Assembly: GCF_015207005.2 (NCBI RefSeq)
Contig: NZ_JADEXS020000001.1
Location: 6,843,001 to 6,907,000, forward strand
Direction of reading: 5' to 3'
DNA from: Desmonostoc muscorum LEGE 12446
GTDB taxonomy: Bacteria > Cyanobacteriota > Cyanobacteriia > Cyanobacteriales > Nostocaceae
Length of the DNA stretch: 64,000 bases
Numbering within the stretch: position 1 is the stretch's first letter; each line of letters begins with the position of its first letter. The position numbers and the translations under genes were made by a program. The notes below the pieces were generated by a model that was given only the letters and a program-made list of their open reading frames with translations, had not been told where the DNA came from and did no database searches. Below, one piece after another: positions 1 to 64,000 of this stretch.

Positions 1-225
1 TTTAAAGTCTTTGTTGCGTAACTGCGCCAGACTGTAATAGACAAACATATTGCCGCCGACAAACCCATCTTCTCGCTGTAACAACCAAGGGATTAAGGCA
101 TCTATCAGCAAATTCATCGCAGCTCTGTGACGTGCGCTTTCCATTGGGACACCATCATCATAGGGAAGTTCTGCTTCGCTAGGTGGAATTTCAATCAGGG
201 GTACAGGTAAGGTGGTTTCTGACAT
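1..225 (-). CDS. Uma2-family (DUF820) putative endonuclease, C-terminus cut by window edge
   Basis: The 75 N-terminal residues are visible, starting MSETTLPVPLIEIPPSE; the rest lies before base 1. The stretch YDDGVPMESARHRAAMNLL followed by FVGGNMFVYYS and RNKDFK is the characteristic N-terminal signature of cyanobacterial Uma2 proteins, which have a PD-(D/E)XK nuclease fold and occur in many copies per genome. The catalytic residues fall in the missing part, so activity cannot be judged. Function of this family in the cell is not established. The gene is transcribed away from the D1 variant gene and shares no operon with anything visible. Confidence 0.8.
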   Translation of the reverse strand, partial: MSETTLPVPLIEIPPSEAELPYDDGVPMESARHRAAMNLLIDALIPWLLQREDGFVGGNMFVYYSLAQLRNKDFK

Positions 226-800
226 GGCTGTTCATCAATGGGGTAGCCCGCAGCAAATATATATATAGTACTAGAATTAATCGGCGTTAACGATTTTATG
301 TAGCAGATAATGCTGAGGTGTTGTTAAAAGCGATGCCTACGGCTGGCTACGCCTACGTCCCATCACTTTAGAATAAAAATATTGGAATTATAGCGTTAAT
401 TCATTAACGGCGATCGCGTAATTTATCTTCTACCAATGGGACAAACTTGTATGCTGTTTTAAGTTTTAATCAGCACCGTATTTCTTCACAAGTTCCTCAA
501 ATTCTTGTTGTAACTTCAAGCTAGAGATGTTCAACTATTGCTTTAATTAGCTTGAGAATTCACGGCCTTTTCATAGTACTTGTGTTGTATATAGGTAGTA
601 ATTATCACTAGAATTTTTACTACATATCTCATATACAACATATACAATCAGTCAGATCAAAAGAGAAAACGGCGTTGCTAATTTAAAGTATGAATTAGTC
701 TCACACATTTGCCTTTAGGCGCATATCGAAAAATTTCAATTCATACTCAGATTCAGCAACACCAAAATTTGAACTTGGAATTACTTAGGAGCTACAGATC
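226..800. other. Intergenic region upstream of the D1 variant gene
   Basis: No convincing gene. It holds a dispersed repeat at about 335-362 (cggctggctacgcctacg type) and, on the minus strand near 470-530, a short open stretch ending LQQEFEELVKKYGAD that could be the tail of a decayed gene. The last 200 bases are AT-rich and must contain the promoter of the downstream gene; a GGAG ribosome binding site lies at about 788-791, a normal distance before the ATG at 801. Confidence 0.5.
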
Positions 801-1871
801 ATGAGTACCATTGTTCAACCTCAAAGAGAATTTAATTTTTTTGATTTCTGGGATAGTTTTTGTCGCTGGATTACTAGCACAGAAAATCGGATTTACATCG
901 GCTGGTTTGGTGTGTTGATGATTCCCACCTTGCTGGCTGCCACCACCTGTTTTATTTTGGCTTTGATTGCCGCTCCCAGCGTAGATATGGATGGCATACG
1001 TGAGCCAATCATGGGTTCACTGATGGATGGTAATAACTTAATTACAGCCGCAGTTGTGCCGACTTCCGCTGCTATTGGTTTGCACTTTTATCCTATTTGG
1101 GAAGCTGCATCGATGGATGAATGGCTCTACAATGGTGGGCCATATCAGTTGATTGTGCTGCATTTTCTCATTGGTATTTGGTGTTACTTAGGGCAACTTT
1201 GGGAATTGAGCTATCGTTTGGGAATGCGACCCTGGACAGCAATTGCTTATTCTGCACCCGTCATCGCCGCTACTTCCGTTTTGCTAGTTTATCCCATTGG
1301 TCAAGGTAGTTTTTCTGATGGTTTACCTTTGGGAATTACTGGGACTTTCTACTTTATGTTGGCTTTCCAAGGCGATCATAATATCCTCATGCACCCGTTC
1401 CACATGTTGGGTGTAGCAGGTGTATTCGGCGGCGCACTGTTGAGTTCTTTGCATGGTTCTTTGGTCGCTTCAACACTAATTCGCAATACCGATGAAAATC
1501 AATCAATTAATGCCGGACATAAGTTGAGTCAGCAGAAAGTCACCTACAAATACTTAGCAGGACACTATAGTTTTTTGGGACGGTTGTTGATTCCTACCTT
1601 CGCTAGCAAAAATCATCGTGCTTTCCATTTTTTATTAGCAGCATTCCCAACTATAGGTATTTGGTTCGCAGCAATGGGTGTATGTTCGATGGCATTTAAT
1701 CTCAATGGCTTGAACTTTAATCATTCCATCTTAGATAGTCGAGGTGAAGTTATTAGAACCGACGCTGATATACTCAATCGTGCCAATCTTGGTATCAGTG
1801 CAATGCACGCTCCTAATGTCCATAATTTTCCTTTGGTTCTGTCTAGTGGTCAACCTATTCCAGTTAGTTAA
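801..1871 (+). CDS. psbA: D1-like PsbA variant lacking several Mn-cluster ligands (rogue/sentinel type)
   Basis: A 356-residue photosystem II reaction-centre D1 homologue with five membrane helices. By alignment from memory with standard D1 it keeps the Tyr-Z tyrosine (Y164 here), Asp170 (D173), His190 (H193), the chlorophyll ligand His198, the iron ligands His215 and His272, His332 and His337. It has changed Glu189 to Asp (192), Glu333 to Ala (337), Asp342 to Val (346), and the processed C-terminal Ala344 to Ser (348), followed by an unusual tail ending QPIPVS. The QB loop has one extra residue, and Phe265 is Lys. Loss of Glu333 and Asp342 should prevent assembly of a normal oxygen-evolving cluster. 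Such rogue/sentinel D1 proteins are thought to make PSII inactive in oxygen evolution, for example in the dark or during nitrogen fixation. A chlorophyll f synthase (super-rogue D1) is an alternative, but no far-red gene cluster is visible beside it. Confidence 0.9.
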
Positions 1872-2013
1872 AGATTGCATTTCTGGATTTTTCTAGTTTT
1901 TTTACCTGCCTATAATTCTGGAATAATTTAATATTATAGTCAGGTTTTTCTGATCTCAGTTAGAGCAGAATTCAGAAGTCAGAATTCAGGAGTGAAACCA
2001 ATACGCTTAGGTT

Positions 2014-2115
2014 AGGGACTTCCAACGAAAAAAATATTCCATAGTAGGGTAGCACAGCTGTGCTACCTGAAAAATGTGCAAATAATTTCGGATAATTTAT
2101 TTTCTGGAAGTCCCT
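2014..2115. repeat. MITE-like element with AGGGACTTCCA terminal inverted repeats (copy A)
   Basis: Left end AGGGACTTCCA at 2014-2024 and right end TGGAAGTCCCT at 2105-2115 are perfect 11-nt inverted repeats, about 102 bp overall. The middle holds a perfect 20-nt palindrome (2048-2067) with core AGCACAGCTGTGCT. Flanks TTA/TTA could be a target duplication. Related copies occur near 9889, 13098, 33814 and 45580. No coding capacity; presumably mobilised in trans. Confidence 0.75.
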
Positions 2116-2180
2116 TAAGGTAAGAGATGCGATGTATGCGCCCTGTGGAGTGAAACCACAGTGTACTCGCTAAAGTTAAA

Positions 2181-3569
2181 TCAAACCAAAGGCAACATAA
2201 TTTCAAATTCAGTGCCTATACCTGGTTGGGAACGTAAATTGAATTTCCCACCATGTTTCACAGTTATAATTCGATAACTGACGGCTAAGCTAGTCTCTTT
2301 ACCATTTTTTGTTTCCAAAGAAAAAGACTCCATAATTTGCTGTAGTAATTCTTGTGACATTCCAGGACCATTGTCAGTAATGCGAATTAAGATCCAGCGG
2401 GAATCTGGTGCATTTGGTTTACTAGGTTTCTGTGAAATAACTTCTGTACTAATCTTGATTCTGGGTTTTTGAATAGTCTTTGTATCTTCTAGATAAAACT
2501 GCTGTCGCGCTGCTTCATTGAGTAAAGTATCTACAGCTTCGCTTAAAATATTTATTAAAACCTGATTTAACTGCCCCATAAAACAATACACTGGTGGCAG
2601 TTGTCCGTAAGATTTTATGATTTCAATTTCTCCTTGAATCCGGCTATTAATTAATAAAATAAGATTATCGATACAGGAATGTAAATCTACAGGTTTAGGA
2701 TAAAGTTCATCGAGATGACAGAAATTTTGCAAACTGGTGACAAGTCTTTTTAATCTTTCGGCTCCAGTGCGGATACTAGCAAGCGATCGCAATAAATCTT
2801 GTTCTAAAAAATCAAATTCAATTTCTTCTTTGATTTGGTTAATTGTCTCGGACGCAGACGGTAATTCTTTGTCGTAAGCCGCTATTAACTTAAGTAAATC
2901 TTGACTGTAGTTTGAGACGTAAGTTATGTTACCCCAAATAAAACCCACGGGGTCTAAAATTTCGTGTACTACCCCATCGACTAAACGCCCCAAATTCGCC
3001 ATTTTATCATTTTGAATCATTTGGGCTTGGCTGCGTTCGTATCGCACGAAATTTTTGATGCCGCGAATTTGCCAAGAAATAAAATTTAATTCTTGTACAT
3101 CTAATAATCTGTGATCCCCAGCAGTAGTTTGCACTACAATTGGCTCTGATAATAATTCTGGCGATCGCTTTAAGCTCAGTTGCATCGCAATTAAAATTAA
3201 TGTCGTCTCAGCAAGCAGCAAAATCGGTGTCCGTGCATACCCGTAGAGAACGCCTAATGGTTGCTGAACAAACAACTCTTGTCCATAGGGGCGAATTAAA
3301 AATTCTAACAGTCGTCGCCGCGAAATCATTCCCACGAACTTTCCCTGTTCTACCAAAATTACTCCTGGTAGCAGGGGATATTTTTCTAAAAAACTAGCTA
3401 CTTCCCTACCAGTGCAGTTAATTTCCACTGAGAAGTTGTACATTGGTAGTTCTTGGAGGGTTGAATCTAAACTGAGATTGCGATCGCTACCCTCAGACAA
3501 AAATGGCGGTGAGATTTGACGACAACTGAATTCTTCTGGCACTAGACACCCTGATTTTGACAAAGACAA
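2181..3569 (-). CDS. CBS-domain histidine-kinase-like protein with degraded ATPase motifs
   Basis: A 462-residue protein with no membrane segment. Residues about 45-165 resemble a pair of CBS motifs (GVILVEQGKFVGMISRRRLLE). A dimerisation helix follows, with an H-box at His202 (GVVHEILDPVGF), then a HATPase domain at about 290-460. The G1 box DNGPGM (399-404) is intact, but the N-box reads NILSEAVD, with Glu344 where the second Asn is expected, and the G2 box reads GKETSL instead of the GTGMGL seen in its paralogue at 60549. It may therefore be a pseudokinase or bind ATP poorly. The TTG start at 3569 is chosen because family members extend this far upstream; an internal ATG at residue 43 would cut the first CBS strand. 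No response regulator is adjacent. Confidence 0.8.
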   Translation of the reverse strand: MSLSKSGCLVPEEFSCRQISPPFLSEGSDRNLSLDSTLQELPMYNFSVEINCTGREVASFLEKYPLLPGVILVEQGKFVGMISRRRLLEFLIRPYGQELFVQQPLGVLYGYARTPILLLAETTLILIAMQLSLKRSPELLSEPIVVQTTAGDHRLLDVQELNFISWQIRGIKNFVRYERSQAQMIQNDKMANLGRLVDGVVHEILDPVGFIWGNITYVSNYSQDLLKLIAAYDKELPSASETINQIKEEIEFDFLEQDLLRSLASIRTGAERLKRLVTSLQNFCHLDELYPKPVDLHSCIDNLILLINSRIQGEIEIIKSYGQLPPVYCFMGQLNQVLINILSEAVDTLLNEAARQQFYLEDTKTIQKPRIKISTEVISQKPSKPNAPDSRWILIRITDNGPGMSQELLQQIMESFSLETKNGKETSLAVSYRIITVKHGGKFNLRSQPGIGTEFEIMLPLV

Positions 3570-3961
3570 GTCAACAATAAGCTAACATCTTAACCTCTGT
3601 CATTAATCAAAAGGGAGTGGTGAGTAGGAGGAGATAGGGAGCTAGAATATAGCGATCCTAAATGAGTTGTGAAAAACATAGATAAGGAAACGAACCGCCA
3701 AGAACGCCAAGGACGCAAAGAGAAGAAAGAAAAAAGAGACATATAATTTTCACAAATGATTTAGGACTGCTATATAGCAGTTTGCAATTGCTTGGAGTGC
3801 AGAGAATTGGTAGGGGCGCACAGCTAGCTGTGCGCCCCTACCATGTATCTCATTCAAATGAAAATCGCTATATCTAGTATTATCAAGCAAACATCTATAT
3901 ACTTATGCTTAAGTGATATTTTTAAGCATATGCATAAACAATACTGCCATGAGGTACTACC
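3570..3961. other. Repeat-rich intergenic region before the exoprotein gene
   Basis: Holds a dispersed repeat of the type cgccaagaacgccaagg (about 3685-3725), also seen near 32000 and 51030, and a perfect 36-nt palindrome at 3808-3843 built on GTAGGGGCGCACAGCT. The sequence aatgaaaatcgctat at about 3856 recurs at 51120 next to the other copy of this palindrome. The last 100 bases are AT-rich and probably carry the promoter of the two-partner-secretion locus. Confidence 0.7.
3808..3843. repeat. Perfect 36-nt palindromic repeat
   Basis: Each half reads TGGTAGGGGCGCACAGCT, pairing without loop to its complement. A 28-nt perfect version with the same outer sequence lies at 50941-50968, and a shorter relative forms the core of the MITE at 2048-2067. 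It could extrude as a cruciform or form a strong RNA hairpin. Confidence 0.85.
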
Positions 3962-6900
3962 GTGAGTCCAAGCAAGAGTCTTAATCCACAACGGTTGAGT
4001 TTCTTAATGGCGATCGCAACATTCATCCCAGCATCCATAGCCATAGCTATTGATCCGAGTTTCGCACAGATTATCCCTGACGCTACTTTAGGGACTCAAA
4101 TCACAGCTAACGACAATATAGTTGGTGGTACAACACGCGGCGCAAGCCTGTTTCACAGTTTTCAAGAATTCAACGTCAACAGTTCTCAAAGAGTCTATTT
4201 TGCAAACCCCTCTGGGATTAACAACATTTTTAGTCGGGTGACTGGTAATAATGTCTCCAATATCCTGGGAACATTGGGTGTAAATGGTGTAGCCAACCTG
4301 TATTTGCTCAATCCCAACGGCATTATTTTTGGGCCAAATACCAAATTAGATATCCGGGGATCATTTTTGGCAACCACAGCAAATCGCTTGGTATTTCCCG
4401 ATGGAGGCGAATTTGGGGTAAATAACCTGCAAGCATTGCCACTGTTATCAGTTAGCGTTCCCTTGGGAGTGCAGTATGGCAACGCAACTATTAGCAGCAC
4501 AGGAAATCTGGCTGCGGGGCAAGATTTGACTTTATCAGCTGGTAATCTGGATTTGCAAGGACAGCTACAAGCTGGAAAAGATTTAACATTGCAGGCTGAA
4601 AATACAGTCCGGGTGCGTGATAGTGTGACCACACCGTTTGTTGCACTATCGGGTGGTAATCTGACAATTCAGGGCAATAAAGGAATTGATATTTTAGCGC
4701 TGAATCACCCCACGCAGACACCCTTTGTGAGTGGCGGCAATTTGAGTTTAATTAGTGATGGCATAATTTCTGGGGATGCTAAATTTGCAACTGGTGGCAG
4801 TTTTTTAATCAAGAGTGTGTCAGGAGAACTGGCAAACTTTGTTAGTAAATATGACCCGATTATCAGTGCCAATGGCGATGTAGATTTTGCGGCTAGCTAT
4901 ACAGGAACATCCCTGTTAGTTGAAGCTAGAGGTAACATTCGCTTCCAGGGAGATATTAACATCAATGGGCCGGATACAGGTGTGTTGCCAGACGGCCCAG
5001 ATACTCAAACCCTGAGAACAAGTTCAGCATTGATATTGCGATCGGGGCAGAGTACTTTAAACTATGAGGGCGTTAACTATGGCAATGTACCCGACTACAG
5101 CACTGGGTCTGTACCTTTAGGAATCACGCTTAACGGAGACGTTACCTTACAGCCATTTAATGGGTCTGGAGGGATAGTCTACCTGTCAGCAGCATCGGGG
5201 GATATCAATACCAAACTGATTAGTACTGATGGTGGAATTAGATTCACCCAACCATTGGTCTATGACGGAGGTAGTATTAATATAAGCACCTCAAACGGCG
5301 ACATTACTACTGGCAGCTTGGACTCCTCCTCGTCTAGTTTTTCTAACATCGCTGGAAATGGGGGAAAAATTAGCCTAAATGCAATCAACGGCAACATTAC
5401 TACTGACATTTTGGACTCTACCTCCTCTAGTCTTCGTAATGCCGCTGGAAATGGGGGAGAAATTAGCCTCAATGTAACCAACGGCAACATTACAACTTTT
5501 AATTTGAACTCTTTCTCGTCTGGTTCTGGTAACGCTGGAAATGGAGGAAAAATTAGCCTAAATGCAACCAACGGCAACATCACGATCAGGAGGGATTTGA
5601 ACTCTTCCTCGATTTCTAACAATGGTCTAGCCGGAAATGGTGGAGAAATTATCCTTACTGCAATCAATGGCGGTATTACCATGACAGGGCCTGTGGCATC
5701 TTTCTCATTCTCTGGTAACCTTCGTGAAGAATCAAAAAAGGGAGGTAATATTTACCTTCAAGCCAAAGACAGTATCGAAATTTTTTCACTTAATTCCACA
5801 GGGGGTCTTGGTTCAGGCAATATTACTATTATTAGTCAAACATCTTTTACTTTAGATGATAGAGACTGTATAACCAGCGATACCTTTGGTTATGGCAATG
5901 GGGGGGATATTTTAATTGATGCTCCTTCCATTATTCTCAATAATGGCGCACAAATATCTTCTTCTACTCACAATAGTGGGAAAGGTGGTGATATCACTCT
6001 ACGTGCTTTAGATAGAGTAGAAATTAGTGGACAAACATCTGATACTCCCAGAGGGATTTTCTCACAAAGTTACAGTATCACGGCAATTCGAGGCAACCAG
6101 TACCTTGGAGGTTATATTCCCACTGGGGAAGCCAGGATACCTGACTCTTCCGAAAAGCTATTATTTCCTAGCGGTTTGTTTACTCAGACCACTAAACAGT
6201 CTACTGGTAGTACTGGCACTATCAGAATTGAAACAGGAAAACTGATTATTGAAGACGAAGGGGCGATCGCTGCCACTAGATGGGGTCAAAATAACAATGG
6301 AAGTGAGAATGGAAATATTTCAGTAGACGCGACAGATTCGATTTTAGTTACCAATAAAGGCAGAATATTAAGTGGTGTAGCAGAAGAAGCTAGCGGCAAT
6401 AGTGGCAATATAGAACTAACGGCTGGTTCCCTTTCAGTCAACAATGGAGGATATGTACAAACGTTGACTTTGGGAGATGGAAATGCCGGAGATATTCAGG
6501 TGAGTGCAAATGTTGGGGTTACTGTTTCTGGTAATAGCAGTTATCTCAGATCGAGTAGTGGTAACAATACCTTAAAGGAAGGCAATATTGGACAGGGTGG
6601 TGATATTGTAATCACAACTCCCAATCTCGGTGTAACTGATGGGGCAGTTTTAGATGCTCGAACTCTGACAAATTCCAAGGGTGGAAATATCGGAATCCAA
6701 GCCTCTAACATTAATTTAACAGGTGGTAGTAGTTTATCTGTTGAGACTCAAGGGGCTGCCCAAGGTGGTAACTTGACCATTCAACAATATAACAATGGAC
6801 AAGATTTGACTATCAATTTCCAGGATGATTCAAGAGTATCAGCTTCCACTGCTGGTAGTGGAGATGGAGGATTTGTAACCGTTACTGCTCCTAAATCTAT

Positions 6901-7864
6901 CACCATCACTGGCAATGGTAAAATAGCGGCTGAAACAACAAGTAGTGGCAAAGGTGGCGACATAAAAATAGAAAGCACCAATGGACAAATAAACATTCAA
7001 AATGGGGCGCAGATCACTGCTAATAGCAACAGCGAACAAGAAGTAGCAGACGCCGGGAATATTGAAGTCACTGCTAAAAAAGTGCGTTTGGATAATGGAG
7101 AAATCAGCACTAAGACGACATCAGGCAATGGGGGCGACATTGGGCTGAATATTCAGGATTTTTTACTACTACGTCATGGAAGTTTAATTTCCGCCACCGC
7201 AGGTACAAGTAATCGCCCAGGTAATGGTGGAAATATCAGGATTAATAATCCTGGCGATAGAGGAGGATTTGTCATTGCAGTTCCTTGGGAAAATAGCGAC
7301 ATTATCGCTAATGCCTATGCAGATAGCGGCGGACGGATTGAGATTTTCACCAATAGAAACTGGGGATTCCAACAGCGTCAAGGGCTGACAGAAAATCAAC
7401 TCCGCAACAATACTACCAGCGATATTAGTGCCAGTTCCCAACTAGGACGGCAAGGTGAAATTGTAACTGACACTCTCGATGTTGACCCCACTCAAGGAAT
7501 TGTCGAGTTACCGGTAGATTTGGTAGACCCCACACAGCAAATTACCCAAGGCTGTAGACCTCTAACTGCAAATGCATCTAAGCAACAAAGTGAATTTGTC
7601 ATTACTGGTCGAGGCGGATTGCCTCCTAGTCCCGATGATCCCGTCAGCAGTGGTACAGTACCAATTCCTTGGGTGGCTCGTGATATAGCCAACGCAACAA
7701 ATGTGACAAGTTCTGTTGAACTACCTACTAGTACACCAACAACCACCCTTGTGGAAGCTCAAGGAATGATTCACGGTGCCAATGGGGAAGTGATTTTGAT
7801 TGCCCAAGCTGCAACTGCTACGCCTCATCAGTCTGGATTTTCTAACAAGTTCTGTCACCAGTAA
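3962..7864 (+). CDS. Two-partner-secretion exoprotein (TpsA), filamentous haemagglutinin-like
   Basis: A 1300-residue secreted protein. An N-terminal signal sequence (about 1-35, ending near SFAQ) is followed by the haemagglutinin-type TPS secretion domain with the NPNGIIFGP motif at about residue 118. The remainder is a Gly/Asn/Thr-rich beta-helix of short repeats; residues about 440-575 contain four near-tandem units of the form AGNGGKISLNATNGNIT. The C-terminal region has the conserved CRPL and FVITGRGGLPPSP motifs of cyanobacterial TpsA proteins. The start is GTG at 3962; it gives a normal signal peptide. The stop is 5 nt before the transporter gene, so the pair is surely one operon. Likely role: large adhesin or surface polymer exported across the outer membrane. 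The partner or substrate cannot be told from the sequence. Confidence 0.9.
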   Translation: MSPSKSLNPQRLSFLMAIATFIPASIAIAIDPSFAQIIPDATLGTQITANDNIVGGTTRGASLFHSFQEFNVNSSQRVYFANPSGINNIFSRVTGNNVSNILGTLGVNGVANLYLLNPNGIIFGPNTKLDIRGSFLATTANRLVFPDGGEFGVNNLQALPLLSVSVPLGVQYGNATISSTGNLAAGQDLTLSAGNLDLQGQLQAGKDLTLQAENTVRVRDSVTTPFVALSGGNLTIQGNKGIDILALNHPTQTPFVSGGNLSLISDGIISGDAKFATGGSFLIKSVSGELANFVSKYDPIISANGDVDFAASYTGTSLLVEARGNIRFQGDININGPDTGVLPDGPDTQTLRTSSALILRSGQSTLNYEGVNYGNVPDYSTGSVPLGITLNGDVTLQPFNGSGGIVYLSAASGDINTKLISTDGGIRFTQPLVYDGGSINISTSNGDITTGSLDSSSSSFSNIAGNGGKISLNAINGNITTDILDSTSSSLRNAAGNGGEISLNVTNGNITTFNLNSFSSGSGNAGNGGKISLNATNGNITIRRDLNSSSISNNGLAGNGGEIILTAINGGITMTGPVASFSFSGNLREESKKGGNIYLQAKDSIEIFSLNSTGGLGSGNITIISQTSFTLDDRDCITSDTFGYGNGGDILIDAPSIILNNGAQISSSTHNSGKGGDITLRALDRVEISGQTSDTPRGIFSQSYSITAIRGNQYLGGYIPTGEARIPDSSEKLLFPSGLFTQTTKQSTGSTGTIRIETGKLIIEDEGAIAATRWGQNNNGSENGNISVDATDSILVTNKGRILSGVAEEASGNSGNIELTAGSLSVNNGGYVQTLTLGDGNAGDIQVSANVGVTVSGNSSYLRSSSGNNTLKEGNIGQGGDIVITTPNLGVTDGAVLDARTLTNSKGGNIGIQASNINLTGGSSLSVETQGAAQGGNLTIQQYNNGQDLTINFQDDSRVSASTAGSGDGGFVTVTAPKSITITGNGKIAAETTSSGKGGDIKIESTNGQINIQNGAQITANSNSEQEVADAGNIEVTAKKVRLDNGEISTKTTSGNGGDIGLNIQDFLLLRHGSLISATAGTSNRPGNGGNIRINNPGDRGGFVIAVPWENSDIIANAYADSGGRIEIFTNRNWGFQQRQGLTENQLRNNTTSDISASSQLGRQGEIVTDTLDVDPTQGIVELPVDLVDPTQQITQGCRPLTANASKQQSEFVITGRGGLPPSPDDPVSSGTVPIPWVARDIANATNVTSSVELPTSTPTTTLVEAQGMIHGANGEVILIAQAATATPHQSGFSNKFCHQ

Positions 7865-7869
7865 TTCTC

Positions 7870-9864
7870 ATGTTTACAAAACCATTGTTGGCGTTGCTGA
7901 ATTTGGAGATGAAAATCTCACGCAGAGGCGCAAAGACGCAAAGAAAAACTGATAAAATCATCCCGCATTTATGCAACATCCGATTGTTGAGTCTCTACCA
8001 GCCTTTGCTGCTAGGTCTGACAATGGTTATCTTCAACCCAATTGAGTCACCTGCTGCTGAGGAAATTTCTGAGAAAGACTTGACTTTGTATTCAAGTTAT
8101 GGATTGTATCGATCCGTGGCAATACAGCCGCAACCTCAGACCAGTTTAGCGATCGCTAAAATTCCCCTCACCGCTAAGGAGGCTTATGCAAAAAACTCCC
8201 CCCACCAGATATTTGCCCAAGTACCTCCCGTACTTCGTGATGTCAAGCCGCCTTCTCTGCAACCGCCACCGGAACCAAAACCCCTACCACCTTTACCACC
8301 ACCAGACCAACTGTTACCATCCCAGCCCGAAGCCCCAACCCAGCCAGAAATAATTCCGGGACAAGAGGCGACAACAATACTGGTCAAAGGATTTGAGTTT
8401 GAGGGAAACACGGTATTTAGCGATCGCCAACTTGCCGAAGTCACCAAACCCTTCATCAAAGAAACCCCCATTTCCTTTGCCGAACTTCAAAAAGCACGCT
8501 CTGCTATTACTAAACTATATGTCGATCACGGCTACATTACTTCTGGGGCAATCTTACCAGCCCAAAGCGTTAAAGATGGAATCGTCAAAATTCAAGTGGT
8601 GGAAGGCACTTTAGAAAAGATTAATGTCACCGGTACTCGACGGTTGCAGTCTGGTTATATCCGCCAACGCCTAAAACTAGCTGCAACTAAACCACTCAAC
8701 CGCGAACGTCTCCTAGAAGGATTACAACTCCTGCAACGTGACCCCTTAATCCAAACTCTATCCGCCGATTTACAAGCCGGAACCCGCCCTGGCACAAACA
8801 TCCTGGAAATCAAAGTCACTGAAGCCGATACCTTCAGCACTCAATTTGTCGCAGATAACGGGCGATCGCCTAGTGTGGGCAGTTTCCGGCGTCAGGTTTT
8901 CCTGAATGAGGCCAACTTGTTGGGATACGGTGATGCTTTTAGAATTGGTTATACAAATACTGACGGTAGTAATGGTTTTGATCTTAGCTATTTAATACCA
9001 TTAAATGCTCGTAATGGCAAGCTTTTTCTGGCTTATGGATACACTGATAGTAATATTATTGAAGAACCATCTAACGTATTAGATATTACAGCAAATTCTC
9101 AATATTATGAGTTGAGCTTTCGTCAACCGATTATTGAAACCCCAACTCAAGAATTTGCCCTGGGATTAACTTTCTCACGCCAAAGTAGCCAAACATTTTT
9201 AGGACTTGATGATATTGGTGCCTATCCTCTTTCCCCAGGGGCAGATAATCAAGGTCGCACTCGCGTTTCTGCCTTGCGTTTTTCTCAAGAGTGGACTAAG
9301 CGTAGCAGCCGAGAAGTTTATTCAGCGCGATCGCAATTTAGCTTCGGACTGGGTGTATTAGATGCCACAATCAACGAAAACGAACCAGATAGCCGCTTTT
9401 TTTCCTGGCGTGGACAGGGACAGTGGGTACGACTGCTGGCATCGGATGCCTTACTACTGCTGAGGACAGATGTGCAGTTAGCAGCCAATAGCCTGTTACC
9501 TTTAGAACAGATTGGCTTAGGTGGCATATCTACTGTACGGGGCTATCGTCAAGATGCATTATTAACAGACAATGGACTCTTAGCTTCCGCAGAGATCCGC
9601 CTACCCATTCTGCGAGTTCCCAAGGCCAGAGGACTGCTGCAACTGACACCCTTTGTAGATTTTGGTATTGGCTGGAATAACAATGGTAATAATCTAGACC
9701 GTAACAGCTTAGTGGGAGTAGGAGCGGGGCTGTTGTGGCAACAAGGAGGAAATTTAACAGCTCGGTTTGATTGGGGAATACCCCTGATATCAGTTGAATC
9801 TACAGACAAAAGAACATGGCAAGAAAACGGCTTATATTTCTCTATCGTCTACACGCCTTTTTAA
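7870..9864 (+). CDS. ShlB/FhaC/HecB-family outer-membrane transporter (TpsB)
   Basis: A 664-residue Omp85-superfamily protein that exports the upstream exoprotein across the outer membrane. After the N-terminal signal region comes a proline-rich linker (about residues 122-160), one or two POTRA domains (about 165-315, beginning ILVKGFEFEGNTVFSD) and a beta-barrel ending in Phe. The conserved barrel-loop motif VRGY (in GGISTVRGYRQD) is present. The first 30 codons include ISRRGAKTQRKTD, which is the translation of a dispersed repeat (cgcagaggcgcaaagacgc), so the N-terminus may have been remodelled by it; the hydrophobic segment LLSLYQPLLLGLTMVIF just after could still act as a signal sequence. 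No clear Shine-Dalgarno; probably coupled to the upstream gene. Confidence 0.92.
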   Translation: MFTKPLLALLNLEMKISRRGAKTQRKTDKIIPHLCNIRLLSLYQPLLLGLTMVIFNPIESPAAEEISEKDLTLYSSYGLYRSVAIQPQPQTSLAIAKIPLTAKEAYAKNSPHQIFAQVPPVLRDVKPPSLQPPPEPKPLPPLPPPDQLLPSQPEAPTQPEIIPGQEATTILVKGFEFEGNTVFSDRQLAEVTKPFIKETPISFAELQKARSAITKLYVDHGYITSGAILPAQSVKDGIVKIQVVEGTLEKINVTGTRRLQSGYIRQRLKLAATKPLNRERLLEGLQLLQRDPLIQTLSADLQAGTRPGTNILEIKVTEADTFSTQFVADNGRSPSVGSFRRQVFLNEANLLGYGDAFRIGYTNTDGSNGFDLSYLIPLNARNGKLFLAYGYTDSNIIEEPSNVLDITANSQYYELSFRQPIIETPTQEFALGLTFSRQSSQTFLGLDDIGAYPLSPGADNQGRTRVSALRFSQEWTKRSSREVYSARSQFSFGLGVLDATINENEPDSRFFSWRGQGQWVRLLASDALLLLRTDVQLAANSLLPLEQIGLGGISTVRGYRQDALLTDNGLLASAEIRLPILRVPKARGLLQLTPFVDFGIGWNNNGNNLDRNSLVGVGAGLLWQQGGNLTARFDWGIPLISVESTDKRTWQENGLYFSIVYTPF

Positions 9865-9888
9865 AGGGGATTGGGGATTGGGTTACTA

Positions 9889-9990
9889 AGGGACTTCCAA
9901 ATAAAAAAATATTCAATTATTTATTATGGGGTGGGCATCTTGCCGGCCATATAAACTGGGCGGGCAAGATGCCCACCCCACAAGATCAAA
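9889..9990. repeat. Truncated AGGGACTTCCA MITE (copy B) running into the CHAT gene
   Basis: Left terminus AGGGACTTCCA at 9889-9899 is followed by the AT-rich tract and the inverted pair ggggtgggcatcttgcc / ggcaagatgcccacccc seen also in the copy at 45580. The right terminus is missing; sequence passes directly into the CHAT protein gene, whose ATG (9969) lies in the right arm of the repeat's inner palindrome. Confidence 0.75.
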
Positions 9991-12695
9991 AATTCCGCCG
10001 TTATGGAGTTCTGGTTGTTGTAACGACTTTACTTTGTGTAGTAATACCATATAGTGTTACTTTGCCAGTTGTTGCTCAAAATACAACTCCTAGCGCGGCT
10101 GAAACTACTCAAACTCCAAACTGGGAGCAGCAAGCCAAAACCCTGTATGAAGCAGGGCGATTTTCAGAAGCCGTGACAATCTTACAGCAACCTCTTGAGT
10201 TCTACCAGAAAAAACGAGATATCCTTGGCGTAGCAGTTGTCCGCAGCAATCTTTCTCTCAACTATCAGCAACTTGGGCGCTGGAAGGAAGCAACTGAGGA
10301 AATTAACGCCGCCCTTACCCTGCTGCAATCAGAACCGCAACAAAAACAAAAATCCACAGAACAATTAGCAGTTTGGGCACAAGCCCTTGATGTTCAAGGA
10401 AGTTTGCAACTAGCACGGGGAGAAATAGAGCAAGCATTAGATATTTGGGAGCAAGCTACTACACTCTACAATCAATTAGGAAACTCTAATAGAGTTACCC
10501 TAAGTCGGCTCAACCAAGCACAAGCATTGCAAGCTTTGGGTCTTTACCGTCAAGCAAAAACTACTTTAGACAAGTTACAGCAAAGCCTTGACAAACAATC
10601 CGCTCCTTTGACTAAAGCAGCAAATCTGCGTAGTTTAGGGGATGCTCTGAGAGTAATGGGCGACCTGGAACAGGCACAGAAGGTATTACAGGCAAGCCTC
10701 AATATTGCCCCACAACCTGAAGCCATAGCCGCTGCAAACCTCAGCTTAGGGAATGTTTCCCGCTCCCAAGCAAGTATCAAAACTAGTCAAAAAAATACCG
10801 AAGCAGCCGAGAGAAAGCGAGAAGAAGCCCTTAGTTATTATCAAAAGGCTGCTGAAGCGTCTGCTTCTGTGATTATTCAGACCGAAGCACAGCTCAACCG
10901 CCTGCGCCTACTTACAGAAATGCAACGATGGGCAGAAGCTTTGTCCCTCTATCCCCAAGTCCAAAGCCAACTTGCGAGTCTGTCCCCTGGTCGTTCTACC
11001 ATTTATGGCCAGGTTAATTTTGCTCAAAGTCTTTTAAAGATGGCACAAGCAAAAAATAATGCAGACACAAACTCCTCTGCTCTTGCTGCTTTGCCCTCCT
11101 CCTTCTTGGAAGAAATTGCCCAAATCCTGGCTGTGGCGCGTCAACAAGCCGAGAGTTCACAAGATGTGCGATCTCTTGCATTTGTGTTGGGTAATCTGGG
11201 ACATCTGTATGAACAAACTCAGCAATGGTCTATTGCCCAAAACCTCACCCAAAAAGCCATCAATCTTTCCCAGTCAATTAATGCCTCAGATATTAGCTAT
11301 CGCTGGGAATGGCAACTTGGTCGCATCCTCAAAGCCCAAAACCAAGATGAAGCGGCAATTATAGCTTATAATGGAGCATTTGATACCTTGCGATCGCTCC
11401 GTCAAGACTTGGCTGGTATTAATCCAGATGTGCAGTTTTCATTCCGAGAAAGTGTTGAACCTGTGTATCGCCAACTTGTTGGCTTACTGTTGTCATCTTC
11501 TGTAGACGGGCAAAAACAACAAGATAAGGCTAGTCAGAATAACCTTAAACAAGCCCGCGAGGTTTTAGAAGCACTGCAAGTCGCACAACTGGAAAACTTT
11601 TTTCAACAATCTTGTCAGGACATCACACTGCAACTGGATAAAGTGATTGACAGCGAAAAAGACCGAACAGCAGCTGTTATCTACCCAATTTTTCTGGAAG
11701 ACCGCTTAGAAGTCATCCTAAAATTGCCTAAAAAACAAGACTTGTATCGCTATCCTCCTCGTCAACTGAAAATAGCAGAAATTCAAGCCACCCTCAGCCA
11801 ACTCCAGGGAAATCTCCAAGAAAATGGCACTTTTCAAGAAGTCAAAAAAGATGCTCAAACAGTTTACAGTTGGCTAATTGAGCCAGCCAAAGACCTTTTA
11901 GAACAAAGCGGCATCAAAACTCTAATTTTTGCCTTAGATAGTCCCCTGCGGAATATTCCAATGGCTGTTCTCTACGATGGTCAACAATATTTAGTTGAGA
12001 AATACGCTGTTTCCCTGGTTTTAGGTCTGGAAGTTCGTGAGCCACTCCCCCTACGCAGGTCAAAAATGAAGGTTTTGGCAGCCGGTTTGAGAGAACCTCC
12101 CAAGAACTTTTCAAATTTTCCCGAATTAGTAAAAGTTAATGATGAGTTGGAAGCAATCAAGGACGCAGGAATATCTACAACTTTGATTTGCGATGATCCT
12201 AAGATATGTAATGACAAATTTACCAGTGAAACTTTCAACCAAAAATTCAATCGGTCTGATTTTCAGGTAGTACATTTAGCAACTCACGGTCAATTTGGTA
12301 TTGACCGAGAAAATACATTTCTGCTGGCTGGAGACGGACAATTCAAGATAGATGATTTGGATAAATTATTCCGCACTCAGCAGCAAAAAAGAGCAAATGT
12401 AATTGAATTACTCATCTTGAGTGCTTGTCAGACTGCCACAGGTAACGACCAAACAGTGTTGGGTATTGCTGGTACCACAGTGAGAGCAGGGGCACAAAGT
12501 GCGATCGCTGGTTTGTGGAATTTAGATGATGAATCCAGCGTCATCTTTACTAAGCAATTTTACCAACGCTTGGGGCGATCGGACATCAGCAAAGCAGAGG
12601 CACTTCGTCTAGCACAACAAGATATTCTCAAACAGCCCAACTACGAACATCCTCGCTACTGGGCACCCTACGTCCTTGTTGGTAATTGGCTCTAA
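9969..12695 (+). CDS. Secreted TPR-CHAT domain protein (caspase-like peptidase fold)
   Basis: A 908-residue protein with a signal sequence (hydrophobic VLVVVTTLLCVVIPYSV, likely cleavage near VVAQ), a long array of TPR helices (about 40-560) and a C-terminal CHAT domain (about 600-908). The presumed catalytic dyad is present: His773 in HLATHGQFG and Cys820 in LLILSACQTATG. CHAT domains are relatives of caspases and separase. Export to the periplasm or surface, and position 100 nt after the TpsB gene, suggest a role in processing or handling the exoprotein; this is inference. An upstream in-frame ATG at 9816 overlaps the transporter gene and would hide the signal peptide behind 51 extra residues, so the ATG at 9969 is preferred. 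That codon lies inside a MITE. Confidence 0.85.
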   Translation: MPTPQDQKFRRYGVLVVVTTLLCVVIPYSVTLPVVAQNTTPSAAETTQTPNWEQQAKTLYEAGRFSEAVTILQQPLEFYQKKRDILGVAVVRSNLSLNYQQLGRWKEATEEINAALTLLQSEPQQKQKSTEQLAVWAQALDVQGSLQLARGEIEQALDIWEQATTLYNQLGNSNRVTLSRLNQAQALQALGLYRQAKTTLDKLQQSLDKQSAPLTKAANLRSLGDALRVMGDLEQAQKVLQASLNIAPQPEAIAAANLSLGNVSRSQASIKTSQKNTEAAERKREEALSYYQKAAEASASVIIQTEAQLNRLRLLTEMQRWAEALSLYPQVQSQLASLSPGRSTIYGQVNFAQSLLKMAQAKNNADTNSSALAALPSSFLEEIAQILAVARQQAESSQDVRSLAFVLGNLGHLYEQTQQWSIAQNLTQKAINLSQSINASDISYRWEWQLGRILKAQNQDEAAIIAYNGAFDTLRSLRQDLAGINPDVQFSFRESVEPVYRQLVGLLLSSSVDGQKQQDKASQNNLKQAREVLEALQVAQLENFFQQSCQDITLQLDKVIDSEKDRTAAVIYPIFLEDRLEVILKLPKKQDLYRYPPRQLKIAEIQATLSQLQGNLQENGTFQEVKKDAQTVYSWLIEPAKDLLEQSGIKTLIFALDSPLRNIPMAVLYDGQQYLVEKYAVSLVLGLEVREPLPLRRSKMKVLAAGLREPPKNFSNFPELVKVNDELEAIKDAGISTTLICDDPKICNDKFTSETFNQKFNRSDFQVVHLATHGQFGIDRENTFLLAGDGQFKIDDLDKLFRTQQQKRANVIELLILSACQTATGNDQTVLGIAGTTVRAGAQSAIAGLWNLDDESSVIFTKQFYQRLGRSDISKAEALRLAQQDILKQPNYEHPRYWAPYVLVGNWL

Positions 12696-12730
12696 TATCA
12701 TGTTCGCTTGATTACTTATTAAAACCCAAG

Positions 12731-12802
12731 AACCCCACCCCTTAATCCCCTCCCCTTAATAAGGGGAGGGGAGAGAAAGTACAGCTTTGGCGGGGTGGGG
12801 TT
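12731..12802. repeat. Palindromic aaccccacccc repeat element
   Basis: Outer inverted repeats aaccccacccc (12731-12741) and ggggtggggtt (12792-12802) enclose an inner pair cccctcccctt / aaggggagggg. This nested inverted-repeat structure is a common dispersed element in Nostocales and could also stop transcription from the CHAT gene. Confidence 0.8.
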
Positions 12803-12940
12803 CAATGACTGTAGGAATCATAACTAATTATCCGAACTTGATATAAGAGGTTGTTTGAAAAGTAGTTAAGCTGTTACATATACAACTTGCATTATCAGGG
12901 CGGGCAGGATGCCCACCCAATACTGTTCTGTTAAGCAAGA

Positions 12941-13005
12941 GACAAGGGTAAATCGCCGTCTGTACAAAGAATTGATTGTTGTAGAGACGGCGATTTACCC
13001 TTGTC
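12941..13005. repeat. Hairpin with perfect 21-bp arms
   Basis: Arms 12941-12961 (gacaagggtaaatcgccgtc + t) and 12985-13005 are perfect reverse complements separated by 23 nt. Probably part of a dispersed repeat; in RNA it would be a strong hairpin between convergent genes. Confidence 0.85.
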
Positions 13006-13103
13006 TTTGTCATGTAGAATTTTGATCAAAAAACCTTAACCGAACTGTATTGGATGCCCACCCTACAAGATTGGATAATTTATTTGTTGGAGTTCCCTAA
13101 AGA

Positions 13104-13865
13104 TTACTTTTGAATTCGTAGTTCAGTAATTGTAGTCTGAGGCAATTCTGCAAGACCATACAGTGATAAAAGTTCAGTCCACTCTTTTTGATGAACAGTA
13201 CGATACTTAGCTAGCTGATTCACGGTGTCAAACCAAAGATCGTTTTCAGCATAGACAGCGTACTGATTTTGAGGCGGTGTTTTCTTTAGCTGTTGTACAA
13301 GGGCTGAGTTGGGAGCAACCAGTTTAATCCATCCGTTGACATCGAAAATTGTCGGTGTGCCTTGCTGATTTGTACAACTTATTGAAAAGTACCAGTTATA
13401 TCTTTTGCCAACCTGTAGCGGTTTTTCACTAGAGGGTAACTTCAAACTAACAAGACCTTTTTGTTTAGGTAACGAAAGCAGGATGGGATTTTTCAAAACA
13501 GGGTTTTTCTGCTCATCTAGCAATCGAAATTTGGCAGGAGGAGATTTAGCAGAACCACCAAAGGGTACAAAAAATAAAAAGTTAGGATACTTATTGGTAG
13601 TCAAACCCTCGTTACTTTCAGGAACCAAAGCAATGAGGTTATTGGCATCAAGTTCAGAGCATTGGGAACGACTAACCCCAGCCCGAGAACGCCCAGATGC
13701 CGCTCCTTCAGAGCGTTTCCGAGTAAACAGCGATTGAATTCGTTGCAGAACTGACTGTGCCTGTACTGGCTGTGAAAAAAAGGGAGATACTAGGCTGGTA
13801 GATAATAAAGCCGTAAGCGTAGATATAGGAATAATCTTGCGAAAGTTTGGTCTTATTTGCATCAT
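13104..13865 (-). CDS. DUF928 family secreted protein
   Basis: A 253-residue protein with an N-terminal signal sequence (about 1-36, ending VQAQ). The body matches the DUF928 pattern: LTTNKYPNFLFFVPF, then a beta-rich domain with LVSLKLPSSEKPLQVGKRYNW followed by the SISC cysteine. Its function is unknown. Such proteins are repeatedly found next to two-partner-secretion, CHAT and CHASE2 genes in cyanobacteria, which is the arrangement here. It starts 13 nt after the stop of the TIR-CHASE2 gene and is probably translated from the same message. Either of two adjacent ATG codons could be used. Confidence 0.85.
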   Translation of the reverse strand: MMQIRPNFRKIIPISTLTALLSTSLVSPFFSQPVQAQSVLQRIQSLFTRKRSEGAASGRSRAGVSRSQCSELDANNLIALVPESNEGLTTNKYPNFLFFVPFGGSAKSPPAKFRLLDEQKNPVLKNPILLSLPKQKGLVSLKLPSSEKPLQVGKRYNWYFSISCTNQQGTPTIFDVNGWIKLVAPNSALVQQLKKTPPQNQYAVYAENDLWFDTVNQLAKYRTVHQKEWTELLSLYGLAELPQTTITELRIQK

Positions 13866-13878
13866 CAGTTAAAAACCC

Positions 13879-16800
13879 CTATAATTTTCGCAGTCTATAA
13901 GTAAGATAACTGACTCCAATTCCAGTAACGACCAGAGCGATCGCTGGGGGAACTAGAGGTATCCAACAACCTTGATATACCAAAGCTAAATAGCAAATTC
14001 CGTAAAGACCAACAAAAGAACTAACTCCTACACCAATAAGCGATCGCCTTCTCTGAAATTGCCAGAGTACTACACCTCCGACCAAAGACCAACCAAAAAT
14101 CCACAAGGTTTCACCCCAAACAGGCCACCACCAAATCAGTAGACGCCCATCTAACACAGCGCTGAGAATCTGGCTGACCATCTGTCCCTGTAAGGTTACT
14201 CCGGGAATATCCCCATAAGGAGTATTCCAGTAGTCGCTTTTTCTGGCGTGTCTGTCAGTCAACCCAATGAACACAATCCGATCTTGGATATCCTGGGGAG
14301 AAACTTGATTATTCAGCACCTCTTCAATACTGACCCGCTGAGCAAATTGGTCGGGGTCACCGTGACGAACACGATAGTTGAGCATCGTTTGATACCCCCT
14401 AAGCATGTTGTCTATATTTTGGTAGCCACCACCGTTCCCTAGCAGTTGGGGAATCGCAGTCTTACCAAACTGCATATCCCGCACATAATCGCCGTTCTCA
14501 ACCGGAGAGGTGTAAGGCTGATTCTGCCCTTCTAGGTATCGACGGGCAATCACCAAGCTAAAGGCTTCTCGTGTATTGCAAGATTCAGGATCTACCGTCT
14601 GCATGAGATAATGTCGGCGAAGGATATAACCTGCATTCTTATCATCAACAAAGTCACCAAACCCAACTTGCTCTAATGGCACTTCCAATGGAGCTTTGAT
14701 GCCTTTACTTTCTTTACCGGACTCATCAATATAGCTTTTTTTACAAACTACAATTAAATTTTGAGTCTGCTTTAGACGCGCCGCCAAGTCTGGCTGAGCC
14801 GGAAAATCTCGGATGAAATCTAATCCGATGACTTTGGGTTGATACTGATTCAAGATTTTCAGCAGATCGTCAAGTGCAGCATCGGGGATTGTACCACTCC
14901 CGGCTTTGTATCTGGGGTTCTCATTCAACTTCTGAATGCTGTCTTGGTCAACATCAATCATCAGAAAACGTTTGTCTTGGGCTTCGCTGGGGCGTAACTG
15001 CATGAGGTGGTCATATGCCCGCAGTTCTAATACTTGCGTTAACCCCAAAAATCGGGCGATGAACAATAAGACTGTGACAGTCACACTAGTCCACAGTACA
15101 GTTTGAGGTTTTACCTTACGTAAGAGGAAGGCACGACTAGCGGTAATGTATTGGATTTGAATGTCTGTAGCTCTAGGTTGTTTATTTACTGATTGTTCCA
15201 GCCATTGCTCGGAAGTTACCAAATCTTTGCCCCGTAGCAAGAAGCTATCGTCGCGTTTTTCCCGATCCCACTCCATTGCCTTGATTAACACACGGGTATG
15301 GGCACGCACATGCTCAATATCTGTATCTATGGTGCGGATTAGTTCACCAAAGTTGGTAAAGAACTCTCCCCGATGTTTTCTAAAATCAATCAACTGGGCA
15401 CTGGCGACAGCTGGGTGCAGGTCACCTATCCTCGAGACTTCTCGATACAGGACAGAAACCATACGCTTATTCAGATTCATGGCGTACTGCACCTGAGTAT
15501 TACAATCGGGCGAATTGATTGAACTGGGGGAAATCACAAATAGAAAATTGTGTGAATTTTCTATACCTTGGTAAATCTCTTGCTGAAACTCATCTCCAAA
15601 GGCAATGCTTTCTTGGTCAAACCAAGTCGTCTTGCCTTGAGTTTGTAGTGCATCGTTGAGTTTGCGAGCAAAGTCCGAATCGATGGCCGAATAGCAAATA
15701 TGAATATCTAGAGAGGCTTCTGGCGGTTGCTTGAGACTTTGGGCGATGAATTGCTCTTGTCGGGAAGTTGGTAGGTACTGCGATCGCTGTTTCGCCACTT
15801 TCAACCATGTTTCTGCGTGGCGGAGATTGTTACCTCGCAGTAACAGAGTCGGATTATGCCTTTGCCGTTCCCACTTCAGGGCTTTTGCCAGCAACATCTT
15901 ATGTTGTTCGTGATAGACAGCATCCTGATGCAGAACTTTGATCAGCTTAGCAATATCCTCGCGGTATTTTAGCTCATCCTCGTATCCAGTAAAATCAATG
16001 AACTGCAACACAAGCATATCAGCCGGAATCCTCTCCAAATCTGGGCTTGCCACTAATAGCGGAATCACGCGCTTATGATGAAACAGGGCATAGGTGAGTT
16101 GCTGTTGACAGTATCCAGATTGTAGAGATGCCGAAGACATGATATAAAGTACGTTATCAGCTTCCTCAATACCCCAATTAGTTGTCTCCTGTAACGCTGC
16201 TCCAGAGTGAATATCTGTCTTATTCATCCAGATAGTGAAGCTTTCTCGCATCAAAGTCTGGGCAATTTTCTCCATCAACGCTTTGTCACGTTCAGCGTAG
16301 CAGAAGAATACATTGGTCATTAGGTTATTAGCATTTTTAATACCTTCGCAAATAAAGGTGCAATGCAAATTTGTCGGCTCACAAGGAGGCTGCTCATCTT
16401 TGAATCGATGCTTCAGCCAGGTTTGTGCTTTTGCCCGTTCTTCTCCAATTAATAGGTAAAGCGACTGTTTCTGATGCCGTTCCCACTCTAATGCTTTCAC
16501 TAAGAAGTAAGTGTGCTGATGAACATATACTCGATGTCGCACAAGTATCTTCAACAGCCCAGCAAAAGATGTCTCAAAATCATCAATTCCTTCCCGAAAT
16601 AACACCCAGTTAATCTTGTTAATTGCCGGATGCATATTTGGAAAACAGGAATGTAATCCTTGGGCTTTGTAGGTTTCCCAGTCGTTGTAAGTTAGTGTGG
16701 GATGACGTTGCTGCCAAGTTTCCTGACTAATTTCCTCTACGTGCAACAGTGGAATAATTCGCTTGTTGCACCGCACTGCCATCTCAATTTCTTTACGGCA

Positions 16801-17022
16801 ATAAGGCGAGTTGATCGAGTGAGGTGAAATGATGAACAGGAAATTGTCTGATTTTTCAATGCCCTCATCAATTTGGTTCTGGAAATCTACACCCAAAGGA
16901 ATATCTCTTTGGTCAAACCAAACCCTCAGATTTTGTTGAATTAATCGGTTATGGAGATAAAATGCAAAGGTTTTGCTATCTGCTCGTCCATAAGAGATAA
17001 ATGCGTCTTGAAAGCCATTCAT
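13879..17022 (-). CDS. Triple TIR - CHASE2 membrane receptor
   Basis: A 1047-residue protein. Three TIR domains (about 1-165, 236-365 and 439-565) are each followed by a helical module of the form VLIKAMEWDREKR...LLRGKDL...WL. A membrane helix (about 640-660) leads into a periplasmic CHASE2 sensor domain (about 660-950, ELRAYDHLMQLRP) and about three C-terminal membrane helices. The helix glutamate needed for NAD cleavage in TIR enzymes is kept only in TIR1 (Glu78 in SPYCRKEIEM); the same position is Gln308 in TIR2 and Gln510 in TIR3. Start: the ATG at 17022 begins MNGFQDAFISYGRADS, directly at the TIR fold; a longer reading frame adds 35 unlikely residues. It precedes the DUF928 gene by 13 nt. 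CHASE2 usually senses an external signal and is usually attached to kinases or cyclases, so a TIR output is unusual. Confidence 0.88.
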   Translation of the reverse strand: MNGFQDAFISYGRADSKTFAFYLHNRLIQQNLRVWFDQRDIPLGVDFQNQIDEGIEKSDNFLFIISPHSINSPYCRKEIEMAVRCNKRIIPLLHVEEISQETWQQRHPTLTYNDWETYKAQGLHSCFPNMHPAINKINWVLFREGIDDFETSFAGLLKILVRHRVYVHQHTYFLVKALEWERHQKQSLYLLIGEERAKAQTWLKHRFKDEQPPCEPTNLHCTFICEGIKNANNLMTNVFFCYAERDKALMEKIAQTLMRESFTIWMNKTDIHSGAALQETTNWGIEEADNVLYIMSSASLQSGYCQQQLTYALFHHKRVIPLLVASPDLERIPADMLVLQFIDFTGYEDELKYREDIAKLIKVLHQDAVYHEQHKMLLAKALKWERQRHNPTLLLRGNNLRHAETWLKVAKQRSQYLPTSRQEQFIAQSLKQPPEASLDIHICYSAIDSDFARKLNDALQTQGKTTWFDQESIAFGDEFQQEIYQGIENSHNFLFVISPSSINSPDCNTQVQYAMNLNKRMVSVLYREVSRIGDLHPAVASAQLIDFRKHRGEFFTNFGELIRTIDTDIEHVRAHTRVLIKAMEWDREKRDDSFLLRGKDLVTSEQWLEQSVNKQPRATDIQIQYITASRAFLLRKVKPQTVLWTSVTVTVLLFIARFLGLTQVLELRAYDHLMQLRPSEAQDKRFLMIDVDQDSIQKLNENPRYKAGSGTIPDAALDDLLKILNQYQPKVIGLDFIRDFPAQPDLAARLKQTQNLIVVCKKSYIDESGKESKGIKAPLEVPLEQVGFGDFVDDKNAGYILRRHYLMQTVDPESCNTREAFSLVIARRYLEGQNQPYTSPVENGDYVRDMQFGKTAIPQLLGNGGGYQNIDNMLRGYQTMLNYRVRHGDPDQFAQRVSIEEVLNNQVSPQDIQDRIVFIGLTDRHARKSDYWNTPYGDIPGVTLQGQMVSQILSAVLDGRLLIWWWPVWGETLWIFGWSLVGGVVLWQFQRRRSLIGVGVSSFVGLYGICYLALVYQGCWIPLVPPAIALVVTGIGVSYLTYRLRKL

Positions 17023-17736
17023 CTTGATTACAAACGCTAGCTCAGAGGATTGTTTAAAATTACACCAACAAACACGACATTTGTCATAAGTAAAAAGTAT
17101 ATTTAACAAGTAAAAAAAGACTCTCACACAATATTATATTACAAACAACAACATAATACACAGCTAAAATGTGTTTTGGCTGTAGGGGACAAAAGCAGGG
17201 GAGATGAGGGAGCAATCTTTCGCCTCTGCACCCTATACCTCTGCCTCTTCTGCCCCATGCCCAAGGTCTTGCATTTTTAGAGTTTTTGTAGTAAAAAATC
17301 AACCAAAGCTCAGATGAAATTTTGCCAAAATTAGCGAAAATCAATTATGGTAGCAACCAGCAGCGATCGCCAAATGTTGAATAACTGTAAATCCTTGATG
17401 AAAATATAGCCCAGATGATATCTGATTGCTGAAAATTACTGTAAGTATAAACATAGGGAAATTTAAAATTATCTATGCAGCTACTTGCCCTCTAGAATCG
17501 GAACAATTTCTGAACTCAGACAATCTTAGGAATGGTCATCATCAGTAAATGCACTCAGGCAAATATCACTATCTCGTTTGAATCCAAGGCTTGTAGCGTT
17601 TAAGCGCTAGTTAAAACCGTAGAGCAGCTTGTTATTTAAATGATGTTTAATTTTTCCGAACTGCTTTTGATCCCCATTTCGATAGAATGACTAGGCAGAA
17701 CCCAAAAACTCAAAACCGCTTTTGACAGCGACGCCC
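17023..17736. other. Intergenic region with low-complexity repeat
   Basis: About 700 bp between divergent genes. A C/T-G/A-rich stretch (about 17190-17265) belongs to the short-tandem-repeat class (ctctgcc, ccccatgccc). The rest is AT-rich, with one HIP1 site at 17363. I see no gene or RNA signature. Confidence 0.6.
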
Positions 17737-18789
17737 ATGAATCAACTCAACAATGGTTTTACGCTATTTTTAAGTCTGCTAGTCGAGGCGATGCCTTTTT
17801 TGCTTCTTGGGGTTTTATTCTCCAGTTTGCTGCTGTTTTTCGTTGATGAGCGCAAATTAGTCGAAAAAATGCCCAAAAATCCGCTGTTGGGTGCTTTAGT
17901 TGGCAGTATGATCGGCTTTTTATTTCCGGTGTGTGAGTGCGGGAATGTACCGGTAGCGCGGCGGTTCCTAATTCAAGGAGTACCGACACCAGTGGCAATT
18001 GGTTTTTTGCTAGCAGCGCCAACAATTAACCCAGTTGTAATTTGGGCAACTTGGACAGCCTTTCGAGATCAGCCAGAAATAGTAGTATTACGGGTTGTAT
18101 TTTCTCTATCAATTGCGACAATTATCGGCTTTGTTTTCAGTTTTCAAAAGGACTTAAATCCTATAGTCCAACCTGCGATCGCTCGGTATATGAAATTTAA
18201 TCCTCCTGCGCCGCCTGAAACCAAACGGCGTGGTAAGCGTTACCAAATACAAGAGGAATCAACAGTACCGAATATTTTGCAATCAGGGAGTTATATTTTA
18301 GGAGGAAAAGCAGGTTTACCGATGCGGATAGATGCGAATTTAGTACCGCCTACCATCATCTCTACTCCCAATAAACCCCTTGCAGATAAACTGCGTCTAG
18401 TAATAGATAACAGCATTCAAGAATTGCGGGAATTAGGCGGAGTCATGGTTTTAGGAAGTGCGATCGCCGCCGCTATTCAAGTCCTAGCCCCCCGTGAATT
18501 AATTCTCAGTTTGGGTGCTGGCCCTATTACTTCAATTGTAGTCATGCTGATATTAGCAGTAGTAGTGTCAATTTGTTCTACAGTTGATTCTTTCTTTGCC
18601 CTGTCTTTTGCTTCGACTTTTAGCAGCGGTTCATTGCTAGCATTTCTGGTATTTGGCCCCATGATTGACATCAAAGGTGTTGGCTTGATGTTATCCATTT
18701 TTAAGCCAAAAACTGTCTTTTATTTATTTGCTTTAGCAGGACAATTAACATTTTTGTTCACACTTTTTCTCAACTTGCACGTCTTTTAA
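17737..18789 (+). CDS. PF03773-type (DUF318/ArsP-like) permease
   Basis: A 350-residue integral membrane protein with about eight helices in two halves, separated by a hydrophilic loop (about residues 140-225). The signature FPVCECGNVPVARR in the first half, then PTPVAIGFLLAAPTINPVV, is typical of the UPF0718 permeases, which include YcgR of Bacillus and the organoarsenical exporter ArsP. The substrate is unknown; the paired cysteines could bind a thiophilic ligand. The ATG at 17737 is preferred over a TTG 15 nt upstream. The next gene encodes a TIGR03943-like protein, the usual partner of this permease, which strongly supports the call. Confidence 0.88.
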   Translation: MNQLNNGFTLFLSLLVEAMPFLLLGVLFSSLLLFFVDERKLVEKMPKNPLLGALVGSMIGFLFPVCECGNVPVARRFLIQGVPTPVAIGFLLAAPTINPVVIWATWTAFRDQPEIVVLRVVFSLSIATIIGFVFSFQKDLNPIVQPAIARYMKFNPPAPPETKRRGKRYQIQEESTVPNILQSGSYILGGKAGLPMRIDANLVPPTIISTPNKPLADKLRLVIDNSIQELRELGGVMVLGSAIAAAIQVLAPRELILSLGAGPITSIVVMLILAVVVSICSTVDSFFALSFASTFSSGSLLAFLVFGPMIDIKGVGLMLSIFKPKTVFYLFALAGQLTFLFTLFLNLHVF

Positions 18790-18886
18790 AAATTATCTGT
18801 CATTTGTCAGTTGTCAGTTGTCCTTTGTATAAAACCAATGCCTCATGACCAATGCCCCATGCCCCATGCCCAATGATTAATGACTA

Positions 18887-19660
18887 ATGGCTAAAAAAAA
18901 TCCCAAACCTAAAATTCCAAGTCTCTTACTTCCTTGGCTGGATGCCCTAGCAATTACAGCTTGGGGTATTTTGATGTTGAGATATTGGCTAACTAACAAG
19001 CTGAACCTATTGATTCATCCAAATTATTTTTGGTTAGTGATTGTCTGTGGTATCAGCTTCATTATTATTGGTTTCTTCAAAATGCTGGAACTTTGGCAAC
19101 AACGCCGCCGTGATGTCATACCAAACACCCAGCATATTAGTTTATTTCCCCCTGGTTGGGGCAGTACATTGTTATTGATTGCAGCAATTTTGGGTTTCAT
19201 CATTACACCCCAAGTTTTTGCTAGTGACAAAGCACTACAAAGAGGTGTGACGGCTGATTTATTGGGAACTACACGCGTTAAACCCCAAGCCTTTCGGGTA
19301 TCTGTTCGTCCAGAGGAGCGATCGCTTGTAGACTGGGTACGCACCCTAAATGTCTATCCAGAACCAGACTCATATACAGGACAAAAAGCCAAGGTGCAAG
19401 GATTTGTCATCCATCCGCCAGATCTGGGAAAAGAATATTTGTTCTTAGCACGATTTGTCTTAACTTGCTGTGCAGCAGATGCTTATCCTGTGGGATTACC
19501 CCTCAAACTCCCAAATAATCAAGAGCGTTACTCTGCTGATACTTGGCTAGAAGTAGAAGGACAAATGATCACAGAAAATCTCTCAGGCAAACGTCAACTT
19601 ACCATTGCCGCTACTTCTATTAAAAAAATTCCTCAACCGCAGAATCCTTATAGTTATTAG
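18887..19660 (+). CDS. TIGR03943-family permease partner (YcgQ-like)
   Basis: A 257-residue protein with two or three N-terminal membrane helices (about 15-35, 40-62 and 88-110) and a soluble C-terminal domain. The soluble part contains VRTLNVYPEPDSYTGQKAKVQGFV and FLARFVLTCCAADAYPVGLPL; the CCAAD motif is typical of this family, and the fold resembles a small OB-like domain. Family members are encoded beside PF03773 permeases (YcgR/YcgQ in Bacillus) and are presumed to form a complex with them. The gap from the permease gene is 97 nt of repeat-like sequence (atgccccatgcccc), so co-transcription is likely. Confidence 0.85.
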   Translation: MAKKNPKPKIPSLLLPWLDALAITAWGILMLRYWLTNKLNLLIHPNYFWLVIVCGISFIIIGFFKMLELWQQRRRDVIPNTQHISLFPPGWGSTLLLIAAILGFIITPQVFASDKALQRGVTADLLGTTRVKPQAFRVSVRPEERSLVDWVRTLNVYPEPDSYTGQKAKVQGFVIHPPDLGKEYLFLARFVLTCCAADAYPVGLPLKLPNNQERYSADTWLEVEGQMITENLSGKRQLTIAATSIKKIPQPQNPYSY

Positions 19661-19736
19661 TCATTTGTCATTTGTCTTTTGTTTTTCTTTGCGCCCCCGC
19701 GTAAGAGCGTCCCTTCATCCCCATGCCCAATAACCA

Positions 19737-21242
19737 ATGACTAAATCAAAAGCATTTATTCAACCACTTGATCGGATAGCGATCGCACTGATGCTACTGC
19801 TGAGTGTGCTAATTGGGTTAATTCTATTGCAAGGTGATGTGGTAACTGCTCGTGTCCGGGAATTTACCTGGCAAAATCAACAAATTGGGGCAGAGGATCT
19901 ATCTTTTGCCCTCACCTTTAGCCGCCCAATGGACACAAAAAGCGTAGAGGATAATTTGAAAAAAGCGATCGATCCGCCTCTCGCGGGGAAAGTGAGTTGG
20001 TCAGGACGACGGATGGTGTATACACTCCTGACACCAGCACCCTACGGGACCAATTATCAACTAAAGTTGCAGGGAGCTCAAGATAAGTTTGCCCAGCAAG
20101 AAGGCAAAAACAGACTAATGCAGCCTTTTGTCGGTAGCTTCCGCACACGCGATCGCGTCATTCTTTACATAGGAACCGAGCAAGAAGAACAAGGAAGGTT
20201 AATTCTTTACAACTTAACCCAAGAGCAAAAAAGGGTACTGACCCCCAAAGACTTGATAGTAATGGACTTTGAGTCATTTCCAGATGGCGAGAAAATTTTA
20301 TTTTCGGCTCGCACCACCAAAAACCAAGACTTACTTTCAGCCCAACTGTACACAGTGACAACCGGCGTTTCTGGTAAATCTGGACGAGAAGTAGAACCAG
20401 CAGGCAGAGTTGACTTAATTTTAGATAGCAAAGATTATCAAAACCTCAAATTTGATTTATCACCCGATGGACAAACTATCGTCATCCAGCGGGGAAACAA
20501 AGCTAATCCCGGCGACTTTGGACTATGGTTGATGCCAGCAACCATTGACGCTGGGGGAGAAAAACCCACCCCGAAACGCTTGCAAAGCCAGCCAGGGGGA
20601 GACTTTATGATTACCCCGGATAGTAAAGCCGTAGCAGTTGCCCAAGGACAGGGAGCAGCGATTTTACCACTGCAAGGAGATGCCACTAAACCCTTAGATT
20701 TTCTGCCACAGTTTGGTTTAGTACAGGCTTTCTCTAAAGATGGTTCTCAAGCAGCAATGGTAAGATTTAATACAGATTACACGCGAGATTTGTTTTTAGT
20801 CACAAACCAAGGCCTACAGAAACAACTAGTAAAAACAACAGGCTCAATTCTCAGCTGCCAATTTGACACCGCTTCACCCACCCTGTACTGCTTGTTGACA
20901 CAGCTAATATCCAAAGAACAATACATAGAACAACCTTATGTAGTGGCAATTGACCTGAAAACCGGGCAACAAAAACCACTGTTGTTACTCCCCCCCGAAC
21001 AGCGAAATGTGCAAATGAGTTTATCTGCTGACGGTTTGGGCTTGTTATTTGACCAAGTAGTACCGCAGACAAACCCACCGACATCATTATCTACAAACAC
21101 TTTGAAAACTGATGACGGAGATGCGATCGCTACTAGCAGCCTATGGTTAATGCCCCTATTGCCCATCGCCGACGCCGCAACCGTGGAAATTAGACCAGAA
21201 CAACTCCCCTTAGCCGGATTTCGTCCCCGATGGCTACCTTGA
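19737..21242 (+). CDS. Membrane-anchored Ig-like / beta-propeller protein
   Basis: A 501-residue protein with one N-terminal membrane helix (about 12-32, IAIALMLLLSVLIGLILL), then a bacterial Ig-like domain (about 40-135, FALTFSRPMD...GRRMVYTLLTPAPYGTNY), then TolB/WD40-like blades (about 140-490) with repeats such as FDLSPDGQTIVI, MITPDSKAVAVAQ and SLSADGLGLLFD. Probably periplasmic; no catalytic residues are recognised. It follows the permease pair at 76 nt, so it may be part of the same unit, but the family link to transport is only positional. Confidence 0.75.
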   Translation: MTKSKAFIQPLDRIAIALMLLLSVLIGLILLQGDVVTARVREFTWQNQQIGAEDLSFALTFSRPMDTKSVEDNLKKAIDPPLAGKVSWSGRRMVYTLLTPAPYGTNYQLKLQGAQDKFAQQEGKNRLMQPFVGSFRTRDRVILYIGTEQEEQGRLILYNLTQEQKRVLTPKDLIVMDFESFPDGEKILFSARTTKNQDLLSAQLYTVTTGVSGKSGREVEPAGRVDLILDSKDYQNLKFDLSPDGQTIVIQRGNKANPGDFGLWLMPATIDAGGEKPTPKRLQSQPGGDFMITPDSKAVAVAQGQGAAILPLQGDATKPLDFLPQFGLVQAFSKDGSQAAMVRFNTDYTRDLFLVTNQGLQKQLVKTTGSILSCQFDTASPTLYCLLTQLISKEQYIEQPYVVAIDLKTGQQKPLLLLPPEQRNVQMSLSADGLGLLFDQVVPQTNPPTSLSTNTLKTDDGDAIATSSLWLMPLLPIADAATVEIRPEQLPLAGFRPRWLP

Positions 21243-21367
21243 GTAAGTTTTCCGTAGGAATTAGTTTTGAAAAAACGGACAAGTGCACAGGATCTTTCAC
21301 CAGATTCTAGATCAATTAAATTGTCATAAAGATATTGGAAGTGAGAGGGACGCAGCCAAATTCCCCC

Positions 21368-21417
21368 GCAATTCCTCCCGACACCGAAATCTTTGATTCG
21401 GTGTTGGGAGGAATTGC
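21368..21417. other. Strong hairpin with 21-nt arms downstream of the propeller gene
   Basis: Arms 21368-21388 and 21397-21417 pair over 21 nt with a single G-T wobble around an 8-nt loop (atctttga). There is no U-tract, so a rho-independent terminator is not certain; it could be an RNA-stabilising structure or a repeat copy. The rest of 21243-21773 contains no gene I can support. Confidence 0.7.
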
Positions 21418-21773
21418 ACATTTAGTGCCATTCTATGTCTGCTTGCTTTTTACTCTTGTTCATGAGACTATAAACTTCATCAAAAAATACACTATTTCGA
21501 CCGATTAACAGTATTTTATTTTATAAGTGGTTCCAGAGACTAAAACAAGCAGTAGAAAGTAGAGGAAGTAATATATCAGCTTGAGCTTGAACCTACAAAA
21601 CCAGAAATATACGGGTTGCTTGAGTAGCAAATACATCAAGAAAGCAATGACTACACGACTTGACGAAAAAACGACCTTTCCCACAACCAGAAGCAACCTG
21701 TGAAGAAGTCCTCAAATCCATGCAGAAGACTTATCTAATTTGTTAATGCGTAAGTCCTGGGGCGATCAAAATT

Positions 21774-23681
21774 ATGACATCATCTAAGACCTCCAACACT
21801 CTTGGCCGGCTCGACCCCTTTGAAATTTCAATCGGTACGCCTAACTCTTTTGTCAGCAATGTCTGGCGGCTGTGGTACTGGATGGGTCCGTATCGTTGGC
21901 GCATTGCCTTAGCGCTGCTGTTTGCTATGCTTTCGGCCACCGCCGCCGTGTTGGTACCAATCGTGGTTAGTCGAGTGGTAGTTGACGGCATTCTGATGCA
22001 CAACTACCGGACAGATCTGCCAGACTATGGACAAACGGCTTTAATCCACTGGTTGGCCATCGCGCTGGGCACCAAGCAAATAATCGCAGCCTCCATAGTT
22101 GGCTTGCTCTGGGTGCTGCTGTGGTCTGGTTTTGGGTATGCCTTCCGCACCCAGTTGTCCTTTTCGGCACTGTTGGGTCTTTCCGATCTGCGTCGCGATC
22201 TGTTTGCCCATGTCGAGTGTCTGCCCGCTGCTTTTTATGATCGGGTTATGGTTGGGCAGGTATTGACTCGGATCACCAATGACATCGAGAGCTTGTCCGA
22301 ACTGCTGACTGGTGTCGGCGCGCTGGCTGGAGAATTAATTCCCCTCGTTGTCGCCGTTAGCGTAATGCTGTCTCTGGATTCGATGCTCACGGCAAAGCTA
22401 TCGCCCTTTTTGTTTTTTGTGGCGGGTGTGATCATCGTGTTCAGATATTATTCCGGGCCGATTTATCAAGTCATCCGCACCACCCTATCGCGCCTCAACG
22501 AGCATTTGCACGAAAACTTATCGGGTATTGAAATCGTGCAGATGTCCGGGCGGGAGGCACTGAACTTTAAACGCTACTCTGCCATTAACGAGGACAATCG
22601 GGTGGCTGAGACTAAGGCCATCATGGCTGAGACCGTATACAACCCGATCATCGACAATGTGTCTTATCTGGCGATCGCTTGCATCCTGTGGTTCGGTGGG
22701 CAACATGTAATTAGCCACACTACTACTCTGGGATCAATCGTGTTGTTCCTGCAATTCAGTGACATGCTGTTCCGTCCGATTGTGGCCTTAGGCGATCAAG
22801 CTAATGCGGTATTTAGAGCGGCAGCAGCGTGCGATCGCATATTCCGGCTGCTGGACTGGAAGGAGTCTTTGTCTGTGCCGCCACAGCCCATACCCTTGCC
22901 CGAAGGCTTACATGGCCGTATCGAGTTTTGTGACCTGAATTTTCGTTACGAAACTGGCGAACCGGTTATTCAGCACTTCAATCTGAATGTGGCATCCGGC
23001 GAGAACATCGCCATCGTTGGACCCACCGGCTCTGGCAAGACCACGCTGACGCGGCTCATCTGTCGTTTTTACGATGTGCCTGAAAATAGCTTGTTCATCG
23101 ACGGCATCGACATCATGCAGATAGACCCTGCACAGATCCGTAAGCGCGTAGGTGTCATCTTTCAAGACTTTCATCTGTTCCCTGGCACCGTCTATGACAA
23201 CATCGCATTAGGTAACCCGACGATCACGCAAGAAGATGCCCGACATGCCGCCGAACTGATACAGACCCTGGGTTTCATCGAGTCCTTGCCACTAGGCTTT
23301 AATACGGTACTGGAAGACCGTGGCCAAAATCTATCGCAAGGTCAACGCCAGTTGCTGGCGTTTACCCGTGTCATTGCCCTAGACCCCGAAATCCTCATTC
23401 TAGATGAAGCCACTGCCAGCATTGACCCAGAAACTGAAGCTGCCATCCAAGCAGCGCTGGCCAGAGTCACCGCCAACAGAACTTCCATCATCATTGCCCA
23501 CAGATTACAAACCATCCGCCGAGCCGATCGCATTGTTGTATTAAACCACGGCCAGTTAGTGGAGGTTGGAAATCACACGGAATTGATGCTTCGTAATGGT
23601 TTTTACAAGACGCTTTATGAAGCGCAACTGTACAAGGGTATAAGTGAAAACACATCAAATCGGCTAACTAAGGATTTCTAA
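21774..23681 (+). CDS. ABC exporter half-transporter, MdlB-like
   Basis: A 635-residue fusion of a six-helix membrane domain (about 40-350) and an ATPase domain (about 385-620). Walker A is GPTGSGKTT, Walker B is ILILDEATASID with the catalytic Glu, and the H-loop is IIIAHRL. The signature motif is LSQGQ, not LSGGQ. This matches the MdlB/SmdB half of heterodimeric exporters. The partner half is the next gene. The substrate is unknown (drugs, lipids or peptides are possible). The DNA is visibly more GC-rich than its neighbours, with codons such as CTG, GCC and ATC frequent, suggesting acquisition from another group, perhaps proteobacterial; this is a visual impression. Confidence 0.92.
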   Translation: MTSSKTSNTLGRLDPFEISIGTPNSFVSNVWRLWYWMGPYRWRIALALLFAMLSATAAVLVPIVVSRVVVDGILMHNYRTDLPDYGQTALIHWLAIALGTKQIIAASIVGLLWVLLWSGFGYAFRTQLSFSALLGLSDLRRDLFAHVECLPAAFYDRVMVGQVLTRITNDIESLSELLTGVGALAGELIPLVVAVSVMLSLDSMLTAKLSPFLFFVAGVIIVFRYYSGPIYQVIRTTLSRLNEHLHENLSGIEIVQMSGREALNFKRYSAINEDNRVAETKAIMAETVYNPIIDNVSYLAIACILWFGGQHVISHTTTLGSIVLFLQFSDMLFRPIVALGDQANAVFRAAAACDRIFRLLDWKESLSVPPQPIPLPEGLHGRIEFCDLNFRYETGEPVIQHFNLNVASGENIAIVGPTGSGKTTLTRLICRFYDVPENSLFIDGIDIMQIDPAQIRKRVGVIFQDFHLFPGTVYDNIALGNPTITQEDARHAAELIQTLGFIESLPLGFNTVLEDRGQNLSQGQRQLLAFTRVIALDPEILILDEATASIDPETEAAIQAALARVTANRTSIIIAHRLQTIRRADRIVVLNHGQLVEVGNHTELMLRNGFYKTLYEAQLYKGISENTSNRLTKDF

Positions 23682-23847
23682 TATTGAGGTGATTTCCGAA
23701 AAATACATTTGTACAAAGAACTGGCCTCAATTAAACTGATTTGCTGACTGTATTAGCCTGATTATTTGGGAATCAGAAAGCTGTATATTATTTAGCTACA
23801 AACTGCTGTGATTGATCAATTCGACAAAATAATCGCTTTTATCCAAC

Positions 23848-25653
23848 ATGGATTTTTCCCTATATAGCAAGATTAAACCGATGCTAGCTGACCGAGGAAG
23901 ATTGAAATCGGACATACCTACCTTCACCTCATTGCAGCGACTTTTTCCCTACTTCAAGGCTTACCGTTTTCAGTGGTTGACAGCAGTATTAGCCCTGCTG
24001 GCTGTTCATGTTGTTGAAGCTGCCATTCCCATCTATCTGAAAGTCGGCATTGATCTGATTTCAAAACAGGACGATAATATCTTATTGCCGGTTCTGGCGA
24101 TACTTGGTTTGACGGCTCTGCGCTTTGCGATCCTGCACTTTGGTCGCCGCAACAACGCGGTAATCTCAATTTACATATCCTATGACTTACGGCAAGCATT
24201 TTATGCACACTTACAGTCCCTTGGTCGCGGCTTCTATGCCAATTACCACTTGGGTGACTTGATTGCACGAGCGACCAATGACATGGAGTCCATCCGGCGC
24301 TTTTTTCGTTCTGCGGTGCATCGACTAGTGAGCCTAATTGGCGTGGCGTTGATTGCACCGATTTTTATGGCGCAGCAGTCGCTCCAGTTGACATTGTTGC
24401 TCATTCCGTTACTGCTAGTGATAGCCGCTAATGGCTGGTATTTGGCGGGGCGCATTCTGCTTGCATCGGCAGCGGTGCAAGCGGGTTTTGGTGCGCTGAC
24501 AGAAACAGTGCAGCAAAACCTCAAGGGTATCCGTACTATCCAGTCACATGCACAGGAAGAGGGTGAGATTAGACATTTTACAGGAGTGTCAAATCGTTAT
24601 GCGGTAGCTAATCAAAAGTTGATCCATTTGAACGCTATTCTTACCGCCTCTATTGTGTTGGGTAGTGGTTTGATGACCTTAATCGTTGTTGGCGTCGGTG
24701 GAAGCCAAGTATTGGCAGGGGAAATGAGCGTCGGCACGCTGACAGCTTTCATCTTTTATTTGGGTATGATTCTGGGGGTAATCAAGGAGAGCAGTTTTGT
24801 AGTTTATACTTTGCTGAATGCCAGTACAGCTGCAACCAGAGTATTTCAGATCATGGATGAAAAACCTGAGATTCAAGATGCTCCGGCAGGCTCATCAGCC
24901 CAGCCAATCAAGGGCGAAATCGCGGTGTACAATCTGTCATATAGTTACCCGGTCAGTACTGAACTGCGATCGCCTCTAGTTCTCGAACAGATATCCCTGA
25001 GTATCAGCCCTGGCGAAATGATTGCCATCATCGGTCGTGTAGGATCTGGCAAATCCACCTTGCTGCGGCTGCTGGCGAGGCAATTGGAGCCTAATAGCGG
25101 ACAAATCAAAGTGGATGGGCAAGACCTACGAGACATCCCGCTAAGCCATCTGCGCGAGAACCTGTCATTTGTTCCCCAGGATACTTTTCTATTCGCTGCA
25201 CCAATTTCGGAGAACATCTCATTCGATAATCCGGAGCGATCGCCCGAGTCAATCTGGCAGGCTGCCCGATCTGCACAGCTTGAAGCAACGATCAACAAAT
25301 TCAGTGCAGGTTTATCCACACTGATTGGCGAGCGTGGGGTCACCTTATCGGGCGGACAGAAGCAAAGAACCAGTTTAGCCCGTGGCCTGATTCGCCAGAC
25401 CCCCATCTTGCTGCTGGACGACTGCTTTTCGGCGCTGGATACCAAAACCGAGGCTTTGGTTCTGTCGCAATTGCGATCGGTCAGGGACGGACTCACCACG
25501 GTGCTGGTTTCTCACCGGATGTTAGCGGCGCGTTATGTAGACAGGATCTACGTACTTGAGCAAGGGCGCATCGTGGAGACTGGCAGTCATGAGAAACTAA
25601 TTGCCCAGGATGGTTATTACGCCAAGCTCAGTGGTATGCAGGACGAGACTTGA
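23848..25653 (+). CDS. ABC exporter half-transporter, MdlA-like
   Basis: A 601-residue partner of the preceding ABC protein, with a six-helix membrane domain (about 35-330) and an ATPase domain (about 350-595). Walker A is GRVGSGKST, the signature is LSGGQ, and Walker B is ILLLDDCFSALD, with Asp where the catalytic Glu is expected; the H-loop reads VLVSHRM. One degenerate and one canonical site is the normal arrangement for heterodimeric exporters (MdlA/MdlB, TM287/288). The 166-nt gap to the first gene is AT-rich and may hold its own promoter, but the two proteins are expected to work together in the inner membrane. Confidence 0.92.
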   Translation: MDFSLYSKIKPMLADRGRLKSDIPTFTSLQRLFPYFKAYRFQWLTAVLALLAVHVVEAAIPIYLKVGIDLISKQDDNILLPVLAILGLTALRFAILHFGRRNNAVISIYISYDLRQAFYAHLQSLGRGFYANYHLGDLIARATNDMESIRRFFRSAVHRLVSLIGVALIAPIFMAQQSLQLTLLLIPLLLVIAANGWYLAGRILLASAAVQAGFGALTETVQQNLKGIRTIQSHAQEEGEIRHFTGVSNRYAVANQKLIHLNAILTASIVLGSGLMTLIVVGVGGSQVLAGEMSVGTLTAFIFYLGMILGVIKESSFVVYTLLNASTAATRVFQIMDEKPEIQDAPAGSSAQPIKGEIAVYNLSYSYPVSTELRSPLVLEQISLSISPGEMIAIIGRVGSGKSTLLRLLARQLEPNSGQIKVDGQDLRDIPLSHLRENLSFVPQDTFLFAAPISENISFDNPERSPESIWQAARSAQLEATINKFSAGLSTLIGERGVTLSGGQKQRTSLARGLIRQTPILLLDDCFSALDTKTEALVLSQLRSVRDGLTTVLVSHRMLAARYVDRIYVLEQGRIVETGSHEKLIAQDGYYAKLSGMQDET

Positions 25654-26010
25654 ACCGTCGTGCTGGCTATGCATTAGCCTTCTTCCATCACTCTAGCTAT
25701 CCATTACCCGGATCTTTCTTAACAAACAGAGAAAAAACTCACGTTAATTTACTTTTTAAGTATGAGGTTTCACCTCTCTGGCTGATGTTTCCCACTTCCC
25801 CAACCTCTACTCTCCTTGACGGGAAAGAGCCTCATAGTGTTATAACGGCATCAGTCTAGATACAAAATGGGTAATACCGATTGATGACTAATTACTCGTG
25901 CTTAGAGAGAGTTAAACTTAGCTTCTAGAGCAAACCCTGATCGGACATAGTTAATTGGCAATGCTAACACCAGCAGTGCTGAATATTTTTAAGCGGGTGG
26001 GTCAAGAGTG
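25654..26010. other. Intergenic region
   Basis: No gene supported. An open frame beginning TTG at 25650 (about 69 residues) has no family resemblance and a poor start. The region leads into a coiled-coil protein gene; no obvious terminator hairpin was found. Confidence 0.5.
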
Positions 26011-27492
26011 ATGAATGAAGCTGACACCTCAAATAAGGGGGCTGTGATGGAATCCCTAAATTCTGCTAATTCGCCACAATCAAAGCAGGCGAATTGTCCC
26101 TTTTACTCAGTTATGCCTAATGACAATATGGCAATTTCCAAATTGCCACTGCTCATGCCAGCTGATGATACACAATTTTCGGAAGATACTACCCAGCAGG
26201 ACTGGGTTGCAGAGCCTGAAAGCAGCAAACAAGCACTTATTGACTCGGAATTTCAGAAGCTGCTGGCATTGAACGAAGAATTACGTGCAGCTAACAATAA
26301 CTTATATCAACAAGTAGAGCAGCTAAAAGACAACCTAACCGAGTCTGAAAAGGTTTTGCAGTGGCAGAAAACGCGTTCTAGCGTTAGTGAGTCGATGCTC
26401 AACCAACAAACTCAGGAATTAGCCGCTGCTCAAGAACAGATCAAGTCGCTATTTCAAGAATTAGAAACTGCTGTACAAACTGTTCAACGCCAGGAAGTTT
26501 TTATTGAAACTCATAAAGCACAGCTAGAAATTAGTCAACAACGCCTTGCCCAGCTAGAACGGGAATGTACGTTGCTACACACGAATAACAACGAACAGTC
26601 TCAGAAGTTATTGCAATCAGAAAACGCTTGCCGCGAGTTACGCACTAGACTTATGCGCCAACAACGCCAGACCCTGCAATTTAAGGCGGCTCTGGAGAAA
26701 TGTTTAGACACACCTGTTCCTGGCTATGATTCCTTAGACGATACTGCAAAACATCCCAAAGACATCACCTCTTCACAAGGAAGATTTTCTCGAAAAGCTC
26801 GGTCTTTGTTTCCTAATGCACAGCCAATTAAACCTTGGTCAGCAGAACCAGAATGCTTGAGTGATAATTCAAATACTTCTTGGGGAGAACCGTCACCACC
26901 ACTTCCATTCCAAAGAAATCAACCCACTCCGACTTCCTCATCTTCTTGGAACTGGTCAGTTAAAGAAGACACGCCAAAACCAGCGCAACCGGCTTCTTCT
27001 CCAGAAATTGATAATTCCCCAGAAACAACAGAAACTGTTTCACCTCCGGAGTCAGCAAACTTAGATCAGCAATTAGATAGTCTCATCCAAATGTTTTTCA
27101 CCTCCCAACCTGCATCGACATCACCACCCCCTGCGGCAAAAACCGATGTGGATAGTAATGCGGGTGATGCGCCTGTATGGGAAACTTTGGCAACAATTCT
27201 AGAAGATGATGAAGAAGTAGAAAATCCACAACAGGAGCAGTTGGAGGCAGAAATCAACCCACCTACAACTACCTCTACTTCATCTGGTACTCAGATATTT
27301 GTTGAAGAAGCCGAAGACTACTGGTCAGAAGTTCCACAATTGACACAGTTGGAATCGTCTCCAGAGTCATCAGGTGATAACGCCAATGATGCCAATTCAC
27401 CCTCACCCGTAGTTTATCCCCAGCGTCCACCTAAAGGGCGCAAGTCATTGGCATCTGTGGAACTGCCGAATTTTCGCCCCAAGGAGAAATAG
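26011..27492 (+). CDS. Coiled-coil protein with disordered C-terminal half, function unknown
   Basis: A 493-residue soluble protein. Residues about 75-225 are a continuous coiled coil (ELRAANNNLYQQVEQLKDNL, QQRLAQLERECTLLHTNNNE, LRTRLMRQQRQTLQFKAALEKCL). The C-terminal half is rich in Pro, Ser, Thr and Glu and likely disordered, with a basic tail (YPQRPPKGRKSLASVELPNF). The segment ending in FKAALEKCLDTPVP followed by an acidic/Pro-rich region recurs in cyanobacterial proteins, but I cannot assign a function; a scaffold or cytoskeletal role is only a guess. Start: ATG at 26011, directly after a GTG in frame. A G/A-rich repeat begins right after the stop. Confidence 0.7.
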   Translation: MNEADTSNKGAVMESLNSANSPQSKQANCPFYSVMPNDNMAISKLPLLMPADDTQFSEDTTQQDWVAEPESSKQALIDSEFQKLLALNEELRAANNNLYQQVEQLKDNLTESEKVLQWQKTRSSVSESMLNQQTQELAAAQEQIKSLFQELETAVQTVQRQEVFIETHKAQLEISQQRLAQLERECTLLHTNNNEQSQKLLQSENACRELRTRLMRQQRQTLQFKAALEKCLDTPVPGYDSLDDTAKHPKDITSSQGRFSRKARSLFPNAQPIKPWSAEPECLSDNSNTSWGEPSPPLPFQRNQPTPTSSSSWNWSVKEDTPKPAQPASSPEIDNSPETTETVSPPESANLDQQLDSLIQMFFTSQPASTSPPPAAKTDVDSNAGDAPVWETLATILEDDEEVENPQQEQLEAEINPPTTTSTSSGTQIFVEEAEDYWSEVPQLTQLESSPESSGDNANDANSPSPVVYPQRPPKGRKSLASVELPNFRPKEK

Positions 27493-27655
27493 TGGGAGAT
27501 GGGGAGATGAGGGGGATGAGGGGGATGAGGGAGCAGGGGAGGCAGGGAGCAGGGAGCAGGGAGCAGGGGAGAAAATCTTCCCCTCTGCCCCCTGCCCCCC
27601 TGCTTCTTCCCACGCCCAATGCCCCATGCCCCATGCCCCATGCCCTATAACTAAT
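27493..27655. repeat. Short tandem repeat tract
   Basis: Tandem units of the types gggggatga, gggagca and ccccatg fill the gap between convergent genes. The last repeat bases also encode the final residues and TAG stop of the CruA-like protein on the minus strand (27651-27653). Confidence 0.85.
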
Positions 27656-29822
27656 GACTAAATTTCTGAATTACGGCTTTTGGGCTAGTTTTTGCTACCT
27701 GAGTAGCCGATCGCGGTTTGCCTGTGGCGATCGCGTAATTAATCGCTAGCAGCCGCAACCACAATGCCGGATTTCGGGGTTCTAGCCAAGAACCTACCCG
27801 GCTCAAAAACTGTGGGAACCACGGACTCAGTAAAGCGCTAATCAGGGCATGACGAGAAAAGCTAAAATAACTGCCAAGCCATCGCACTAAATCCTTAGGC
27901 CCAGCAAGTTGCCAAATCCATAAAAGCAAGGCTGGATTTTTCTTTGCTGCTTTGAGTGCTAAGCGGTTAAAGGTTAACCAATCACATCTGTCTTTGATGA
28001 AATTATCTGCCACCTCTGGAGGTTCGTCTGCTAACAGCCCAAAAAAGGTGTTGAGCATCGAATTAACCCGCTGGGGTGGTAAAAATTTGCCTGTGGGTAC
28101 CATCATGCCTTTGGAAAATAGCCAAGTCACTGAAACGTTACTTTGGTAGGCGCGAATTTGGTTTAAGTGTTGGAAACTCAATAAGTCATGTTTGAGGGCG
28201 GTATCCAATAGCTTTGTTAAGCGCTCTAAGTTACGAACTAGAGAACCAAAACCGGTGAAAATCAAGGGAGACTGGAGTGATGCAGCATCACCGATGGCAA
28301 TCAAGCGATCAAAAGCAATTGTGCGATCGCGACTCCCGACACTAAAATGCCCCGGTATATAGCCAAATGTTGGCTTTTTCCACACCAATTTGTCCATATC
28401 GCATCTGCGATACTCTGGCAATATTGTGAAAAAGTCCTCGTACATCTCCAGCAAGGAACCAGGATTTTCAGCATTGACTTCATGATAATGAAATAAATAA
28501 ATCGTCAGTTCTTCACCTGCTGCGGGAAATAATTCCCAAATCAACTGTCTTCCCCGCGAAATATCCCCGTGACTGTAAAGAACGTCTCCCAATTGAGAAT
28601 CCCATACCCCCGGTTCAAATCCGCTCTCAATTGCCGCTCCTACCGTCGGACACACGCTGTCAAAGGCACGACCACCATTTAATTGCCAAGCAATGGGGGA
28701 GGCTGTTCCCATCGCATCTACTAGTAGTCTCCCAGTGACTTGTTTTTCAATTTCACTGGGTAAATGCTTGACTTTTATCGCAACTTGTGATTCATTTATA
28801 TCTGCACGGATAAACTCTGTTTCATCCCAAATTTCTCCGCCTGCCGCTTGCAACTTTTGCCCACATAGTTGCAGCAACTTTTCGGAATCTAAGCCTAAAT
28901 TTAGCACTGTGGGTGTGTGCAATACAGGCGATCGCAGTTTACTTGGATTATTAGCATCAAAAAACTTATTGAATCCATCTTTGTATTCTCTGGCAATGAT
29001 GGTTTCTAACTCTGCGGGGGTGATTAAACCCAGGTTAAGTAAGCTTTGAATCTCATCGCGGGAAATATTCCATTCCCGGTTCATCCGCCCAAAGGGCATT
29101 CGTTCCAGCAGCAAGACTTTATATCCAAGTTTTGCCATCACTGCCGCATGGATGACGCCTAGTGCGCCCCCGATGTAGATGATGTCGTAAATGGGGGATG
29201 AGGGAGATGAGGGGGATGAGGGGGATGAGGGGGATGAAAGAATTAATTTCTCTCCCCCTGCTCCCTCATCTCCCCCTGCTCCCCTACCTCTTCCCCAGTC
29301 ACCTTGACTCGAAAACACCACCTGCCGGGGCTGCTGCGGATTCCGTACCCCTTGGCGCCATCGCTGTTCCCACCAGTAGGCACGTTTGAGGTCATATTCG
29401 CCGTTGGGCATTTTCTGAAAATACTTGACGGTGAGGGGGTAGTGAGGGGCTAGGGCTGCAAAAATCGATTGCTCGGATAAATCGATGGCTGGCGGTTCCG
29501 GATAATGATGCGGAAAACGGCTTCTGATTTCTTTGATTAGGTGTTGCAGAATTTCTTTCTCGTTGGGAAAGGGTTGTTCTGCCCAACGAAACACTTTTAG
29601 ATAGGTAGTTCGTTGCACTGACCAAATAAATACAGAAAGTTCTCCAGGCAAGTTTTCGGAAATTGCAGCGCCAGCGGTTGTAGTAGCGGTGGTGATTTTG
29701 AGACGGAAGCCTTCCGGGGTTAGCACTTTTTCCCCATATGCCGGTTGAAAATCTGTTTGCAACCAGTTACGCACAGCAGCGATATCCGCAGTTGGAACTT
29801 CTAAATAAAGGATTTCTTTCAT
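27651..29822 (-). CDS. cruA: CruA-type lycopene cyclase family flavoprotein
   Basis: A 723-residue protein. After an N-terminal region of about 165 residues comes an FAD-binding domain with YIGGALGVIHAAVMAKLGY and the family motif RMNREWNISRDE, then GDAASLQSPLIFTGFG. This pattern belongs to the CruA/CruP lycopene cyclases, which form beta-ionone rings in cyanobacteria that lack CrtL. CruA is favoured by length and by the EY-containing segment after the REWNIS motif; the paralogue CruP cannot be excluded. Residues about 171-210 (GAGGDEGAGGEK...SSPSSPSSPSSP) are translated from a short tandem repeat inserted in frame just before the FAD-binding strand. The last residues come from a repeat as well. 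The gene is divergent from the small gene at 29983. Confidence 0.75.
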   Translation of the reverse strand: MKEILYLEVPTADIAAVRNWLQTDFQPAYGEKVLTPEGFRLKITTATTTAGAAISENLPGELSVFIWSVQRTTYLKVFRWAEQPFPNEKEILQHLIKEIRSRFPHHYPEPPAIDLSEQSIFAALAPHYPLTVKYFQKMPNGEYDLKRAYWWEQRWRQGVRNPQQPRQVVFSSQGDWGRGRGAGGDEGAGGEKLILSSPSSPSSPSSPSSPIYDIIYIGGALGVIHAAVMAKLGYKVLLLERMPFGRMNREWNISRDEIQSLLNLGLITPAELETIIAREYKDGFNKFFDANNPSKLRSPVLHTPTVLNLGLDSEKLLQLCGQKLQAAGGEIWDETEFIRADINESQVAIKVKHLPSEIEKQVTGRLLVDAMGTASPIAWQLNGGRAFDSVCPTVGAAIESGFEPGVWDSQLGDVLYSHGDISRGRQLIWELFPAAGEELTIYLFHYHEVNAENPGSLLEMYEDFFTILPEYRRCDMDKLVWKKPTFGYIPGHFSVGSRDRTIAFDRLIAIGDAASLQSPLIFTGFGSLVRNLERLTKLLDTALKHDLLSFQHLNQIRAYQSNVSVTWLFSKGMMVPTGKFLPPQRVNSMLNTFFGLLADEPPEVADNFIKDRCDWLTFNRLALKAAKKNPALLLWIWQLAGPKDLVRWLGSYFSFSRHALISALLSPWFPQFLSRVGSWLEPRNPALWLRLLAINYAIATGKPRSATQVAKTSPKAVIQKFSH

Positions 29823-29982
29823 CTTTTCCTGACATCTCCCATGAATCTATTCACAAAGACAGATTTTATCAAGGCGCAAAATAAGGTAAACTCCGCCCTA
29901 TTAGTTACGTAAAGATTCAGTGAAGAAATTTTAAGATTTTGTCAAATTTATTGTTCATTTTGTAAAACTGTAAACCCACGCC

Positions 29983-30216
29983 ATGAATTATCCCATTCCA
30001 GACAGCCCCCAGGAAATTGTAGCTCTGCGACAACAGCCGATTGATGAAGAACTAGTTGCCAGTGCGATCGCTGGAGTTATTAAAATTGTCCGCGCTCAGG
30101 GTCAATCTTTGGAAGAATTAACCGCTCAGTTGCTAGCGGAAGATCCATTGTTGGATCAGCAACAACGTCGCTGGTTGAGCCAATTAGTTGCCCAATCTTG
30201 GGAAAAGTTCTCTTAG
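29983..30216 (+). CDS. Small conserved cyanobacterial protein, function unknown
   Basis: A 77-residue acidic protein beginning MNYPIPDSPQEIVALRQQPIDEELVASAIAG, mostly helical by composition, without membrane segments. The sequence is well-formed (HIP1 site inside, codon use like neighbours) and ends LSQLVAQSWEKFS. I recognise it as the sort of short conserved hypothetical protein found in Nostocales, but no function is known to me. It is divergent from the CruA-like gene across 160 bp, so the two may share a regulatory region. Confidence 0.65.
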   Translation: MNYPIPDSPQEIVALRQQPIDEELVASAIAGVIKIVRAQGQSLEELTAQLLAEDPLLDQQQRRWLSQLVAQSWEKFS

Positions 30217-30373
30217 AATGAAAGCGATCGGCGATTGAGCATCTAAATAAATATTGGAATATTAGCAATGCCTGGGTTGGGCTGCGCCTACGCATTTTCG
30301 ATGTTACAGGAGAATGATTATCTGTCTGGATTTGCTTGCAATTTTGGATTCATGGCTGACAAGCAACTACATT

Positions 30374-31081
30374 CAGTAGACCGAAAACTTTTGCGATCGC
30401 TCTGTGATGATTACCTGTCTAAGTGGACTTTTGTTGAAAATTAGTAATTTTAAATGCTAGTGTTGAATGTCTGAGTTTATCTTGTGACATAAGTAAAGTT
30501 AATAAATCAGCCAAACGTAAGAGCAAATCTAGCAGCAGAACACGATCATGTTGTAATTACAGGAATTTTGTCAAAGAGTTGCGAGAAAATTGAACCAGAG
30601 AAATATCTGGTTGAGCTATGACTGCAACTACCCCAGTTCTAACTGATAGTAAAACTTTGAACGAAGTGGTTAACTGTTTAACTGAAAACATTCCAATTCA
30701 GACTCAAGGTAAGTGTGAACAAAGAAATATTTTTGAAATTTTAATTCGATTCTATTTGTTGGTTTATCTTTTTTAATTATTAATATTTGGATTTATCTAG
30801 TGTGGCATTATCTGAGTCGCTTCAAAAGAAGTACTAGACAAGTTTTCTCTGATTTATTTACCCTTAAACAAATGCTTGAGTTTCTACGTCAAGCAGTAGA
30901 TCGCAACTATGGGGTAGCCTGCCAAGTTTGTTTACCGTCCGGCTGATTTGGGTTGGTTTTTGGGGATGATTAATAAGTTCAGTTTATCATCTATCACAAG
31001 CAATCAGCTTTTGCACTTTTTTCAAAAAACTGTATCACACAATACTATTTTTTAGTGATCGCAAAAGTTTTCGGTCTACTG
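30374..31081 (+). mobile_element. Internally deleted ISH3-like insertion sequence (copy 1)
   Basis: Ends carry inverted repeats cagtagaccgaaaactttt (30374) and its complement (ending 31081), continuing into gcgatcgc/gatcgc. The same ends bound the element at 33929-35994. Only 708 bp remain: the first 30 or so codons of a transposase gene (ATG at 30618) and its last 60 or so codons. No target duplication was found. Confidence 0.85.
30618..30946 (+). pseudogene. ISH3-like transposase remnant
   Basis: The ATG at 30618 starts MTATTPVLTDSKTLNEVVN, which runs to about 30710. A large internal deletion joins it to the transposase C-terminus, which is readable in another frame as FLIINIWIYLVWHYLS and LKQMLEFLRQAVDRNYGV, ending at the TGA 30944-30946. 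The C-terminal part is nearly the same as the other copy's at 35262, where the preceding residues RFGIESSYRMKNQ mark an ISH3-type DDE transposase. It cannot be active. Confidence 0.8.
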
Positions 31082-31285
31082 ATACTACTTAGACCTAGCC
31101 CCTTTAAGTTTTTCAAAAGTTAAGGGATTGCGATCACAATACCACTCTCTATCAGGTTTGTTGCGCTTTTTTGTACAAATTTCAATAATTGAACCGTATT
31201 GAATTATTATGAGGAAAGTCAAGGTTGAGCTTTGCACTTGACTGAATTAACCCGTCGAACTCATGTAAAAATAGGAGATATGAGA

Positions 31286-31885
31286 ATGAATAAAAAAAAT
31301 GATGTAGAAAAGTATTATGATAATTTTTCTGATAAATATGATGAAGCGGCGAAAAGCTCTGAATGCAATGTTCAAGTTTATGATGAAGCTAAAAAAATAT
31401 TTCTGAAGTATAATCATCAAACAGGGAGTATCCTAGATGTAGGATGTGGGACAGGACTGCTAAGTGATGTTCTCCAAGGTAATTTTGAATATACAGGAAT
31501 TGATGTTTCAGGAGGTATGCTGAAATATGCTTCTGAACGAGGTTATAAAACCATACATCAGACCATAGAAGATGGTCTTCCTAAGATTGAAAATAAATCT
31601 TACGATTTTGTTGTTTCTTTAAGCGCATTGTTCTTGGTAGAAGATATCCATATGTCTCTCAACCAGATTGCTAGAATAGCTCGAAAAGGTATTCTAATAG
31701 GGCTAGATCGTCTAACAGATGACTATATTAAAAATGCTTATTTGCCCGTTTACGATCATTCAAAAATTAATATTCCAAATACTTTAGAAGACTATTTGTT
31801 CTTGGGCTGGATATCTCCAACTCTTGGTACTCCTATTTACACACGAATGATATATATAGAGCTTGATGAGAAAGCTCTCAATTGA
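31286..31885 (+). CDS. Class I SAM-dependent methyltransferase, AT-rich, likely acquired
   Basis: A 199-residue protein with SAM-binding motif I ILDVGCGTG and the following acidic strand TGIDVSGGML, plus a motif IV-like DFVVSLSALF. The substrate cannot be predicted. The AGGAG at 31273-31277 lies 8 nt before the ATG at 31286, which decides the start over a TTG at 31232. Codon use is strongly AT-biased (AAA, GAT and ATA dominate) and no HIP1 site occurs, unlike neighbouring genes. It lies between two ISH3-like remnants, so it probably arrived with mobile DNA. A second methyltransferase at 48254 is not closely similar. Confidence 0.85.
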   Translation: MNKKNDVEKYYDNFSDKYDEAAKSSECNVQVYDEAKKIFLKYNHQTGSILDVGCGTGLLSDVLQGNFEYTGIDVSGGMLKYASERGYKTIHQTIEDGLPKIENKSYDFVVSLSALFLVEDIHMSLNQIARIARKGILIGLDRLTDDYIKNAYLPVYDHSKINIPNTLEDYLFLGWISPTLGTPIYTRMIYIELDEKALN

Positions 31886-32242
31886 TTATAACCCTCACAA
31901 TGTCGATGGATTATACCAATTCGTATTAAGAAAGTCAGGACTGGTCTAAGTTTTGAGGTTTGAATCAGGACTTACGCAAAATTATGAAAAAGCGAACCAC
32001 AAAGGACGCAAAGGACAGGAAGAAATAAGGGTTGCAGAGAGTTTTTGCGTAAGTCCTATGAATGTGTTAGTGGATTTTAGAGAATTGGTATTAGTTCTTC
32101 AGTTAGCTTGAAGAAATAGGAATTTACCCGATAAACCTGTGCAGTGGTTCACGGTTTATCGGTTGGTAAATTTCAACCAGAAAAATCCATGCTTGTGAGT
32201 TGTTGCCAGGAACTTAGAGAAGTAAGAGTTAATTTTTGAATC
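31886..32242. other. Intergenic repeats between convergent genes
   Basis: Contains a MITE at 31967-32057 (listed separately) and, at about 32125-32176, an imperfect inverted repeat with arms cgataaacc / ggtttatcg that could terminate both flanking genes. Outer sequences accaattcgtatta and agaattggtatta suggest the MITE inserted into an older repeat. Confidence 0.65.
31967..32057. repeat. MITE with AGGACTTACGCAAA inverted ends
   Basis: Left end aggacttacgcaaa (31967-31980) and right end tttgcgtaagtcct (32044-32057) are perfect 14-nt inverted repeats about 91 bp apart end to end. The inside holds the dispersed repeat cgaaccacaaaggacgcaaa. These ends resemble those of IS630-type elements of Nostocales; a partial copy of the end (gcgtaagtcctgggg) is at about 21749. 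Confidence 0.8.
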
Positions 32243-33628
32243 CTAGTTAAAAGGTAACTTCTTAGCAATTGTGTTGGTATCTATCAAGGAACCACCATCC
32301 TCAACATCACTCCTAAATGTCCTAAGCAACTGTACCCCAAGCATCACCATTCTGATAGCATAAAACAAACACAAAGTCAACCACAAGATATGGTTACTCG
32401 AAAACTTAATAGCGGCAAAATCAGTAGGGATAAATCCCACTATAAGAGCGGCTAAACTCACATTGCGGAGGGTATGCCCTTGTGCTAAACCCAAGAAGTA
32501 ACCATCTAGCATAAAACTGATTGAACTATATATTAGGACGAGTAGCAACCAGGGAACAAAAATATGAATGTTTTCGGTAACTTCGGTGTGGTTGGTTAAC
32601 AACCCAAAAACAGTATCGGGAAATAGCCAACACACTCCGCCGATAGACAGTCCCACCAGCACAGCAGTTGAGACAGAAACACCCGCTAGGGGTGCTAACT
32701 GTTGTGAAGCTCCTTTTCCTTTAAAATTTCCGACTAGAGTTTCTGTACTGAATCCCAATCCTTCTACAAGATAAAAACTCAAATTGCATATCTGTGCAAG
32801 CAAGGCATTTTGAGCGTAGATAATCGTCCCCATCTGTGCGCCCTGATAAGAAAACGTTAAGGAGGTAAACATAAAAACTAAATTGCTGACAAATATGTTT
32901 CCATTGAGGGTCAAGATAGATTTTATAGCTCTTATGTCCCAAATTTTTCCAACTACGGCTTGTACCTTAAGCCACTGTATTTCTGTGCAGAAAAATATTA
33001 ATCCCACCAACAAGGACAGATATTGGCTTGTTGCATAGGAAACTCCAGCACCCGTACTTTCCCATCCCAAGTGAATAATAAATAGGTAGTCAAGTGCGAT
33101 TTTTGAACCATTACCAACCACAGACAACAGCACAACCAAGCCGTTTTTTTCTTGTCCCAGAAACCAACCTATCAGAACGTAATTGAGCAAAACCGCAGGC
33201 GCTCCCCAGATTTGAGTGTTGAAATAGGCTAGACCTGAAGATTTGATCTCTGGGGTAACATTTAGTAGGGTAAACCCCAACTCCCCCAAAGGGTGCTGCA
33301 AGAGTACGAGCGCAATTCCCAGCACTAAAGCAATTAAACCATTACGCAATCCTACCAACAACACACCTTCAGTGTCATCTCGTCCAACTGCTTGCGCTGT
33401 TACTCCAGTAGTCCCCATTCGTAAAAAGAGTAAAACAAAGTAGAGAAAGTTAAGCAGGTTTGCAGCGAGAGCGACTCCAGCGAAGTGATGGATTTCTTCA
33501 AGATGACCCAAGAAGATAATACTGACTAAATTAGCCAGTGGCACCATAATATTTGATAGGACATTGGCAAGAGCTAGTCGGAAGTAGCGAGGTACGAAGT
33601 CATACTGGCTTGAAAACGTCAGGTTCAT
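32243..33628 (-). CDS. MATE family efflux transporter
   Basis: A 461-residue inner-membrane protein with about twelve hydrophobic helices. Early segments PRYFRLALANVLSNIMVPLANLV and IIFLGHLEEI, and the second-half EGLGFSTETLVGNFKGKG, are typical of the MATE (DinF/NorM) superfamily, which exports cationic drugs or metabolites using Na+ or H+. The substrate is unknown. Codon use is closer to the host than that of the neighbouring methyltransferase. The gene is inside the interval bracketed by the two ISH3-like remnants, convergent with the methyltransferase. Confidence 0.9.
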   Translation of the reverse strand: MNLTFSSQYDFVPRYFRLALANVLSNIMVPLANLVSIIFLGHLEEIHHFAGVALAANLLNFLYFVLLFLRMGTTGVTAQAVGRDDTEGVLLVGLRNGLIALVLGIALVLLQHPLGELGFTLLNVTPEIKSSGLAYFNTQIWGAPAVLLNYVLIGWFLGQEKNGLVVLLSVVGNGSKIALDYLFIIHLGWESTGAGVSYATSQYLSLLVGLIFFCTEIQWLKVQAVVGKIWDIRAIKSILTLNGNIFVSNLVFMFTSLTFSYQGAQMGTIIYAQNALLAQICNLSFYLVEGLGFSTETLVGNFKGKGASQQLAPLAGVSVSTAVLVGLSIGGVCWLFPDTVFGLLTNHTEVTENIHIFVPWLLLVLIYSSISFMLDGYFLGLAQGHTLRNVSLAALIVGFIPTDFAAIKFSSNHILWLTLCLFYAIRMVMLGVQLLRTFRSDVEDGGSLIDTNTIAKKLPFN

Positions 33629-33813
33629 AGATTAAGAGTACGATTTTTGATGATTTTTTTAACGAGCGCTGAAATAGAATTTCAGGCATAAGAAACGCAT
33701 CTTAATTTACTAATAAAAACTAATAAATATTTCAAAATGAAATAAGTAATCGTCAAAAAGAATACATCAAACAACAAAACAAATCAACAACTTTTTAAAA
33801 ATATAATTGGCTT

Positions 33814-33928
33814 AGGGACTTCCAGAGAATGAAATATACAACTCTTTAGAATAATAATCATTCCGGTGAGGGAAGGGAGAGGTTGCAGGGCGAACGCATC
33901 TAAAGTACTCTTGATCACGACCAAGATT
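33814..33928. repeat. Left end of an AGGGACTTCCA MITE (copy E)
   Basis: AGGGACTTCCA at 33814-33824 matches the left terminus of copies A, B and D. No matching right end is found before the ISH3-like element that begins at 33929, so the element is truncated, probably by that insertion. The preceding 33629-33813 is AT-rich and without a gene. Confidence 0.65.
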
Positions 33929-34018
33929 CAGTAGACCGAAAAGTTTCGCGCTCGTCAAAAAATAGTAACCTGTGATACAGTTTTCCCTTGAATTCAAAAG
34001 AGTTGATCGTTTTTGAGC

Positions 34019-35201
34019 CAGGGCTATTTCATTCTAAAAAGCTGCTTGAGTGTGTCTAGTCCAAAAGAACATAAACGTTGAGCTTGTGCCATATTTTTAA
34101 ACATATTGTTTCGGTATAAATTGAGTGAAAAATTGCGAGTGAGCGCAAAAATCTGAGGTAAGGGTGTAGTGCGAATTCGGGATGCATCTTCACCTTGGGT
34201 AACGTCCCGAACGTAATGAACTTTATTCTCAACACCCCAATATCCTCTGATTCGTTCAGCTATTTGTTGAGCCGTTTCAGTTAGAGATGAAATGTAATAA
34301 CGAGTCTCAGTAGTTACTTCAATTACATTGTGTGTGAAAACCTGACGTTCTGATTTGACTTGAATCAAAGTGGTAAGTCCAGGCCAAGGACGAATACCAT
34401 CAAGATTTTGACAAATACTGACATGTCGCTTTTCGATTCGACCATGACCTTTATTTATCTGCTCAAAAGAAAATTCCGGTGTAAAATTAGTTTTGATATC
34501 TTTGAATAAACTAGGTTGATTCCCTTTCAAGGCAGCAATATAATCATTGCCACTGTTGATAATCAACTCACAAGTTTTTTTTGTGTATTAATAGCATCAA
34601 AGGCAAAAACTACTCCCCTGAGAGCCAGTTTCTCAATCAACTCAGGTAATGCTTTTATTTCGTTGGTTTTGGCATCAACTTCAAACGGTTCTAAAATCAA
34701 TCCTCGCTCTACAAGGTAAGCACTGACCAACATAATTGCTGGGTGGGAATCAGAATGTGGATTATCATTTTCTACTTGATATGAGCCTTTGAGGACTTTA
34801 CCATCCATACCAACAGTTTCTCCAGGCAGTGGTTTGATGTCAAAGAAATTCGCAAGGCATACGGAATACTCTTCGTAATTTATGTGTAATAAATTACGAC
34901 GGACTGTACTGTAAGAAGGAAGCCTATTCTTTGTCGGTTTCAAGAGGTCTATCAACTCCTCACGGTAGCTTGAAATCCAATCTCCAATTGCTAGAAATCC
35001 TTTATTGCCTGCGGCGATCGCCAATGTGAACAGCGCAAGACATAATGGTAGAGTATGTCGCTGTCCGGCGCGGCGACGGGGGTCTTCTAGACCTGCAAAA
35101 GCTTTGATAATTTCGATTTCAGACACGGTAGTAGATACTTGAAGTAGAGCTGGCGATGAATTCTACCATATTGCGTCTACATTTAGAATGAAATAGCCCT
35201 G
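34019..35201 (-). mobile_element. ISAs1-family insertion sequence, complete ends
   Basis: An 1183-bp element with perfect 20-nt inverted ends, CAGGGCTATTTCATTCTAAA at 34019-34038 and its complement at 35182-35201. A 9-bp direct duplication, TTTTTGAGC, flanks it at 34010-34018 and 35202-35210, in line with ISAs1-type transposition. It sits inside the ISH3-like remnant and is therefore the younger insertion. Confidence 0.95.
34024..35126 (-). pseudogene. ISAs1-family transposase, split by a -1 shift at an A8 tract
   Basis: The first frame (35126-34563, 187 residues) holds the N-terminus EDPRRRAGQRHTLP, the catalytic-type MDGKVLKGS and FDAINTQKK. The second frame (to the stop at 34024) continues DYIAALKGNQ and RGYWGVENKVHYVRDVTQGED, with the third acidic residue. 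On the coding strand the frames join at CAAAAAAAAC: reading one A twice gives QKKTCELIINSG, a smooth continuation. It could be a plain inactivating deletion of one A, or slippage (ribosomal or transcriptional) could still make the full enzyme. The intact ends and target duplication show it moved recently. Confidence 0.88.
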
Positions 35202-35261
35202 TTTTTGAGCAGTCATAAAGGAAACTTATGAATCAGTCAAGAGAATCAACCATTACTAGTC

Positions 35262-35796
35262 CTACGTCAAACACACTTCATTGACTACCCCATAATGGCG
35301 GTCTATAGTTTGACGTAAAAATTCCAGCATTTGTTTGAGAGTAAATAGATAAGAGAAAGCTTTTTTACTACTTCTTCTTAAAGTACTAAGATAATGCCAT
35401 AGTAGATAAATCCAAATATTAATAATTAAAAATGCTAACGCTACAAATATAAACCTAATGGTTGGATTTTTAATAGTTGTTTTGATGCGGCATTGGTTTT
35501 TCATCCGATAGCTGCTCTCAATTCCGAAACGCAGACGATAGTCATCATGTATTGAATGTAATGACAACTTAACTTTATGGATAGCATAAACAAAAAACTC
35601 TCGTCCAAGCGAAAAGTCTTTTTCCTTTTTTATATGTACAAACTATTCCTACGACAAAGGTGACTGAACCATATTTGTCGCTGTTCAACGTGTAAGTAGT
35701 TCTATAACTACGCCGCCCTCTAATTAATTGTCTAGTCCCTCCATGTTTACCTCGGATAATAGCTGGCATCTCAAAAGGGATATTTAAAGCTTGCAA
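35262..35796 (-). pseudogene. ISH3-like transposase remnant (copy 2)
   Basis: Two frames together give the C-terminal half of a transposase: 35796-35575 (IPFEMPAIIRGKHGGTRQLI...GSVTFVVGIV) and 35567-35262 (DDYRLRFGIESSYRMKNQ...IINIWIYLLWHYL). The motif RFGIESSYR with the acidic Glu is typical of ISH3-family enzymes. A frameshift separates the parts near 35570, and the N-terminal half is deleted; between 35797 and the right end only about 200 bp of IS sequence remain. Confidence 0.8.
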
Positions 35797-36018
35797 CCAC
35801 CGAATTACCGGGACACAGAAAAACTCTCTATCTAACGGTTGACCCCAGAGGTCTGGAGTTTATTTATTAGCTTTTGTTATCAATTGATTTTTCTTAAAAA
35901 TCCCAAAATATGTATTCTTTAATACAGTTAATTCAACAAAAGTCTGATTTAGAATCTGTTTTTCAGAGCGATCGCGAAACTTTTCGGTCTACTGAAAGTC
36001 AAGTCTTCACAAATATTT

Positions 36019-36037
36019 AAACTAAACAGTTTAGTTT
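36019..36037. promoter_or_regulatory. Perfect 19-nt palindrome upstream of the OCP island
   Basis: aaactaaac-a-gtttagttt: two 9-bp arms around one base, 240 bp before the receiver gene. Symmetry and size fit a dimeric repressor site, but no regulator is identified. It lies just outside the ISH3-like right end. Confidence 0.4.
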
Positions 36038-36120
36038 GCGCTTGGTAACAGCTTCGTCAGTTCTTCCCCAAAACACCAGTTTAAAAAACTAGACGGAAAA
36101 AAGGAATTCAGATTTGACCT

Positions 36121-36200
36121 TTTCTTAATTTTTATATTGTAGTTAAACAAATAACCCTAGAAATGAAACATCACCCTGTCATGGTGTAGGGAAATCAATA
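36121..36200 (+). promoter_or_regulatory. 80-nt upstream element shared with the apcA-like gene (copy 1)
   Basis: Aligned without gaps to 39381-39460 it matches at 64 of 80 positions by my count. Best-kept blocks are agttaa.caaataaccc, aaat.aaaca, accctgt and atg.tgtagggaa. It ends 76 nt before the receiver gene. Conservation of a non-coding block in front of two genes of one island suggests a shared promoter/operator or leader. No known cyanobacterial box (NtcA, L box) is evident in it. Confidence 0.65.
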
Positions 36201-36276
36201 AGACATCAGTCACCCGACACCCGGTTAACTCCTTTCAAGAGTTACCAGGTTTTTAGCACTGTTTGCATGTGAAATC

Positions 36277-36807
36277 ATGATTGGGGCTGGGATGTATCCA
36301 AATAATAGATTTCCGACTAATCTTCAATGCCTCCAAGGGCTGCGAGTACTCGTTGTAGATCATAATGGCGATTTCTCCGATTCGATCGCCCTGCTGCTGC
36401 AACCCTATGGTGTGGAGGTGCAAACAGCATCTTTAACTCAGCAAGCTTTGGAAATATTTGTCCAATGGCAACCTGATGTCCTCGTGAGTGACATTGCCTT
36501 GTCAAAAGAGGGTGGCTATCCCCTGATTCAACAAGTGAGAACTCAGGCGGGAGAGCGAGGGGAAGCGGTGCTAATCATTGCTGTGACGGGCTATGCCAAT
36601 AAAAAGATACTTCAAAGTCCTCTGTATGTTGGGTTTGACCTGTTGTTCACAAAACCCCTGGATTTTAATGAGTTTCTTGCTGTGCTTGCCTGTTTAGCAA
36701 TTTGTCAACAGTCCTCATACACTATCGCTCAACGAATTTTGGGTCATGTTCCTAGACACGATCGTCTAAGTCTTGAAAAGCAGTTAGATTTGGTATTTCC
36801 AAGTTAG
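36277..36807 (+). CDS. Stand-alone receiver-domain response regulator
   Basis: A 176-residue protein with one CheY-like receiver domain (about 22-140): RVLVVDHNGD gives the acidic pocket in weakened form (Asp-His rather than Asp-Asp), the phosphoacceptor Asp lies in VLVSDIAL, and the conserved Thr (AVTGY) and Lys (FTKPL) are present. No DNA-binding or enzymatic output domain follows, only a short tail. It may act by protein contact. Two ATG codons (36277, 36292) are possible; no strong Shine-Dalgarno separates them. It precedes the OCP gene by 61 nt on the same strand, so a role in light signalling for the island is suggested by position only. Confidence 0.82.
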   Translation: MIGAGMYPNNRFPTNLQCLQGLRVLVVDHNGDFSDSIALLLQPYGVEVQTASLTQQALEIFVQWQPDVLVSDIALSKEGGYPLIQQVRTQAGERGEAVLIIAVTGYANKKILQSPLYVGFDLLFTKPLDFNEFLAVLACLAICQQSSYTIAQRILGHVPRHDRLSLEKQLDLVFPS

Positions 36808-36868
36808 CATTACCATTTTTGAACCATATCAATAAATTAATGTAATTTCGTTTTGGAGATTTTGAAAA

Positions 36869-37828
36869 ATGTCGTTTACTATCGAATCTGCACGCTCCAT
36901 TTTTCCTGACACTCAAGTTGCTAATGCGATTCCAGTTACCGTTGAATCATTCAATCAACTCAGTGCTGAGGATCAGTTGGCTTTACTTTGGTTTGCCTAT
37001 ACTGAGATGGGAATTACAATCACTCCCGCTGCTATGCAGGTAGTCAACATGGTCTTTGCAGAAAAAACCCTAACTCAAATCAAGCAGATGTCTACCGGAG
37101 AGCAAACGCAAGTTATGTGCGATCTGGTTAACCATACTGATACGGACATCTGCCGTACATACTCATCTTTCGGCACAAATGTCAAGTTGGGCTTCTGGTA
37201 TGAGTTAGGCGAGTGGATGAAGCAAGGAATCGTTGCTCCCATTCCAAAAGGTTATAAACTTTCTACCCAGGCATCAGATGTCCTCCAAGCTATCCGTCAA
37301 CTTGAAGGAGGCCAGCAACTCAGCATATTACAGGATATTGTCGTTAACATGGGGTATGTCCCAACGGTTGGCACTCAAAAAGTCAAAGAACCTGTTGTTG
37401 CACCTAAAGATATCGCACCACGACCTCAGGTCAACATTAAGGGCATCGACAACTTGACAGTCCTAAGCTACATGGAGAATATGAACGCCTTTGACTTCGA
37501 GGCGGCTGTGGCTTTATTTGCTGAAGATGGTGCCTTGCAACCTCCTTTCCAAGAACCGGTTATTGGTCATGAGTCGATCCTTACATATATGCGTGAAGAA
37601 TGCTATGGACTCAAGCTGATTCCGGAAACAGGAGTGTCTGAACCAGCAGAAGCAGAGTTCACCCGGATTAAAGTGACGGGTAAAGTGCAAACTCCCTGGT
37701 TTGGTGAAAGTGTTGGCATAAATCTAGCATGGCGGTTCTTACTCAATCCCCAAGACAAGATTTTCTTTGTGGCGATCGATTTGCTGGCATCTCCCCAAGA
37801 ACTACTGAACCTGGGCTTCGTAAGGTAG
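36869..37828 (+). CDS. Orange carotenoid protein paralogue, divergent
   Basis: A 319-residue OCP with the helical carotenoid/phycobilisome-binding N-domain (1-165) and the NTF2-like C-domain (about 195-319). It aligns to Synechocystis OCP1 without gaps through the N-domain. The carotenoid-contacting residues Trp41, Tyr44 and Trp110 are kept, as are the C-domain tyrosine and tryptophan (VLSYMEN; NLAWRFLL). Three positions differ: Asp19 is Asn, Arg27 is Ser and Arg155 is Gln. In OCP1 the first two form the dimer contact, and Arg155 pairs with Glu244 and helps dock on the phycobilisome. It therefore probably binds carotenoid and responds to light, but may differ in domain closure or antenna binding. 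It could belong to the OCP2/OCP3 clades. A GGAG lies 9 nt before the ATG. Confidence 0.93.
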   Translation: MSFTIESARSIFPDTQVANAIPVTVESFNQLSAEDQLALLWFAYTEMGITITPAAMQVVNMVFAEKTLTQIKQMSTGEQTQVMCDLVNHTDTDICRTYSSFGTNVKLGFWYELGEWMKQGIVAPIPKGYKLSTQASDVLQAIRQLEGGQQLSILQDIVVNMGYVPTVGTQKVKEPVVAPKDIAPRPQVNIKGIDNLTVLSYMENMNAFDFEAAVALFAEDGALQPPFQEPVIGHESILTYMREECYGLKLIPETGVSEPAEAEFTRIKVTGKVQTPWFGESVGINLAWRFLLNPQDKIFFVAIDLLASPQELLNLGFVR

Positions 37829-38338
37829 AAGAGCTTGACAGTGATGAGCGATCAACTGTGTGTTTTCAGCCTGAGCGATCGCTCAGGCTGAAAATCATCC
37901 TCAAAATGGCGGTTTACCTTGCGCTTTGGCAAAGCCTAGACATTCAACTGACTATGCATGATCGGGCGTATAGCCTTTGGCACGGAAGCAAAATATATCA
38001 CTATTTATTTTATTTGGCAATAAACATTGCAGTTTTGTAACAAAAGTGTTAGATTTAATTTATAAAACATCACAAAACCAAAAAGTAAAACTTATAGAAA
38101 GCGGTTTAGTGATTTAAGAATTCGGTAGGCTGAACGACTACGCCATCGAATTTTTGAAAGTACGTGATGTATGAGCCTCAGTTTAGCTTCATTCAGTATC
38201 CAGAAAAACGAGCAAAAAGTTTTTGCTCTTAGCCCTAGCAAGCCGGACTAGGTGCGATCGGTCTGTTCACTGGCTTGTAGGAAATTGAACTTCACCATAT
38301 ATCCTAAGCACTTTTCCAAAATATTAAGGATAAAACCA
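37829..38338. other. Intergenic region after the OCP gene
   Basis: About 510 bp with a HIP1-centred palindrome at 37863-37894 (see separate entry) and a second perfect palindrome of 19 nt at 38210-38228 (gagcaaaaa-g-tttttgctc). A 44-codon open frame from 37905 (MAVYLALWQ) has no support. The last part must contain the promoter of the small membrane protein gene. Confidence 0.55.
37863..37894. terminator. Perfect 32-nt palindrome centred on HIP1, 3' of the OCP gene
   Basis: Two 16-nt halves (ttttcagcctgagcga and complement) meet at the centre of gcgatcgc. In RNA it gives a loop-free stem flanked by A and U runs, 34 nt after the OCP stop; a rho-independent-like terminator in both directions is likely. 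Confidence 0.7.
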
Positions 38339-38569
38339 ATGAGAACTAATGTTGCCTTAACTAATCCTTCTCTGTTTAGTCCCGTTGTCTTCGGACTCGG
38401 TTTCAATCACTTTGAGAAAATCAACGCAACTCAGGCCTGGTCACTGTTTTTCACTGGTGGTAGAGGAGATCAGGCACTTGGACTTAGCCCCACAGTAGGG
38501 CGTTTTTTCAACTTCAGCTTGCTCGCTATTGCAAGTATTCTTTGGATTTTCTTGTTCAGACCTTTCTAA
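38339..38569 (+). CDS. Small single-helix membrane protein, unknown
   Basis: A 76-residue protein starting MRTNVALTNPSLFSP at the ATG 38339, with AAGGA 8 nt upstream (38326-38330). The middle reads NATQAWSLFFTGGRGDQ, then LGLSPTVGRFFNF leads into one hydrophobic helix (LLAIASILWIFLF) at the C-terminus. It lacks the ExxNxRxAM chlorophyll-binding motif of Hlips. Position between OCP and NblA/Hlip genes points to thylakoid stress acclimation, but I do not recognise the family. A longer frame from 38252 has no ribosome site and is not favoured. Confidence 0.7.
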   Translation: MRTNVALTNPSLFSPVVFGLGFNHFEKINATQAWSLFFTGGRGDQALGLSPTVGRFFNFSLLAIASILWIFLFRPF

Positions 38570-38655
38570 ACGAGGGTGAATACGAGATCAGGCGCTAACG
38601 CCAACGACTGAGAAATCAAAGATCGCATTAAAGTAACCTCGATTGGAGAATCATT

Positions 38656-38793
38656 ATGTCGAAAGAGAAAAAAGGCAACAAAGAAGCCAAAAAAGCCAAA
38701 AAGAAATCTGATGGTACTAAAAAGCAAAAGAAAGACCCCAACAGACATGATGGACCTGCAACACGCATAACAAAGAGTTCAAATGAACTTTAA
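38656..38793 (+). CDS. Tiny lysine-rich protein, unknown
   Basis: A 45-residue, strongly basic protein (MSKEKKGNKEAKKAKKKSDG..., about 17 Lys) with a good GGAG site 7 nt before the ATG at 38656. No fold or family recognised; it is likely disordered. It might bind nucleic acid or acidic antenna proteins. Its real expression needs support, but the ribosome site and its place inside the tightly packed island argue that it is a gene. Confidence 0.5.
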   Translation: MSKEKKGNKEAKKAKKKSDGTKKQKKDPNRHDGPATRITKSSNEL

Positions 38794-38855
38794 AACATAG
38801 CTAGTGCAACATCGAAGTCACAATTTTCACCCTAATTCAGTTACAGGAGGCATCA

Positions 38856-39041
38856 ATGGAACTAACTTTAGAGCAAGAATTTAGCCTTAGAAGCTTTACC
38901 GATCAGGTGCAGCAAATGTCCCGCGAACAAGCTCAAGAATTCTTGATTTTGCAGTATAAGCAGATGATGATTCGGGAAACGATATATCAGGACATTCTGA
39001 AACAACAGTGGAAATTAGATCTGGATTTTGCCTCTCTCTAA
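38856..39041 (+). CDS. nblA: NblA phycobilisome degradation protein
   Basis: A 61-residue helical protein: MELTLEQEFSLRSFTDQVQ, then MSREQAQEFL, YKQMMIRETIYQDILKQQW and LD. This order of conserved residues is that of NblA, the adaptor that hands phycobiliproteins to the ClpC protease during nutrient or light stress. The ATG at 38856 is preceded by AGGAGG (8 nt), so translation should be strong. Its presence with OCP, Hlip and ApcA-like genes suggests this copy serves antenna trimming under excess or changed light rather than only nitrogen starvation; this is inference. Confidence 0.92.
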   Translation: MELTLEQEFSLRSFTDQVQQMSREQAQEFLILQYKQMMIRETIYQDILKQQWKLDLDFASL

Positions 39042-39112
39042 AACCACCGAAGCAATCCTGACTTTCCACAACTGAGTAATTCCTTACAGTCACAAAATTT
39101 GGAGTATCAACC

Positions 39113-39292
39113 ATGTCAGCTAACACAAACATCGCTTCTTCAATGAACAATCAGCGCAATGCTTGGCTTTGGGGCTTTACACCTCAGACTGAAGTCTGGA
39201 ACGGTCGTTTAGCCATGATTGGCTTCATATCCGCCGTTCTCATTGAAGTTTTTTCTGGTCAAGGCTTGCTTCACTTCTGGAATATTTTGTAG
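39113..39292 (+). CDS. hli: High-light-inducible protein (Hlip, CAB-like)
   Basis: A 59-residue one-helix protein with the chlorophyll-binding motif in [20 protein letters not shown], where Glu, Asn and Arg match ExxNxRxAM. Hlips bind chlorophyll and carotenoid and quench energy near photosystem II assembly complexes in thylakoids. The gene follows nblA by 71 nt. A GGAG lies about 8 nt before the ATG at 39113. Expression in high light is expected for the family. Confidence 0.93.
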
Positions 39293-39630
39293 GTCAGCAG
39301 TTGCAGTTTAACCAATATAGGCTGCTCGATAGCTAAGAAGTTAATCTAAACTTCATTTTGAGCTTTGAGTTCGAGATGCTTGTCTTAACTTTTATGACGT
39401 AGTTAATCAAATAACCCCACAAATAAAACAGTACCCTGTGATGCTGTAGGGAAGGAAATAGTAAATTATCACCTTGTGCTTTGTTCATTCTGGAGGCATC
39501 ACACTACTCAACTCTTAGAAACAAAAGTGATTGAGGGTGAGAACTTGCACAGTTTGCTCTCGCAGGTTCAAGGTGTAAATAATTTAACCGTTTCAGATAG
39601 ACCTAATTTAAATCTTTCAGGAGTTAACTA
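39293..39630. other. Leader/promoter region of the ApcA-like gene
   Basis: Holds the second copy of the 80-nt shared element (39381-39460) and 170 nt of further leader before the ATG. A CAGGAG at about 39618-39623 is the ribosome site. No small gene is supported here. Confidence 0.6.
39381..39460 (+). promoter_or_regulatory. 80-nt upstream element shared with the receiver/OCP genes (copy 2)
   Basis: Gapless match to 36121-36200 (64/80 by my count), ending 170 nt before the ApcA-like start. The two copies diverge outside these limits. See the first copy for the conserved blocks. Confidence 0.65.
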
Positions 39631-40113
39631 ATGAGTGTTATTACGAAAATTATTTTAAATGCAGATGCCGAGGTTCGCTATCTCAGCCCTGGAGAACTCG
39701 ACCAGATCAAGATGTTTATTACCAGTAGTGAGCGCCGTCTACGCCTTGTGCAAGCTTTAACTTTAAGCCGCGATCGCATTATTAAACAAGCCGCAAGCGA
39801 ACTTTTCCAAAAGCGTCCAACCCTTGTTTCTCCGGGTGGTAATGCCTACGGCAAAGATATGACTGCCACCTGCCTGCGGGATATGGATTACTACCTGCGC
39901 TTGATTACTTACAGCGTTGCCGTTGGAGATGCTACACCAATTGAAGAAATCGGAGTCATTGGTGTTCGCCAAATGTACAAATCCCTCGGCACTCCAATTG
40001 AGTCCGTTGCTGAAAGTGTCCGTGCTATGAAGAACATCGCTATCTCGATGTTGTCTGGAGAAGATGTTGGCGAAGTTGGTACTTACTTCGATTACCTAAT
40101 TAACGCTCTCTAG
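39631..40113 (+). CDS. Allophycocyanin alpha-subunit paralogue
   Basis: A 160-residue phycobiliprotein closest in sequence pattern to ApcA ([70 protein letters not shown]). The bilin-binding cysteine is present (Cys81). It differs from the usual ApcA in many positions and is not ApcD by its N-terminus, and no apcB partner is adjacent. It may replace a core alpha subunit under particular light conditions or bind outside the core. The 5' region carries the 80-nt element shared with the receiver/OCP genes, so it probably belongs to the same regulon. Confidence 0.9.
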
Positions 40114-40181
40114 TAAGTAGACACCAGGGGCGAGCGAGTGCGTTAATTGAACTTCAGCTACGCCCAAAAGTATTGCACAAA

Positions 40182-40205
40182 AATGAGAGGCGATCGCCTC
40201 TCATT
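40182..40205. terminator. Perfect 24-nt HIP1-centred palindrome between convergent genes
   Basis: Each half aatgagaggcga mirrors the other around gcgatcgc, 69 nt after the ApcA-like stop and 47 nt from the citramalate synthase stop on the other strand. A short loop-free stem here would serve both convergent genes. It has the same design as the palindrome at 37863. Confidence 0.6.
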
Positions 40206-40251
40206 CTCATTAAATAGTGTAAAAAGTCATTACACTACAAAGTCCTATTTG

Positions 40252-41949
40252 TCAACTCGAAGCTTTCACGGCTGCTTCAGCTTGGGAGTGCAACAACAAA
40301 CCATATTCCAAGCCTTCCACCACAGCTTGATAGGAAGCTTCCAAAATGTTGGTAGAAACTCCTACCGTTGTCCAGCGTTGATGACCATTGCCCGATTCTA
40401 CTAACACACGGGTTTTCGCCGCAGTGCCCGTATGTCCGTTGAGAATCCGCACCTTGTAATCCGTCAAATCAAAAGTTGCAATTTGGGGATAAAAGTTCAC
40501 CAAAGCCTTGCGTAAAGCTGCATCCAAAGCTGCAACCGGGCCGTTCCCTTCCGCCGCCTCCAAAATATTTTTACCCTCAACAGCAACTTTGATTGTGGCT
40601 AAAGCGTTGCTAGCTTCTTTTCCCTCAATCAAATCACAGTGGACTTGAAAACCCTTGACTTCAAAAAACTTTTGGCGTCCTCCCAAAGCTTCATGCATCA
40701 ACAGTGCAAAACTGGCTTCTGCTGCTTCAAATTGAAATCCTTCACTCTCCAAATCTTTGAGGCGCTGGAGAATTTGCTTAGCCTCTGCCTTTAATTGATC
40801 CAATTCAATGCCAAAACTGCGGGCTTTAGCTAAAACATTGCTCAGTCCCGACTGTTCCGAAATGACGATGCGGCGACGATTCCCCACTTGTTCCGGTTGC
40901 ATGTGTTCGTAAGTCAGGGGATTACGTTCCACAGCGGATACATGAATACCACCTTTGTGAGCAAAAGCCGAACGTCCTACAAAGGGCGCATGTTCATCAG
41001 GAGCAAGATTAACCACCTCACTCACAAAACGACTCGCTTCTGTAAGTTGTGTTAGCTGGTCTCCTGAGATACAACTGTAACCCAGTTTAAGTTGTAAATT
41101 GGGAATTAACGAACAGAGGTTAGCATTCCCACAACGTTCACCGTAACCGTTAATTGTGCCTTGTACCATCTTTGCCCCTGCCATAACGGCGGCTATTGCG
41201 TTAGCAACCGCCATTTCCGAATCGTTATGAGTGTGAATTCCAATTTGGGGCATTGGGGATTGGGGATTAGGGATTGGGGACTGGGAAGATTCTTTCCTAT
41301 TTCCTAGTCCCCAGTCCCCAGTCCCCGATACACAGTCCCCAGTCACCGTTACCACATCTTGGACAATTTGGCTAACTTCATGGGGTAAAGTGCCGCCATT
41401 GGTATCACACAGGACTAGCCACTCGGCACCAGATGCGATCGCTGCCTGTAATGTCTGTAAAGCATAATCTCGATTGTGCTTATAGCCATCAAACCAATGT
41501 TCAGCATCGTAGATCACGCGACGCCCTTGAGAACGGAGGTACTCAATAGTGTCACGAATCATTGCTAAATTTTCTTCCAATGTCGTCTTGAGTCCGGTTG
41601 TGACATGTAAATCCCAAGACTTGCCAAAAATCGTCACCCAGCGAGTTCCCGCAGCTAAAATCGCTTGTAGCATCGGTTCTTCTGCCGCACAGGTGTTGGG
41701 GCGTCGAGTCGAACAAAAAGCAACAACTTCTGAATGTTTGAGCGGATCTTCTTGGAGTTGCCAGAAAAATTGTACATCCTTGGGATTAGCACCAGGCCAA
41801 CCGCCTTCAATAAAGGGGATTCCCAGTTGTTCGAGTCTTTTGGCAATGCGTAACTTATCTTCTATCGAGACAGATAGCCCCTCGCGCTGAGTGCCATCCC
41901 GTAGTGTAGTGTCATAGAGCCAAAGTTGAGGTGAAGAAATTGTGGTCAT
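40252..41949 (-). CDS. cimA: (R)-citramalate synthase / isopropylmalate synthase family
   Basis: A 565-residue protein of the alpha-isopropylmalate synthase superfamily, joining acetyl-CoA with an alpha-keto acid (pyruvate for citramalate) in a route to isoleucine. The N-terminal TIM barrel has YDTTLRDGTQREGLS, the metal-binding HTHNDSEMAVANA and the GTINGYGERCGNANLCSL motif; the C-terminal domain (about 430-560) is the regulatory part. Length and motifs fit the TIGR00977 CimA branch better than LeuA. Residues about 203-235 ([16 protein letters not shown]...SPIPNPQSPM) are translated repeat sequence inserted in frame just before HTHNDSE. ATG at 41949 is chosen; a frame 14 codons longer has no conserved residues. 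Confidence 0.88.
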   Translation of the reverse strand: MTTISSPQLWLYDTTLRDGTQREGLSVSIEDKLRIAKRLEQLGIPFIEGGWPGANPKDVQFFWQLQEDPLKHSEVVAFCSTRRPNTCAAEEPMLQAILAAGTRWVTIFGKSWDLHVTTGLKTTLEENLAMIRDTIEYLRSQGRRVIYDAEHWFDGYKHNRDYALQTLQAAIASGAEWLVLCDTNGGTLPHEVSQIVQDVVTVTGDCVSGTGDWGLGNRKESSQSPIPNPQSPMPQIGIHTHNDSEMAVANAIAAVMAGAKMVQGTINGYGERCGNANLCSLIPNLQLKLGYSCISGDQLTQLTEASRFVSEVVNLAPDEHAPFVGRSAFAHKGGIHVSAVERNPLTYEHMQPEQVGNRRRIVISEQSGLSNVLAKARSFGIELDQLKAEAKQILQRLKDLESEGFQFEAAEASFALLMHEALGGRQKFFEVKGFQVHCDLIEGKEASNALATIKVAVEGKNILEAAEGNGPVAALDAALRKALVNFYPQIATFDLTDYKVRILNGHTGTAAKTRVLVESGNGHQRWTTVGVSTNILEASYQAVVEGLEYGLLLHSQAEAAVKASS

Positions 41950-42025
41950 AAAACTCGGACCGACGAGACAACTTTCGAGGCGATATGTCAATATACAACA
42001 AAAAGCCAGTTTGGCAATTTAAAAA

Positions 42026-42364
42026 ATGCCTAAGGTACTAGCTCAAGGTAAAACAATTGAGTGTGAGCAAGGAAGCAATCTCCGCACAATTTTGCTGCAA
42101 AATGGTATTGACCTCTACAATGACGGTGCTAAGGTAATAAACTGTCGAGGTATTGGCAGTTGTGGTACCTGCGCGGTTAAGGTAGAGGGCGAAGTATCAG
42201 TAGCGAATTGGCGCGATCGCACACGGCGTTCGCTTCCTCCCCATTCTCCTACAACAAACCTGCGTTTAGCTTGCCAAACGCAGATTTTAGGCGATGTGAA
42301 TGTGACAAAATTTGATGGATTTTGGGGACAAGGTTCTCGAATAGTGTGGACACCAAAAGGTTAA
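42026..42364 (+). CDS. 2Fe-2S ferredoxin-like protein
   Basis: A 112-residue plant-type ferredoxin relative. The cluster ligands are C-x5-C-x2-C (NCRGIGSCGTCAV) and a fourth Cys in RLACQTQ; the spacing in the first motif is one residue longer than in PetF. A short basic insert (RDRTRRSLPPHSP) separates the halves. It ends FWGQGSRIVWTPKG. The redox partner is unknown. It is divergent from cimA across 76 nt and is followed at 16 nt by a small membrane-protein gene, likely in one operon. Confidence 0.88.
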   Translation: MPKVLAQGKTIECEQGSNLRTILLQNGIDLYNDGAKVINCRGIGSCGTCAVKVEGEVSVANWRDRTRRSLPPHSPTTNLRLACQTQILGDVNVTKFDGFWGQGSRIVWTPKG

Positions 42365-42380
42365 AAAGGAGTAAAACAAG

Positions 42381-42782
42381 ATGGGTAGATGGACACCCCT
42401 AATATTAATGGCTGGAGGTCTAGCCATTTTGCTTGGTACATTACTAGGCATCAACTTTCCTATGGGCGTACAAACTGCTAACAATCCTGGCGGCAAAGCA
42501 GCGAAAGTTCTGCCAGCTAATATTAATGTTAATAGCAGTGCTGGCAGCCAGAACAATGAAACTGCAACTGAAGAAACTGAAACAACCCAAACAAATCCAA
42601 ATCAGCGCTCCATTGTAGCGCCAAGACCTGATAACAGAAGCAACCTTGCTCAGAATCCTTCCGATTCAAACTCATCTCCTGACAGTACAACAGACTCTAA
42701 TACAGACTCTAATACAGACACTTCTGGAACAGACACGCCATCAAGCAATTCCAGCAGCGAACCAATTCGAGCTTTGTGGTAA
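42381..42782 (+). CDS. Single-helix protein with low-complexity tail, unknown
   Basis: A 133-residue protein with one N-terminal helix (ILMAGGLAILLGTLLGINF) and a long Asn/Ser/Thr/Asp-rich tail with short repeats (TDSNTDSNTDTSGTDT). Probably membrane-anchored with the tail outside the cytoplasm. A strong AAAGGAG site precedes the ATG. No function recognised. It follows the ferredoxin gene by 16 nt. Confidence 0.7.
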   Translation: MGRWTPLILMAGGLAILLGTLLGINFPMGVQTANNPGGKAAKVLPANINVNSSAGSQNNETATEETETTQTNPNQRSIVAPRPDNRSNLAQNPSDSNSSPDSTTDSNTDSNTDTSGTDTPSSNSSSEPIRALW

Positions 42783-42874
42783 AGGTTGTTAGTCTTTAGT
42801 TATTCCTTTATTAGTTATGATTTATTAGTCATGCACTAATGATCAATGGCTAATGAGCAATGACTAAATGACTA

Positions 42875-44896
42875 ATGACTAGTGAAATTGTAATTATTGG
42901 TGGCGGCGTTATTGGTTTAGCGATCGCCATTGAACTAAAACTGCGCGGGACACATGTCACCGTGCTTTGTCGTGATTTCCAGGCTGCTGCTACCCACGCC
43001 GCCGCCGGGATGTTGGCACCAGATGCCGAAAAAATCCCGGATGGGGCGATGCGTTCCTTGTGTTGGCGATCGCGTGCTTTATATGCCGACTGGACGCGTA
43101 AACTAGAAGAATTGACCGGCTTAAATACCAACTATTGGCCTTGTGGTATCCTCACACCCGTTTTTGAAGAAGCAGGGGGGCAGGGGGAAGGGGGCAGAGG
43201 GGAAAAATTCTTCTCCCCTGCTCCCTGCTCCCCTGCTCCCTGCCCTTCTTCCCCCGCTTACTGGTTAGACAAAGAAGCAATCAATCAATATCAGCCAGGA
43301 TTGGGAGCAGAAGTAGTCGGTGGCTGGTGGTATCCTGAAGATGCACAAGTTGATAATAAGGCTCTAGCTCAAGTACTGTGGACAGCGGCCGAGTCTATTG
43401 GTGTTGAACTCAAAGACGGCATTACAGTAGAAGGATTTTTACAGCAACAAGGACAAGTTGTTGGCGTGCAAACCAATGCTGGGGTAATTCGCGCCGCCCA
43501 CTATGTTTTAGCCTCCGGTGCTTGGTCAAATGAGTTGTTACCGCTACCCGTGCGTCCTCGAAAAGGGCAAATGCTGAGTGTGAGAGTACCGGAATTTGTA
43601 CCAGAATTGCCCTTGAAGCGGATTTTGTTTGGGCAAAATATTTACATTGTACCGAGACGCGATCGCTCCTTGATTATTGGGGCAACAAGCGAAGATGTTG
43701 GTTTTACACCCCACAACACCCCAGAGGGGATTCAAACATTACTACAAGCTGCCATCCGGCTGTATCCGCAATTAAAGCATTATCCCATACTCGAATTTTG
43801 GTGGGGATTTCGCCCAGCCACCCCCGATGAATTACCCATCCTGGGCACCAGCCATTGTCAAAATTTAACCCTTGCTACTGGTCATTACCGCAACGGGATT
43901 CTACTTGCGCCCGTCACAGCAGCATTGATAGCCGATTTCATCTTAGAACAAAAATCTGACCCTTTACTTGCTGATTTCCATTACTCGCGCTTCCAGTCCA
44001 AGCCATCTACCCGCACTTCAATGCTGACTCACTCCGCCAATTTTTCCAATGGACACCGTACCGCAGACGCGATAAATGCAGACGCGATGAATCGCGTCTC
44101 TACAAGTTCCCCACTGATTATTGCGGGAAAAACCTTCCAATCCCGGTTGATGACTGGAACTGGTAAGTATCGCAGCATTGAAGAAATGCAGCAAAGCATC
44201 GCCGCCAGTGATTGCGAAATTGTGACTGTAGCGGTGCGACGAGTACAAACCAAGGCACCTGGACATGAAGGTTTAGCTGAAGCCTTGGATTGGACAAAAA
44301 TCTGGATGTTGCCTAATACCGCAGGTTGTCAAACTGCGGAAGAAGCCATTCGGGTGGCACGTTTGGGGCGAGAAATGGCGAAATTGTTGGGACAGGAAGA
44401 TAATAATTTTATCAAGTTAGAAGTAATACCCGATCCTAAGTATTTACTACCTGATCCTATTGGGACACTCCAAGCAGCAGAACAACTAGTTAAAGAAGGT
44501 TTTGCAGTATTGCCCTATATTAATGCTGACCCCATGTTAGCCAAGCGATTGGAAGATGTAGGCTGTGCTACAGTGATGCCCTTAGCGTCGCCCATTGGTT
44601 CTGGACAAGGGCTGAAAACAACCGCCAATATCCAAATCATCATCGAAAATGCGAGTATACCAGTGGTGGTAGATGCTGGGATTGGTTCCCCCTCAGAAGC
44701 CGCCCAGGCGATGGAATTGGGAGCAGATGCCTTGTTGATTAATAGTGCGATCGCTCTTTCTCAAAACCCCCCAGCAATGGCTCGTGCCATGAATTTAGCA
44801 ACAGTTGCCGGTCGTCTAGCATACCTTGCAGGTAGAATGCCCATCAAAGACTACGCCAGTGCTAGTTCACCTCTGACTGGGACGATTAGTGGTTAG
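42875..44896 (+). CDS. thiO/thiG: Bifunctional glycine oxidase ThiO - thiazole synthase ThiG
   Basis: A 673-residue fusion for thiamine biosynthesis. ThiO (about 1-375) begins with the FAD fold [17 protein letters not shown] and makes dehydroglycine; ThiG (about 405-665) builds the thiazole phosphate, with catalytic Lys514 in [12 protein letters not shown] and the phosphate-binding [20 protein letters not shown]. The fusion is known in cyanobacteria and channels the unstable imine. Two repeat-derived parts are seen: residues about 98-127 ([11 protein letters not shown]...PAPCSPAPC) from a short tandem repeat, and part of the linker ([13 protein letters not shown]) from a gcagacgcgat repeat. 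Both keep the frame. A G/A repeat tract follows the stop directly. Confidence 0.95.
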
Positions 44897-45052
44897 GGAC
44901 TGGGGACTGGGGACTGGGGACTGGGGACTGGGGACTGGGGACTGGGGATAAGCAGATGGGGGAACAATTTGCAACAAATCTTTCCCCTTGTCCCCAATTC
45001 CTGTTGTCCCTCCATCCTCTTCCCCAGTCCCCAATCCCCAATCCCTAATGTA
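44895..45052. repeat. ggggact tandem repeats and related tracts
   Basis: Seven or so direct copies of the heptamer ggggact (44897-44946), then, after a short unique part, the complementary type (cagtccccaatcccc) near 45022-45048. This is a typical Nostocales STRR arrangement, able to form a long imperfect hairpin. There are no spacers, so it is not CRISPR. Confidence 0.9.
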
Positions 45053-45132
45053 ACGATTTGTCTACCACTTTCAGAGCCGATCTACCATTTTATGTAACAT
45101 TAAATGAAGAATAAAGATAAAGGAATTAATTC

Positions 45133-45303
45133 ATGCCTTATACAACCGAAGAAGGCGGTCGCCTGAACAATTTTGCCAAGGAACCAAAGGTTTATCAAGC
45201 AGAACCTCCTACGGAAGGGCAAAAGCGAACCTATATCATACTAGGAATCGCCGCTACAGCTTTGGTTGGTGGCTTAATTGTAGTTGCCTTCTTTGTTTCC
45301 TAA
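45133..45303 (+). CDS. psb34: Psb34 photosystem II assembly protein
   Basis: A 56-residue one-helix protein: MPYTTEEGGRLNNFAKEPKV, then PPTEGQKRTY and a C-terminal helix (IILGIAATALVGGLIVVAFF). The N-terminal TTEEGGRLNN..EPK..  pattern is that of Psb34 (ssl1498 of Synechocystis), which binds to CP47-containing intermediates during photosystem II assembly near the Hlip site. The start ATG at 45133 agrees with the family. A clear terminator follows at 45353, so it is monocistronic. Confidence 0.88.
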   Translation: MPYTTEEGGRLNNFAKEPKVYQAEPPTEGQKRTYIILGIAATALVGGLIVVAFFVS

Positions 45304-45352
45304 AACGGTTGAGCGTAAAACATTTTAATAAAATTTCATTTTTGTAGTTTTT

Positions 45353-45388
45353 CAGGTTCCGATTTCAGGAGGAACCTGCTTTTTTATT
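45353..45388 (+). terminator. Rho-independent terminator of psb34
   Basis: Stem caggttcc (45353-45360) / ggaacctg (45371-45378), 10-nt loop, followed by ctttttta and further U-rich sequence. Located 50 nt after the psb34 stop. Confidence 0.9.
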
Positions 45389-45579
45389 TTTTGTTAAAAT
45401 TGAGTTAGTAATTAAGTATAATTACATACTTTATTATTCTACCAAACTGGGATAAATAGTCTTGTTTGGAGTTCCACCGAACAGTTTGCTAATTAGGACT
45501 TTTAATCCAAAATCCAAAATTGCTATTATCCTTAGCAGCACAACATCTACTTCCAAATCATTTTCATAATCAAATTTTT

Positions 45580-45893
45580 AGGGACTTCCAAAAAAAAATA
45601 TCCAATTAACTCTTGTGGGGTGGGCGTCTCGCCCGCCCTATGGACTGGGCGGGCAGGATGCCCACCCCACAATAGGGAGCAACGCGAAAAAGTGAGATCA
45701 TCGTGAAAAGAGCTTTCTTAGGCAGGGGGAGCAGGGGGAGTGAAGAGAAAATCTTGTTTGTTTATACTAAAATATCCCAAAATACACTTATTTCTTTCTC
45801 TCCCCCTGCCTCCCCTGCCTCCCCTGCCTCCCCATCTCACAAAATCGCATTGCTCCCCCACAAAATTGGATAATTTATTTCTTGGAGTTCCCT
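45580..45893. repeat. AGGGACTTCCA MITE (copy D) with inserted tandem repeats
   Basis: Left end AGGGACTTCCA at 45580-45590, right end TGGAGTTCCCT at 45883-45893 (two mismatches to perfect). Inside are the ggggtgggcgtctcgccc / gggcgggcaggatgccca inverted repeats also found in copy B, and a cctcccctgcc-type tandem tract. It ends 60 nt before the TPR gene. The remaining parts of 45389-45953 have no gene. Confidence 0.75.
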
Positions 45894-45953
45894 TAGCTGA
45901 CTTCGATGCACCCACAAAGGTGATATATACTGTGTTTTGGCTCTTTAGCCGCC

Positions 45954-48167
45954 ATGAGCGTGAATGATACTGCACACAACGACAATTCTACTTGGAATCG
46001 GCAAGTATACCAACGCTTAAAACTTGCCTTAAGTCTTGGTTTACGACGACAACTTTTTTTGGCAGTATGTGATGATTTACACTTGAGAAACCAAGTGGCA
46101 GCCCGTTTGCATTCTACATTGGCTTATCCTGTGGGACAAGTGCTATATCAGCCATCAAATACCCAAGAAAATAGCACTCCAGCTTATCCGCGATTAGTCA
46201 CGTTACGTTTGAATTTAAACGATCCCAATCCCATAATTCAGATTAATCAATGGTTGGCTAATTATCCACCGCCAATTGTTGGCGCATCAAAAGATACTCC
46301 AGGAAGGCCTTCTCCAATACCTGCATTTCAGATTGTAGGCGTGGAGCAGCTAACCAAGGAACCAGTAGCAACACAGCGTTTATTTTTGCATTATCTTCGG
46401 TTGAGCGAGCAATATTTTTCTACCCAGGAATCCAGTCGATTTTTAGAATCTAACTTGCTGTTGTGGATACCGCGTCCTTGGCTGTCTGCTATCCAACAAT
46501 CAGCACCACAGTTTTGGCGTTGCCGTACTGGCGTATTTGTGTTTGCCGGAGAACCCACACCAGCAAATCAAAATTCGGGTTATCCAGAACGTTTTTCTAA
46601 TTCCAGAAGTTTGGATGTAGGGAATCTTGAGCATTCTATTTTAGATGAATCTGTTAGCCAAGCAGAACTTAAAACAACAGTTAGCGAATTAAAATTTGAG
46701 AATAATTCTGCTTTCCCTGCACAGACACAAGCAAATAGCGTAGATAAAACCCAGGAAATTGTGGCACCAATCATAGATTTATCGAAGACTTTGCCACAAA
46801 AGCAGGAATCTACTATTAGATCTGGTAGTGGAAACGATCAGCAATTACTATCTTCTTTATCTCATATTAGCAGTGAATTAACGGAATTAGTATTAGCATC
46901 AATCAACACCAAGATTATTCAAGATACAGAAGATTACTGGCAACCGCAGCAAATTTTATTGGAGATTGAAGAATTACATTTACAGGAACTTCCTGGGGAA
47001 GTACTAGCAGAAGCTTATCATCGCTTAGGCAACTTATACCGCCTTCGCATTGAGCAAGGAGAGTCAACTTTAGAAAATTTGATGGTGGCAATTATTGCCT
47101 ATCAAGAGGCAATTAGCTATGACGAAACTTCGCCGCAAATCCCAGATATTTTGAATGATTTGGGTACACTTTATTGGATGTTATCCCGGACGCCACCTAA
47201 TTCTCAAGAGGGACAAACTTATATAGAACAAGCAATAGAATTTTATCAGTTGGCGTTAAATACGATCTCACCCCAGACACATCCAGAAACTTACGCCCGC
47301 GTGCAAAATAATTTAGGGACAGCTTATGGTGATTTAGCTCGTTTTTCTCACCCGTCGGAGAATTGGCAACAAGCAGTTTTAGCTTACAGCGAAGCACTCA
47401 GCTACCGTACAGCGGATATGGATTCATTAAAGTATGCTGCTTGCCAAAATAACTTGGGTACTGCTTACTGGCATTTAGGGCAATATAATCAACCGATTGT
47501 GCATTTAAAGAAGGCGATCGCAGCTTACAACCAAGCACTTGTACACTACAACCCCCAAGAGGAACCGCTCAAGTATGGCATGATTCAAAACAATATCGGT
47601 ACTGCCTATTGGAATCTGGCACAATACGAACAACCCGCCGAAAATTTACAACTAGCTATTGATGTTTATAGCGAAGCTCTAAAATATCGTACCCCAGCTA
47701 ATGTTCCTAGTGCCTGCGCCGCCACACAAAATAATTTGGGTACTGCCTATTGGCATTTAGCAAATTTATCTCAAACAACTAAAGAAGCACGACAAAAATA
47801 CCTACAATTATGCATTAATGCTTACGAAGAAGCTATAGCTCTGGCTCATTCCCTGAGCGGTAATCCTTTAAGTTTTGATTTGCTTGCCTCTCATAATAAC
47901 TTGGGACTGGCACATTATCAGTTAGTAATAGATAAATCTTTTAATGGGGATAAAGCAACACGTTCACAACATTTAGAAGTAGCATTAGATCATCATTTAC
48001 AAGCTCTAAATGGATTAGGTAAACAACCAGAAGCTTATCAAACAACCTTTAGTTATTTAGTGAAAACTATTCGTGCTTTTCATAATGAATTAGGGATACA
48101 GGGACAAAATCTAGCTTTATCGAAAGTTCCAAGTCAGTTGTTGCCAGAAATTTTGTCAAAGCTATAG
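45954..48167 (+). CDS. Large TPR-repeat protein
   Basis: A 737-residue soluble protein. The first 200 residues resemble a degraded NTPase-like region (RRQLFLAVCDDLHLRNQVAARL, LVTLRLNLNDPNPI), then a linker, and the C-terminal half (about 340-700) is a series of TPR-like repeats of the form YARVQNNLGTAYGDLA and KYAACQNNLGTAYWHLGQY with about 40-residue spacing. Such repeats mediate protein contacts. The N-terminal part lacks a recognisable Walker A motif. The cellular role is unknown. The ATG at 45954 follows a weak ribosome site. Confidence 0.8.
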   Translation: MSVNDTAHNDNSTWNRQVYQRLKLALSLGLRRQLFLAVCDDLHLRNQVAARLHSTLAYPVGQVLYQPSNTQENSTPAYPRLVTLRLNLNDPNPIIQINQWLANYPPPIVGASKDTPGRPSPIPAFQIVGVEQLTKEPVATQRLFLHYLRLSEQYFSTQESSRFLESNLLLWIPRPWLSAIQQSAPQFWRCRTGVFVFAGEPTPANQNSGYPERFSNSRSLDVGNLEHSILDESVSQAELKTTVSELKFENNSAFPAQTQANSVDKTQEIVAPIIDLSKTLPQKQESTIRSGSGNDQQLLSSLSHISSELTELVLASINTKIIQDTEDYWQPQQILLEIEELHLQELPGEVLAEAYHRLGNLYRLRIEQGESTLENLMVAIIAYQEAISYDETSPQIPDILNDLGTLYWMLSRTPPNSQEGQTYIEQAIEFYQLALNTISPQTHPETYARVQNNLGTAYGDLARFSHPSENWQQAVLAYSEALSYRTADMDSLKYAACQNNLGTAYWHLGQYNQPIVHLKKAIAAYNQALVHYNPQEEPLKYGMIQNNIGTAYWNLAQYEQPAENLQLAIDVYSEALKYRTPANVPSACAATQNNLGTAYWHLANLSQTTKEARQKYLQLCINAYEEAIALAHSLSGNPLSFDLLASHNNLGLAHYQLVIDKSFNGDKATRSQHLEVALDHHLQALNGLGKQPEAYQTTFSYLVKTIRAFHNELGIQGQNLALSKVPSQLLPEILSKL

Positions 48168-48253
48168 TTGAAGAAATTTGAATTAAGTCTAAGATTCGGA
48201 AATTATAACTAATTAGCTGGGCTTGATATCAATTCTAAACAAGCTTTTTAAAG

Positions 48254-48934
48254 CTAAATTGGTCGATACCCACCAAATACTGTAAAGCTAAAATTTTTGT
48301 ACCAGCAATCCACATTTTGAAACCCCGCGGCTTCTAACCAACTAAGTTGAACATCTAAGGGTGTCATACAATCGTATTCCATGCGTTTTTGTGCAGCCTT
48401 AAGATCCTCGTGTGAAATACCCAAAGCAAGTACAGAATTCAGCCAGTGTTGACGATAGAGTTTTTCTAAATCAGTAGTTTTTCCCAACACCTGATCGGCG
48501 TTAACAAACATCCCTCCGGGATTGAGAATATTGTAAATTTTTTGATAGAGACTTTGCTTATCAGAATCTGGCAAATGGTGAATGGATAAGGCTGATATAA
48601 CAAGATCATAGGAATCGCCCAAATCAACTTCTACATAGTTCCCAATTAAAATTCGGGGAAATTTTCCCATCTTACTAAATCGAAACTGAGCTTTCTCCAG
48701 CATCTCAAAAGCTAAATCCACTAAGGTAAATTCGGCATTAGGAAAGATTGATTGAACCATACCTGAGTAGAGTCCAGTACCAGCACCCAAATCTAAAATT
48801 TTCAGTGATGCCAAGCGATTACTTGGAATAATTTCAACTGCTGTTTTATAAAAATCATCAAAACAGGGTATTAAAATACGACGCAAGTTATCATAATCTG
48901 CGGCGGAGTTATTAAAAGCTTCTTGAATATTCAT
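48254..48934 (-). CDS. Class I SAM-dependent methyltransferase
   Basis: A 226-residue methyltransferase with SAM motif I LKILDLGAGTGLYSG, the acidic strand FTLVDLAFEML and motif SALSIHHLPDS, which marks the UbiE/type-11 group. The following NPGGMFVNADQV is the usual post-motif strand. The C-terminus includes WLEAAGFQNVDCWYKNFSFTVFGG, a pattern common in small-molecule or tRNA-like methyltransferases. The substrate is unknown. It is convergent with the TPR gene and has normal host-like codon use. Confidence 0.88.
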   Translation of the reverse strand: MNIQEAFNNSAADYDNLRRILIPCFDDFYKTAVEIIPSNRLASLKILDLGAGTGLYSGMVQSIFPNAEFTLVDLAFEMLEKAQFRFSKMGKFPRILIGNYVEVDLGDSYDLVISALSIHHLPDSDKQSLYQKIYNILNPGGMFVNADQVLGKTTDLEKLYRQHWLNSVLALGISHEDLKAAQKRMEYDCMTPLDVQLSWLEAAGFQNVDCWYKNFSFTVFGGYRPI

Positions 48935-49529
48935 TGCGTCAATTATTAATAGAGGTAATACTTTTTACTTTAACAGGTTAGAGTAACTGTAAGAGCAGAG
49001 TAATTGTGAATTTATCAAACAGAATTCAGGAGTCAGGAGTCAGAATTCAGAATGAATTTTGTACGACTGGCGGATAGCGCAGCGTTAGCGACGCAGGAGC
49101 GTCTGAATAATCGCGTTGAAAACCACCAAATCATAGATTTGGTGGTCTTCAATCAGTGGCGGATCTGAATCCCCACGCTCAAGATTGCTGAATTCAGAAT
49201 TCTGAATTCTGTATTCTCCTTCAACAATCCCTATAACCAGTGAAAAGAGTCTTCCCGTAATTATTTGAAGCGTTTTATGATTATTAAAATCCCCGATTTT
49301 AATAATTTTTTGAGTTGTTCTGTCAGTATCAGTTTGCTTTTCGTCGTTGGTATCTGACCTGGGTCAATAATTGTAACAAAAAAATTGTCGGTTACTGATA
49401 ACATGAGGAGTGGAGCGATCGCCAATCAACTCTGCGACCAAATATAAACTTGACACCACCGACTGGAACTCCGGACAATTTCTGATAAAACAGATGTTGA
49501 ACTGAGTCTGCTGGGGGAAAATAGAAAAC
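48935..49529. other. Repeat-rich intergenic region
   Basis: About 595 bp without a gene. Between 49020 and 49215 lie copies of gaattcaggagtcagg-type repeats on both sides of a region with ggatagcgcagcgttagcga and an inverted repeat accaccaaatc / gatttggtggt (about 49121-49146). The same attcaggagtcagaattc type is seen at about 1968-1995. The last 150 bp precede the pentapeptide-protein gene. Confidence 0.7.
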
Positions 49530-50882
49530 ATGACGATTGAATCCAATTCCTCAAATCTACCAACCCCAGAACCTATCCCAGAACACGACTTGCAACCAGA
49601 TGACTTTGACGGTGGCGCAACTGAGAATCATCTCACCTCAGAAGCACTAGCGACACAACAAGCCCTAGCAACTATTTCGTCTTTGCAATCTTCCCAAAAT
49701 ACAACTGCTCTCAAACAAGCTCGTTCTGGCTTCAGACAAACCATTAGCAACCAATTCACAGTCAAACCCAGGGCATTGCTGCTGATCTTTGTTGCCATCG
49801 CCACCACTCTCATCGGACTTATCCTGAATAACTGGATCGTCGGCGTTGTCGGCACACTGATGACTTTACTGTTATCCCTAGCAATATTATTGCCTTGGTT
49901 CCTAGAAGTTTTTGACGAGTGGTTTTCACCCCTAGAACGGACGCTGTTTGTTGGCTTTTTCGGATTAATCATCGCCATCATCGGCTTGATCCGGTTCACA
50001 GGTGTTGGCGATCGCTTGCTGCTTTTAGGACGCCAAATTAACTGGGAAACTGCTGGTAGCCTAGCCGAATGGTTTGGCGCTTTGGGACAAATTCTCATCG
50101 CCATCATCGCTGTTTACGTAGCTTGGCGGCAATACGTGATTTCCAAAGACTTGACAATTCAGCAAAATATGCTAACAGTTCAGCAAAATATTATCACCCA
50201 GCAGCAAACTATTGATTCCTATTTTCAAGGCGTTTCCGACTTAGTCTTAGATGAAGAAGGATTATTAGAAGATTGGCCTCAAGAAAGAGCGATCGCTGAA
50301 GGACGCACTGCGGCAATTTTAAGCAGTGTCGATGGTAGTGGTAAAGCGAAAATTCTCCGCTTTCTTTCACGTTCTAAGTTGCTGTCACCTCTAAAACGCG
50401 ATCGTCTATTAGGTAGAGCCATTCTCGACGGTACTGGCGGATATGCAGAAGACCGCCTCGAAGGTGTGCGCGTCATCGATTTAGGCGTAATACTGGCAGC
50501 AGCAGACCTTTCTGGTACTGATTTACGTTGGACTGACCTCAGCGAAGCTAATCTTGTCCGCGCTAATTTGGCCGGCTGTGACTTAGTAAAAGCCAACCTT
50601 TCCCGCACTATTTTATATGATGCTAATCTCACTGCTGCTGACCTCAACGGAGTTCGCCTGTTCTACGGTGTGGTGGATAAAGCATCACCCCGCAGTCGCA
50701 CCGAACCACCAGATTATCAAACCGGCGAACAAACTGGCGCTGTAGTGGAAAAAGCTGATTTTACTGACGTGCAACGGATGTCTGAGTCTACACGTTACTA
50801 CTGTTGTGCTTGGGGTGGCGAAAAAACTAGAAATACTATTCCTGGTGGTTGTGAAGGTATTCCAAATAAATTGGGACGATAA
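49530..50882 (+). CDS. Membrane protein with pentapeptide repeats
   Basis: A 450-residue protein. After a disordered N-terminus (1-75) come three to four membrane helices (about 80-210: LLLIFVAIATTLIGLIL, VGVVGTLMTLLLSLAILL, TLFVGFFGLIIAIIGLI, LIAIIAVYVAW). A short coiled coil with LTIQQNMLTVQQNIITQQQ follows, then about eight pentapeptide repeats (AADLSGTDLRWTDLSEANL, RANLAGCDLVKANL). It ends with two Cys in YYCCAWGG. This build is common in cyanobacteria; function is unknown. Confidence 0.85.
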   Translation: MTIESNSSNLPTPEPIPEHDLQPDDFDGGATENHLTSEALATQQALATISSLQSSQNTTALKQARSGFRQTISNQFTVKPRALLLIFVAIATTLIGLILNNWIVGVVGTLMTLLLSLAILLPWFLEVFDEWFSPLERTLFVGFFGLIIAIIGLIRFTGVGDRLLLLGRQINWETAGSLAEWFGALGQILIAIIAVYVAWRQYVISKDLTIQQNMLTVQQNIITQQQTIDSYFQGVSDLVLDEEGLLEDWPQERAIAEGRTAAILSSVDGSGKAKILRFLSRSKLLSPLKRDRLLGRAILDGTGGYAEDRLEGVRVIDLGVILAAADLSGTDLRWTDLSEANLVRANLAGCDLVKANLSRTILYDANLTAADLNGVRLFYGVVDKASPRSRTEPPDYQTGEQTGAVVEKADFTDVQRMSESTRYYCCAWGGEKTRNTIPGGCEGIPNKLGR

Positions 50883-50940
50883 TCAGGAGAACAATATAGC
50901 GGTTCCCGCATGGGTGAGGTACAGAAAAAAATAGATCCTC

Positions 50941-50968
50941 GTAGGGGCGCACAGCTGTGCGCCCCTAC
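50941..50968. repeat. Perfect 28-nt palindromic repeat
   Basis: Halves gtaggggcgcacag and complement, no loop; matches the 3808-3843 palindrome. Surrounded by sequences also found there, including aatgaaaatcgctat at about 51120, so the whole block of about 200 bp is a dispersed element that includes the tctttctctcttttctctg tract. Confidence 0.85.
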
Positions 50969-51160
50969 CCATAGACCAATACAGTTCAGTTTAAGCATTT
51001 TTTGCTTCTCTTTCTCTCTTTTCTCTGTGTCTTCTGCGCCTCTGTGGTTCGTTAAAAAAATGACTTTGACGAAGAGTGCTAGCCTTAACTAAACCGTATT
51101 GACCCATAGACCTCATTCAAATGAAAATCGCTATAGTTTTGCTTACTGCATTGCTATTTA

Positions 51161-51793
51161 TTAATTATTTTCTGTCAACTCGCTAATACCTTTCAAAATT
51201 CGGAGAACATCATATAACTCATTACCACGGTTTCGGACATCAAAAATATCTGAAGTTGCGTATCGAGGAGGATGACCTTTGAGCAGTTTAATGAACATAA
51301 AACTGCCACCAGAAGTAATCATGCCAAATACTACATCTTGTGACTGGGGCGCAGCCAGCATATATGCCAAAATTTGGTCAAGTCCGGCTTCTACAGAATA
51401 AGCAACCTGTTTTGACTCAATGACTGTTACCCAGAATTTTTGATTGAGAAGTAAGAAGTCGATTCTTCCTTTAATAATAGTTTGGTTGTCTTGTGTTTGA
51501 ATCTCAATAGTTTTTTCTAATTTGAGATGAAAAGGAGGTAAATAAAACTTCCCAATGAATAGTAGTGGCGATAACACAATTGTGTTAACTGTATTTTCTA
51601 ATAAAGGCGGATAGTTTCGTAAATTTATGTAACCTGCCTTGATTTGATCCAATAGCTGCTTTTCTAAACTTGTCAGTTCTGGTAGATCATCTTGCCACTC
51701 TCGAAAGAATTCTTCCGAATCAACTAACTCTAATCCATAAAGCAATATTAGTTGCTCAAGTGTGACGTTTTCCGCAGCAAGAGTCTGAACCAT
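51161..51793 (-). CDS. PD-(D/E)XK nuclease-like protein
   Basis: A 210-residue protein. GRIDFLLLNQKFWVTVIESKQ gives the Asp and the Glu-x-Lys of a PD-(D/E)XK nuclease core, as in type I restriction R subunits and many solitary cyanobacterial homologues. The preceding region (LEKQLLDQIKAGYINLRNYPPL) and following LDQILAYMLAAP fit the same group. There is no methylase or specificity gene beside it, so it is probably a solitary nuclease-like protein and not a complete restriction system. The ATG at 51793 is plausible. Confidence 0.72.
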   Translation of the reverse strand: MVQTLAAENVTLEQLILLYGLELVDSEEFFREWQDDLPELTSLEKQLLDQIKAGYINLRNYPPLLENTVNTIVLSPLLFIGKFYLPPFHLKLEKTIEIQTQDNQTIIKGRIDFLLLNQKFWVTVIESKQVAYSVEAGLDQILAYMLAAPQSQDVVFGMITSGGSFMFIKLLKGHPPRYATSDIFDVRNRGNELYDVLRILKGISELTENN

Positions 51794-51978
51794 GAATTTT
51801 TCATCTAAGGGACTAGGAAGTGAAAAGTATTATGGAATCGAGTTTTTAGGGTTTTTAAATGGTTGCTGTATTTACGCCGTGAGGGAGAAGAACTCTTAAC
51901 TCCTCACTCAGCACTGGCTCAACGCCCCACTATCCATGTACAGCAGTCCCAATGTCCAATGCCCACTCCTGTATGCTG

Positions 51979-52764
51979 TCATACACCCCAGTAATTCTCG
52001 CCTTCAGCTAGGGTGAGAATTTCAACGCCATCTTCAGTCACAGCTAAGGTATGCTCAAATTGGGCAGAAAGCTTGCGATCGCGAGTTACAGCAGTCCACT
52101 TATCGCTGAGAACCTCGACTTCGTAAGTTCCTTCGTTAATCATTGGCTCGATGGTAAAAACCATTCCTGGTCTGAGGCGCTTACCTTTACCGCGTGTGCC
52201 ATAGTGGGGAATATCCGGCGCGGTGTGAAAAATGTTACTGATGCCGTGTCCCACGAAATCTCGCACCACAGAAAAGCCTTGTCCTTCAGCATATTCTTGA
52301 ATGGCTGCACCAATGTCACCAATGCGTGCCCCTGGTTTGACTTCAGCAATACCCAAGCGCAAACACTCCTCTGTCACCTCCACCAGCTTTTTCGTCTTTG
52401 GAGATGGAGTACCCACAATGAATGTTTTAGATGTATCGCCGTGGTAACCTTCAACAATCGGCGTCACATCAATATTAATAATGTCACCTTCCTTGAGGAT
52501 TTGCTTGGCGTTCGGAATGCCGTGACAGATTACCTCATTTACACTAGTGCAAATGGACTTGGGGTAACCTTTATAACCAAGGGGTGCGCTTTTTGCTCCA
52601 TGCGCTTGTGTCCAACGTTCAGCTTCATCATTGATTTCCAGAGTACTAACCCCTGGCTTTACCATTGGTTCTAAGTGCTGTAGAAGTTTGGCCGCCAAGC
52701 GCCCAGCTTGACGCATTTTGTCTAATTCTCGTTGGGATAAAATAACAATTAGTTCGGTTCTCAT
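51979..52764 (-). CDS. map: Methionine aminopeptidase, type I
   Basis: A 261-residue enzyme that removes N-terminal Met from new proteins. The five metal ligands are readable: two Asp in INIDVTPIVEGYHGDTSK, His in GHGISNIFH, Glu in FTIEPMINEG and Glu in QFEHTLAVT. Length fits a type I enzyme without the N-terminal zinc extension. The gene starts 10 nt after the stop of bvdR; ATG at 52764 is chosen over a TTG one codon earlier. Cyanobacteria carry several Map paralogues, and this is one of them. Confidence 0.95.
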   Translation of the reverse strand: MRTELIVILSQRELDKMRQAGRLAAKLLQHLEPMVKPGVSTLEINDEAERWTQAHGAKSAPLGYKGYPKSICTSVNEVICHGIPNAKQILKEGDIINIDVTPIVEGYHGDTSKTFIVGTPSPKTKKLVEVTEECLRLGIAEVKPGARIGDIGAAIQEYAEGQGFSVVRDFVGHGISNIFHTAPDIPHYGTRGKGKRLRPGMVFTIEPMINEGTYEVEVLSDKWTAVTRDRKLSAQFEHTLAVTEDGVEILTLAEGENYWGV

Positions 52765-52774
52765 CAATTTTTGT

Positions 52775-53803
52775 CTAGATATCTTTCATAAATATAGTTA
52801 ACCCTGTTTGTGCTGCTCTTTGGGCAGCATCAGCAACCTTTAGGGTATACAAACTCTCCTCTGGGGTAACATACAAAGGAGTGCCGTTAAAAAGATGGTC
52901 TAATACCATAATCGTGTCTTTGGCGAACAAACCCCGCCGAGGGCCAATCTCTATAGATGTTGTTTCCCCTGGCTGGATGAAAAATCCTGTATCGCCATCA
53001 AAAATTAAAGCGCCCTTTTCACCATGAACTTCAAACTTACGTTCTGACTGCCAAATAGTTTCGCCTTTACCATAGACTACTTGGGCTAAAAGTCCACTGT
53101 TAAAGCAGATTTGACTAGTGCATAAACAACTTTGGTAATATTCTGATTCTGTTTCCCAATATCGCTGGTGACAGTTAACAGTAAATACTGTACCAAATAA
53201 ATCAGTGAGACGATGTAGGCGCGACAGTGCGCCAATTAACGGAAAACCGAACAGATCGTGGTTGTAAGTCCATTTGCGGGGTGCAGGATTCTGGGGATTG
53301 ATGGTGCTGTAGCGGACATAAAACACTTCACCAATTTTGGCTAAGTTTTGTTTCAAAGCTTGATGCAGACCACCTAAAAGTTCCAGGTGTTCAACGTGTA
53401 AGAGCTTTTGTTCTGCTTTAGCCAAGGCGATGAGTTCCTCAGCTTCTACCACATCCAAGGAAAGCGGATACTCGACAATCACATGTTTGCCGTTGGTAAG
53501 GGCTGCACGAGCGATCGCCCCATGATCTCGATTCACAGTGGAAATCACCACCAAGTCTATATCTCGGCGTTCTACTAACTGTTGCCAAGAACTTAACGCT
53601 TCAATTTCGTACTCTTCGGCAAAGGATTGGGTTTTTTCTGGGATATGACCAACAACTGCGACTAAGTGCGATCGCGCAGCTTGCCCTTCTCCCATTCGCC
53701 CATCATTCAGCAACGCCTCAGCCCGAAACTTTGCCGCATATCCAGTACCTACCAAACCTACACGCACTTTTGCTTTTTCCAAAGCTGCCTCTGAATTATA
53801 CAT
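52775..53803 (-). CDS. bvdR: Biliverdin reductase
   Basis: A 342-residue oxidoreductase with an NAD(P) fold (VRVGLVGTGYAAKFRAE) and the Gfo/Idh/MocA C-terminal domain. It closely follows Synechocystis BvdR (slr1784): STVNRDHGAIARAAL, GKHVIVEYPLSL, LLHVEHLELLGGLHQAL and RYSTINPQNPAPRKWTY. The enzyme reduces biliverdin to bilirubin and influences phycobilin metabolism. ATG at 53803 is chosen, with GAGG just upstream; a GTG three codons earlier is possible. The map gene follows at 10 nt, so the two are co-transcribed. Confidence 0.92.
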   Translation of the reverse strand: MYNSEAALEKAKVRVGLVGTGYAAKFRAEALLNDGRMGEGQAARSHLVAVVGHIPEKTQSFAEEYEIEALSSWQQLVERRDIDLVVISTVNRDHGAIARAALTNGKHVIVEYPLSLDVVEAEELIALAKAEQKLLHVEHLELLGGLHQALKQNLAKIGEVFYVRYSTINPQNPAPRKWTYNHDLFGFPLIGALSRLHRLTDLFGTVFTVNCHQRYWETESEYYQSCLCTSQICFNSGLLAQVVYGKGETIWQSERKFEVHGEKGALIFDGDTGFFIQPGETTSIEIGPRRGLFAKDTIMVLDHLFNGTPLYVTPEESLYTLKVADAAQRAAQTGLTIFMKDI

Positions 53804-54440
<637 letters not shown>

Positions 54441-54483
54441 AAGTTAGGCCTCTCAACAATAAAATCTCTTGCAAGAGTTACTG

Positions 54484-54732
54484 ATGTTCACAACGTCATC
54501 CGCTGGTAAGCCATTGCTGAAATCCCAAGTGACGTTGTGCGTAAAACAATTAAACTGCCTGCGGGAGGCGGCCGCCTGCCTGGGTTCTTCCACTGAGAAG
54601 ATAAACGTCGAAAGACCAGAAATGCTGTGTAAATCCATCATCGGGTTAAGTTCCGAATATCCCTGTGATATCCCCAACATGGCAACAGCAAGTGACACAG
54701 GAAGCTTATACTGTACCGAAGCTACAGTATAG
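54484..54732 (+). CDS. Possible small cysteine-containing protein downstream of petF
   Basis: An 82-codon frame from the ATG at 54484 (MFTTSSAGKPLLKSQ) with four Cys. No clear ribosome site and no family recognised. It starts 44 nt after petF and ends before a terminator pair. A structured RNA with the GC-rich stretch gcgggaggcggccgcctgc (about 54559) is another possibility. Listed because nothing else explains this non-repetitive stretch. Confidence 0.3.
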   Translation: MFTTSSAGKPLLKSQVTLCVKQLNCLREAAACLGSSTEKINVERPEMLCKSIIGLSSEYPCDIPNMATASDTGSLYCTEATV

Positions 54733-54809
54733 CTACTTCACGAGAAATATTCTCCTAATGGTATGTATCTTTTCTCATCATAGTTTGACAAAAAGCCTAA
54801 TTTTATAAC

Positions 54810-54845
54810 AAAGCAGGAACATAAAATTCATTGTGTTCCTGCTTT
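54810..54845. terminator. Terminator hairpin 1 between petF and spoIID genes
   Basis: Perfect 12-bp stem aaagcaggaaca (54810-54821) / tgttcctgcttt (54834-54845) with a 12-nt loop. A and U runs on both sides fit a bidirectional terminator. Confidence 0.75.
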
Positions 54846-54860
54846 ATTCACATATTTATG

Positions 54861-54900
54861 AAGTTAGGGTATAAAAAAGTTTAATTCCCTAACTTTATTT
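54861..54900. terminator. Terminator hairpin 2 between petF and spoIID genes
   Basis: Stem aagttaggg (54861-54869) / ccctaactt (54888-54896) followed by ttatttatc. With hairpin 1 it separates the convergent petF and SpoIID genes. Confidence 0.7.
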
Positions 54901-55013
54901 ATCGGTTAAAACTGCCCTTGAAACAAGCGTTGCCAGTGTTTTTATGGATATAAATTAGCGAACTTACAACTCGATTTTTTTGTTCATGACTAAAGTTGCC
55001 GTGCTAATTAGCT

Positions 55014-56603
55014 TTAAAGCTTAATCTCTTGACTGAGAATTTTAATCTCAGTATCAGGATAGTAGAATTGCAGAATTTTCTGACTCGACCAACCAAGTTT
55101 AGCTAAATTTTGAGCGCCAGTTTGACTCAAGCCGACTCCATGTCCTAATCCACCACCAATAAAGGCGTATCCCCACAGTTCTGGTTTACCTTTATTCAAG
55201 GGTTCTATGTAAAAAAGTGTACTTGTGGGAGCGGCAAAAGCACTGCGAACTTCGTCTTTGTGGAGAATAAATGTGCTTTTATCAGTTTTGACAGCGAGTT
55301 CGAGGATGCGTCCACTCTGGCTTCGCTTCACCACAGCCATAGCCTGGATTGTCTTAAATTTGGCGTGAGGACTATTTTTAGAAAGCAAAAATTTCTGTAA
55401 ATCCTTGATAATATCCTCTAAACGAGTTTCCCTCCGCCAACGAAACATATTCCACTTACTTTCATTAAAACCTTGTTGCATATTAATAAACTTTTGGAAG
55501 TTCTTTTCATCGGCTAAACTTTGCTTCGACAAGTCCCAAAGATTAGTAGCAGCATCGATTACAGGGCGCAGATAAGGACGATCTTCACCATTCCAGACAT
55601 CGCTGAAGGAGGCGGTGACGCCACCAGTGGTGGAAGAATACAAGGCGTCTACTAGTTCGTTTTTATAAGTTAGTACCTTACCCCTAGTTGCAGCGATCGC
55701 TTTATCTGTTTTAAGAGCTGCTCCATTCAATCCATAATAAACTTGGCAGTGAGTATCAGCACACAACTGGTAGTTATCTGCGGCAAATCTACGTAAATTT
55801 CTCAAGGCATAAGTGCGAGCCAGAATTGCTTGGGCTTCTAGCGCCGTTGTTGGTGCATCAATGCCTATTTCATAAGGCACAACTCCACGCAAATAAGTTT
55901 CTAAGGGTACTTCATTAACTAAAGTATATGTACCGTAAGCATTTGGCTGTAAATTTAGCCGCCCTGCATACAAACGAGCATTTTCTGGCTTATCGCTTTT
56001 ATTCACCCGAATCAAGTTTTTATCAGTGGTGACTTCCAACTGATTTAGACTGTAGCGCTTACCATCCACCACCCAACTCACTCGCGGTACTTGTTTGGTA
56101 ATTTTAGTATCAAGATATACTTTTTCTCCGTTAGTAGCTTGGATGTTCTGCAACAACAAGCGTCGCAGTAAAGGAGTGCTGTAAACGTCGCGTTTCGCCC
56201 AAACCTGCCAGCGTTCTGGCTGGGCTATTTCCACTTCCATTCCCTGAGAACGCCATTTTTTTGCACTGTCTTCCGCAGTTTCAAAGGTGCGGTACGTACC
56301 CAAGATTACCACTTCTTCAACTGCTGGCTGGGGTAAAGCTTGCATAACTGTTTCCAGCTTCACAGGCTTATTGGTAACCACAACTTGCTGCTTGTTACCC
56401 GTTTGAAATTTTAGCTTTAAGCGATCGCCCTTTGTCGGTTCCAGTTGCAGTTTCGCTGTGGCTTCGGCGCCAAATCGCTGCACAATCCCAATTTTCAGTT
56501 CTACATCCTGAATATTGCTCTCAGGCCCCGATGCCGCAGTCAGTCCCAATAGGCTAAATGTCGCCACCACAGTGTAGGAAAAACGCCAAAAGGAAAATTT
56601 CAT
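55014..56603 (-). CDS. SpoIID/LytB domain protein (amidase-enhancer-like)
   Basis: A 529-residue exported protein. The ATG at 56603 begins MKFSFWRFSYTVVATFSLLGL, a normal signal sequence; a frame 54 codons longer would bury it. A SPOR-like middle part (VVILGTYRTFETAEDSAKKW) is followed by the SpoIID domain (about 240-520) with LRGVVPYEIG, ALEAQAILARTYAL, SSTTGGVTASFSDVWNG and GLGHGVGLSQTGAQNLA. Such proteins open or trim peptidoglycan glycan strands; in cyanobacteria they may take part in cell-wall or septum remodelling. The gene is divergent from sulfiredoxin. Confidence 0.88.
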   Translation of the reverse strand: MKFSFWRFSYTVVATFSLLGLTAASGPESNIQDVELKIGIVQRFGAEATAKLQLEPTKGDRLKLKFQTGNKQQVVVTNKPVKLETVMQALPQPAVEEVVILGTYRTFETAEDSAKKWRSQGMEVEIAQPERWQVWAKRDVYSTPLLRRLLLQNIQATNGEKVYLDTKITKQVPRVSWVVDGKRYSLNQLEVTTDKNLIRVNKSDKPENARLYAGRLNLQPNAYGTYTLVNEVPLETYLRGVVPYEIGIDAPTTALEAQAILARTYALRNLRRFAADNYQLCADTHCQVYYGLNGAALKTDKAIAATRGKVLTYKNELVDALYSSTTGGVTASFSDVWNGEDRPYLRPVIDAATNLWDLSKQSLADEKNFQKFINMQQGFNESKWNMFRWRRETRLEDIIKDLQKFLLSKNSPHAKFKTIQAMAVVKRSQSGRILELAVKTDKSTFILHKDEVRSAFAAPTSTLFYIEPLNKGKPELWGYAFIGGGLGHGVGLSQTGAQNLAKLGWSSQKILQFYYPDTEIKILSQEIKL

Positions 56604-56829
56604 GGCTACCTGATAGCAAAGCGATAGCGAGTACTTGAGCGTCTTTTGCCCCTGAATGCGGCGTTGGAGCTGATTTTCCAATTGCTTTGTAGCGCGGTCT
56701 TTTTGTCGCATGAGTGCTCCAATGATACCATTACCAGTTTTGCCCCAAATAAACACTACTTGCAAAACAAAGTCATAACGATTATGATTTATTTAAAGGC
56801 ACAAGACAGAACTAATTGATAAACTCCTT

Positions 56830-57093
56830 ATGGTTAGAGTCCAAGAAATTCCATTAAATCAGATTAAACGCCCGTTGCCCCGTGCAAACGATCCAAATAA
56901 AGTACAAGCCTTAATGGAATCGATTGCCCAGATTGGGCAGCAAGAACCGATAGATGTTCTAGAAGTAGATGGACAATATTATGGCTTTTCTGGTTGCCAT
57001 CGGTATGAAGCTTGCCAACGTTTAGGCAAAGAAACCGTTTTAGCCAGAGTCCGTAAAGCACCCCGTAGCGTTTTGAAGATGCACTTGGCATAG
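56830..57093 (+). CDS. srxA: Sulfiredoxin
   Basis: An 87-residue protein of the ParB-like sulfiredoxin fold. IPLNQIKRPLPR, ANDPNKVQALMESI, and the active-site motif GFSGCHRYEACQRLG with Cys56 match sulfiredoxin, which reduces over-oxidised 2-Cys peroxiredoxins with ATP. The C-terminal VRKAPRSVLKMHL is family-typical. The dps gene follows after a repeat tract, giving a small oxidative-stress neighbourhood. Confidence 0.9.
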   Translation: MVRVQEIPLNQIKRPLPRANDPNKVQALMESIAQIGQQEPIDVLEVDGQYYGFSGCHRYEACQRLGKETVLARVRKAPRSVLKMHLA

Positions 57094-57235
57094 AGAATGG
57101 GGAGTGGGGAGTGGGGGAGATGGGGGAGATGGGGGAGATGAGGGAGATGAGGGAGATGAGGGAGAATAATTAATAACCAATTCCTACTCCCCACTCCCTA
57201 CTCCCCACTCCCCAATTACATATAACCTAATTAGG
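57094..57235. repeat. gggagat tandem repeats with inverted flanks
   Basis: About eight copies of gggagat/gggagatga (57116-57160), flanked by ggggagtgggg on the left and ccccactccc on the right, so the tract can fold as a long imperfect hairpin. STRR type, lying between srxA and dps. Confidence 0.88.
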
Positions 57236-57243
57236 AGAAAATT

Positions 57244-57735
57244 ATGTCATCACAAGTAACAGTCAAAAACGTAAATATCGGCATTGACGAGGCGAGTAGG
57301 GCGAAAATTGCCGAGGGATTATCTCGGCTGTTGGCTGACACCTACACACTGTATCTGAAAACTCATAATTTCCATTGGAATGTGACAGGGCCGATGTTCC
57401 AAACGCTGCACCTAATGTTTGAGACCCAGTATACAGAATTAGCGTTAGCAGTTGATTTAATTGCCGAGAGAATTAGAGCGCTTGGTTATCCTGCACCAGG
57501 AACCTACAGCGAATATGCCAAATTAAGTTCGATTCCAGAAACTCCTGGAGTTCCTAAAGCTGTGGAAATGATCCAGTTACTAGTACAAGGACAAGAAGCC
57601 GTAGTCAGAACTGCACGGTCTATTTTCCCCGTAGTGGACGAAGTTAACGACGAACCTACCGCCGATTTATTGACTCAGCGGATGCAAGTACACGAAAAGA
57701 CAGCTTGGATGTTGAGAAGTTTGCTGGAAGAATAG
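57244..57735 (+). CDS. dps: Dps family DNA-protecting ferritin-like protein
   Basis: A 163-residue protein with the Dps ferroxidase motifs: His in [11 protein letters not shown], His in [12 protein letters not shown] with Glu, and Asp/Glu in [12 protein letters not shown]. Dps dodecamers oxidise and store iron and detoxify peroxide. AGGAG lies 8 nt before the ATG at 57244. Neighbouring sulfiredoxin supports an oxidative-stress role. Cyanobacteria have several Dps proteins with different metal sites. Confidence 0.93.
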
Positions 57736-57833
57736 GAATGGGGACTGGGGACTGGCGACTGGCGACTAGGAAATAATTCTTTTAACTCTTAATACCCAAT
57801 ACCCAATCCCCAGTACCCAATCCCCACTTCCCC

Positions 57834-58139
57834 ATGCCCAATATTGATTTCACCCAAAAGTTACAAAATTTAATGCAACGAGTGGGTATTTCTAGTTTTA
57901 AAGCGCTCAGCCGTGCTGCTGGTGTCTCAGAGGGTCAAATTTTGCGGTTACGGCAAGGAAAACTAGAGCAGATGCGGGTAGATGTGCTGCTGAAGCTGTC
58001 GCCAGTGCTACAGATGTCATTGAGTGAATTAGTCACAACTTTTTCAAATGTAGAATTATTACAAAATACAGCAGCTAATAATTGGACTTTGGACAAAAAG
58101 AAGTTTGTTCGCGAGTCACACTCGCGAACAAAAAACTAG
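57834..58139 (+). pseudogene. HTH-GrpE-like gene, 5' part (interrupted by IS)
   Basis: 81 genuine codons remain (MPNIDFTQKLQNLMQR...), with a Cro/XRE-like helix-turn-helix (FKALSRAAGVSEGQILRLR). From codon 84 the frame runs into the IS end and stops at 58139. Joined across the IS, with one TSD copy removed, the frame continues exactly with the 3' part at 59842, giving a 217-residue protein. The truncated HTH part might still be made. Confidence 0.88.
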
Positions 58140-59840
58140 TCATCAGAAATTACCCCAGTTATTTTACAAACTGAGTCAGACTGAGTTAAACGCCTAAAGC
58201 CTAAGAAAATTTATGCGGCTTTGACTTTAGCGAGTGTTGATTTTGACTTCTTCTTGACAACAGGATGCTTAGTTCGTTGTGTTTGAACTTGACCTTGAAC
58301 TCGACCGATGGAATTTCCTCTGGTTTTGGGAGAACGAGCGGGTGTACCAATCTCTGAAATAATTCTCTGAAAATCGCGTTGCACTACACTTGGAGTGGCA
58401 ATTTTATCATTGTTTTGTTCTAAATAACGCTCCCATGGCCTGGGTAAGTGTGTTGCTAACTCCCTTGCCGCCCACAACTGTACGTAAGCTAGGATTACTA
58501 AATGTATCCAATTTTCCTCATGCAAAACATCTGGAGTTTGAAACTGCGTCATCAACAAACGCTGCTTGCTAAATCGCAGCATGTGTTCAATATCAAACCT
58601 TTGTCTATAGCAATGGTTTGCAACCGTAGGTGAGATTTCTCCACGTTGCTCACCTATGACAATTAACCACATTGGTTTCCAGAGAGATTGATTAGTATCA
58701 TCAGTCACATGAATTCTGAGCAGAGTAAAAGGATGACAATACATTTTTTGGTGCTTGGTTCCCCTCATCAACATTTGATGCCAAGCGAGTATGGTGATGT
58801 TTAAAAGACGACCCTTACAGGTTGTCTGCTGAATTTGTGTTGTCTCGTCGGGAGAGTGCCAAGTTTCAACATCAGCTAAATTAAACCGTTCACCGTATTT
58901 TTTTGGACAACCACGTTTTTTCTTTGACTCATCAACGGGTGGAGATTGGTAGAAAATTCGATTACTACGAACTCTGGCTATCACTACCACATTTTTGTGT
59001 TTGGATTGGTCAAACAGAAATGAACGCTGACTATAGGCGCTATCTGCTACTAAGACGCACAATTTTTCCTGCCAGGGCAGTGATGAATCAGACATTACTG
59101 AGGAAATTTGTTCACTACCCACATCAACACCAGTTTTATCAAGTGATACCCTTTCTCCTGATATTGGTATTGACCAAGGGGCGGCATTCCCAGTTTCTTT
59201 CTCTGGTAAGATAGAAAGTATCGAATAAGAATGACCAATATTAATCGGTTTGTTACCCTTGATAGTATTTGGCTGGTAAATATACCCACGTTCAGCTAAA
59301 GTCCTCGCGTAAGGACGCGGATGCGGTGTTGTATCAAGAGCGAATAAGTAAAAAGGGCGTTGTTGTGGTTGCTTAATTAACTCAGATACCACCCTAATTA
59401 AGTTATTGGGTTTTTCTTGTTCTTCTTGTTCTTCTTCTTCATTGTTCTTCTCCTGAATATTTGTATTAAATGATTTTTGAATTGCTTTATAAATAGAATT
59501 ATAGCTTCTGGGAAACAAAGGACTTAAAGATAACTCCGCAATTGAATTGGCTCCCGTATTACCCGCAAGCGCATCCAACAAATCCATACAGGCGTCGCTA
59601 CATGAAGAAAAACAGTTGTAAATTTTTTGTCTAAAATCTTGAAATTGCGCTATTAATTGATTGTTATTAAATTTTGGCATAGCCATCAGTATTTACCCAA
59701 AGATACTTTGTAGTTGATATTACTATTTGTTGGGGGTCTGATGGCTATGCTTTTTTCTGCTCGTCACTATAAACAAGATTAATCATTCATTTATTCGCGA
59801 GTCACACTCGCGAATAAACTTCTTTTTGTCCAAAGTCCAA
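58082..59840 (-). mobile_element. 1759-bp insertion sequence with 6-bp target duplication
   Basis: Inverted ends begin TTGGACTTTGGACAAAAAGA (58082) and its complement (ending 59840), continuing with a sub-terminal hairpin ttcgcgagt/actcgcgaa at each end. The target duplication TAATAA is at 58076-58081 and 59841-59846. It carries a single full-length transposase on the minus strand, so the insertion looks recent and possibly active. Confidence 0.95.
58211..59686 (-). CDS. DDE transposase of the inserted IS
   Basis: A 491-residue transposase. Candidate DDE residues: Asp in LFALDTTPHPRP, Asp in VLVADSAYSQRSF, and Glu in RQRFDIEHMLRFSKQRL, an IS4/IS701-like Y-R-x-R-x-x-x-E helix. The C-terminus is strongly basic (KHPVVKKKSKSTLAKVKAA). 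A run of Glu (NNEEEEQEEQEK) lies near residue 85. The precise IS family is not certain; NF041680-type transposases of cyanobacteria look alike. No frameshift seen. Confidence 0.9.
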   Translation of the reverse strand: MAMPKFNNNQLIAQFQDFRQKIYNCFSSCSDACMDLLDALAGNTGANSIAELSLSPLFPRSYNSIYKAIQKSFNTNIQEKNNEEEEQEEQEKPNNLIRVVSELIKQPQQRPFYLFALDTTPHPRPYARTLAERGYIYQPNTIKGNKPINIGHSYSILSILPEKETGNAAPWSIPISGERVSLDKTGVDVGSEQISSVMSDSSLPWQEKLCVLVADSAYSQRSFLFDQSKHKNVVVIARVRSNRIFYQSPPVDESKKKRGCPKKYGERFNLADVETWHSPDETTQIQQTTCKGRLLNITILAWHQMLMRGTKHQKMYCHPFTLLRIHVTDDTNQSLWKPMWLIVIGEQRGEISPTVANHCYRQRFDIEHMLRFSKQRLLMTQFQTPDVLHEENWIHLVILAYVQLWAARELATHLPRPWERYLEQNNDKIATPSVVQRDFQRIISEIGTPARSPKTRGNSIGRVQGQVQTQRTKHPVVKKKSKSTLAKVKAA

Positions 59841-59841
59841 T

Positions 59842-60252
59842 AATAATCAAGAATTATTACAAGAAATTGCAAATTTAAAAAAAGAGTACGATCGCTTGCA
59901 GTTTCAACTACAACAGCAGCGAGAAATATTACTACAAGAACTCCAGCAGTCAACTTTACAACTGCTGGAGCCTTTGTTGTTGCAATGGCCAACAGCAGCA
60001 CAAAAAGCCCAGGAAAATCCACAGCTAGCAGCAGTCAAAATAGTGCCGTTGGTACAGAAACCCCTAGAAAAACTTTTACAAGGGTGGGGAGTGGAAGCGA
60101 TCGCATTTGTGGGAGCAGAAGTACCCTACGATCCCCAACTACACCAATTGATGGAGGGAACTGCACAACCTGGAGAAATAGTCAAGGTGCGGTACACTGG
60201 TTACCTTCAAGGTGACAAGCTGCTTTATAGAGCTAAAGTCAGTCCTGTGTAA
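59842..60252 (+). pseudogene. HTH-GrpE-like gene, 3' part
   Basis: 136 codons beginning NNQELLQEIANLKKEYDRLQ: a coiled coil, then LLEPLLLQWPTAAQKAQ and a GrpE-head-like end (VPYDPQLHQLMEGTAQPGEIVKVRYTGYLQGDKLL). GrpE is the nucleotide-exchange factor of DnaK; a fusion with an HTH domain is a known cyanobacterial variant without assigned role. The part has lost its start because of the IS and is probably not translated. Confidence 0.85.
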
Positions 60253-60360
60253 AAGGGAATGGGGAATGGGGAATAGGGAGTAGGGAATGGGGGAGTCTGG
60301 GGAGATTATAAAAAAGCTTCCCAGTCCCCAATCCCCAGTCCCCAGTCCCCAATCCCTGGG
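60253..60360. repeat. Short tandem repeat tract
   Basis: ggggaatgggg-type units (60257-60305) and the complementary cagtccccaatcccc units (60320-60355) form an imperfect inverted arrangement after the HTH-GrpE gene. STRR type. Confidence 0.85.
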
Positions 60361-60548
60361 ATCTATTGAGAAAGTCAGGAATTAGAAGTTAAGGGTGAGA
60401 AGTTATAAATCATAACTTCTCACTTTTAGTATTGTCTGTTGAGAAATAACAGACACAGGGAATACTAAAACAGCAGAAGCAATGCCTCAGAGAACTTCTT
60501 TGAGAACGAAAGTGCATTTCAACTCCAGTTACAAACAGGACTTCGAGT

Positions 60549-62606
60549 ATGCAAAAGGACAACAAAATAAATGAGTCCTGCAATCACCTAAGGGAACTCG
60601 CCAGTACTTGTCCACTTATAAACCAACAGGAAAATGTTTCTATTGCCTTTCTATTGCAAATCGTTAACGATATGAAGGAGCGTCAACAAACCCACGAGGC
60701 ACTCCAGCAAGCTTATGCAGAACTCCAAAGACAAGTAGAAGAACAGACTAAAGAATTAATCAAAAGTAACGAGGCACTACAAGCTGAGATTGCTCAACGG
60801 CAACAGGCACAAGCAGAATTAATGCTTTACAAGCAAGCGGTAGAAAGCTCCAGTGATGCTATTGGCATAGCAGATGCTGCGGGTAATCATATCTACCAAA
60901 ATTCGGCATTTTCCAAATTGTATGAATGTAAAACTGTGCAGGACTTCACGAAATTTGGAGGCTTTTCTGCTGTGTTTACTAACTCGGCAATTGCCAAGGA
61001 GATATGGCAAGCTACTATTTCGGGTCAGTCCTGGGTAGGTGAGGTTGAGCAACAGTCTGCTAGTGGTCGGATTATGCAGACTTTCCTCAGGTCTTATTCT
61101 CTGAAAGATTCCACAGGCCAGAACGTTGGTTTTGTTGGTGCTGTTACTGACATCACGGAGCGTAAACTAGCACAAGTGCAACTCCAACAGAAAGAGCAAT
61201 TCCTTCGGACTGTCTATGAGGGATCTGAACATTTGATATTTGCAGTGGATGTTCTAGAAGATGGGGACTTTCGCTTCACCGGTTGGAATCCAGCTACAGA
61301 ACGTGTCTCTGGTATCAGTAGCACAGAAGTAATTGGTAAAACACCAGAAGATGTGTCTGGTGTTGTGGAGGGTGCAGCAGTCCGTCAGAGATATGTAAAC
61401 TGCGTAGAAGCAGGTGTGCCCATGACCTACGAAGAATGCTTGACTTTCCAAGGTGAGGAAATTTGGTCACTAACTACAATTAATCCCCTCAAAGACAGTG
61501 AAGGTAGAATCTATCGGTTGGTAGGAACAACATTTCAAATTACTGAGCGTGTACGGGCAGAAACTCAGTTAAAGCAGCGGACAAAAGATTTAGAAAAAGC
61601 CGTTGAGGAACTCCAGCAAACTCAAATGCAGCTTGTCCAAAGTGAGAAAATGTCAGGTTTGGGACAATTGGTGGCTGGTGTTGCTCACGAAATCAATAAC
61701 CCTGTGAATTTCATTTACGGCAATCTCACCCACGCCAACGACTACATTCAAGACCTAGTGGGATTTGTTCGACTCTATCAGCAACTCCATCCCCATCCCA
61801 TCTCTGAAATTGAAAAATTAGCAGCAGAGATTGACCTAGAATTTTTGATAGAGGACTTGCCCAAACTCCTCAACTCAATGAAAGTTGGGGCACAGCGAAT
61901 TCGAGAAATTGTTTTATCCTTACGCAATTTCTCTCGTATGGATGAAGCTGATATGAAAGAGGTAGATATCCATGAGGGAATCGATAGTACTCTAATGATT
62001 CTCGAACATCGCATCAAGGCCACACCTGACCGCCCTGCCATTCAGGTGATCAAACAATACAGTAACTTACCTGTAGTGGAATGTTATGCAGGACAACTCA
62101 ATCAGGTATTTATGAATATTTTGGCAAATGCGATCGATGCGATTGAAGAGTCATTTGTCATTGGTCATTGGTCATTGGTATCAAACGAATCGCAAATGAC
62201 AAATGGCCAAGCGCAAAGTCCGAATGGAGGAAAGCTCCGCTCAGACAGCACTTTCTCTAAGCCCAAAGATCCGTCCAACGCAGTGGCTCAACTTACTAAG
62301 AGAGGACAAATGACAAATGACCAAGAACAAATGACTTCTCCTCAGATTCGCATTCATACTGAACTCACTAGCGAAAAACAAGTAGTTATTCGCATTGCTG
62401 ACAATGGATTAGGAATATCGAAGGAAGTAAAGCAGCGACTTTTTGACCCGTTCTTTAGTACTAAGCCCATTGGTAAAGGTACTGGCATGGGTTTATCTAT
62501 TAGTTACCAAATTATTTCACAAAAGCATGGTGGCAGCTTGGAATGTATTTCCCAGCGAGGAAGTGGGGCTGAATTTGTGATTACTATTCCTCTTAATCAA
62601 AAATAA
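60549..62606 (+). CDS. PAS-domain sensor histidine kinase
   Basis: A 685-residue soluble kinase: coiled coil (about 30-90), PAS domain 1 (about 95-215), PAS domain 2 (about 220-345), coiled coil (LEKAVEELQQTQMQLVQSEKM), H-box with His380 in GVAHEINNPVNFIYGN, and a HATPase domain with N-box NILANAIDAIEE, G1 IADNGLGIS, and G2 GKGTGMGLS. All phosphotransfer motifs are intact. Residues about 535-596 are repeat-derived (SFVIGHWSLVSNESQMTNG ... QMTNDQEQMTS), inserted between the N-box and the next strand. It is a paralogue of the degenerate kinase at 2181. The response regulator is not adjacent. Confidence 0.92.
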   Translation: MQKDNKINESCNHLRELASTCPLINQQENVSIAFLLQIVNDMKERQQTHEALQQAYAELQRQVEEQTKELIKSNEALQAEIAQRQQAQAELMLYKQAVESSSDAIGIADAAGNHIYQNSAFSKLYECKTVQDFTKFGGFSAVFTNSAIAKEIWQATISGQSWVGEVEQQSASGRIMQTFLRSYSLKDSTGQNVGFVGAVTDITERKLAQVQLQQKEQFLRTVYEGSEHLIFAVDVLEDGDFRFTGWNPATERVSGISSTEVIGKTPEDVSGVVEGAAVRQRYVNCVEAGVPMTYEECLTFQGEEIWSLTTINPLKDSEGRIYRLVGTTFQITERVRAETQLKQRTKDLEKAVEELQQTQMQLVQSEKMSGLGQLVAGVAHEINNPVNFIYGNLTHANDYIQDLVGFVRLYQQLHPHPISEIEKLAAEIDLEFLIEDLPKLLNSMKVGAQRIREIVLSLRNFSRMDEADMKEVDIHEGIDSTLMILEHRIKATPDRPAIQVIKQYSNLPVVECYAGQLNQVFMNILANAIDAIEESFVIGHWSLVSNESQMTNGQAQSPNGGKLRSDSTFSKPKDPSNAVAQLTKRGQMTNDQEQMTSPQIRIHTELTSEKQVVIRIADNGLGISKEVKQRLFDPFFSTKPIGKGTGMGLSISYQIISQKHGGSLECISQRGSGAEFVITIPLNQK

Positions 62607-62968
62607 ATTATTATTTTTATGCTACAAACAGATTTAATTTTTAGATTCGAGATTGGCGCAGTCAAAATTAAAATTTTTGGCTCTAGTTTTTCAAATTTAG
62701 TGCTGAATACTTTAATTTATGTAAGTTATTAACTATAAATAAATTTAAATGCTAACTATTGTCATTATTTAACATTGTGAAATTTAAAAATAATTGTGAT
62801 TTTAAATACTGATTATTTAAAATTTTTTTGGGATATTTTTACTGGTAGATAGCATGAACTTATCAAGAATGAATTTGATTTTTTATTTTTTGATCATTCA
62901 AAAATTCTACTAACGGTATATAATAGCAAAATCAGAACAACATTTACACAAATCAGCGTGAAATAATT
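62607..62968. other. AT-rich intergenic region
   Basis: About 360 bp, very AT-rich, without open frames or clear repeats. It presumably holds the terminator of the kinase gene and the promoter of the STAS gene; nothing more specific is seen. Confidence 0.5.
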
Positions 62969-63295
62969 ATGAGAGAAGAAGTCAAAATTATTAAACTCAG
63001 TGGTAATCTGAACGCCACAACTTCACAAGAATTTCGACAAAGTATTACTAAAATTCTCGAAGTTGGTGTGAAAATTGTCTTACTTGATTTTCAGGATGTA
63101 ACTTTTATGGATAGTTCAGGTTTGGGAGCTTTGGTGTTAGCTTTCAAAACCTTGAGAGCAGCGGATATTAAGCTTGTTATCTGTTCAATTAATGAGCAGG
63201 TCAGGATATTATTTGAACTGACTAATATGGATAAAATATTTGAAATATTTCCTAACCAAGAAGCATTTAATCAGGTTTTATTGTCCAAAACTTAA
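62969..63295 (+). CDS. STAS-domain anti-sigma-factor antagonist
   Basis: A 108-residue SpoIIAA/RsbV-like protein. LSGNLNATTSQEFRQSI opens the STAS fold, and the phosphorylatable serine is in VTFMDSSGLGALV. Such proteins release anti-sigma factors when dephosphorylated by a PP2C enzyme. Its stop codon (63293-63295) directly abuts the stop of the convergent SpoIIE-type phosphatase, a likely functional partner. No anti-sigma kinase (RsbW) is visible in the window. Confidence 0.9.
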   Translation: MREEVKIIKLSGNLNATTSQEFRQSITKILEVGVKIVLLDFQDVTFMDSSGLGALVLAFKTLRAADIKLVICSINEQVRILFELTNMDKIFEIFPNQEAFNQVLLSKT

Positions 63296-64000
63296 TTAAT
63301 CAAATTTAATTTGCAAGATAGATAAATCATCATCAAAACTATCTTTGGAGTTGAGAGCGATTAAATAACTCAGTACCCGATCGAGTTGGCTATCAACAGA
63401 ATTTTGTAAGCTAAGTAGTAGCTGAATAAAAGCATCTAAACTCCAAAGTGTGCCATCTGATTTAGTGATTTCATAAGCACCATCACTAAAAATGTAAAGG
63501 GTACTGAATTTTCCAATATTGCAAAATCCATCAATATATTTTGCTTCTGGAAACATCCCAACTGGCATTCCTGGGGTTTTCAAGAATTTAACTTCGGCTT
63601 TTCTAGGAGATGTGCCGGTGATTAAAATTGCAGGTGGATGACCTGCACTAGCATAAATTAACTGGCGATTGATTCGGTTGTAAACGCCGTACCAAATTGT
63701 AAAGTACTTGTCGTTTTGATAATTCATCTGAAAGGTATCATTCAAAGCTTTTAAGACATCACTAGGTTGATAGTAATTCAGACTTTTGAGGGCACGAGAA
63801 CGAAGCAAATTCATCACTGAAACAGAGGGAAGAGTGGCTTTGAGTCCGTGTCCAGCAGTATCCAACAAGTAAATTGCCAAATAATCGGCATCAAGCCAGT
63901 AATAATCGAAACAGTCACCGCCGAGTTGTCGTGAGGGAATGAATCGAAAATTTATGTTGAAGGGTTCAGTCATGGGAAAAGGCAGGAGCGATCGCACATA
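63296..64000 (-). CDS. SpoIIE/RsbU-type PP2C phosphatase, N-terminus beyond window
   Basis: The visible part is the C-terminal phosphatase domain: RSLLPFPMTEPFNINFRFIPSRQLGGDCFDYYWLD, LLDTAGHGLKATLPSV, SAGHPPAILI and FSDGAYEI with metal-binding Asp. The entry motif (RSLLP) of such domains is normally preceded by a receiver or other sensor region, so the gene most likely continues past base 64000; an internal ATG at about 63973 is unlikely to be the start. It would dephosphorylate a STAS partner, and the convergent STAS gene is the natural candidate. Confidence 0.88.
   Translation of the reverse strand, partial: YVRSLLPFPMTEPFNINFRFIPSRQLGGDCFDYYWLDADYLAIYLLDTAGHGLKATLPSVSVMNLLRSRALKSLNYYQPSDVLKALNDTFQMNYQNDKYFTIWYGVYNRINRQLIYASAGHPPAILITGTSPRKAEVKFLKTPGMPVGMFPEAKYIDGFCNIGKFSTLYIFSDGAYEITKSDGTLWSLDAFIQLLLSLQNSVDSQLDRVLSYLIALNSKDSFDDDLSILQIKFD

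Follow-up and report, generated by a model that had tools for sequence, protein, structure and literature searches.

The 80-nt non-coding block that occurs twice in a light-related island of Desmonostoc muscorum LEGE 12446, once upstream of the genes for a stand-alone receiver and the orange carotenoid protein (OCP) and once upstream of an ApcA-like gene, is, as judged by its sequence, one subtype within a larger family of promoter elements. It is considered, with moderate confidence, to be an activator-dependent promoter, the activator most likely being a NACHT/STAND protein that is homologous to XssQ and carries an N-terminal XRE-type helix-turn-helix (HTH).

The duplicated block

The window (the whole stretch of 64,000 nt analysed) contains the block at 36121-36200 and 39381-39460. 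The first-pass annotation had aligned these segments without gaps at 64 of 80 positions, a count borne out here, and the runner-up ungapped 80-mer on either strand of the window reached 41/80 with copy 1 as query and 39/80 with copy 2. The loss of similarity outside the block described there was also recovered, with 7-9 identities per 10 nt inside the block and 0-6 per 10 nt in the compared flanks. Both copies are non-coding; 76 nt separate the end of copy 1 from the start of the receiver gene at 36277, and 170 nt separate copy 2 from the ApcA-like gene, which starts at 39631 (Table 1). A transposase-like ORF sits upstream of copy 1.

Table 1. Elements and genes of the light-related island (window positions).
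Feature	Position	Strand	Basis
Element copy 1, putative operator-promoter before the receiver/OCP genes	36130..36198	+	R2 model 64.5 bits, E 7.3e-17 for the genome; alignment A4
Copy 1 half-site 1, TAGTTAAAC	36140..36148	+	Sequence; family profile columns 11-19
Copy 1 half-site 2, AAATGAAAC, starting 21 bp after half-site 1 start	36161..36169	+	Sequence; profile columns 32-40
Copy 1 putative extended -10-like TGTCATGGT	36177..36185	+	Profile columns 48-56
Stand-alone receiver-domain protein (RR), 176 aa	36277..36807	+	Pfam Response_reg E 1.3e-13; no other Pfam domains
Orange carotenoid protein (OCP), 319 aa	36869..37828	+	Pfam Carot_N 4.8e-64, NTF2 1.1e-13
Small conserved protein S76	38339..38569	+	No Pfam match; homologues at loci L106, L109
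Small lysine-rich protein S45	38656..38793	+	No Pfam match; homologues at L053, L054, L106
NblA-like phycobilisome degradation protein	38856..39041	+	Pfam NblA 2.1e-24
High-light-inducible (CAB-like) small protein	39113..39292	+	Pfam Chloroa_b-bind 4.5e-4, 21.2 bits (cut-off 22.3, just missed)
Element copy 2 before the ApcA-like gene	39390..39458	+	R2 model 55.3 bits, E 5.6e-14
Copy 2 half-site 1, TAGTTAATC	39400..39408	+	Sequence, profile
Copy 2 half-site 2, AAATAAAAC	39421..39429	+	Sequence, profile
Copy 2 putative extended -10-like TGTGATGCT	39437..39445	+	Profile columns 48-56
ApcA-like allophycocyanin alpha paralogue	39631..40113	+	Pfam Phycobilisome 1.2e-58; NCBIfam ApcA 298.5 bits (cut-off 270)

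A 53-nt block pattern that tolerated up to 3 mismatches hit only these two sites across the 9.6 Mb of the genome; the reversed control gave 0 matches. Both copies are also present in a second genome of the species (G099) and in Nostoc sp. FACHB-973 (locus L052). A plain DNA search of the own genome recovered copy 1 together with 20 short matches but not copy 2; pattern and profile searches were therefore used instead. Across 99 genomes, a short pattern matched in 41; among the 30 loci listed, 27 were rejected because they share one conserved flank that resembles coding sequence (putatively ksgA, by eye). Locus L023 was something else, the own locus L025 and L040 were real element copies, and the copy in genome G041 was confirmed. 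The block had been described as matching no published cyanobacterial box, and none was found among the literature matches listed.

Architecture, distribution and orientation of the element family

The family is laid out as a TTTTnTRTCGTA part, a half-site close to TAGTTAATC, a half-site close to AAATCAAAC and an extended -10-like TGTCATAGT, and it points toward its downstream gene. For the profile, two rows from L054 and four matches of weak score (E 0.017-0.26) were left out and near-identical rows merged (71 to 65 to 46 rows). Its extended -10-like part (columns 48-56) has A at 0.98 and T at 0.93 at two key places. The best internal repeat offset between the half-sites is 21 bp, a weakly significant value that leaves alternative registers possible, and some elements carry an extra unit of 19-20 bp. 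No -35 box was seen in the element, and a sigma-70 scan reported no promoter (no hexamer pair) in either block.

At E<=1e-4, the family comprises at least 127 copies in at least 61 of 388 genomes. These counts are lower bounds because 12 element and 2 NACHT candidates were scored per genome; genome G001, for instance, has 4 elements in this count versus 6 at E<=0.01 in a separate R2 search. The profile search of this and other genomes, as the first-pass annotation had proposed, placed copies upstream of receiver/OCP and ApcA-like genes, and also of PNPOx, CsbD, ferritin/Dps-like, Rrf2 and other genes. A gene start lies within 400 nt downstream of 46 of the 64 usable copies, versus 14 of 64 in the mirror control. 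The rows for this test exclude eight (four second pieces from G318 elements along with four weak matches); collapsing near-identical rows reduced their number from 92 to 66, and two that lie close to contig ends were set aside.

The element is kept at orthologous receiver/OCP loci of other genera. At the loci of receiver orthologues with 50-57% identity (L057-L067), neither R1 nor R2 found an element; a fasciclin-like stretch, judged by eye, lies upstream there.

The NACHT/STAND protein and its relation to XssQ

The best predictor of the element is a 770-aa NACHT (STAND) protein. Its gene in this genome lies away from the window (C1:2500353-2502662), directly before two more elements and a second stand-alone receiver. 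Among the 388 genomes, 44 have both element and NACHT gene, 17 the element only, 20 the NACHT gene only and 307 neither, NACHT presence being defined by a 60% identity cut set after seeing the match list (at E<=1e-200 it covered 102 of 388 genomes, the remainder being mostly 45-53% identical). Within 5 kb of a NACHT gene lie 42 of the 127 element copies, versus 0.3 expected. A receiver gene follows NACHT gene and element at L100, L102, L108, L109, L111, L115, L116, L119, L159 and L164; this neighbour is not universal, being missing at L103 and L151, among others.

All three NACHT proteins scanned (L109, L112 and L151) contain Pfam NACHT and NCH2, and the scan reported no HTH in them. The N-terminus models as an XRE-type HTH: in the predicted structure, residues 4-72 align to XRE-type HTH chains in a single fold search with one aligner, and families beyond its match list may fit as well.

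The available text of two reports describes XssQ of Synechocystis sp. PCC 6803 as a proven STAND transcription activator with an N-terminal HTH, acting at single or tandem sites (tandem spacing 12 or 23 bp) of consensus AAGTTNNAC, the targets of XssQ/XssR/XssS being sulfated-polysaccharide genes (PMC8205485, PMC13125312). From its cluster, we infer that the pSYSM NACHT protein (57972-60323) is XssQ. The NACHT query P0001 is 34.5% identical to this protein over 99% of its own length (E 8e-119), with the N-termini aligned. Both systems combine a STAND protein with an N-terminal HTH (modelled here) and an adjoining response-regulator gene. They differ in their targets, which here would be receiver/OCP, ApcA-like and other genes, and in the regulator, XssR being given as 303 aa, longer than a receiver, whereas the receivers here are receiver-only. 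The element is also longer than the XssQ site, adding TTTTnTRTCGTA and the extended -10-like part. Against the XssQ consensus, L069 carries AAGTTAAAC and copy 1 TAGTTAAAC; an XssQ-site profile over the 46 elements did not score above shuffles, and the R2 model gave 0 matches up to E 10 on the xss stretch of pSYSM.

A different activator, an alternative sigma factor or a response regulator, with the NACHT-HTH gene as a mere regulon member or plasmid companion, is rather unlikely but is the strongest competitor. It would account for the unmatched XssQ-site profile, the 17 element-only genomes, the persistence of elements whose linked NACHT gene is broken (G002, G019, G020 and G249) and the joint travel of both on plasmids of Nostoc and Chroococcidiopsis. 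However, this companion has its own homology to a DNA-binding activator, the linkage takes several arrangements (downstream, divergent, within an island) and both partners are present in 28 genera. Moreover, G133, G326 and G364 have distant NACHT relatives (47%, 50% and 46%) without a close one, and G017, in the 39-genome set, has a relative at 67%.

Sigma B-type general stress regulons include CsbD and similar genes. In Nostoc punctiforme, CsbD, HCP and PRC-barrel induction has been described, and SigB2 was proposed as a possible regulator of CsbD genes, the available text naming no such element (PMC7660261). The target classes of these stress regulons overlap with those of the element family.

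Because fixed orientation, orthologous conservation and low copy number are joined by linkage to the gene of a STAND regulator whose head is HTH-like, the common activator site or promoter suspected from the two copies is supported. The accompanying suggestion of a leader found no such backing.

Leader and repeat readings, and a proposed mechanism

That the block acts as RNA in the receiver/OCP transcript, be it a leader element or an sRNA (hairpin ACAGCA/TGCTGT, attenuator), is very improbable. In the receiver/OCP subset, ACAG..CTGT changes jointly to ACAT..GTGT, so RNA pairing is still possible there, and a weak terminator-like hairpin follows copy 1 (z -2.2). Yet the hairpin reaches only z -0.6 to -1.3 at three orthologous loci, its letters vary outside this subset, RNAalifold gave 0 consensus pairs over 37 family members, and no Rfam match reached the cut-off in 35801-40200 (one sub-threshold match lies elsewhere). 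A leader peptide inside the block (ATG AAA CAG CAC CCT GTC ATG CTG TAG, MKQHPVML), whose frame most receiver/OCP copies keep open (TAG is replaced by TAA once), has next to no chance, and is refuted for the family because the start codon is not conserved (ATA in copy 2, ATC in L044; third base C 0.61, A 0.20, G 0.17 in 46 non-redundant copies). Equally negligible is a dispersed repeat, or the end of an insertion sequence, that was copied close to the island, as the transposase-like ORFs upstream of copy 1 and after another copy (L110) might suggest: this genome has few copies (at least 4 at E<=1e-4 in 9.6 Mb), orientation to genes is fixed and the element persists at orthologous loci in other genera. 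Neither many randomly placed copies nor a loss of orthologous conservation, the two outcomes named beforehand as speaking against a shared promoter, was seen. All three readings fail.

In the favoured reading, an activator-dependent promoter, the two half-sites, spaced by about two helical turns and joined in some elements by an extra unit, would lie directly before the extended -10-like sequence. A signal, probably relayed by the stand-alone receivers under the same promoter, would lead the NACHT protein to bind ATP and oligomerise; the receiver is a likely partner of the activator. NACHT subunits would then sit on the half-sites and bring in RNA polymerase, which would turn on the receiver/OCP and ApcA-like genes here and a broader stress set elsewhere.

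MalT-type STAND activators are likewise ATP-driven and oligomerising, binding arrays of MalT boxes near the promoter, and the activator proposed here would resemble them in using repeated promoter-near sites. MalT, however, has a C-terminal LuxR-type HTH, in contrast to the N-terminal XRE-like HTH modelled here with an NTPase of the NACHT clade. The animal NACHT proteins NOD2 and NLRP3 are immune sensors and, unlike the protein modelled here, are not known to carry a DNA-binding head.

More tentatively, many filamentous and unicellular cyanobacteria may possess a partly plasmid-borne stress and photoprotection regulon, in which an inflammasome-like NACHT activator, armed by stand-alone receivers from its own promoter, assembles along modular arrays of direct repeats spaced by some two helical turns. 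If the proposal is true, Nostoc-like cyanobacteria would have a regulator and an operator for an OCP that is accompanied by NblA, HLI and an ApcA paralogue, and NACHT/STAND transcription control would reach beyond a single polysaccharide cluster to cover a broad stress set. Both the site and the protein are defined, and strains that carry them can be named (Nostoc sp. UHCC 0870, Nostoc sp. C052 and Chroococcidiopsis sp. CCNUC1). Members of the element family occur in many cyanobacteria and are probably activated by a regulator that resembles an immune sensor and bears a DNA-binding head, which would make up a candidate stress-response circuit.

The shared block in the window and at orthologous loci

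The first-pass annotation had described an 80-nt block shared by the two copies, and this likeness was borne out: the ungapped identity is 64 of 80 positions, dropping off near both block edges. No other ungapped 80-mer of the window aligns to a copy at more than 41 of 80, and a strict pattern finds the block exactly twice across the 9.6-Mb genome. Genes for two small proteins, NblA and a high-light-inducible protein lie between the copies. Upstream of copy 1, three neighbouring ORFs may represent a broken insertion sequence, since the middle one matches DDE_Tnp_1_assoc. The imperfect hairpin that separates copy 1 from the receiver gene is terminator-like (z −2.2 in the window) and weaker at three orthologous loci.

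In Nostoc sp. FACHB-973, which retains both copies, in Scytonema sp. NIES-4073, in an uncultured cyanobacterium, in G041 and G035 of the genus and, in a more divergent form, in an uncultured Scytonema, the block precedes receiver or receiver/OCP genes. At locus L044 of genome G048 it precedes a PNPOx-like gene. The strict pattern is present in 5 of 53 genomes of the genus. In Chroococcidiopsis sp. CCNUC1, plasmid pB has the block, with an 89% match to copy 1 across 65 nt, in front of receiver, OCP and allophycocyanin genes. Scytonema sp. NIES-4073 carries a second copy, a partial promoter duplication: by eye, a 20-aa fragment of the OCP C-terminus and an FtsH-like ORF lie behind it.

Coordinates of the features discussed (C1, own-genome contig; L, fetched loci)
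Feature	Sequence	Position	Remark
Copy 1	window	36121-36200	before receiver-only protein gene and OCP gene
Copy 2	window	39381-39460	before ApcA-like gene
ORF trio	window	34024-35567	minus strand
Hairpin	window	36223-36254	GGTTAACTC..GAGTTACC, then TTTTT
Two elements	C1	2499983-2500294	before another receiver gene
NACHT gene	C1	2500353-2502662	88% to L109 query
NACHT copy	C1	5786817-5789108	67%
Second element, Scytonema sp. NIES-4073	L053	14305-14404	
Variant element	L107	4978-5036	alternative upstream half
Variant element	L117	5136-5197	alternative upstream half
Variant element	L110	8236-8298	alternative upstream half
Plasmid pB locus	L273, NZ_CP097482.1	158000-190000	

Composition and promoter behaviour of the element family

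A sequence-only profile built from 10 copies (R1) brought in related elements; at E<=0.01 it matched 82 of 388 genomes. The second profile (R2) was made from 37 members and found at least 127 copies in at least 61 of the 388 at E<=1e-4. In the own genome, R2 gave five matches at E<=0.01: the window copies, two others about 250 nt apart, and a weak fifth (E 0.0037). Sequence comparison establishes a conserved, oriented element family, whose consensus start is TTTTATATCGTAGTTAATCAATTCATTCAAGAAATCAAACAACACCCTGTCATAGTATAGG (46 non-redundant members). Conservation is highest in TTTTnTnTCGTA, AAnCAA, AAATnAAAC and an extended -10-like TGTCATAGT, in which the A (0.98) and the final T (0.93) vary least. 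Three variant elements share an alternative upstream half, ATCGCTTGATTT..AAAAGGTGAG, replacing TTTTnTnTCGTA, and retain the half-sites and the -10-like part.

In the best of 38 offsets tried, the second half-site, AAATCAAAC, begins 21 bp after the first, TAGTTAATC; the offset is suggestive only, because of 1000 runs with shuffled columns 118 score as high at some offset (1 when only offset 21 is considered). Four elements of genome G318 carry an extra 19-bp unit (TCGTA-to-AAAT distance 43 versus 24 bp), a fifth there is about 9 bp longer and one L054 element about 20 bp longer; their AANCAA words are spaced 17, 19 or 21 bp, which would fit more than one register. These natural length variants suggest that the element is modular.

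Judged from gene positions, the element behaves as a promoter: a same-strand gene of at least 100 codons starts within 400 nt downstream in 46 of 64 usable copies (median 120 nt); the mirror direction gives 14 of 64. The downstream genes, identified partly by Pfam and several by eye, include those for receivers, OCP, PNPOx, a ferritin/Dps-like protein, CsbD proteins, ApcA paralogues (window, L112 and L248), DnaJ with a MerR_2/CbpM-like partner, a thioredoxin-like protein, DUF4079, DUF6544, Rrf2 and, in L118 (by eye), a cation P-type ATPase. The gene set is one of stress and photoprotection, not of light harvesting alone.

Linkage to a NACHT gene

At many loci the elements adjoin a gene whose 770-aa product has NACHT and NCH2 domains, frequently in the order NACHT gene, element about 60 nt past its end, receiver gene. 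The placement varies from same-strand downstream to divergent (L106, with S76, S45, NblA, HLI and ApcA next; L160, adjoining an OCP) or some kb apart (L105, L161). A tblastn search of the window found no NACHT gene; besides the copies tabulated, the own genome has two at 44% and 50%.

In the 388-genome survey (NACHT threshold >=60%, genomes for element and NACHT drawn alike), 44 genomes have both, 17 the element only, 20 NACHT only and 307 neither (p 1.6e-28, inflated by kinship); the element and NACHT counts are lower bounds. By genus, the figures are 28, 4, 9 and 108 (p 2e-18, likewise inflated). For 42 of the 127 elements a NACHT gene lies no more than 5 kb away, against 0.3 expected. Among the 23 genus members of a 39-genome set (element threshold E<=1e-6; the weak G007 and G015 hits, E ~0.008, scored as absent), 10 have the element and a close NACHT, one truncated at a contig end; 5 carry the element but lack an intact close NACHT, remnants persisting in 3; 8 have neither, and none has a close NACHT without the element (p 0.003, kinship-inflated). 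Among the stretches fetched from loci of the 20 NACHT-only genomes, 11 retain OCP, ApcA, NblA, receiver or PNPOx homologues, and 5 have weak element-like matches (E<=0.0024).

The element is retained in some genomes whose linked NACHT gene is broken, which counts against NACHT as the activator; NACHT paralogues may serve there. In L194, L195, L197 and L236 the NACHT gene has decayed into fragments, with the element and receiver gene downstream of it retained.

Within about 19 kb, plasmid pB of CCNUC1 unites the element, receiver, OCP, allophycocyanin and NACHT genes with NblA, CAB-like, rhodanese, FtsH4 and fasciclin genes and a second element, and is a plasmid-borne photoprotection island. 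Nostoc sp. C052 pC052_A has five elements in 14 kb around its NACHT gene, in a cluster that includes genes for pyruvate kinase, lactate dehydrogenase and P-type ATPases. In the Nostoc plasmid loci L274 and L205, an element-rich cluster adjoining the NACHT gene includes pyruvate kinase, lactate dehydrogenase, phosphoglycerate mutase and P-type ATPases, a content that hints at a fermentative or anoxia role.

A proposed XssQ-type circuit

Linkage to the NACHT gene and the homology of its product to the presumed XssQ are evident from sequence, and a structure model gives the protein an HTH fold. The NACHT-HTH protein would occupy the half-sites as an ATP-dependent oligomer and activate transcription from a position immediately before the -10. 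The receiver, produced from that promoter, may pass a kinase signal to it, creating positive feedback; this step would resemble the XssR-to-XssQ relay of Synechocystis sp. PCC 6803. In titles and abstract openings of the open-licence literature, neither the element nor a NACHT regulator of OCP genes appeared among the matches listed, nor did any paper join NACHT, cyanobacteria and orange carotenoid protein. The circuit would be a variant of the XssQ-type system. Candidate signals that would suit its gene set are high light, desiccation, cold or dark anoxia.
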